Virus record (IMG/VR): IMGVR_UViG_3300017779_000120 | Coordinates: 1-26,800 of that record | DNA length: 26,800 nucleotides | DNA from: a virus | Strand: one strand, 5' to 3' | Notes under the pieces: model-generated | What the model saw: the letters and a program-made list of their open reading frames with translations, nothing else | Databases searched by the model: none | Told to the model about the DNA's origin: nothing | Translations under genes and position numbers: made by a program | Shown here: piece after piece, positions 1 to 26,800 of the stretch | Numbering within the stretch: the stretch's first letter is position 1 | Layout: each line of letters starts with the position of its first letter

Positions 1-338
1 ATTATATAGCCTATCTGTTTGCAACTGCTGATGGCATATCAAAAGTAGGCGGTTACACAGGCACAGGTAGTGACTTGAACGTTGATTGTGGCTTCAGTGC
101 TGGCGCTAGGTTTATTTTGATAAAACGCACAGACTCTTCAGGTGATTGGTATGTGTATGACTCCGTTAGAGGGATTGTAGCTGGTAATGATCCCTACACC
201 TTATTGAACACAACAGCCGCACAAGTAACCAACACAGATTACATAGACCCGCTTAGTGCTGGATTTACGGTGACATCATCAGCGCCAGCGGGACTTAATG
301 CCTCTAGCGGCAATTACGTATTTTTAGCAATCGCATAG
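1..338 (+). CDS. Tail appendage / tail fibre protein, C-terminal end (partial)
   Basis: The reading frame is open from the left edge (first full codon at position 3) to a stop at 336-338, so only the last 111 residues of a longer protein are seen. The visible part is rich in Gly, Ser, Thr and Asp. It contains a YLFATADGISKVGGYTG-type segment followed by GARFILIKRTDSSGDWYVYD and a SGNYVFLAIA end. I know this type of sequence from the C-terminal, probably beta-structured domain of large marine phage tail or receptor-binding proteins. An internal TTG at position 75 could mimic a start, but the frame continues upstream without a stop, so it is not the real one. It lies 11 bp before the next gene. 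The exact role (fibre, spike or appendage) cannot be decided from this fragment. Confidence 0.72.
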   Translation, partial: YIAYLFATADGISKVGGYTGTGSDLNVDCGFSAGARFILIKRTDSSGDWYVYDSVRGIVAGNDPYTLLNTTAAQVTNTDYIDPLSAGFTVTSSAPAGLNASSGNYVFLAIA

Positions 339-349
339 GATTATCAACT

Positions 350-847
350 ATGTCTGAATACAGAGTACGAGCAACGGGTGAGGTTAAATCTCAAGGCCAA
401 GTCCGTTTAGACAACAAGAATATGTCCCTACCTAAAGTATGGACTGCAAACGTGTGTGACGCTCTGGGTGTTGATCCTGTCCTTGCGGCCCCTGCACCAG
501 AGCCTAGTGCCGCTTACAAGTTAGTAGTACGCAACGGTGTTGTACAGGACGCTAAGGGCAATTGGGTTCAGGCTTGGGTAGAGCGTGAGATGTTTACTGA
601 ATATACCGACGAAAATGGTGATGTTCAGACTGTAGCGGCACAAAAAACTGCTTACGATACTTTGGTAAATAATGATTTGGCAAAGTCAGCAAGAAGCAAA
701 CGTGACGGATTGTTAAAAGAAACAGACCACTATGCTTTATCTGATGTAACTATGTCAGACGCTATGAAAACTTATCGTCAGGCTTTGAGGGACGTACCTC
801 AACAAACAGATTTTCCCAGCACTATTAGCTGGCCTACGAAGCCTTAA
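350..847 (+). CDS. Tail fibre assembly / tail-assembly-chaperone-like protein
   Basis: This is a 165-residue protein starting at ATG behind AGGA, 9 nt upstream. The C-terminal 50 residues carry the pattern of the phage tail assembly chaperone domain often found next to fibre genes: SKRDGLLKETDHYALSD, then MKTYRQALRDVP, and a final Trp-Pro motif (SWPTKP). The N-terminal half has no motif I recognise and may bind the fibre or virion. It lies directly after the tail appendage gene, which fits a helper in folding or attaching that fibre, or a small virion component. Family membership rests on the C-terminal motif. The function is inferred from the family and the neighbour. Confidence 0.7.
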   Translation: MSEYRVRATGEVKSQGQVRLDNKNMSLPKVWTANVCDALGVDPVLAAPAPEPSAAYKLVVRNGVVQDAKGNWVQAWVEREMFTEYTDENGDVQTVAAQKTAYDTLVNNDLAKSARSKRDGLLKETDHYALSDVTMSDAMKTYRQALRDVPQQTDFPSTISWPTKP

Positions 848-851
848 ATGA

Positions 852-1319
852 ATGGACCCTCTTTCTCTCGTAGCATTAGCGTCTTCATCGTTCAGGGGCG
901 TACAGCTTTTAGTAAACAAAGGTGCTGAAATTGAACAAGTTGCTCAACAGTTGGGCAAGTGGTTTAGTTATGCAGCAGACATAAGACAAGCCGAAAGAGA
1001 AGCAGAAAACCCGCCTATATTTAAAAAGTTGTTTGGTGGTGGGTCAGTAGAAGAAGAAGCTCTTAACGCTACTATAGCTCGTAAGAAGCTACAGGAACAA
1101 GAAAAGCACATACGTGAGTTGATTGTCTGGGCATACGGTAAAGACACTTACGTAGAAATGATGCAGTTACGTAAGGACATACGTTTACGAAGAGAAAAAG
1201 CAGTATATCAACAACGTAAAAAAAGACAAAAGATAGCTGACGTAATTGCTATGATTGTAGGAGCAGTAGTTGCATCCGGTGTTGTATACGGAACAACTTT
1301 ACTTATAAAAGGCGGTTAA
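852..1319 (+). CDS. Small membrane-anchored coiled-coil protein, function unknown
   Basis: This is a 155-residue protein. Residues 1-125 are strongly charged and helical in character, with long Lys/Glu/Arg/Gln runs that look like coiled coil. Residues about 128-150 form one hydrophobic segment (VIAMIVGAVVASGVVYGTTLL), so it is probably a C-terminally anchored inner-membrane protein with most of its mass in the cytoplasm. The gene starts 4 bp after the tail chaperone gene and is followed 2 bp later by a holin-like gene, so it sits in the lysis patch. It could help control lysis, for example as an antiholin or spanin-like partner, but there is no lipobox or signal peptide to support a spanin. 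I do not recognise a named family. Confidence 0.6.
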   Translation: MDPLSLVALASSSFRGVQLLVNKGAEIEQVAQQLGKWFSYAADIRQAEREAENPPIFKKLFGGGSVEEEALNATIARKKLQEQEKHIRELIVWAYGKDTYVEMMQLRKDIRLRREKAVYQQRKKRQKIADVIAMIVGAVVASGVVYGTTLLIKGG

Positions 1320-1321
1320 CT

Positions 1322-1486
1322 ATGGAAGATGACGGAATGAAAGAGGTCGTAGATACAATTTCTATAGCAACTGGAGTTGGTGCTTTAGCTGGCCTGTTAC
1401 CCGCCATAGCAGCCTTGTTTACGATTGTGTGGACAGGTATACGTATTTGGGAAACTGAAACCGTAAAGAAGATGAGAGGCCGTTAA
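1322..1486 (+). CDS. Small holin-like membrane protein
   Basis: This is a 54-residue protein with a GGCGG-type ribosome site just upstream. A short acidic amphipathic N-terminus (MEDDGMKEVVDTIS) precedes one long hydrophobic segment at about residues 16-40 (VGALAGLLPAIAALFTIVW), and the tail is positive and Arg/Lys-rich (VKKMRGR). Small size, a single membrane span and a basic C-terminus match class II/III phage holins of T7-like podoviruses, which open the inner membrane at the end of infection. The next gene, 3 bp downstream, is a second holin-type protein. Either could be the true holin and the other a partner or antiholin. The call rests on topology and place, not on a diagnostic motif. 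Confidence 0.6.
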   Translation: MEDDGMKEVVDTISIATGVGALAGLLPAIAALFTIVWTGIRIWETETVKKMRGR

Positions 1487-1489
1487 GAT

Positions 1490-1864
1490 ATGTGGACAGC
1501 TCTTGTTGGACCCGTTGCAAACTTAGCTCAGAACTGGCTTGCTAACCGACACGAAAAGTCACAAGCCAAACACGTAGCTCAAATGAAAGTCATTGAGAAC
1601 ACAGCTACGTGGGAACAGCACATGGCTGAAGCTAGTGGGAGGTCATGGAAAGACGAATGGTTTACCGTTGTTCTTTCTCTGCCCTTACTAGCGGTTTGCT
1701 ACGGAGTAGCTATGGATGACCTAAGTATTATGCAGCGTGTTGGTTTAGCTTTTTCTGAGCTAGACAAGTTACCTGAGTACTACCAGTATCTCTTGTACGT
1801 AGCGGTAACTGCCAGCTTTGGCATACGTGGCGCTGACAAGCTAATGAAGATGAAGGGTAAGTAA
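1490..1864 (+). CDS. Holin of the 3-TM (GTA-type) family
   Basis: This is a 124-residue protein. The N-terminus ([17 protein letters not shown]) is followed by a charged helix, then the family-typical block [18 protein letters not shown] and a conserved C-terminal stretch ([19 protein letters not shown]). There are hydrophobic segments at about residues 58-75 and 98-113. This layout fits the holin family known from gene transfer agents and many marine phages. Its stop codon overlaps the next start (TAATG at 1862-1866), so translation is probably coupled to the collagen-like gene. The M15 endolysin is encoded far away at 23673, so membrane and wall functions are in separate operons. Confidence 0.75.
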
Positions 1865-3027
1865 TGAGTTTATCACCTGCTGAAGTAGCCGCAATTTTAG
1901 CGGACCCCACAATAAAGATAGATAACGCTTTTGGTGTACAAGGATCTCCCGGTTTTTTTGGAACTGGTGTAAAAGGTTTGTTTGACGCAAGCGCTGGTCT
2001 TGGTCAACACGTTCATAGTGTTACTTTGGATCCAGTAGGCAGTACTGAAAATCCTAATAGGCTTAGTACAGGCGGTTCTTTTTCTCCCGGTGGACAGGCT
2101 AGTGCAATCTCCGCAGTTCTTGCGGCAACAGGACCTACTGAAACAGCCGCAGGAAAAGCTACTATAGACCGTTTACAAAACCTATCAGATAAACAAGCGT
2201 GTAATCAAGCAGGTGGTTTTACTACTCTAGGTGGAGAATGTTTAACTGGCGACGTAGCCCTTCAAAGAATAGATGAAATCCTAAGCAACCCTAACGCTCC
2301 TAGTGTTTTGGTTGACAAGGCTAATAAATACGTAGACAGAAACGACGATGACAATGATGGAACCGTTAGCTCTGAAGAGGCTTCTGATATAGACCCAGAC
2401 TACGGCGGGAATCCTGACGACGTAGAGGAGAAGTATTTAGAAAAGTACTGTGAAGAAAACCCTGATGACTTTGATTGCCAAGGCATAGGCGACGACGAGC
2501 CAGACCCTGACGGTACTACGGTAGTAACCTCCGACGAGCTTGCAGGAGTTTTAGAAGTTATCTTTGGTCCGGGCGGAATCTTTGATCCGGGTGGGATCTT
2601 TGGAGGAACTGTTTTTAATCCGACACCTACAGGACCTACAGGACCCACAGAGCCTACAGGACCTACAGGACCCACAGAGCCTACAGGACCTACAGGACCT
2701 ACAGGACCCACAGAGCCTACAGGACCTACAGGACCTACAGGACCCACAGGACCCACAGAGCCTACAGGACCTACAGGACCCACAGAGCCTACAGGACCTA
2801 CAGGACCTACAGGTCCATCAAGTAATGGTACTGACATAACCGACATTCTTATTGGAGCCACCGCTGCTGCGGGTGCTGGTAATAGAGGAAAGTCAATGTT
2901 TCAGCCCTTTATGACTGGACTGTCGTACCAGCCGTACCAGCTTACTCCGTTGTCTTTCCAACAAAAAGATTACATGCAAGAACTTGCCGGAATAATTCAA
3001 GCAAACAGTCGAGGTATGTTGACATAA
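1864..3027 (+). CDS. Collagen-like repeat virion protein with EF-hand loop
   Basis: This is a 387-residue protein. Residues 1-150 have no known motif. Residues 161-172 form a textbook EF-hand calcium loop ([12 protein letters not shown]). An acidic linker follows (residues about 180-220), then a short Gly-Pro-rich stretch. Residues 257-319 are 21 consecutive X-Pro-Thr-type triplets, mostly Gly-Pro-Thr with five Glu-Pro-Thr and a final Gly-Pro-Ser. The last 65 residues are Tyr/Gln-rich and end SRGMLT. Collagen-like repeats in phages usually belong to trimeric fibres or virion surface proteins. The Glu replacements remove the glycine a regular collagen helix needs. Overlaps of one base with the genes on both sides point to translational coupling within the tail operon. 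The exact structural role is unknown. Confidence 0.7.
2632..2820 (+). repeat. In-frame collagen-like triplet repeat tract
   Basis: Twenty-one 9-bp units of the type GGACCTACA or GGACCCACA run without a break. In five units (the 3rd, 6th, 10th, 15th and 18th) the first codon is GAG instead of GGA. Each GAG unit directly follows a unit written with CCC. The tract keeps the reading frame of the host gene and is a probable site of repeat expansion or contraction. Confidence 0.9.
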
Positions 3028-3674
3028 TGACTTACTTAAATTTAGTAAACAACGTACTCAGACGTTTACGAGAAGACGAAGTAACTAACGTATCTGAAAG
3101 TACGTACAGCAAGATGGTCGGTGACTTTGTAAACGACGCAAAGGATCTCGTAGAGACAGCGTGGGATTGGTCAGCGTTGCGTAACACCCTTACGATTACG
3201 ACGGCTGCTAACGACTACACTTACTCACTGACAGGCAGTGGTGACAAAGGTAAAGTTTTTAGGATTATAAACGATACTTCGAACTGTGAGCTACAGTACC
3301 AAACACAAGCGTGGTTTGACAACGAGTTCTTTGTAAACAACCCAGTCTCAGGCGCGCCTAAGTATTTTACTTATAACGGCGTAGACGCTAACGGCGATAC
3401 TCAGATTGATGTGTATCCTAAACCTGACGGCGTTTACTCGTTAAAAGTAAAAATAGTTTTGCGTAACGTACCTCTGAGTGCTGATGCAGACACGTTGGCT
3501 ATACCTAGCAGTCCTGTAATTCACATGGCACTTGCTCTGTTAGCTCGTGAGCGTGGTGAAACAGGCGGTACATCTACTGCTGAGTACTTTGCGATAGCTG
3601 ACAAGCATTTGTCTGACGCGATTGCATTGGATGCCCAGAAACACCCTGAAGAAACAATTTTTTACACACCGTAG
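3027..3674 (+). CDS. Head-tail adaptor (SU10/T7 gp11-like tail tubular protein A)
   Basis: This is a 215-residue protein. The N-terminal helix block ([19 protein letters not shown], then KMVGDFVNDAKDLVETAWDWSALR) is typical of the adaptor proteins of phage SU10 and relatives, which form the ring between portal and tail nozzle. The middle is beta-rich (TLTITTAANDYTYSL), and a final helical part contains PVIHMALALLARERGE. The length fits the family. It starts on the last base of the collagen-like gene and is followed 8 bp later by the nozzle gene, which is the usual adaptor-then-nozzle order in short-tailed phages. Confidence 0.82.
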   Translation: MTYLNLVNNVLRRLREDEVTNVSESTYSKMVGDFVNDAKDLVETAWDWSALRNTLTITTAANDYTYSLTGSGDKGKVFRIINDTSNCELQYQTQAWFDNEFFVNNPVSGAPKYFTYNGVDANGDTQIDVYPKPDGVYSLKVKIVLRNVPLSADADTLAIPSSPVIHMALALLARERGETGGTSTAEYFAIADKHLSDAIALDAQKHPEETIFYTP

Positions 3675-3682
3675 GAATTACT

Positions 3683-5200
3683 ATGGCACAACAGTTACAG
3701 AGTATTAACTTGGTTGCTCCTGCGTTTCAGGGAATCAACACAGAAGATTCTCCTCTAGCACAGGACACGTCTTTTGCTGAAGTTGCAGACAACGCAATTA
3801 TTGATCGACAGGGCCGACTGGCTTCCCGTCAGGGTAACAGCGTTATCACGACCAACAAGACGGCGTTAGGTACGGATCATATCCACAACATCCACGAGTT
3901 TTATGACAGTGCTGGCAACGAAACTATATTTAGCACTGGAAATAACAAGATACTGAGTGGCACTACTACGCTGACAGATGTTACTCCCGGCTCATACACG
4001 ATTACGGCTAACGATTGGAAGATCGTAAACTTTAACGACAAGGCTTACTTTTTTCAAAGAGGTTTTGACCCCTTGGTACATGACAATGCTAATGGCTTAA
4101 GGACGTTTAGCGTTGTAAACAGTAGTTCAACGAACGCTACATTTAAGTGTAACGAGGTGCTTGCTGCATTCGGCAGGCTGTTTATTGCTGGCAATGCTAC
4201 CAATGACACCATTATCTATTGGTCTGATTTATTGGACGGCACTAAGTTTACTGGTGGCTCTAGCGGGTCTATTGACGTTGCAAAGGCTTGGCCTAACGGT
4301 GCAGACAAAATTGTTGCACTAGCGGCTCATAACGATTTGCTTGTGGTATTTGGTGAACATAGTATTATTGTTTACTCAGGGGCAAGCAGTCCTGCAAGCA
4401 TGGCAATCAACGACACTATATCAGGCGTGGGTTGCATAGACAGGAAAACAGTACAGAATATTGGTACTGACTTACTGTTCTTGAGTGATGATGGTTTACG
4501 AAGCTTAGGAAGAGTCATACAAGAAAAATCTCTTCCTATAACAGACGCAAGCCGTAACGTAAAACAAGATTTGATTGCAAAGCTAAAAACTAAGACTAGC
4601 CCAGCTACGTCTGTGTACAGCCCTGAAAACTATTTTTATTTACTGGGTCTACCTGACAGTAGCCTTATATATTGTTTTGACTTACGAGGTCGATTAGAAA
4701 ACGGAGCGTTCCGTGTAACTAAGTGGCCTAGTGTTGACTTCAAAAGTTTTGCTAGAGATCGTAACGGTGACGTTTACATTGGTACTGTAGATGGTATAGG
4801 TAAATATGACGGGTTTGACGACAACAACTCATCGTATATTTTTCGATATACAAGTCCGGGTTTGACGTTTGGTGATCCGTCGAAGCTGAAGCTACTCAAA
4901 AAGATACGCCCTACAATTATTGGCGGTAACAACGCGGACATTATTTTGAGTTGGACTTACGACTTTTCAATTCAAGCCAATACGTCACGGTTTAGAGTTG
5001 GTTCTGCAACACCCGGTTTTTACGGCGTGTCAGAGTACACGGCTGTTGAGTTTTCGTTAGGTGATTTGATTAGTCGAAAGTCTCTTAACTGTACAGGTAA
5101 CGGGTCGGTTGTTACGGTAGGTTTACAAACAGAAGTAAACGGTAGCGTTATATCCCTACAGGAAATGAATGTATTAGCACTTATAGGTAAAACAGTATGA
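3683..5200 (+). CDS. Tail nozzle / tail tubular protein B-like
   Basis: This is a 505-residue protein, almost entirely short beta-strand-like segments with many Asn, Asp and Gly, consistent with a propeller-type nozzle that forms the lower tail tube of podoviruses. Recognisable blocks are SFAEVADNAIIDRQGRLASR near the N-terminus (residues about 30-50), FGRLFIAGNATND around residue 165, VFGEHSIIVYSGAS around residue 222 and GCIDRKTVQNIGTDLLFLSDDG around residue 250. Proteins with this layout follow the adaptor in SU10-like and other podoviruses. A distant relation to P22 gp10 (stabilisation) is the other option. The start has GGAATT upstream (position 3673). Confidence 0.78.
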   Translation: MAQQLQSINLVAPAFQGINTEDSPLAQDTSFAEVADNAIIDRQGRLASRQGNSVITTNKTALGTDHIHNIHEFYDSAGNETIFSTGNNKILSGTTTLTDVTPGSYTITANDWKIVNFNDKAYFFQRGFDPLVHDNANGLRTFSVVNSSSTNATFKCNEVLAAFGRLFIAGNATNDTIIYWSDLLDGTKFTGGSSGSIDVAKAWPNGADKIVALAAHNDLLVVFGEHSIIVYSGASSPASMAINDTISGVGCIDRKTVQNIGTDLLFLSDDGLRSLGRVIQEKSLPITDASRNVKQDLIAKLKTKTSPATSVYSPENYFYLLGLPDSSLIYCFDLRGRLENGAFRVTKWPSVDFKSFARDRNGDVYIGTVDGIGKYDGFDDNNSSYIFRYTSPGLTFGDPSKLKLLKKIRPTIIGGNNADIILSWTYDFSIQANTSRFRVGSATPGFYGVSEYTAVEFSLGDLISRKSLNCTGNGSVVTVGLQTEVNGSVISLQEMNVLALIGKTV

Positions 5201-5228
5201 ACAATAATGAAGTTAGGAGGGTATTCTA

Positions 5229-6518
5229 ATGGCACACGCATGGTGGCATCCGATTACTAACGCAGTTGGAAGCGTTGTGGGCAGCGTGGGACAAGGACTA
5301 CTAACTGGCGCGCAAAACATTGGTCAAAGTCTGGTAGACAACGCTGGTCAAGCTGCTATGGGTGCTGCTGGTTTGGCGCTTGTGAATAAAGCCTATGATG
5401 ATTTAGGCGACATAGGAGAAAGGGCGTTTACAGGTGTTGACCCTATTGCAGCCGCAGGCTTACAGCAAACAGCGTTTCGTCCGTTTACGGTCAGCGTAGG
5501 AAGCAGGGCGTTTCCCGGCTCAAGGTACACTAGTAGCTCAGTGGGGGCAGGTATGCCTGCACCTAGTACGTTTTCTACTATGGGCTACAACGAGCGTATA
5601 CAGCAGATTATGGATACTCAAGGAGTGTCTCGTGAACAAGCTGTTGCTAACCAACGTGCAGCCACGGGTCAAGGGTTGGACATAAACAACGACGGGGTAG
5701 TAACCAACCAAGAGTTTGCTGCTCTTAGAAACTTAGGGTTGACGGGGGCAGGAACGTCTGGCGTCGGTACTGGAAGCATGGCAGGAGGTGTTGGTCCTAA
5801 CCTTCAAATAGATTTAAGTGAACAGGAGCAACGTCTCAAGCAGGGGTTGTTGGAGAATGCACGACAGAGTTTACTGGTTCAAGATCCTGCCGGTGCTGCT
5901 CAGATGCGTACTATCGGGGGAAATGCTTTAACTAGAGGACAACAGCTTCTTGCAAACATTCCGGGCGGCACAGGAGACAGAGAAGCAGCAGTATACAACC
6001 GTATACGAGCAACACAGCTTCCTGAAGAAGAGCGTCAACGTTTAGCTCTTGAAGAGCGTCTCGCTAGTCAAGGACGTTTAGGCGTACAAACAGCCATGTT
6101 TGGTGGCACACCGGAGCAACTGGCTTTAGCTAAGGCACAAGAAGAAGCACAAAATCAAGCGTCTCTTATGGCAATCCAGCAGGCGCAACAAGAGCGTATG
6201 CAACAGGCTGCGCTGGCAGAACAAGTGTTGGGTCTTGGTTCTGGTTTGTTCTCTGGTCAGCTGGGTCTGCAACAAGTTCAACAAGGCATGGGCCTATCTG
6301 GTCTAGGTGCTTCTTACATCCCGCAGGCGCAAGCTCTCAACATGTTCCAGCAAGGCTTGGCAGCATCTGAGCTGGCCCAACGTGGTCAGTTGGCTGGCGC
6401 AAGTATGTTCGGTGAAGCTAAGATGTCTGGACTTGAGGCACTGTTGGGTTCTGGCTTAGGCCAAGCTAACCTGATTGGTGCGGCAGGTACAGGTTTGTTG
6501 GGTGGGGCATTAGGTTAA
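5229..6518 (+). CDS. Probable internal virion (ejection) protein with EF-hand loop
   Basis: This is a 429-residue protein behind a full AGGAGG ribosome site at 5215-5220, 8 nt before ATG, the strongest such site in this operon and a sign of high expression. It is rich in Ala, Gly and Gln. Residues 151-162 form a complete EF-hand or dockerin-type calcium loop (DINNDGVVTNQE). Residues about 195-345 are long Gln/Ala/Glu helices, and the last 80 residues are Gly/Leu/Gln-rich without charge. As the first of three large genes after the nozzle, it occupies the place of T7 gp14-16, the ejection proteins that enter the host envelope with the DNA. That function is inferred from place and composition only, and no enzyme motif is visible. 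Confidence 0.6.
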   Translation: MAHAWWHPITNAVGSVVGSVGQGLLTGAQNIGQSLVDNAGQAAMGAAGLALVNKAYDDLGDIGERAFTGVDPIAAAGLQQTAFRPFTVSVGSRAFPGSRYTSSSVGAGMPAPSTFSTMGYNERIQQIMDTQGVSREQAVANQRAATGQGLDINNDGVVTNQEFAALRNLGLTGAGTSGVGTGSMAGGVGPNLQIDLSEQEQRLKQGLLENARQSLLVQDPAGAAQMRTIGGNALTRGQQLLANIPGGTGDREAAVYNRIRATQLPEEERQRLALEERLASQGRLGVQTAMFGGTPEQLALAKAQEEAQNQASLMAIQQAQQERMQQAALAEQVLGLGSGLFSGQLGLQQVQQGMGLSGLGASYIPQAQALNMFQQGLAASELAQRGQLAGASMFGEAKMSGLEALLGSGLGQANLIGAAGTGLLGGALG

Positions 6519-6532
6519 ACTGGAGAAAGACA

Positions 6533-7798
6533 ATGGCTAGATTTGGACAAGGACTTATACAAGGTTTAACCAACCCGCAGTTTCAACAGGGATTGTTTGA
6601 GTTAGGTGACCGTATTGCCGACAGGCGCAAAGAAAAAAATCAGTTACAAGCTATTAGTAACATTACAAGCCTCTCTAATCAAGGCATGGCTGCGGCACAA
6701 GCTGCTGATGTTGCTGGATTAAACGCTAGTATTGAGGCACTACAACAATCAATTTCTACAGCACCTACTGTTGAAGTTGCTAACGCTTACAACAAACAGC
6801 TAACTAATCTACAAAGCATGGTTCCTGAAACTAAAAGACTAGCTGCTTTAAATTCAGTTAATCAACTAGAGGTATCTCGCCAGCTTGCCAGTACGCCAGA
6901 AGAAAAGCGTAACATTGAGCGTATCATGGAACGTGTGGCTAGAGAGTCAGGCAACAGTACTGAAGGTATACTGGGCCGTACTGACACAGAAATTAAAACT
7001 ACAAAAACACGACAAGAAGAAGCGATTACAGAAAACTTTTACGCCGTTCCGGTAGAAAACAGAGAGGCGTACTTAAGAGGGGCAGAACAAAGAGGATTTG
7101 GCGAAATCGCTGCTATTCTTGAGGCACGAGAGTTGGAGCGAGAAGCAGATCAAATTAAGATTGATGAGGCTAGAACCAGCGCAGAGTTAGCACGTACTCC
7201 GCTGCCTACGGGTGGTCTAAAGAAAAGAGTAGAGGCTCTTCCCGACAGCCAAGAAAGAACTGACTTGCTTGAACGAATTGAAATGGCTGAGTCGCGGAAC
7301 ATTAAAGAAGGTGAAACGTTTCAGCCGGGACAGCGACGTAGATTAGGCGACGAGCTTACCAGTATTAACGACGGTATTACAAGGGCTGCAGGTAGAGAAG
7401 ACCAAGCTAACTTGCTTGTTAATCGTCAAATACAAGACGACATAAGAACTCTTCAGTCTAGACGTGCAATGATAACTATTGATGACGACGAAGTTGAAGA
7501 ACGCGCAAGAGAAATAAGGAACAGCAAGCAGTACGGTAGAAGAGGAACTGTAAAAGATAATTTGTCTGCTGCAAGAAAAGAGTTGCTTGGAGAACGACAA
7601 ACCGCTATAGACAACGAAATTAAAGTTTTAGAAGCAACTTTGCGAGGCGAGTCTATTGACGAAGAAGACGTAGATCAAGGCAACATTTTACCTACGTTTT
7701 CAAACGAAAGAGACGTAGAAAAAGCAGTTGAAGCAGGCACTTTAAAAATAGGTGATGTTGTTATTGTTAATGGTGTTGAACTAGAGATACAAGAATAA
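6533..7798 (+). CDS. Coiled-coil probable internal virion protein
   Basis: This is a 421-residue protein with GGAGA 7 nt before the start. It is almost wholly helical and highly charged, with long Glu/Arg/Gln/Ala runs from residue 20 to about 370 that suggest extended coiled coil. The only non-helical part is the end (residues 385-421, with IGDVVIVNGVELEIQE), which looks like a small beta element. No catalytic motif or membrane segment was seen. The stop overlaps the next ATG (TAATG at 7796-7800), so the two proteins are probably made in fixed ratio. This is expected for parts of one ejection complex, but the assignment is inferential. Confidence 0.55.
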   Translation: MARFGQGLIQGLTNPQFQQGLFELGDRIADRRKEKNQLQAISNITSLSNQGMAAAQAADVAGLNASIEALQQSISTAPTVEVANAYNKQLTNLQSMVPETKRLAALNSVNQLEVSRQLASTPEEKRNIERIMERVARESGNSTEGILGRTDTEIKTTKTRQEEAITENFYAVPVENREAYLRGAEQRGFGEIAAILEARELEREADQIKIDEARTSAELARTPLPTGGLKKRVEALPDSQERTDLLERIEMAESRNIKEGETFQPGQRRRLGDELTSINDGITRAAGREDQANLLVNRQIQDDIRTLQSRRAMITIDDDEVEERAREIRNSKQYGRRGTVKDNLSAARKELLGERQTAIDNEIKVLEATLRGESIDEEDVDQGNILPTFSNERDVEKAVEAGTLKIGDVVIVNGVELEIQE

Positions 7799-10461
7799 TG
7801 GTACAATTAGTTCCCGTTTCTGAAAAAGAAAAAAAGTCTGGTATTAATTTAGTTCCTGTCGGTTCTAAAAGACAGGTATTAAAGCTGTCTGAAATTGAAG
7901 ACAACACTCTTGGCGAAGATGTCTACGGCGCAGCTATAACTACACTTGACGGACTAACGTTTGGCTTTGGTGACGAACTTACGGCTGGTTTGCGTGTAGG
8001 TGCTGACGAAGTTTTACAGATCATGTTCCCAGAAATAAACGCCAACGAAACTGCTAGACAAAAGTACGAGCGTTACCTGAACGAAGGCAGAGAGATAGAG
8101 CAAAGGTTTTCTGATGACAACCCCATCCTGTCTACTGCTTTAGAAATTGGTGGAGCCTTAGCAACCGGAGGCGGTCTTGCCTTACGTGTAGTTGGAACAG
8201 CGGCTACCCGTGCTGGTAACGTTGCTAGACAAGCGGCTACTGCTGCTGCTGACGTTGCGGTGTACCAGATAGGTGAGGCTGAAGGTACGTTTCAGGAGCG
8301 TGTCGGACAAGTAGACCCTGCTACTGTTGCTTTAGGTGCTGCTATTGGCGGCATTGCTGGCTCATTTTTGAAAGGCACAGCGGAAGTTCCGTCTGAAAAA
8401 GTAATAAAGGATAGGTCTACTGCTAAATCCAAGAGGGGGTACAGCGAATCTAATGTTGCTGTAAAGCGGGGTCGAGCAGAAGTTGGTGAAGGCGAAACAA
8501 GTAGAGCTTCTAGACTTGCAGAGTCTACTAAAGCTACAGAAGAGTCTGTACTTTTGCGTACAAAAGACTGGACAGCGAGAAATGTAGGTGATCGTGAAGC
8601 AATGCACCTTGTTGATGCTGACGGTCAAACTATGAGAGTAATCTCAGAAACAGTACAAAAATTAGATAACGCTGGTGGAAAAGCAGGATCACTTGGAAGA
8701 CTAGACGAATGGTTTTCAAAAACCTCAGAAGGCCAACGTGCAATGAGTTTGTTAATGGACGCAGGAAGAGCAAGTAAATACGGAGCAGTGACAAACGTTG
8801 CTACCCGACAGCAAAACTTTACTGCTGCTCAGAATATCATTAACGCAGCACCCGCAGAAATTAGAAAATCTTTTGATACTCTTAACGGAGAAATTAGGTA
8901 CTTGAAGGAACTAGATCCCGGCAACAAGGGAACTGGAGACTTTTGGCCTTTCCGATTAAAAGCAGGCGCAGCAGAGGCCGCTAAAAAAAGTGGAGACAAA
9001 CTTACAAAAACAGGAAACTACGACAGTCCTGTAGCTTCAGCCCTTGCTTATATGGAAGACGTACGTGTTGCTCAAACACTGGCGAAAAATTTTGGCGTAT
9101 CTTCTATTCAAACTAAAGGGTTGAGAAGTGCTAATGACATCCGCAAAAAAGCAATGGAGCTAGAAAAACAAGGTTTATCAAAAAAGAAAATAACTAAAAA
9201 AGTTGAGAAGATGTTGAGGCAGAACGAAAAGTCTAACACAGACAGAGTAATTGACGCTATTGTTAAAAGCAAAGAAAAAACTTTGAGTCCTGAACAGCAA
9301 GCAAACCTTAGGGAAATACTTGTAACTACTTTTGTTAGCGGAAGAAAGTCACCCCATGCCGCGTTGGATTTGTTGCGCGTTTCTGTGACCACATCTCAGC
9401 TTGCTCGTTTGTCAGGCACTATTTTAAATATGTCTGAAGTTGGCGTAGCGGCCACAAACTTTGGTCTTGTAAACGCTTTGAAAGCACTGCCTCAGTCTAT
9501 ACGGTCTGCTCTCTTGACAAACGGCGACAAAATTATTGACGATTTTGGAAACGCTTTGCGCTTGCCTGATGTTGGCGTAGTTAATCAGTACATGGGTGAA
9601 ATTAAACAGGGTGGAAGCAAGTGGTCAGACAAGTGGGCAAACCGTTTATTTACTATCTCTGGCGTTAAAATGATTAACAGGCTTGGTCAAGAAACTGCGT
9701 TAAACGCTGCTCTAAATCAAGCAAAATCTTTAGCTAAAAAAGGAAAGCTAACTGAGCTTAAAGCTGCTAAAGGCATGACACCAAATGAAATAAAGATGCT
9801 TGAGCAACAGCTTAAGAACAACAACATAAGACACCCTGATGTTAAAGACTTTGTGTTCCGTCAGCTAACGGACGTTGCTCCTGTTTCAAGAACATCTATG
9901 CCAAAAGCGTACAACGACCACCCAGACGGTCGTGTGTTCTATAGCATGATGAGTTTTATGGTTCAACAACATAATTTGTTACGCGAGAACGTAGGGCAGA
10001 ATGTTATAGAGGCGTATAAAAAAGGACTGAACAGTAAAGAAGGCAGAAAACATTTTAAAGATGCTGTTGACTACGGGGCAAGGTACGCAGTATTTACTGC
10101 CGCCCTCGCTGGGTTCTTTGATGACGGAAGAAAAATTTTACGTGGAGATGACGTAGAAGAGTACGAGCCTGTTGCTTCTACAGCTAATCAGCTTGCTCAG
10201 TTTGCTACGATGGGTATTGTACAACCCAGAGCAGAAACATGGGGCGGAAAACCTGTTAATTTACTTGAGCCTCCTCAACTAGCTATGGTTGAGGACCTAG
10301 CATCATTAGGTTTTACTGCTGCTCAAGACTTTGCGGAGGGTGAAGAGTTTAACTCTGAAAAGTTATTTAAAGTTATGCAGCGATGGGTTCCGTTAGTTTC
10401 TAACGTAGATGATTTTTTAAGGTACTTCAACGACGGAGAACGTTTGCTTACAGAGGAATAA
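7798..10461 (+). CDS. Large probable internal virion (ejection) protein
   Basis: This is an 887-residue protein, the longest gene in the window. The motif LVPV occurs twice near the N-terminus (residues 4-7 and 18-21), which may be a binding peptide for the other ejection proteins. Two Gly/Ala-rich hydrophobic stretches follow (residues about 111-133 and 174-191) and could insert in a membrane. The rest is mainly charged helix, including a very Lys-rich part around residues 440-490. I see no lysozyme or transglycosylase motif of the kind some large ejection proteins carry. Size, position as the last large gene of the tail operon, and coupling to the previous gene fit the role of T7 gp16-type proteins that lead DNA into the cell. 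I do not recognise the family. Confidence 0.58.
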   Translation: MVQLVPVSEKEKKSGINLVPVGSKRQVLKLSEIEDNTLGEDVYGAAITTLDGLTFGFGDELTAGLRVGADEVLQIMFPEINANETARQKYERYLNEGREIEQRFSDDNPILSTALEIGGALATGGGLALRVVGTAATRAGNVARQAATAAADVAVYQIGEAEGTFQERVGQVDPATVALGAAIGGIAGSFLKGTAEVPSEKVIKDRSTAKSKRGYSESNVAVKRGRAEVGEGETSRASRLAESTKATEESVLLRTKDWTARNVGDREAMHLVDADGQTMRVISETVQKLDNAGGKAGSLGRLDEWFSKTSEGQRAMSLLMDAGRASKYGAVTNVATRQQNFTAAQNIINAAPAEIRKSFDTLNGEIRYLKELDPGNKGTGDFWPFRLKAGAAEAAKKSGDKLTKTGNYDSPVASALAYMEDVRVAQTLAKNFGVSSIQTKGLRSANDIRKKAMELEKQGLSKKKITKKVEKMLRQNEKSNTDRVIDAIVKSKEKTLSPEQQANLREILVTTFVSGRKSPHAALDLLRVSVTTSQLARLSGTILNMSEVGVAATNFGLVNALKALPQSIRSALLTNGDKIIDDFGNALRLPDVGVVNQYMGEIKQGGSKWSDKWANRLFTISGVKMINRLGQETALNAALNQAKSLAKKGKLTELKAAKGMTPNEIKMLEQQLKNNNIRHPDVKDFVFRQLTDVAPVSRTSMPKAYNDHPDGRVFYSMMSFMVQQHNLLRENVGQNVIEAYKKGLNSKEGRKHFKDAVDYGARYAVFTAALAGFFDDGRKILRGDDVEEYEPVASTANQLAQFATMGIVQPRAETWGGKPVNLLEPPQLAMVEDLASLGFTAAQDFAEGEEFNSEKLFKVMQRWVPLVSNVDDFLRYFNDGERLLTEE

Positions 10462-10466
10462 TAACA

Positions 10467-10646
10467 ATGAAAGACAAAGACCACACTGTATCGTACACAT
10501 CTATAGACTATCACTCTATGTGTGAGAAGTCAAAGAACCGCATCAAACGAATGCAGAAAGAAGGAATGCCTACGCCTCACGACTCAAAAGATAAGCCAGA
10601 GGACGTAGGCAAAACGGAAGGTTACTCCATACTGTTTATGTCATAG
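10467..10646 (+). CDS. Small conserved-looking gene at the end of the tail operon
   Basis: This is a 59-residue protein with GAGGA upstream at a good distance and ATG 5 bp after the large ejection gene. It is hydrophilic and Lys-rich (MKDKDHTVSYTSIDYHS, then KSKNRIKRMQKEG) with a Pro-rich middle and no membrane span. The reading frame closes only after it has run 6 bp into the convergent reductase gene. It has a proper ribosome site and sits in frame with the transcription of the operon, so I take it as real. I do not recognise it, and no function can be given. Confidence 0.5.
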   Translation: MKDKDHTVSYTSIDYHSMCEKSKNRIKRMQKEGMPTPHDSKDKPEDVGKTEGYSILFMS

Positions 10647-12506
10647 CTCACAGTTGTTCCCTGTGCAGGCCAGTTGCTGTGACCCTTCAGTCATATCGCT
10701 GGCCTCTTCTATATCCCACGATATTTCCTTCGGGAAATCCTTCACCATCTGGTTGTACGTCTTCTTGTCCACCGGCTCGTACGGCGCTTGCTGGTACGTG
10801 TGGTCTGAGTACGGCAAGAAGCTGATACCTGACACCTTGTCGAACTTGTTGTACAGCCACTGTCCTACCTCCAAGAACTCCTCGTCCCTGTAGTAGCAAG
10901 TCATAGACGGCTTATGCTCACACCACTCGTCTTGGTATATTTCCCAGAGTTCTAGCTGCTCCATAGCACCCATGTCTGAGGCTGTCACAGCGCCTTCAGG
11001 AGACGCGATAGGGAAGCTGAATACCCGGGTACTGGGGGACATCACATCGTCCTCCACAGGGACTCCTGCGGCCTCTAGAACGGTACAAAGCGGGTCACGA
11101 GAGTCAGCACGGACTCGCCTAATGTACTGATTGCTGTAGCGAGGGTGAATCCCACTAGCACTATCGACCAACTGACTAACAGTACCTGAAGGCTTAACAG
11201 CAGTAATGGCTGTAGATACGTTAATGCCCAGCCTACTGGCCCACTGCTCATTAGTTTTGACGGCCTCTGCTCGCATAGCTCTGAGCCACTTCTTGAGTTC
11301 ACTCTTGTCTCCTCGTCCTGACAGCGTCGGGTGATCCATGATACCTGTTAGGGATACGCCCAACAACGCCTCGTCTTCTGTATTAGCTCTCCAGATACTT
11401 CTCAAGTACCGGAAGTCGGTGAGGGTAGCCTGTAGAGTTCCAAGGATAGTCGCAATGCGTACTTTTCGTTTGAGGTCTGCGAGAGTATCGGTTTGCCGGA
11501 CAACAACCTCCGATAGATTGCAGAACTGGTAAGGTCGGAGGATGATTTCGCTACATGGATTAGTTCCAAAATCAAAGGAAGCATCTCGTCGCTCGTTTCT
11601 TGCAGCCTGTTTTTGACTAGCCACTCTAGAAAAGACACCTCGCTCTCCAGATCGGGATTCGTACAGGCTCGTCCACTCATTTAAAAACGCCTCAAAGTCT
11701 GGCTTCTCTGTGTAACACGCAGAGTTGTTTGCTAGTCCTCGTTGGGGGTTGTCAACCCACCACTGTCCGTGCTTACACCGTCGGAGTCTGTCGTCAGTGA
11801 GGTTGCTGAGACTGATGAGGGCTGATCTTCGGACTCCTCCCACGACGACGATTTGAGCAATCTTACAGCAAAGATCGTGGCACTCGACTGAGCTAAGTTT
11901 TCTTCCAGCCGCTCCCTGAAAGAGTTCAACTGTGAATCTGAATAGTTCGAGCAGAGGATCTGGACCCGATGCTCTACCTCCAAAAACTCGTAGCGCGGAA
12001 CCTGCAGGTCTAACTCTGCTAGTGTCCCACTGGGGAATCTGACCCGAATACAACAGTGATACCAGTTCCCTAAACGATTTCGCCCATCCGATCTTCGAAT
12101 CTGCCACATTAATAACTGTGTCGGTTTCATGGAATGTCTCTGCCACCTCCGGTAGTTTCTGTACGTACTGCCGTTCAACGCTGAAGCCCACACCTGTGCC
12201 GCACATCAAGACGTACATCATCTCGTCGAACGCCTTGGGGTGGTCGATAGGTAAGTAACTACAGTTGAACCCTGCTACGTTGTCCCGGTCCAGAGCCTCG
12301 CCAGCGGTCATCAACGCCCGCATTGAAGGCATGACTTCTAGATCGTGTATAGCCTTGAACACTTCCTTGTGTTCTTTCTCAGGCAGCTTCTCCCCCCAGT
12401 AATCTACGTAACGCCTCGCTGTTTCTTCCCACGACTCTCGACGTTGCTCTTCTGGCAAGTACCGTGCGTATCTCGACTTGTGTATGTACTGCTGGTACGC
12501 ATCCAT
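10641..12506 (-). CDS. Adenosylcobalamin-dependent (class II) ribonucleoside-triphosphate reductase
   Basis: This 621-residue monomeric class II reductase makes dNTPs from rNTPs using coenzyme B12. The visible active-site residues match the Lactobacillus leichmannii enzyme. Cys82 in FNCSY and Cys329 in FCNL would be the redox pair. NPCSEI at 316-321 carries Asn316, the radical Cys318 and Glu320. GTGVGFSVE at 103-111 and PSGTVSQLVDSASGIHP also fit. The tail ends in CTGNNCEL, a two-cysteine shuttle that re-reduces the active site. It is somewhat shorter than the bacterial enzyme, but all key residues are present. ATG abuts the stop of the upstream small gene, and AGGAG lies about 13 nt upstream inside that gene. 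It ends the replication operon and overlaps the convergent tail operon by 6 bp. It makes phage DNA synthesis depend on host B12. Confidence 0.93.
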   Translation of the reverse strand: MDAYQQYIHKSRYARYLPEEQRRESWEETARRYVDYWGEKLPEKEHKEVFKAIHDLEVMPSMRALMTAGEALDRDNVAGFNCSYLPIDHPKAFDEMMYVLMCGTGVGFSVERQYVQKLPEVAETFHETDTVINVADSKIGWAKSFRELVSLLYSGQIPQWDTSRVRPAGSALRVFGGRASGPDPLLELFRFTVELFQGAAGRKLSSVECHDLCCKIAQIVVVGGVRRSALISLSNLTDDRLRRCKHGQWWVDNPQRGLANNSACYTEKPDFEAFLNEWTSLYESRSGERGVFSRVASQKQAARNERRDASFDFGTNPCSEIILRPYQFCNLSEVVVRQTDTLADLKRKVRIATILGTLQATLTDFRYLRSIWRANTEDEALLGVSLTGIMDHPTLSGRGDKSELKKWLRAMRAEAVKTNEQWASRLGINVSTAITAVKPSGTVSQLVDSASGIHPRYSNQYIRRVRADSRDPLCTVLEAAGVPVEDDVMSPSTRVFSFPIASPEGAVTASDMGAMEQLELWEIYQDEWCEHKPSMTCYYRDEEFLEVGQWLYNKFDKVSGISFLPYSDHTYQQAPYEPVDKKTYNQMVKDFPKEISWDIEEASDMTEGSQQLACTGNNCEL

Positions 12507-12767
12507 CTAATCTATTACTCCTGTTATTCCTAGTGTCTCGTTTATTATTGCGTGTGCGGCCATGTTTAGAAGCATGTACACACCGTCTGGGTACTGTTCG
12601 TTAGCAGCTATCTCAAACACTTCACCGTCTTTGTACATCACGACAGCCACCTTAACTTCTTTTCCTTCTTGTTCGTAATCAAGCGCCTTGACTGAAAAGG
12701 CCGCGAGGAACTCAGAAGTGGTAATATCTTTCTCTTTCTTTCCGAAGTTACCCTCAACTATCTTCAC
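12507..12767 (-). CDS. Small protein upstream of the reductase, function unknown
   Basis: I chose the GTG at 12767, which gives 86 residues and a 4-bp GTGA overlap with the stop of the DUF3310 gene, with an AGTAGG-type site just upstream. A GTG at 12791 would give 94 residues but a 28-bp overlap. The protein has two short beta-like parts (KVAVVMYKDGEVFEIA) and a helical end (MLLNMAAHAIINETLG). There is no cysteine cluster and no membrane span. It ends exactly where the reductase begins. The close packing suggests an accessory part of nucleotide metabolism or replication, but there is no motif to prove it. Confidence 0.6.
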   Translation of the reverse strand: MKIVEGNFGKKEKDITTSEFLAAFSVKALDYEQEGKEVKVAVVMYKDGEVFEIAANEQYPDGVYMLLNMAAHAIINETLGITGVID

Positions 12768-13066
12768 GAGCCTACTTCCTTTATCAACCACTCTAGGTAG
12801 ACCTTGGCTTTCTTGAGGTCTTCTAAACCGTTCTTGTATTCGTAGCGCCAGAGGTACTTCAAGCAGTTGCCTTTGAGGTAACCCTTGTACTCTTGTGGGT
12901 GCATAGAAGCCTTGATTGCTTCGATAGCTTCAATGGCCCCACGGTTGTAGTGGTCTGGCTGGGTGACGGGGTTGTTTATATCTTGAGGGTGGTACAGTTT
13001 ACCGTACGCTGTTTTACTGGATACGTTCCACTCTTCGGGTGTTGCATCATCAATACTCATCTTCAT
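12764..13066 (-). CDS. DUF3310 family protein (T7 gp1.7-related domain)
   Basis: This is a 100-residue protein. The core from residue 35 on shows the DUF3310 signature: QPDHYNRG, then EAIEAIKASM, then YKGYLKGNCLKYLWRYEYKN followed by GLEDLKKAKVYLEWLI. To my knowledge this domain also occurs in T7 gp1.7, a nucleoside monophosphate kinase, so a role in nucleotide supply is plausible next to the reductase. I cannot see a P-loop here and do not claim kinase activity. The ATG at 13066 is preceded by GAGGA at about 6 nt. A second ATG two codons later is possible. It overlaps the upstream acidic gene by 17 bp. Confidence 0.72.
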   Translation of the reverse strand: MKMSIDDATPEEWNVSSKTAYGKLYHPQDINNPVTQPDHYNRGAIEAIEAIKASMHPQEYKGYLKGNCLKYLWRYEYKNGLEDLKKAKVYLEWLIKEVGS

Positions 13067-13241
13067 CGTATTCCTCTTCTTGCTCCTGAAATTCTTCGTA
13101 AAAGAACTCTAGGCGTTTGATGAGCTTGTCTTCAAAGCGGTCTAGTATTTCTGCTGCTGATATTTGTAGGGCTTCTAGAAGATCGTCGGGGTCGTACAAC
13201 CGCAACAACCGCTCTTTAGTTTCTTCTAGTGTCAGAGACAT
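13050..13241 (-). CDS. Small acidic protein, function unknown
   Basis: This is a 63-residue protein. It begins MSLTLEETKERLLRLYDPDD, continues with a Leu/Glu-rich helix (LLEALQISAAEILDRFED) and ends in a very acidic tail with ten Glu or Asp in the last 13 residues. Short proteins with this SLTLEE...RLYDPDDLLEAL start are common in marine phage replication modules and have no assigned role. The acidic tail could mimic DNA or bind a basic partner. It overlaps the genes on both sides (26 bp with endonuclease I, 17 bp with DUF3310), so it belongs to the same operon. Confidence 0.62.
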   Translation of the reverse strand: MSLTLEETKERLLRLYDPDDLLEALQISAAEILDRFEDKLIKRLEFFYEEFQEQEEEYDEDEY

Positions 13242-13626
13242 AATCGACTAATTCCTTGAGCGTACTAGTATCGTACCATTTTATGTTATTTTTGTCACAC
13301 CACTGGGCCATCGTATTTCTGGTACTTTTACTCACTTTTTGGTTTGGCTTCATAAGTACGAAGATAAGTTCCTGATTGCTTCCGAGGCAGTTAGAGATTG
13401 AGCGGTACTTCTGGGTGTCCCCCGCTCTGAAGTACCCTTTACATTCGATGTAATAAGTAACACCTTGTTTTTCGTACACAAAGTCTGGGGTGTACTTTCG
13501 TTCAATTCTGTACGGGACTTGGCACGACTCGTACGTAAAACCAAATGGTTGTAGCTGCTGCGCGACATCTTTCTCAAATCCTGATCTGTAACCGTTTAGT
13601 TGTTTGCCTTTAGTTTTTCTACCCAT
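13216..13626 (-). CDS. Endonuclease I (T7 gp3-like Holliday junction resolvase)
   Basis: This 136-residue protein is close to the T7 enzyme length. It has RSGFEKDVAQQL (Glu18), KYTPDF (Asp48) and YYIECKGYFRAGDTQKY (Glu61, Lys63), which match the T7 catalytic set Glu20, Asp55, Glu65 and Lys67 of the PD-(D/E)XK fold. In T7 this dimeric enzyme cuts branched DNA before packaging and also degrades host DNA for nucleotide reuse. Its ATG shares one base with the stop of the oxygenase gene (TAATG), and its end overlaps the small acidic gene. The basic N-terminus (GRKTKGKQ) fits DNA binding. Confidence 0.9.
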   Translation of the reverse strand: MGRKTKGKQLNGYRSGFEKDVAQQLQPFGFTYESCQVPYRIERKYTPDFVYEKQGVTYYIECKGYFRAGDTQKYRSISNCLGSNQELIFVLMKPNQKVSKSTRNTMAQWCDKNNIKWYDTSTLKELVDYVSDTRRN

Positions 13627-14201
13627 TAGTGAAAACGCCTTCCTTCAAACCAAGCAACAATACTTTTTCTAGTGCCGCTTGTAACAGGTGTTACTCTGTG
13701 AGACATAAAAGAAGGGAACACTATAGCAGTACCTTTTGTTCTGAACTGTTCAGGAGTGTACTCGTGGCTAGACAAAAACTGAAAGTCTCCCCCCTGATAC
13801 TCGTTGCTGTTAGTTAGCTGAAGAGTAACACTTAGCTTTCTTTGAAAGGGACTGTTGTCAAAAAACACATCAGTGTGCCAGCTATAGTGATCGCCTCCCT
13901 CCTCGTAAACTGTGTACTGCAGACCGTTCAGTCCTGCTAAATCAAATCCGTACACCTTTTTGTTTGCGTCGTAAAGAACATCTGATAATCTACTGTATAA
14001 AAAATTCCAGAGTTCGTGCTGCGCTGGTTCATTCTTAAAAAGGAATCCTGTCTTTCCTTTTCTACTCTTTGGTTTTTCTTCTTTAACTGCTTGTTTTCCA
14101 ACTGTGGCCGTTCGTAAAGAAACAACAGCATCAGCGTACTTTGTAATGTAGTCGCAGTCTGCTTCAGAAAACCAGTTGTTGTACAAAGAACATACCTTCA
14201 T
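13626..14201 (-). CDS. 2-oxoglutarate/Fe(II)-dependent oxygenase (PKHD-type)
   Basis: This is a 191-residue protein with a complete iron-binding facial triad: His109 and Asp111 in YSWHTDVFF and His168 in FPSFMSHRVTPV. Arg178 (SGTRKSIVAWF) would bind 2-oxoglutarate. The ELSVTLQLT-like strand (RKLSVTLQLTNSNEYQGGDF) is typical of prolyl-4-hydroxylase-like dioxygenases of marine phages. Such enzymes hydroxylate a protein side chain or a nucleic acid base, and the substrate here is unknown. The collagen-like protein in the same genome has many Pro residues, which makes it a candidate target by inference only. The gene lies 8 bp after the Cas4-like nuclease and is coupled to endonuclease I. Confidence 0.85.
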   Translation of the reverse strand: MKVCSLYNNWFSEADCDYITKYADAVVSLRTATVGKQAVKEEKPKSRKGKTGFLFKNEPAQHELWNFLYSRLSDVLYDANKKVYGFDLAGLNGLQYTVYEEGGDHYSWHTDVFFDNSPFQRKLSVTLQLTNSNEYQGGDFQFLSSHEYTPEQFRTKGTAIVFPSFMSHRVTPVTSGTRKSIVAWFEGRRFH

Positions 14202-14209
14202 TTTAGTAC

Positions 14210-15073
14210 TTACCTAAGTTCGATTTCCGGGACTTGCGGCTCATTAGCCACCTCCACTAAGTAACGTGGGCCGTTAGCGTAGGCAAAGCCTCTAACGTCA
14301 GGCCAACAAGTTTTTTTATAAGAGCAGTACGAACAACCTACTGCCAGTTTTTTGTTGCCGCTTTTACCGTCTGAAACAGCCTCGTAACAATGCTCGGGTG
14401 GTTCTTCTTGTTGAACAACTTCTTTGATGTGTTCTATACGTTCTTCGATGTCGTAAGAGATTGTGTTGTGAACGAAAGCCTTCGTGTCCTCTGTATCGTA
14501 CATCAGGTACGTCAGGTGTCCGTTCTGCTTGTCCATAGCTAACCAACCAAAACGGTTGTCTCTTCCCTCTGAATGTGCATAAGCCTTAATTTGAGCAACG
14601 TAGCCAAACGGGTCGTCAAGAGCCATACTTCCGTCCTTGAATTTCTTAAACCCAAAAGTGGACACAGACTTAACATCAGTGACAACACCATCAATCTTAC
14701 AGTCCATAGACCCTGTAATGCCCGAAACCTCACACCTCTTTTGTTCATCAGTAACCTCGTGTCCGGATAGTTTTGTTAAAAATAACAACATCTCTTCGAT
14801 CAAGTGGCCGTACATAAACTTAACGTAAGTGTTAGGTGATAGTTCTTCTGACACGTCTGGGTTGTTGACCGCGTTCCACAGGTAACGATCTTTACGTCCG
14901 ATGTTAGACATACGCAGGGTACGTCCGTCCCTTTTCTCAGTGAACAGGTTGGTCATCAGACGTTTACAGTTTTCCCCGAACTGGTCTATCTCGTCGTACA
15001 GATCAACACCTTCGGCTGGCTCTTTGTCGGCCACCGTCTTGTATATGTCTTGTACCAGTGTGTGTATGTTCAT
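14210..15073 (-). CDS. Cas4/RecB-like PD-(D/E)XK exonuclease with probable Fe-S cluster
   Basis: This is a 287-residue protein. The nuclease core shows YGHLIEE (His90, Glu93), GSMDCKIDGVVTDVKS (Asp124, Asp133, Lys135) and FGYVAQIKAYA (Gln161), which is the RecB/Cas4 motif order. Near the end Cys247, Cys250 and Cys256 are arranged C-x2-C-x5-C, and Cys36 lies near the N-terminus. One early and three late cysteines is the Cas4/AddB iron-sulfur pattern. A 5'-3' exonuclease that processes DNA ends for replication or recombination is likely. Phages often carry such a gene in the replication block, and there is no CRISPR array in the window. It overlaps the upstream nuclease by 4 bp (ATGA). Confidence 0.8.
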   Translation of the reverse strand: MNIHTLVQDIYKTVADKEPAEGVDLYDEIDQFGENCKRLMTNLFTEKRDGRTLRMSNIGRKDRYLWNAVNNPDVSEELSPNTYVKFMYGHLIEEMLLFLTKLSGHEVTDEQKRCEVSGITGSMDCKIDGVVTDVKSVSTFGFKKFKDGSMALDDPFGYVAQIKAYAHSEGRDNRFGWLAMDKQNGHLTYLMYDTEDTKAFVHNTISYDIEERIEHIKEVVQQEEPPEHCYEAVSDGKSGNKKLAVGCSYCSYKKTCWPDVRGFAYANGPRYLVEVANEPQVPEIELR

Positions 15074-15360
15074 TCTTCATGCTCCACCCACCGACACTTA
15101 CGGGTTTGTCCGTTGAACTCTACGAGCTGTACACGTAAAAGTTTCTGTTCTTCTGTACGTGAATGACCGTACCGTGTATCAGTGTTCTTAGATTTTACAT
15201 CGATGAACACAGGCACTCCGTTCCTGAGAGCAACTAAGTCGATAGCTCCGGTGCATCCAGCGTTGCGGAAGACTTCGTAACCCTCGTCCCACAGCCAAGT
15301 TGTTACGTAGAATTCCGCTATGTCACCCAAACGATTCGTATCTGTTATCTTCTCATTCAT
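15070..15360 (-). CDS. Small PD-(D/E)XK nuclease, Holliday-junction-resolvase-like
   Basis: This is a 96-residue protein with the short resolvase/UPF0102-type layout: LGDIAEFYV (Glu16), AGCTGAIDLVAL (Asp41), PVFIDVKSKNTD (Asp54, Lys56). All four metal-site residues are present, so it should be active. This group includes archaeal Hjc-type resolvases and phage nucleases of unknown detail. It overlaps its neighbours on both sides (8 bp upstream, 4 bp downstream), so the run of nuclease genes is translated as one unit. Branched-DNA cleavage would duplicate the task of endonuclease I, so the precise substrate may differ. Confidence 0.78.
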   Translation of the reverse strand: MNEKITDTNRLGDIAEFYVTTWLWDEGYEVFRNAGCTGAIDLVALRNGVPVFIDVKSKNTDTRYGHSRTEEQKLLRVQLVEFNGQTRKCRWVEHEE

Positions 15361-15862
15361 TCTGGAACTCCTCTAAAAAGTCTGACAGCGATGTTAGTTT
15401 GTCTTGCGTCAAAGCGTGGAGCTTACCCCAACCCAAATCTGTTATTGTATCTTCGCTCAGCAAGTCTTCACGTTTTGCGAAACCCTTTATATCATAAGTA
15501 GGACACTCACCCACGAGTAACATGTAGTAATCACAGGCTTTGTTTTTCTTTTGGCGACCAGCTATTAGTCTGCCTGTCTGGTACTTGGTAGCCTTGACGT
15601 CTATGGTGACTCCGTTGTAAGTGAGGTCATGTACTTGGATCTCTTCAGTTAAGTCGGGCCACACGTTCAGAGCCTTGGCTGCTGCCAGTTCAGAGGCCAT
15701 GCCTTCGAGATCAGTTTCGTAGTCTGACTGTGGCCCCTTTCTGTTGTTGGAGATATTCTTTTCCCTGTTACTGTCAAACCTACGCTGTGCTATGAACTCG
15801 GCTACCTGACGTTCGCTGTTAGTGAGTGTTACTTCAGTGTGTGTCTGCCCATGTGGTTCCAA
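15353..15862 (-). CDS. PD-(D/E)XK-like phage protein, weak start
   Basis: The family-like part begins at TLTNSERQVAEFIAQRR and continues with SDYETDLEGMASELAAAKAL, then YNGVTIDVKATKYQTGRL, GECPTYDIKGFAKREDLL and DLGWGKLHALTQDKL. GMASELA supplies the early Glu and IDVKATK the Asp-x-Lys, so a nuclease fold is likely. Homologous phage proteins I recall begin only a few residues before the TNSERQ-like helix, but no ATG or GTG exists there. The nearest start codon is TTG at 15862, inside the last codons of the DNA polymerase gene, giving 169 residues. The frame stays open further upstream to 15985, but that part is a shadow of the polymerase. Start confidence is low, and gene confidence is good. 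Confidence 0.65.
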   Translation of the reverse strand: MEPHGQTHTEVTLTNSERQVAEFIAQRRFDSNREKNISNNRKGPQSDYETDLEGMASELAAAKALNVWPDLTEEIQVHDLTYNGVTIDVKATKYQTGRLIAGRQKKNKACDYYMLLVGECPTYDIKGFAKREDLLSEDTITDLGWGKLHALTQDKLTSLSDFLEEFQNE

Positions 15863-17480
15863 TTTTGAACTCTCCGTCCAGCGGACATCTGAGGTTAAAC
15901 GATACGCCAGCCTCCTTGAGGCAGCTGACTGCGAGTTGACCGTAAATCTCTGCTTGTTCTGTAACCACCTCCGATTGAATCTCATCGTGTATGTTCCCTA
16001 TGAAGCGATAGTTCAGGTTCTGTTCAGAAGCTGCGTCGTCCAAGAGGAGCAACGCTCGTTTCATTACGATAGCACCTGCGGCCTGCAGTAAAGTGTTTAA
16101 TGCACTATGCTCGGATCGAACCCAGAGTCGTCGTCCGTCGAGTCCTCGTAGGTAGCCTCGCCTAGACGCTTGCCCAACTCTGTCTCGTAGAGCTTCAAGA
16201 GCAGGTGTATTTCGAAGAAAGCGGTTCCGAAGAACTCGACCATCTGCTGCAGTTCCTCCGACGATGGTTCCGATTTTAGCGTCTCCGGCTCCGTACAGGA
16301 AAGCATATATGAAAGTCTTTGCCTGAGGTCTTGTCTGAAGACCCGCAGCAAGTTGATTTCTGGTGTGAATGTCTCCGTCAAGCAGAGCATCTGTAAACTC
16401 CTCGTCGCCCATGTAGTGAGCGAGCATCCGTAGTTCTAGTCCACTAGCATCAAAGCCTACTAGCTTGTAACCCTCTGGTACAATCCAACACTTACGGCAC
16501 TCTTCCCCGTACTCTGAACTAGCAGAAGGAACTTGTGCCATGTTGGGCCGTTGGTGTGTCATACGTCCAGTGACAGCACCGTTACTTATCACCCGCCCGT
16601 GTACCCTACCGTCGTCCTTGACGTGTTCCAGCCACGAGTTTACTTGTGCGTAACGCTTTTGCAGTAAGAGGTACTCCAAGACTTGTTGCGCTTCGGGGAC
16701 ATGATGATTCTCTTTAAGCGATTTCTCATCAACAACAGGCTTGCCTGTCGGAGTGAGGCTCGTCCAAACTGCACCCTTAGGTGTAAGCCTGTCGGCCACT
16801 TGTTGCCGCGACCCAACGTTGAATACAGTGACTTTATCCTTGAGTCTCTTACCAGTTTTCTCTGAGTATCTCTCTTCAACAATCGGCGGGAAAATCTCTT
16901 GTAGACTATGTTCAATTTCATTCATACGCTCCTTGAACTTAGCGCAGAGCATGTGACACAGGCGTTCGTCGAGCAACCAGCCGTTCCGTTCTTGTTGGTG
17001 CATGAGGTACTGAACGTGATGTTCTAGTTCGATACTCTCTTCTGAGAACCCGTCGAGTTCCTGTTGAAGCCTGTTGTACACAGCCTCTGTTAGCTCTACG
17101 TCACGTAAGCAGTAGTCGATCATCTCTGGTGTGAGCTGTGACCAGTCCTCGTGGTCGCCCTTGGGGAAGCCAAGGATGTTACCCCAGTTCCGCAGGGAGT
17201 GTCCACCAGACCGGCTGGGGTTAGCCAAGCGTGACAGTATCAGGGTATCAGTGACCATAGTCCTGTCAAAAGTAAAGTCCCAAAGATGCTCAACCACAGG
17301 AACATCAAAGCCAATTCCGTTGTGCAAAACGAACATGGCCGGGGCTTTACGCGATACATACGCTTTGAAGTCTTCTTCATTACAGATTACCTCGCTCTCT
17401 CCGTTGTGACGGCAGACTGCACACCAGATAGTTGTGGCGTCTAGACCGTCAGTCTCTATGTCACAGAAGACTAGGTTCAA
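15834..17480 (-). CDS. Family A DNA polymerase (T7 gp5-like) with 3'-5' exonuclease
   Basis: This is a 548-residue replicative polymerase. Exonuclease motifs: FCDIETDGL (Asp7, Glu9), HNGIGFDVPV (Asp59), YCLRDVELT (Tyr123, Asp127). Polymerase motif A is GFDASGLELR (Asp344). Motif B is RPQAKTFIYAFLYGAG, with Arg384, Lys388 and Tyr392, the position called 762 in E. coli Pol I. Motif C is IHDEI (His498, Asp499, Glu500). The palm and fingers follow T7 gp5 closely. At 548 residues against 704 in T7, the part between exonuclease and fingers is much shorter, and the thioredoxin-binding insert appears absent. The gene overlaps the primase-helicase by 4 bp (ATGA), as expected for partners of one replisome. 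Confidence 0.95.
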   Translation of the reverse strand: MNLVFCDIETDGLDATTIWCAVCRHNGESEVICNEEDFKAYVSRKAPAMFVLHNGIGFDVPVVEHLWDFTFDRTMVTDTLILSRLANPSRSGGHSLRNWGNILGFPKGDHEDWSQLTPEMIDYCLRDVELTEAVYNRLQQELDGFSEESIELEHHVQYLMHQQERNGWLLDERLCHMLCAKFKERMNEIEHSLQEIFPPIVEERYSEKTGKRLKDKVTVFNVGSRQQVADRLTPKGAVWTSLTPTGKPVVDEKSLKENHHVPEAQQVLEYLLLQKRYAQVNSWLEHVKDDGRVHGRVISNGAVTGRMTHQRPNMAQVPSASSEYGEECRKCWIVPEGYKLVGFDASGLELRMLAHYMGDEEFTDALLDGDIHTRNQLAAGLQTRPQAKTFIYAFLYGAGDAKIGTIVGGTAADGRVLRNRFLRNTPALEALRDRVGQASRRGYLRGLDGRRLWVRSEHSALNTLLQAAGAIVMKRALLLLDDAASEQNLNYRFIGNIHDEIQSEVVTEQAEIYGQLAVSCLKEAGVSFNLRCPLDGEFKIGTTWADTH

Positions 17481-19087
17481 AACTCTGCCTCCCTCGGGTT
17501 AGGGTTACCGCACTCTTGGATACGGCCTGTGAACCTGTCGTACCGTAGCCAACACGCTGGTCCTGTCTCTCCGGCGTACCGATTCTTCAGCACCCTGACA
17601 GCCGTAGTGTTTCGTTCGGCTGGGTCTTCGGCCTGTTGGTTACGTTCCATACCGATCACCATATCAGATAACTGAGCGATAGACTGAGACCCACGTAAGT
17701 CCTGCAGACTGATACGTCCACCGTCCTCGTGGGCTGTCCCTGTGCCGCGCCGTAAGTGGGACACGAGGAACAGGGTGATGCCTGTCTCTGCCACCAGTGT
17801 GCGTAGCTTGGTCATAATCTCATCTATAGCTTTCCGTTCGTCCCCGTTCTCTTGAGAAGAAACCACGATTGACAGGTGGTCGAGTACGATATATCTGCAG
17901 TCGCAGGCCTTTGCCATGTGCCGTACTCTTGAAAGAAGCTCATCGGCTGATGTTGATCCCCAGTGATCGAACAGGTAATAACGTCCAGACCCCATCGTTG
18001 CTTCCCAATGAGGTCTAAGCTCAACAACAGGCGTGTCTTCCTCCAAGTGGAGTCGCCTTGATGCTGCCACCGACATAATTCCCAGAGCTGTAGTCGCGAC
18101 GTCCTCCTCCAGTGCAAGTACACCGATGTTGGCGTCTGTGCGTTGAAGCAGATCGTACTCAAGCTCTCGGATAAACTGGGACTTTCCCATACCACTACCG
18201 CTTGTGATAGTGACAAGTTCGTACGGTCTGTGGCCTCGTGTGACATCGTTCAACCCCTCCCAAGGGTACGGTACACTCTGTATCTGTCGTTTGTTTACGA
18301 GGGCGTCCCACGTATCTGAACCAGCGACGATACCGTCGGGTCTGTAAACCTTCGAGTCCCACCACGCCTGTGTAAACTCCTGCACCCTGTTAGCTATCAG
18401 CATTTCGCTGGCGTCCTTCAGGGGTAGCTTACATATCTTGAGTTTGTTGGGGCTGAACAGGTCTTTGATCTGATCTGTTGCTAACTCTCCTGCCTTGTCT
18501 TGGTCAAAGCAGATGACCACATTCTCGTAGCCTTCGAGCCACTCTAGTTGTGCCTTGATCTCCTTGGCGGCACTAGATGCACCAGCCCGAAGGGACACTA
18601 CGTCCCACTTCTGTCCGAACATCTCGTACACAGACATGGCGTCTACCTCGCCCTCTGTGATGGTGATGTACTTACCTCTACCCCTGCACTGTCGCTGACC
18701 GAACAGCCCTACGTTGGTCATGTTACCTGTACAGAGAAAGTCCTTGGTGTTTACGATGCGACACTTAGTGGCAATTATCTCGCCAGTGTTGACGTCGTGG
18801 TACGGGTAGAAATGTTTGGCAATTTTACCATCCGGCGCGTAGTCCACCGATACTTGGTATTTTTTCACAGTATTTAGTGACAGCTTGCGGTCGTGGATAG
18901 AAGCAACCACACCACCTAGCTGTAAGTTACTGGGTGTAGTCACCTGAAATTCTTCTCCTGTCTCGCCGTTAACGTGGTAGTCACAGCCCGGAGTAAAACA
19001 ATGGCGGCCACCGTTAGAGTAGACCGCCACGTTATCCCTACTACCGCACTTAGGACATGGTTCCTTGTGTTGGTAGCCGCTAGACAC
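17477..19087 (-). CDS. Bifunctional DNA primase-helicase (T7 gp4-like)
   Basis: This is a 536-residue protein with three parts. A zinc-binding domain has Cys11, Cys14, Cys30 and Cys35. A TOPRIM primase domain has ITEGEVDA (Glu145) and ICFDQDKAG (Asp195, Asp197). A RecA-type DnaB-family helicase has the P-loop SGSGMGKS at 296-303, catalytic Glu in LALEED (327-328), Walker B VLDHLS (Asp403), motif H3 LFLVSHLRRG and motif H4 around DLRGSQSIAQLSDM. It would unwind the fork and make primers for the polymerase. It starts 2 bp after the ssDNA-binding protein gene and overlaps the polymerase start by 4 bp. The C-terminal tail is not clearly acidic, unlike that of T7 gp4. Confidence 0.95.
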   Translation of the reverse strand: MSSGYQHKEPCPKCGSRDNVAVYSNGGRHCFTPGCDYHVNGETGEEFQVTTPSNLQLGGVVASIHDRKLSLNTVKKYQVSVDYAPDGKIAKHFYPYHDVNTGEIIATKCRIVNTKDFLCTGNMTNVGLFGQRQCRGRGKYITITEGEVDAMSVYEMFGQKWDVVSLRAGASSAAKEIKAQLEWLEGYENVVICFDQDKAGELATDQIKDLFSPNKLKICKLPLKDASEMLIANRVQEFTQAWWDSKVYRPDGIVAGSDTWDALVNKRQIQSVPYPWEGLNDVTRGHRPYELVTITSGSGMGKSQFIRELEYDLLQRTDANIGVLALEEDVATTALGIMSVAASRRLHLEEDTPVVELRPHWEATMGSGRYYLFDHWGSTSADELLSRVRHMAKACDCRYIVLDHLSIVVSSQENGDERKAIDEIMTKLRTLVAETGITLFLVSHLRRGTGTAHEDGGRISLQDLRGSQSIAQLSDMVIGMERNQQAEDPAERNTTAVRVLKNRYAGETGPACWLRYDRFTGRIQECGNPNPREAEF

Positions 19088-19089
19088 AG

Positions 19090-19473
19090 TTAAAAGTCCA
19101 CACCCTCTGTGACTTCTTGAGGTGCTTCTTCGAGTACACGGATGGCGTTGAGGTACGTCGATGTACCGTGTTCACCTACGGCTGGCCCGAGGTTGTACAG
19201 CAATCGTACACGGGAGTTGCGAGGGATTTCACCAGAGTAGGGGTTGTCATCTGCGTCGATTACACGTAAGTCAAACTTACTGGTGAACTTGCGTTGCTTG
19301 AATACCTTGTCCTCTGGTTGGTACTCTCTGATCTTTACACCGTTAGATGACAGCTCATCAGCTACGTCGTCGTCTAACGTGATAGTCAGAGAATATTTGC
19401 CAGTGCTTTGGTCTTTGTACACTTCGTGTTGGGTTACGTTACTGAATGCAACTAAGCCTTCTATAGTATTCAT
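19090..19473 (-). CDS. Single-stranded-DNA-binding protein (OB-fold type)
   Basis: I chose the ATG at 19473 (127 residues, beginning MNTIEGLVAFSNVTQHEVY) because AAGGA lies 9 nt upstream. A TTG at 19500 would add nine residues but lacks a good ribosome site. The protein is beta-rich with alternating charged and hydrophobic residues (KYSLTITLDDDVADEL, FKQRKFTSKFDLRVID, RNSRVRLLYNLG) and ends EGVDF. A C-terminal Asp-Phe after an acidic stretch is typical of SSB and T7 gp2.5, where it docks other replication proteins. Its place directly before the primase-helicase fits well. There is no single diagnostic motif, so the call is based on pattern and context. Confidence 0.75.
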   Translation of the reverse strand: MNTIEGLVAFSNVTQHEVYKDQSTGKYSLTITLDDDVADELSSNGVKIREYQPEDKVFKQRKFTSKFDLRVIDADDNPYSGEIPRNSRVRLLYNLGPAVGEHGTSTYLNAIRVLEEAPQEVTEGVDF

Positions 19474-19505
19474 AAGTTCTAGTCCTTGGTTGTTTAACAA
19501 AAAGG

Positions 19506-19733
19506 TTAACCATCTTGTTTGCTAACCTTCGTTAATATTGTATCAGCGATTTGCTGGACTTCTTCCAGATTTACACCGTGCTGTGTAATATTACCTGAAT
19601 TATTTTGGTCAGCTTCGATTACCTCGTCGAGTCCCATCTGAGCTGCTATAGCTATGAAGTTACAACCAAAGCAGAGTTGTAGGTTGTTGTCTATTTCTTC
19701 CTCCAGTAAGCAGTCACAGGCTTTACAGTGCAT
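19506..19733 (-). CDS. Small zinc-finger-like protein, function unknown
   Basis: This is a 75-residue protein. Cys3, Cys6 and Cys8 near the N-terminus and Cys21 and Cys24 (LCFGCNF) form a likely C-x2-C...C-x2-C zinc site. A helical C-terminal half follows, with VNLEEVQQIADTILTKVS. It could bind DNA, RNA or a host protein. It overlaps the upstream gene by 11 bp. I do not recognise the family. Confidence 0.55.
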   Translation of the reverse strand: MHCKACDCLLEEEIDNNLQLCFGCNFIAIAAQMGLDEVIEADQNNSGNITQHGVNLEEVQQIADTILTKVSKQDG

Positions 19734-19929
19734 CGCTGTAGTCTCTCCCGAAGAAACCCTCCCACTCGCTCTCTAGCTTACTGTAAGACCACCTGCGGTA
19801 GTAAGCGTAGTGTTCCTCTAGTTTGCTCCCATCGCCCTCGTACACGCTGGCGGACCAGTGGGACCACTCAGCCATATCTGACAGCATTATCTCGTACTGT
19901 GGATCTACCTCACCTCGTTTCGTTGTCAT
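19723..19929 (-). CDS. Small Trp/Tyr/Glu-rich protein, function unknown
   Basis: This is a 68-residue protein rich in aromatic residues (WSHWSASVY, HYAYYRRWSYSKLESEWEGF) and acidic overall. There is no membrane segment and no metal site. The start is an ATG that overlaps the stop of the sigma-region-4-like gene (ATGA), so translation is coupled to it. The two products may act together. I do not recognise it, and function is unknown. Confidence 0.52.
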   Translation of the reverse strand: MTTKRGEVDPQYEIMLSDMAEWSHWSASVYEGDGSKLEEHYAYYRRWSYSKLESEWEGFFGRDYSDAL

Positions 19930-20132
19930 TGGGTATTCCTCCCTATTCCTTTACCTTCGTCTCGCCACGTACCGTCGCACATGTCACGGAACTGGTCGAG
20001 TTTGCCCTGGTTGCGTAACTTCCGCAGTGCCTTGAACTCGATGGCACGGACGGACTCAGGCGATATGCCCAAGACCTCCGAGATCTGTTTGTACGTCATC
20101 GGTTTGCCGTTTCCTTTCTCTGTCTCTTTCAC
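19926..20132 (-). CDS. Minimal sigma-70 region 4-like DNA-binding protein
   Basis: This is a 68-residue protein with a GTG start behind AGGAG at 20143-20147, and no upstream sigma domains. Residues 13-40 are a helix-turn-helix of sigma-70 region 4.2: TYKQISEVLGISPESVR then AIEFKALRKLR. The IE-x-KALRKLR end is almost the same as in E. coli RpoD. Regions 1-3 and the -10-reading part are absent, so it cannot work as a full sigma factor. It may bind -35 elements, or compete with or remodel host sigma on RNA polymerase, to steer the switch from early to late genes. This is attractive because no phage RNA polymerase is visible. That role is inferred, whereas the domain itself is clear. Confidence 0.78.
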   Translation of the reverse strand: MKETEKGNGKPMTYKQISEVLGISPESVRAIEFKALRKLRNQGKLDQFRDMCDGTWRDEGKGIGRNTQ

Positions 20133-20136
20133 AACT

Positions 20137-20328
20137 TTATAACTCCTTCTGTTGCGCGTGTATTTGTTTTAGGCGGTCCAGTATTCTCTGGCAGTCATCT
20201 ACTGCTACCATATCTACTATACCGCGTTCGTCTATTTCGTCTCCGTACTGCGTGTATTTAGCCGCCTCGTTTAGCTCTTGGAATGCTCTGGTCGCCTTTA
20301 CTTTTAACTTTAAAACTTGACTTGTCAC
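20137..20328 (-). CDS. Small helical protein, function unknown
   Basis: I chose GTG at 20328, which gives 63 residues and a 4-bp GTGA overlap with the zinc-ribbon gene upstream. The longer frame to 20382 is only a shadow of that gene. The product is mainly helical: KLKVKATRAFQELNEAA, then a charged loop, then DDCQRILDRLKQIHAQQ. There is no membrane segment and no metal site. It is followed after 4 bp by the sigma-region-4-like gene, whose ribosome site lies at the end of this gene. Function is unknown. Confidence 0.5.
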   Translation of the reverse strand: MTSQVLKLKVKATRAFQELNEAAKYTQYGDEIDERGIVDMVAVDDCQRILDRLKQIHAQQKEL

Positions 20329-20552
20329 AACTCTACTCCTGCGTGTTTGTAGTACTGTTCTTCCTCGTGGTCGTACTGGCACTCCTTACAGTAGCCTGTG
20401 TCCTCGTGTACCCTGTCCACCAGCTGGTAGCACCCTTCGCACATGATGGTGTTCTTCAGGTACGGAAGTTTGGCGTACGGCCCTGTGCGTTCGTACCAGT
20501 GGCTGTAGTCGTTCAAGGGGTCGTCTGTAATACTGCACGGCATGTCGTTCAT
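20325..20552 (-). CDS. Small zinc-ribbon protein, function unknown
   Basis: This is a 75-residue protein with four cysteines in two knuckles, Cys38/Cys41 (MCEGCYQL) and Cys55/Cys58 (YCKECQY), the classic zinc ribbon. The tail is acidic (DHEEEQYY). Zinc ribbons of this size in early phage operons often bind nucleic acid or host transcription or translation factors, but nothing here shows which. Its ATG overlaps the stop of the upstream gene by 4 bp and its TGA overlaps the next GTG, so it sits in a tightly coupled chain. Confidence 0.58.
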   Translation of the reverse strand: MNDMPCSITDDPLNDYSHWYERTGPYAKLPYLKNTIMCEGCYQLVDRVHEDTGYCKECQYDHEEEQYYKHAGVEL

Positions 20553-20752
20553 AATGTTAAGTTCTCCTTTGCGTGTTCAATGTCTACGTTTACGAAACAG
20601 GCGAGGCTACTTGTACCCCAGCTGTCTGCGTTTGTCAACTTGTAAAAGGACCACGAAGGCTCTGTCGGGTGAGACGATACCCATTTCGCACCTTCTGCGA
20701 TTTGGTCGCCTTCGAAGTACTCGCCCGTCAACATGCACGGATAAGATTCCAT
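20549..20752 (-). CDS. Small early protein, function unknown
   Basis: I chose the ATG at 20752 (67 residues, beginning MESYPCMLTGEYFEGDQIAE) because an AGGAGG lies at 20764-20769 upstream. The frame remains open to 20821, but that part is a shadow of the membrane peptide gene. The product is small and soluble with several Trp, Ser and Thr (AKWVSSHPTEPSWSFYKLT). There is no recognised motif. The spacing of 2 bp from the upstream stop and the overlap with the zinc-ribbon gene downstream support it as real. Confidence 0.52.
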   Translation of the reverse strand: MESYPCMLTGEYFEGDQIAEGAKWVSSHPTEPSWSFYKLTNADSWGTSSLACFVNVDIEHAKENLTL

Positions 20753-20754
20753 AA

Positions 20755-20838
20755 CTAAATACCCTCCTCGCTGAATATGAGCCAAGCGACTAATACAAGG
20801 CAACCGAAACTCCAAAGCCAAATAATATCTGATTCCAT
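20755..20838 (-). CDS. 27-residue membrane peptide
   Basis: This is a very short frame with a strong ribosome site (GGAGGG, 7 nt before ATG) that overlaps the end of the upstream gene. The peptide begins MESDIIWLWSFGC, runs on as one hydrophobic segment from residue 5 to about 22 (LVLVAWLIF) and ends SEEGI, so it is a single-span membrane peptide. The downstream gene starts 2 bp after its stop, with its own ribosome site inside this frame. Size, signal and spacing match neighbouring small genes. The function is unknown, and inner-membrane or host-protein modulation is possible. Confidence 0.5.
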   Translation of the reverse strand: MESDIIWLWSFGCLVLVAWLIFSEEGI

Positions 20839-20841
20839 TGT

Positions 20842-21012
20842 TTAACCCTCCGATTCTTTTAAGATTACATCGCCAAATCCTTTGTATCCCATTATAAACC
20901 TACACCAAGCCCAATCTGACCAGAGGTTCGGACAAACTGGTGGCGCTTTGAATACGTACCGGCCTTCCTTGAATCTTTGAAGTAGTTCCTCTTTGGTTCT
21001 CTCTATTGGCAT
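20842..21012 (-). CDS. Small early protein, function unknown
   Basis: This is a 56-residue frame with GGAGGG, 7 nt before the ATG at 21012. It begins MPIERTKEELLQRFKEGRYV and continues with an aromatic, two-cysteine middle (PPVCPNLWSDWAWCRFI) and a short end (GFGDVILKESEG). There is no membrane span. The ribosome site of the next gene is placed over its last codons. Composition and start signal are typical of a real small phage gene. I do not recognise it. Confidence 0.52.
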   Translation of the reverse strand: MPIERTKEELLQRFKEGRYVFKAPPVCPNLWSDWAWCRFIMGYKGFGDVILKESEG

Positions 21013-21015
21013 GGT

Positions 21016-21291
21016 TCAGCCCTCCAAATCTTGGCTGTAAAGTTCAGCTATTTCGTGGAAGTCTACACTTGAGAGCCAGCCGTTAATGATGTCGCTTAGT
21101 AATCCGTCTCCGTACGTGTTTTCTACCTCTACACTCTCCAGAAGCTCATGAACGAAGCTCTCGACGTCCTCGGCGTTGACTTGCTTCCACCTGTCAGATT
21201 GTAATCGTCCCAGTGTGTCAGCCTCTGAGAGCCACAAAGAAGCCTGCCAAGTTTCAAAGTTTCGCCATCCGTTGTATGTATCGTTGCTCAT
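21016..21291 (-). CDS. Conserved small early protein (NGWRNFETW family)
   Basis: This is a 91-residue protein that begins MSNDTYNGWRNFETWQASLW, a start I know from a group of small phage and plasmid proteins (Asn-Gly-Trp-x-Asn-x-Glu-Thr-Trp) with no settled function. The middle contains acidic helices (AEDVESFVHELLESVEVE) and the end has SDIINGWLSSVDFHEIAELY. GAGGG lies 8 nt before the ATG at 21291. It is acidic overall, which would suit binding to a basic host protein. Family recall is moderate, and the function is unknown. Confidence 0.62.
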   Translation of the reverse strand: MSNDTYNGWRNFETWQASLWLSEADTLGRLQSDRWKQVNAEDVESFVHELLESVEVENTYGDGLLSDIINGWLSSVDFHEIAELYSQDLEG

Positions 21292-21315
21292 TTGTTTATC
21301 CCTCGTTTGGTTTGT

Positions 21316-21438
21316 TTACTGGTGAATCAGGACAAGTGCCGTGACGCCTAACATGAGGCAGATTCCGAAGTAAATTAGATACAAAGACAGCTTCTCAATT
21401 GGTGTAAGTAAGTCTTCAAATTTTCCTTTAGTTGACAT
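21316..21438 (-). CDS. 40-residue membrane protein
   Basis: This is a short frame with GAGGG, 8 nt before its ATG. The first half is polar (MSTKGKFEDLLTPIEKLS) and the second half is one hydrophobic segment (about residues 19-38, YLIYFGICLMLGVTALVLI), so it is a C-terminally anchored membrane protein. It lies in the gap between the cysteine-peptidase-like gene and the NGWRNFETW gene, which would otherwise be empty. The ribosome site is the same type as those of its neighbours. Function is unknown. Confidence 0.52.
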   Translation of the reverse strand: MSTKGKFEDLLTPIEKLSLYLIYFGICLMLGVTALVLIHQ

Positions 21439-21449
21439 TGTGTTTGCCC

Positions 21450-21884
21450 TCATTTGATTTGTATAACTGCGCTATCTGCTCTGTAGCCTACCTTGGCTGT
21501 TTTTCGTCTAACGATCTTACCTGTAACCTCGTCGCCAGTCCAGTCCAAAGTTTTACCGTCTCTGAAACCGATTGCGTGGCCTCTGATAAACACTATCCAG
21601 ATTCCGCCCCTGCTCGCGTAATCCTTGTAAAACTGGTTTAGGGTTAACCCTTTGAGATCGTCTCGAACCTTTGCGGTGTGGCCTAGCTTTTCGGCAAATG
21701 CTTTGGTTGCCGCTGTTGCCGCCGCTGAGCTGGGGCCTTTACGGTGTGGCCTTCCGTACTTTGCCAAGTGTCGGTGGGCCTTGCCGTATGACGTATCAAA
21801 AGCACCAGCTAAAGCGCGTACCGTGCAATCATTGTTCTCGCGGTAGCGCTGTGTTTGTTTGAACATCTGTTCTTGTGTTCGCAT
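21450..21884 (-). CDS. Cysteine-peptidase-like early protein
   Basis: This is a 144-residue protein and the first gene of the minus-strand early operon. ENNDCTVRALAGAFDTSYGKAH places Cys20 at the start of a helix, and the later IVFIRGHAIGFRDGKTLDW supplies His103 and Asp114. This Cys...His...Asp arrangement is that of the papain-like/C39-like peptidase fold seen in many small phage proteins with an NDCTVRALA start. It might cleave or modify a host protein early in infection. Activity is not proven, because such folds can also act as transferases or be inactive. AGGGG lies upstream of the ATG. A 15-bp imperfect hairpin stands 24 nt upstream. Confidence 0.6.
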   Translation of the reverse strand: MRTQEQMFKQTQRYRENNDCTVRALAGAFDTSYGKAHRHLAKYGRPHRKGPSSAAATAATKAFAEKLGHTAKVRDDLKGLTLNQFYKDYASRGGIWIVFIRGHAIGFRDGKTLDWTGDEVTGKIVRRKTAKVGYRADSAVIQIK

Positions 21885-21907
21885 TGTGAAACCCCTGTTT
21901 GTTTAGA

Positions 21908-21947
21908 GTATCGCCAAAAGCCACAGCGTTGTAGCCTTTGGTGATAC
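21908..21947. other. Long imperfect hairpin before the early operon
   Basis: On the minus strand GTATCACCAAAGGC pairs with GCTTTTGGCGATAC across a 12-nt loop. Most positions are Watson-Crick, with one A-C mismatch and one or two G-U pairs. It sits in the presumed 5' leader of the first early gene. It lacks a T run on either strand, so it is not a typical terminator. An RNA processing site, a stabilising stem or a protein-binding operator are all possible. Confidence 0.6.
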
Positions 21948-21978
21948 CCCGTTGCGTAACCATCTTCCCTAGTCGCTC

Positions 21979-22035
21979 GGATTGTCTGCCCTTGCTGGCG
22001 GGTTGCAGTGTTTCGCGTCAGGATTGTCTGCCCTT
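21979..22035. repeat. Two 15-bp direct repeats
   Basis: GGATTGTCTGCCCTT occurs at 21979-21993 and again at 22021-22035, a 42-bp offset (four helical turns). Copies on the same face of the helix suit a protein-binding pair. Confidence 0.75.
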
Positions 22036-22125
22036 CGACGATACCGCTCAGGTCACGCTCTGGAGTATCTCACTGGACGCTCACGGTGAACGCTGGTTTA
22101 CCCTCTGTCGTGACGGCTCTCTGGA

Positions 22126-22141
22126 CTAGGGCAATCCCTAG
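22126..22141. other. Perfect 6-bp-stem hairpin
   Basis: CTAGGG, a 4-nt CAAT loop and CCCTAG form a perfect inverted repeat within the gene-free region. There is no T run after it on either strand, so a terminator is unlikely. Confidence 0.5.
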
Positions 22142-22167
22142 GTGATCCGTTGAACGTCTGACAGGCT

Positions 22168-22179
22168 ACGGTAAACCGT
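22168..22179. other. Small inverted repeat
   Basis: ACGGT and ACCGT flank two A residues. It is a short palindrome of operator size inside the structured left half of the control region. It may also be chance. Confidence 0.35.
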
Positions 22180-22412
22180 TTCCAGTGTCGAAGGCGGCTT
22201 ACCCTCTGCAACCTCTGACGCGTGTTGCTGACTTTGGCTTTCGGGGACTTTGGATTGCCTCTGTCCCGTACTCGTTACCATAACCCTCTAACCTCTGCGA
22301 GGGATCTCGTTGCGGCTTTCCGGAATCCGGTAGCGACATGCGCTGAGATGAGTACACCTTGCCTGAATGTTTTTGGACTGTCAACAGGGACACGTAAAAA
22401 AACTTTGTGTGA

Positions 22413-22458
22413 ATATTACCACTAAAGAATTCTTGACGGGGTGAATCGTCTGTGGTAA
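22413..22458. promoter_or_regulatory. TTACCAC motif cluster with -35-like TTGACG
   Basis: ATATTACCAC at 22413-22422 is followed 9 bp later by CTTGAC (22432-22437), and GTGGTAA at 22452-22458 forms an inverted copy of TTACCAC. The same ATATTACCAC-then-CTTGAC layout recurs at the strong promoter near 22838. No good -10 box follows here (TAAGCG at the 17-bp spacing), so it may be an operator or a degenerate promoter. Confidence 0.4.
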
Positions 22459-22507
22459 GCGCGAGTGACTGGTGTCTGCCTGAGGGTACTTCTCTGGCTC
22501 ACACACT

Positions 22508-22558
22508 CGTGTTACCTGTGTTACCTGTGTTACCTGCGGGTGTGTTACCTGTGTTACT
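22508..22558. repeat. Iteron array of 9-bp repeats
   Basis: Units of TGTGTTACC start at 22508 (first base C), 22517, 22526, 22541 and 22550 (last base T). A 6-bp TGCGGG insert separates the third and fourth. The last unit leads into a perfect inverted repeat, GTTACT-TTT-AGTAAC at 22553-22567. Short, tandem, same-direction repeats like this are typical initiator-protein binding sites. Confidence 0.8.
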
Positions 22559-22580
22559 TTTAGTAACCCTGTGTGTAACC

Positions 22581-22617
22581 TGTGGATAACTCGGGCCTGT
22601 GGAAAACCTGTGGATAA
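22581..22617. other. Cluster of three DnaA-box-like sites
   Basis: TGTGGATAA, the complement of the consensus DnaA box TTATCCACA, occurs exactly at 22581-22589 and 22609-22617. A one-mismatch copy (TGTGGAAAA) lies between them at 22598-22606. All three have the same orientation. Two exact copies within 37 bp are unlikely by chance. Confidence 0.75.
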
Positions 22618-22715
22618 CTTGGGCCGGGGGCCGGGGTTGACGCATGTCGTCGCGCGTGGTTGCCACCCAAGTTTGCAAGAGGGTAATTTTAGAAAAAGGG
22701 GTAATAATACCTAAA

Positions 22716-22751
22716 TTAACTCGTGTGCTAACCCTTTGTTTTAACTCGTGT
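22716..22751. repeat. Pair of 11-bp direct repeats
   Basis: TTAACTCGTGT occurs at 22716-22726 and 22741-22751, 25 bp apart, just to the right of the AT-rich segment of the candidate origin. It could be a second class of protein-binding site. Confidence 0.6.
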
Positions 22752-22837
22752 TTCCTTGGGCGGCCTAAAGGAGACTAAATAGGGTGGAAACTAAAGAGGT
22801 AATTAGTATTCTTATGAAATATTACCACAAATAAAGC

Positions 22838-22866
22838 TTGACTTTTGGATAAAAGTATGGTATAAT
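22838..22866 (+). promoter_or_regulatory. Strong sigma-70 promoter for the packaging operon
   Basis: TTGACT (22838-22843), a 17-bp spacer and TATAAT (22861-22866) make a near-perfect housekeeping promoter. TGG just before the -10 box gives an extended -10. The upstream side is AT-rich and holds the ATATTACCAC motif at 22819-22828. Transcription would start near 22873 and read the terminase and virion genes, so host RNA polymerase with host sigma should suffice. Confidence 0.8.
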
Positions 22867-22908
22867 ATATTCAGATATTAAGTATTACTAATAAAGGGTT
22901 CGTATAGA

Positions 22909-22938
22909 TCCCCTCATCTGTATACTTAAGTTAGGGGA
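22909..22938 (+). promoter_or_regulatory. Possible 5' leader stem
   Basis: TCCCCT (22909-22914) can pair with AGGGGA (22933-22938) in the presumed leader transcript. A GGG at 22896-22898 offers a competing partner. The right arm contains the ribosome site of the short leader frame that follows, so folding could control its translation. The evidence is only base pairing. Confidence 0.3.
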
Positions 22939-22941
22939 CTC

Positions 22942-22977
22942 ATGCGAAACCGTGTAAAACAGACAGGTACTGGATAA
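22942..22977 (+). CDS. Possible 11-residue leader peptide
   Basis: This is an ATG frame of 11 codons (MRNRVKQTGTG) behind AGGGG. Its stop TAA overlaps the start of the next gene (TAATG at 22975-22979). The following gene has only a weak ribosome site of its own, so ribosomes finishing this peptide could restart there. It is too short to judge by composition, and chance cannot be excluded. Confidence 0.3.
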   Translation: MRNRVKQTGTG

Positions 22978-23387
22978 TGTCAGACGAAGACACCCAAGAA
23001 CCGCCAAAGAGAGGCCGTGGCCGTCCAAAAAAAGGAGAAATTGTAGCAAAAAAGAAGGGTTCTAGAGGAATCCGAGGTCGTCCAAAGGGCGATGCTGCAA
23101 TAATTAACGAGTACAAGGCCCGTATGCTGGCTAGTCCTAAGTCAGCCAGAGTTTTAGAAACCATATTTGAAGCTGCACTAGACCACGATCACAAGAATCA
23201 AGCTGCTGCGTGGAAACTAGTGATGGATCGTATTCTGCCAGTAGGTGCATTTGAGAAGGAAGTGGTAAAAGATGCAGGGAGAAGTGCAATACAGATCAAC
23301 ATTACTGGCGTTGGAGCTACAGAAGTTTTTACTAGCCCTGAAGAGGGAGAAACTATCGATGGAGAAGCAGTCGATGTCACAGGATAA
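22977..23387 (+). CDS. Probable terminase small subunit with two AT-hooks
   Basis: This is a 136-residue protein. Two AT-hook cores lie in a basic N-terminus, RGRGRPKKG at about residues 12-20 and RGIRGRPKGD at about residues 30-39. A helical core follows (INEYKARMLASPKSARVLE, then DHDHKNQAAAWKLVMDRIL), and the tail is acidic. AT-hooks would grip AT-rich DNA. The position as first gene of the packaging operon, three genes before the large terminase, suggests a pac/cos-recognising small terminase subunit. It could instead be a transcription or nucleoid protein. The promoter at 22838 reads directly into it. Confidence 0.6.
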   Translation: MSDEDTQEPPKRGRGRPKKGEIVAKKKGSRGIRGRPKGDAAIINEYKARMLASPKSARVLETIFEAALDHDHKNQAAAWKLVMDRILPVGAFEKEVVKDAGRSAIQINITGVGATEVFTSPEEGETIDGEAVDVTG

Positions 23388-23676
23388 GGTTAACGCATCA
23401 CTCAAAGAAGCTCTGGACTACGTTGTACGGGTAGGTGATGCTACTTCTCAGTTAGTTAACGTTGCTGTTCTCTTTGGTGACAACGCTAACGAGTCCGTCT
23501 CAGGACGCTCCCACAGGCTCAAGGACAACTCTAAGGCTTGGGCATGGATGAACGCATCTATTAACTTTGTGTTTGATGATGACCACTGTGAACGTGCTTT
23601 TCTCAACGATGTGACTAGGGCTGCAAAGACAATGAACCAGTCTAAGCCTAAGAAAAAAACAACTAAGAAAAAATGA
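23374..23676 (+). CDS. Conserved small phage protein (NES-SGRSHR type), function unknown
   Basis: I chose the ATG at 23374, with GGAG 9 nt upstream (100 residues). An ATG at 23359, behind AGGGAG, would add five residues. The frame open to 23272 is a shadow. The core reads KEALDYVVRVGDATSQLVNV, then FGDNANESVSGRSHR, then AWMNASINFVFDDDHC, and the tail is very Lys-rich (SKPKKKTTKKK). Proteins with this Asn-Glu-Ser...Gly-Arg-Ser-His-Arg and Asp-His-Cys pattern are common next to endolysin or terminase genes of podoviruses, but I know of no proven role. It overlaps the terminase small subunit gene by 14 bp and the endolysin by 4 bp. Confidence 0.62.
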   Translation: MSQDKVNASLKEALDYVVRVGDATSQLVNVAVLFGDNANESVSGRSHRLKDNSKAWAWMNASINFVFDDDHCERAFLNDVTRAAKTMNQSKPKKKTTKKK

Positions 23677-24014
23677 AGTACTTTACAGTAGACGAGTTCA
23701 ACTGTCAACACACTGGTGAAAACCAGATGGACCCTGAGTTCATGGAAAAGCTAGATAAACTCAGAGATCACTGTGGTTTTCCTTTTGTTATCACTAGCGG
23801 CTACAGGTCACCCCAGCACCCGATAGAAGCAAAGAAAGATGTACCGGGAACTCACGCGCAAGGCATAGCAGCAGACATCAAAATAACTAACTCTGCTCAA
23901 CGGTACACGATTATAAGAGAAGCTTTGGAGATGGGTTTCGCTGGGGTTGGCGTCGCTAGTGACTTTATTCACGTAGACACAAGGGGTTCTGCCCCAGTAA
24001 TCTGGACTTACTAA
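23673..24014 (+). CDS. Endolysin, M15-family peptidase
   Basis: This is a 113-residue zinc peptidase of the M15_3 type that cleaves peptide links in peptidoglycan (L-Ala-D-Glu or D-Ala-D-Ala endo/carboxypeptidase). The zinc ligands are visible: His61 and Asp68 in THAQGIAADI and His100 in FIHVDTR. SGYRSPQHP at about residues 42-50 is the family's substrate-site block. There is no signal peptide, so it needs a holin to reach the wall. The holin candidates are far away at 1322-1864. Its ATG overlaps the stop of the gene before it (ATGA). Confidence 0.85.
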   Translation: MKYFTVDEFNCQHTGENQMDPEFMEKLDKLRDHCGFPFVITSGYRSPQHPIEAKKDVPGTHAQGIAADIKITNSAQRYTIIREALEMGFAGVGVASDFIHVDTRGSAPVIWTY

Positions 24015-24019
24015 AAACA

Positions 24020-25270
24020 GTGACTGACTTAAACGTACAGTTACTACCGTGGCAACAAGAAGTCTATTCTGACTCAACACGGTTCAAGGTAGTTGCTGCA
24101 GGACGACGGACAGGAAAGTCTAGACTTGCAGCGTGGATGTTAATTATCAATGCACTACAGTCCGACAAAGGGCAAGTGTTTTACGTTGCGCCTACTCAGG
24201 GACAAGCCCGTGACATCATGTGGCAAACTCTCTTAGAGCTAGGACACCCTGTGATTGCAGGATCACACATCAACAACCTGCAGATCAGGCTGGTCAACGG
24301 GGCCACGATTAGTCTCAAAGGAGCCGACAGGCCAGAGACAATGCGTGGTGTGTCCTTGAAGTTTCTCGTGATGGACGAGTACGCAGACATGAAGCCTGAC
24401 GTATGGGAGCAGATTCTTCGTCCAGCACTAGCTGACCAAAAGGGATCAGCAATGTTTATAGGTACTCCTATGGGCAGGAACCACTTCTACGAACTGTATA
24501 AACTTGCGGAGCTAGGAGACGATGAAACTTACAAGGGGTGGCACTTTACCAGTTATGACAACCCCATACTCGACCCTGAAGAAATTGACACAGCAAAGAA
24601 GTCCATGTCGAGTTACGCCTTCCGACAAGAGTTTATGGCCTCATTTGAAGCAAGAGGCTCCGAAATGTTTAAAGAAGGCTGGGTCCAGTTTGGTGAAGAA
24701 CCAGACGTAGGCGATTACTATATTGCTGTCGACCTCGCAGGATTTGAAGACGTAAACAAAAAACGAACTAAGAACACTAAACTAGATGAAACCGCAATCG
24801 CTGTTGTTAAAGTTAATCCTGATGGTTGGTACGTTGATAACATTGTACATGGGCGGTGGAGCCTTAACGAGACTGCCACCAAGATATTTCAGACCGTTAG
24901 AGATTACAGACCCGTTAGTGTTGGTATTGAAAAAGGAATTGCTAAACAAGCTGTAATGTCTCCTCTGAGCGATCTGATGAAGCGGTACGGAACATTTTTT
25001 AGGGTAGAAGAACTAACCCACGGTAACCGAAAGAAAACTGACAGGGTTATGTGGGCTTTACAAGGACGGTTTGAAAACGGCTACGTTAGCTTAAACAAAG
25101 GTGAGTGGAACAACAGATTCTTAGATCAACTGTTTCAGTTTCCAGATGTGCTAACACACGATGACTTAGTTGACGCACTCGCGTACATAGACCAGTTAGC
25201 ACAAGTAGCGTACGACTACGACTACGAAATTGACGACCACGAAATACTAGACGTAATAGCAGGATACTAA
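24020..25270 (+). CDS. Terminase large subunit
   Basis: This is a 416-residue packaging motor with an ATPase and a nuclease domain. Walker A is AAGRRTGKS (27-34, Lys33) and Walker B is LKFLVMDEYAD (Asp119, Glu120). The RNase-H-like nuclease has IAVDLAGFED (Asp237), GIEKG (Glu303) and THDDLVDALAY (Asp380, Asp381, Asp384). It cuts concatemeric DNA and pumps it into the capsid through the portal. The start is GTG 5 bp after the endolysin and has no clear ribosome site, so reinitiation from the previous gene is likely. All catalytic residues appear intact. Confidence 0.93.
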   Translation: MTDLNVQLLPWQQEVYSDSTRFKVVAAGRRTGKSRLAAWMLIINALQSDKGQVFYVAPTQGQARDIMWQTLLELGHPVIAGSHINNLQIRLVNGATISLKGADRPETMRGVSLKFLVMDEYADMKPDVWEQILRPALADQKGSAMFIGTPMGRNHFYELYKLAELGDDETYKGWHFTSYDNPILDPEEIDTAKKSMSSYAFRQEFMASFEARGSEMFKEGWVQFGEEPDVGDYYIAVDLAGFEDVNKKRTKNTKLDETAIAVVKVNPDGWYVDNIVHGRWSLNETATKIFQTVRDYRPVSVGIEKGIAKQAVMSPLSDLMKRYGTFFRVEELTHGNRKKTDRVMWALQGRFENGYVSLNKGEWNNRFLDQLFQFPDVLTHDDLVDALAYIDQLAQVAYDYDYEIDDHEILDVIAGY

Positions 25271-25271
25271 T

Positions 25272-25406
25272 ATGAGTTTGTTTTGGAAAGAGTTTACAAA
25301 AAATATAAACTCACCTAAAGTTTTTAGACCGTTTAATACCTACGGAATATACGCAATCAGCGCCTTTGTGTTTTTTACACTAGGGTACTGTGTTGCTGTA
25401 ATTTAA
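25272..25406 (+). CDS. 44-residue membrane protein
   Basis: This is a short frame starting 1 bp after the terminase stop. A basic, polar N-terminal half (MSLFWKEFTKNINSPKVF) is followed by one hydrophobic segment at about residues 25-43 (IYAISAFVFFTLGYCVAVI), so it is a single-span membrane protein with the N-terminus probably in the cytoplasm. It lies between the terminase and portal genes and fills the gap between them almost exactly. It has no strong ribosome site and may depend on coupling. It could be a lysis helper, but function is unknown. Confidence 0.5.
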   Translation: MSLFWKEFTKNINSPKVFRPFNTYGIYAISAFVFFTLGYCVAVI

Positions 25407-25416
25407 GGAACTCAAC

Positions 25417-26800
25417 ATGGCAGATGAAATTTACAGCCCAGACCCACTGATGATCCAAGAGTCCTTGGAAGAGTGGGTAATGACAAAGTGTGAAGACTGG
25501 CGCGATTACTACGAGTCAAACTACGAAGAGCGTTTCGAAGAGTACTACCGTTTGTGGCGTGGTCAGTGGGATCCAAACGATTCTCAACGAGGATCAGAGC
25601 GATCTCGAATTATTTCACCTGCCTTACAACAAGCCGTAGAGTCTAACGTCGCAGAACTAGAAGAAGCTACATTTGGTCGCGGTAAGTTTTTTGATATACA
25701 AGACGACGTAAACGACCCACAAAATCAGGACATGACGTACCTGCGTAAAAAACTAACTGAAGACTTTGAAACCTGTAAAGTTCGTAAAGCAGTAGCAGAA
25801 TGTCTCATCAACGCTGCAGTTTTCGGAACAGGAATCGGTGAAGTAGTTTTAGAAGAAATAAAAGAAATGGCTCCAGCAACTGAGCCAATTATGGGCGGTG
25901 ACCTTCAAGCAGTCGGAGTAAACGTTACTGACCGCGTTATCGTAAAACTAAAGCCAGTACTCCCTCAAAACTTTTTGATTGATCCTGTGGCTACCTCAGT
26001 GGAAGATGCTTACGGTGTAGCTGTCGATGAGTTTGTTAGTAAGCACAGCGTTGAGTTACTACAAGAGCAAAACATCTACAGAGACGCGTTTATTGAGTCT
26101 GCAGCCGCAGATACAGACTTAGAACCCGATCAAGACCTGACCCTCTACAATGATGACAAGGTTCGGTTGACTAAGTACTACGGTCTCGTGCCTCGTGAGC
26201 TTTTGGAAGAAGAAGGCGTAGAAGTAGAAGAAGACTCGATGTACGTCGAAGCAATCGTAGTTATTGCTAACGGCGGTACTCTTCTCAAGGCAGAAGCCAA
26301 CCCCTACATGATGAACGACCGCCCTGTCGTTGCATTTCCTTGGGATGTCGTCCCCGGACGCTTCTGGGGTCGTGGTGTTTGTGAGAAAGGTTACAACAGC
26401 CAAAAGGCGCTTGATACAGAGCTTAGAGCAAGAATAGACGCTTTGAGTCTCACAATTCATCCAATGATGGCTGTGGACGCTACCCGGCTTCCTAGAGGGG
26501 CTAAACCAGAAGTTCGACCCGGTAAGATGATCTTAACTAACGGAGATCCTCGTGAAGTACTCCAGCCGTTTAACTTCGGACAAGTTGGACAAATCACTTT
26601 CGCACAAGCAGCGTCGCTTCAGCAGATGGTTCAGCAGGCTACAGGAGCAGTTGATTCAGCAGGAATTGCTGGCAGTGTTAACGGTGAAGCTACTGCCGCT
26701 GGTATTTCTATGTCTCTTGGGGCTATTATTAAACGCCACAAGCGGACTCTGATTAACTTCCAGCAGTCGTTTTTGTTACCGTTTGTAACCAAAGCTGCAC
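25417..26800 (+). CDS. Portal protein (N-terminal 461 residues, runs off the window)
   Basis: The ATG at 25417 follows AAGGAA at a proper distance, and the frame stays open to the end of the window. The visible sequence is very acidic at the start (MADEIYSPDPLMIQESLEEW, CEDWRDYYESNYEERFEEYY). It then has a wing-like part with PVLPQNFLIDP and AIVVIANGGTLLKAEANPY, and PYMMNDRPVVAFPWDVVPGR then FWGRGVCEKGYNSQKALD, which is the typical block of podovirus portals around residue 300-330. A Gln/Ala helix near the end (QAASLQQMVQQATG) fits the portal stem. The portal dodecamer is the DNA gate and meets the adaptor encoded at 3027. Order terminase-portal supports the call. Confidence 0.87.
   Translation, partial: MADEIYSPDPLMIQESLEEWVMTKCEDWRDYYESNYEERFEEYYRLWRGQWDPNDSQRGSERSRIISPALQQAVESNVAELEEATFGRGKFFDIQDDVNDPQNQDMTYLRKKLTEDFETCKVRKAVAECLINAAVFGTGIGEVVLEEIKEMAPATEPIMGGDLQAVGVNVTDRVIVKLKPVLPQNFLIDPVATSVEDAYGVAVDEFVSKHSVELLQEQNIYRDAFIESAAADTDLEPDQDLTLYNDDKVRLTKYYGLVPRELLEEEGVEVEEDSMYVEAIVVIANGGTLLKAEANPYMMNDRPVVAFPWDVVPGRFWGRGVCEKGYNSQKALDTELRARIDALSLTIHPMMAVDATRLPRGAKPEVRPGKMILTNGDPREVLQPFNFGQVGQITFAQAASLQQMVQQATGAVDSAGIAGSVNGEATAAGISMSLGAIIKRHKRTLINFQQSFLLPFVTKAA

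Follow-up and report, generated by a model that had tools for sequence, protein, structure and literature searches.

Introduction

Phage T7 possesses a polymerase, a primase-helicase and a single-strand binding protein (SSB), its genome has direct terminal repeats, and phage promoters are located at its primary origin of replication. In plasmid iteron origins and in P1 oriR, iterons, DnaA boxes and AT-rich DNA are found together. The basal unwinding system of bacterial oriC consists of tandem DnaA boxes facing in the same direction, a GC-rich spacer and AT-rich DNA (PMC6669920, PMC8287927), and an injection stop signal has been described in the terminal repeat of phage T5, in which DnaA boxes occur together with palindromes, repeats and inverted repeats (PMC13250531).

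The present work concerns a stretch of 26,800 nucleotides (referred to below as the window), which is a fragment of an IMG/VR virus record, its portal gene being truncated by the right end of the window. A reading of this DNA made from its letters alone (the sequence-only reading) had proposed that the region 22508-22730 has the layout of a theta-type origin within a T7-type phage. Judging from the sequence comparisons described here, this region has the appearance of an exchangeable landing pad for host proteins; a replication origin is not proven. A broader proposal has in our view an even chance of being correct, viz. that in this large uncultured podovirus group the terminal repeat is a standard slot with two conserved borders, that this slot receives, in exchange for one another, arrays of sites for host regulators (DnaA, sigma-54 polymerase, Fur-like proteins and others), and that the host protein recruited by the array is therefore needed for some step of the life cycle that takes place at the genome ends.

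Gene content of the window and its relatives

The replication genes of the window, viz. those for a family A DNA polymerase (pol A; 15834-17480), a primase-helicase with Toprim and DnaB_C domains (17477-19087) and a gp2.5-like SSB (PHROG 112; 19090-19500), lie on the minus strand and run leftward. The rightward genes on the plus strand begin at 22977 with the presumed small terminase subunit (22977-23387), which shows no family match and is assigned by its position, a homologue being present at the same place in the relatives; the others are those for an M15 peptidase, the large terminase (24020-25270; Pfam Terminase_6N and 6C, PHROG terminase) and the portal. The region under study is located between these divergent operons, with the leftward early operon on one of its sides. 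The replication genes agree with the earlier description of this phage as T7-type, but the terminase, which is of the Terminase_6 kind and for which there is no close isolate, does not. Further, the single-subunit RNA polymerase gene characteristic of T7-type phages (Autographiviridae) was detected neither in the window nor in any of 11 long relatives, in a search where the T7 positive control was detected, and the earlier statement that no phage RNA polymerase is present is therefore upheld.

Homology scans of IMG/VR returned hundreds of relatives, and about 180 of these show the region. No close isolate of the window phage was identified by terminase or polymerase comparison: the closest large terminases in GenBank phages show 39-45% identity, the matches covering between half and two thirds of the protein, and the closest polymerase, from the pelagiphages HTVC103P and HTVC104P, shows 47% identity. 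The core element of the cassette described below gave no match in isolated phages. The only two genome_contigs matches were metagenome bins from unrelated phyla (Sphingobacteriales and Verrucomicrobiales), and due to this no host is assigned. A tyrosine integrase was searched for and not found, and an Rfam search gave no match. In the 20 contigs searched for each, neither a DnaA gene (PF08299) nor a gene for a sigma-54 activator (enhancer-binding protein) was present, so the partners of the arrays described below would be host proteins. Among the small genes neighbouring the region, several of which have no assigned function, no Rep was recognisable. Elsewhere in the window, a 68-aa protein (19926-20132, minus strand) matches sigma-70 region 4 (Pfam E 3e-10) and is possibly a small transcription factor working with the host RNA polymerase; a gene at 10641-12506 (minus strand) is similar to B12-dependent (class II) ribonucleotide reductase; and a 9-bp tandem repeat array at 2625-2813, within a structural gene, encodes a collagen-like GPT repeat.

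Elements of the cassette and conservation of its DnaA boxes

In the relatives, the region is organised as a cassette. A left element (GAGGGTMCWWCWCTGGYYCACACAC) comes first and is followed by an array, which varies and measures about 90-300 bp, then by a block rich in G and finally by a core with an A-rich end. In the window, the left border is formed by the left element GAGGGTACTTCTCTGGCTCACACAC (22482-22506, plus strand), which is conserved in both clades of relatives and at or near which contigs start. It is followed by five 9-bp iterons (22509-22559, plus strand), viz. GTGTTACCT at 22509, 22518, 22527 and 22542 and GTGTTACTT at 22551, the spacings being 9, 9, 15 and 9. The DnaA boxes, all on the plus strand, comprise an exact box TGTGGATAA (TTATCCACA on the minus strand) at 22581-22589, a near-exact box TGTGGAAAA with one mismatch at 22598-22606, and an exact box TGTGGATAA at 22609-22617, which is closest to the GC block GGGCCGGGGGCCGGGG (22621-22636); a G-rich block is found at the same place in the cassettes of relatives. 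The conserved core GTTGCCACCCAAGTTTGCAAGAGGGTAATTTTAGAAAAA (22659-22697), to which profile matches were obtained in 85 loci, lies just beyond a presumed right-end cut at about 22658/22659. The iterons, the DnaA boxes and the GC block were thus all correctly recognised by the sequence-only reading, and the boxes at 22581 and 22609 are the only exact ones in the whole 26.8-kb window. As for the AT-rich stretch that it reported, the 100-bp segment with the highest A+T content in the window (78%) is adjacent, at 22788-22887, just beyond the interval 22508-22730. This segment, a possible unwinding region, includes a rightward sigma-70 promoter (TTGACT-17-TATAAT, 11/12; 22838-22866, plus strand), which is also present in relatives. 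A leader hairpin GTTCG...CGAA(A)C (22898-22950, plus strand), upstream of the small-terminase-like gene, is conserved as well: among 19 distinct sequences, one of its stem pairs is C-G in 12, T-A in the other 7 and broken in 0.

Of 400 first-order Markov resamples of the window, 0 had two exact DnaA boxes within 60 bp and 0 had four iterons within 60 bp; by this resampling and by scrambled controls, chance or base composition is ruled out as the source of the repeats. In 140 distinct cassettes, a set partly found by motif scans, 254 exact DnaA boxes occur in 42 kb of slots as compared to 12 in 1.0 Mb of flanking sequence, which is a 508-fold higher density in the array slot than outside, and scrambled and reversed versions of the box gave 0 matches in the slots. 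The loci found by protein homology alone (103 slots, 31 kb) contain 188 exact boxes, with at least two boxes in 40 of the 103. The spacing between boxes peaks at 11/12, 22 and 33 bp, their orientation in the slots is 219 on the plus strand versus 35 on the minus strand, and in 50 of the 54 loci with at least two boxes the box closest to the GC block is on the plus strand, facing it. Some distant relatives, with large terminases about 57-74% identical to that of the window, carry 6-11 exact boxes (the largest array, of 11, is in L202), many phages of the group have 2-3 boxes only, and most relatives sharing the core have no DnaA boxes, their slots containing sigma-54 sites or other palindromes instead. 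The DnaA-box cluster is thus real and strongly conserved, and its direction and helical phasing are such as binding by host DnaA would need.

Exchange of arrays between conserved borders

The left element, the G block and the core are common to two clades, between which the large terminases show about 57% identity, but the array is not conserved. One type of array consists of the sigma-54 -24/-12 element TGGCAC-N5-TTGC, which shows 122 exact sites in slots versus 14 outside (209-fold enrichment) and 0 in slots when its spacing is changed by plus or minus one; the positions flanking these sites also fit the consensus known from a list of sigma-54 binding sites (PMC3844500). Up to nine sites are found in 230 bp of one slot. 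Nine consensus sites per approximately 230 bp are seen in the slots of L062, L063, L058, L071 and L074, many of them in facing pairs with the -12 elements 4-7 bp apart. Where DnaA boxes are also present in the slot, most of the sigma-54 sites point leftward. When viral contigs were scanned blindly for pairs of sigma-54 sites, this phage group accounted for 49 of 115 contigs among the matches listed, a few of the 49 being distant relatives with terminase matches only 23-32% identical. Another slot array is made up of CTGTGGTA...TACCACAG palindromes. A 35-bp palindrome, CTGTGGTAGGNCTTNGGGCCTCGTGACTACCACAG, is present in the slots of L107, L125, L147, L158, L018 and others. Fur-like boxes occur in clade II slots, with 34 matches having at most one mismatch and 0 matches at altered spacing. 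Clade II also has repeat families TGTCTCATTTATACAACA, AGAACACACAGTGTTTTC and CCTTATNACGCGC, seen in the slots of L416 and L483, of L413, and of L423-L430, respectively, for which no known regulator was recognised.

On a large-terminase tree that includes motif-found loci, 30 changes of array type are required, and different arrays are found beside terminases that are nearly identical. As many relatives that share the core, and whose terminases are nearly identical, are lacking the DnaA boxes and have other arrays, DnaA cannot be essential to the cassette.

Placement of the cassette at presumed genome ends

A location at the genome ends was not considered in the sequence-only reading. In three full-length relatives the cassette is present at both contig ends, as a repeat of 295 bp with 99.0% identity in G001 (40,151 bp), of 137 bp with 95% identity in G036 (36,208 bp) and of 221 bp with 100% identity in G031 (36,338 bp), and the right ends of all three fall on the corresponding base, 13 nt short of the A-run in the core. 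A segment at both ends with constant end positions, as is characteristic of a direct terminal repeat, is thus seen in each of them. Contig ends also cluster at the cassette. L031 and L052 both start exactly at GAGGGT|CCTACACTGG, and a start base is likewise shared by contigs from different metagenomes within L412/L417 and within L425/L427/L428/L429. On the early side, the contig right ends near the cassette are too few to add support. Further, G002, G004 and G045 show imperfect end overlaps at other, unrelated genome positions, so end repeats alone are not decisive. Since the cassette is at both ends of full-length relatives, whose right ends are at the same base, it is most likely a direct terminal repeat, with terminase cut sites at its borders. 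By analogy with G001, G036 and G031, the window segment at about 22488-22658 (approximately 171 bp, with the iterons, the DnaA boxes and the GC block) is probably this repeat collapsed to one copy, the window itself being a fragment; the repeat would then be a physical end in the window phage, with the left genome end presumed to be between 22487 and 22488.

Evidence bearing on a replication origin

The conservation of DnaA boxes beside an AT-rich segment, which is to be expected of a theta or iteron origin, is found in many relatives, although not in all. However, a fixed iteron spacing between relatives is not seen, as iterons are kept only in the near relatives, where there are 2-5 copies with varying spacing. 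DnaA-trios showed no excess over shuffles at 0-16 bp after the last box, where the oriC basal unwinding system would have them on one strand. The cumulative GC skew does have a minimum at about 22.0-22.4 kb, close to the turn suggested earlier, but this turn coincides with a switch in gene orientation and should not be taken as independent evidence. GC skew was rejected as evidence for an origin, because its turns match such switches and the coding-strand skew at 4-fold sites is without a consistent sign. In view of the variable iterons, the many relatives without DnaA boxes, the DnaA-trio result and the uninformative skew, the label of a theta-type origin as such is not established for this region.

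Discussion

The explanation that we consider best, although tentatively and as somewhat more likely to be wrong than right, is that the cassette is an exchangeable array in the terminal repeat of a linear podovirus genome, at which host DnaA starts replication at the joined ends. The ends of the linear genome would be joined in circles or concatemers, host DnaA would assemble there on the phased, same-facing boxes and open the AT-rich DNA past the GC block, and the phage primase-helicase would be loaded at the opened DNA, starting replication. What has been computed here is the presence of the array, how it is conserved, phased, directed and exchanged, and the repeats at both ends in three relatives; to these findings, the explanation adds a predicted binding of host DnaA at the boxes and a predicted replication start at the cassette. 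Such a start fits the phasing and direction of the boxes, the GC block and the AT-rich flank, and also the fact that no phage polymerase was found that could fire a T7-type origin. The free exchange with other arrays, the DnaA-trio result and the uninformative skew count against it, as does the fact that the 11-bp box spacing could result from tandem duplication of an 11-bp unit. To our knowledge, there is no known case of DnaA handover to a gp4-type helicase.

If the arrays instead act as terminal roadblocks, host proteins bound to them at the ends (DnaA, sigma-54 RNA polymerase or Fur-like repressors) would hold up the DNA on its entry, protect the ends, or make the enzymes of replication or packaging pause where genomes are joined in the concatemer. 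In such a case the identity of the bound protein is irrelevant and the arrays become exchangeable, which accounts for the DnaA, sigma-54, Fur-like and palindrome swaps in one slot of a presumed terminal repeat, and the T5 injection stop signal, with its DnaA boxes among repeats, inverted repeats and palindromes, is a described precedent (PMC13250531). However, a roadblock would need less specificity than is seen in directional, helically phased DnaA boxes beside a GC block, there is no isolate with a closely related terminase, and the entry role is suggested by analogy; we regard this explanation as unlikely, although it is a serious contender. The divergent operons flanking the cassette draw attention to another role, viz. 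regulation of early promoters by an array upstream of the leftward early operon, with DnaA and Fur-like proteins as repressors and the sigma-54 sites as promoters. The enrichment of the latter sites, their strict spacing and their mostly leftward direction where DnaA boxes are also present agree with this, but two facing sites with -12 elements 4-7 bp apart cannot be used as promoters simultaneously, up to nine sites per 230 bp is odd for promoters, and no enhancer-binding protein gene was found in the 20 contigs, although a host could supply one. Such transcription control is less likely than the DnaA-driven start and on the whole improbable.

Titration is also less likely, and indeed very improbable. 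It supposes that host DnaA, sigma-54 or Fur is sequestered by the arrays, halting host replication or rewiring host expression. It would explain why the terminal repeat has so many perfect consensus sites, and the favoured target could differ from host to host; yet it needs neither a fixed orientation nor a fixed position beside the GC block and core, and many phages have only 2-3 boxes. Hardly any weight is given by us to the last interpretation, according to which the whole cassette is a terminase recognition region only and the array a binding site for the small terminase. The left element and the core are conserved at presumed cut sites, near the presumed small-terminase gene, but arrays of different types are found beside near-identical terminases, which means that terminase specificity does not reside in the array itself, and the array was rejected as the small-terminase site.

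The strongest new points of this work are the location, most likely in a terminal repeat, and the finding that phages which are nearly identical have exchanged their arrays of host-protein sites. If the proposed role of these arrays is true, phages without their own RNA polymerase can wire their genome ends to host DnaA, sigma-54 or Fur-like proteins, this wiring is exchangeable between near-identical phages, and the purpose of DnaA boxes in phage terminal repeats, such as that of T5, becomes comparable across many natural variants of the cassette.

In relation to the known systems, the co-occurrence of iterons, DnaA boxes and AT-rich DNA resembles plasmid iteron origins and P1 oriR, but no Rep protein has been identified here and neither the number nor the spacing of iterons is conserved. 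With T7 the phage shares a polymerase, a primase-helicase and an SSB of the same kind as well as (presumed) direct terminal repeats, whereas it differs in that no single-subunit RNA polymerase was found, arrays for host factors replace phage promoters, and the terminase is of the Terminase_6 type. The similarity to oriC lies in the tandem DnaA boxes of common orientation, after which come a GC-rich spacer and then AT-rich DNA; unlike oriC, however, the phage DnaA-trios are not enriched, the array is dispensable across relatives, and it is located at presumed genome ends. The nearest known analogue is the T5 injection stop signal, which is likewise described as a terminal segment where DnaA boxes and palindromes are combined with multiple repeats and inverted repeats, and by analogy it supports a role as a roadblock or in entry control. 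It differs from the cassette described here, which belongs to a podovirus of 36-40 kb and in which an exchangeable array, with sigma-54 and Fur-like sites as well, is held between two conserved borders.
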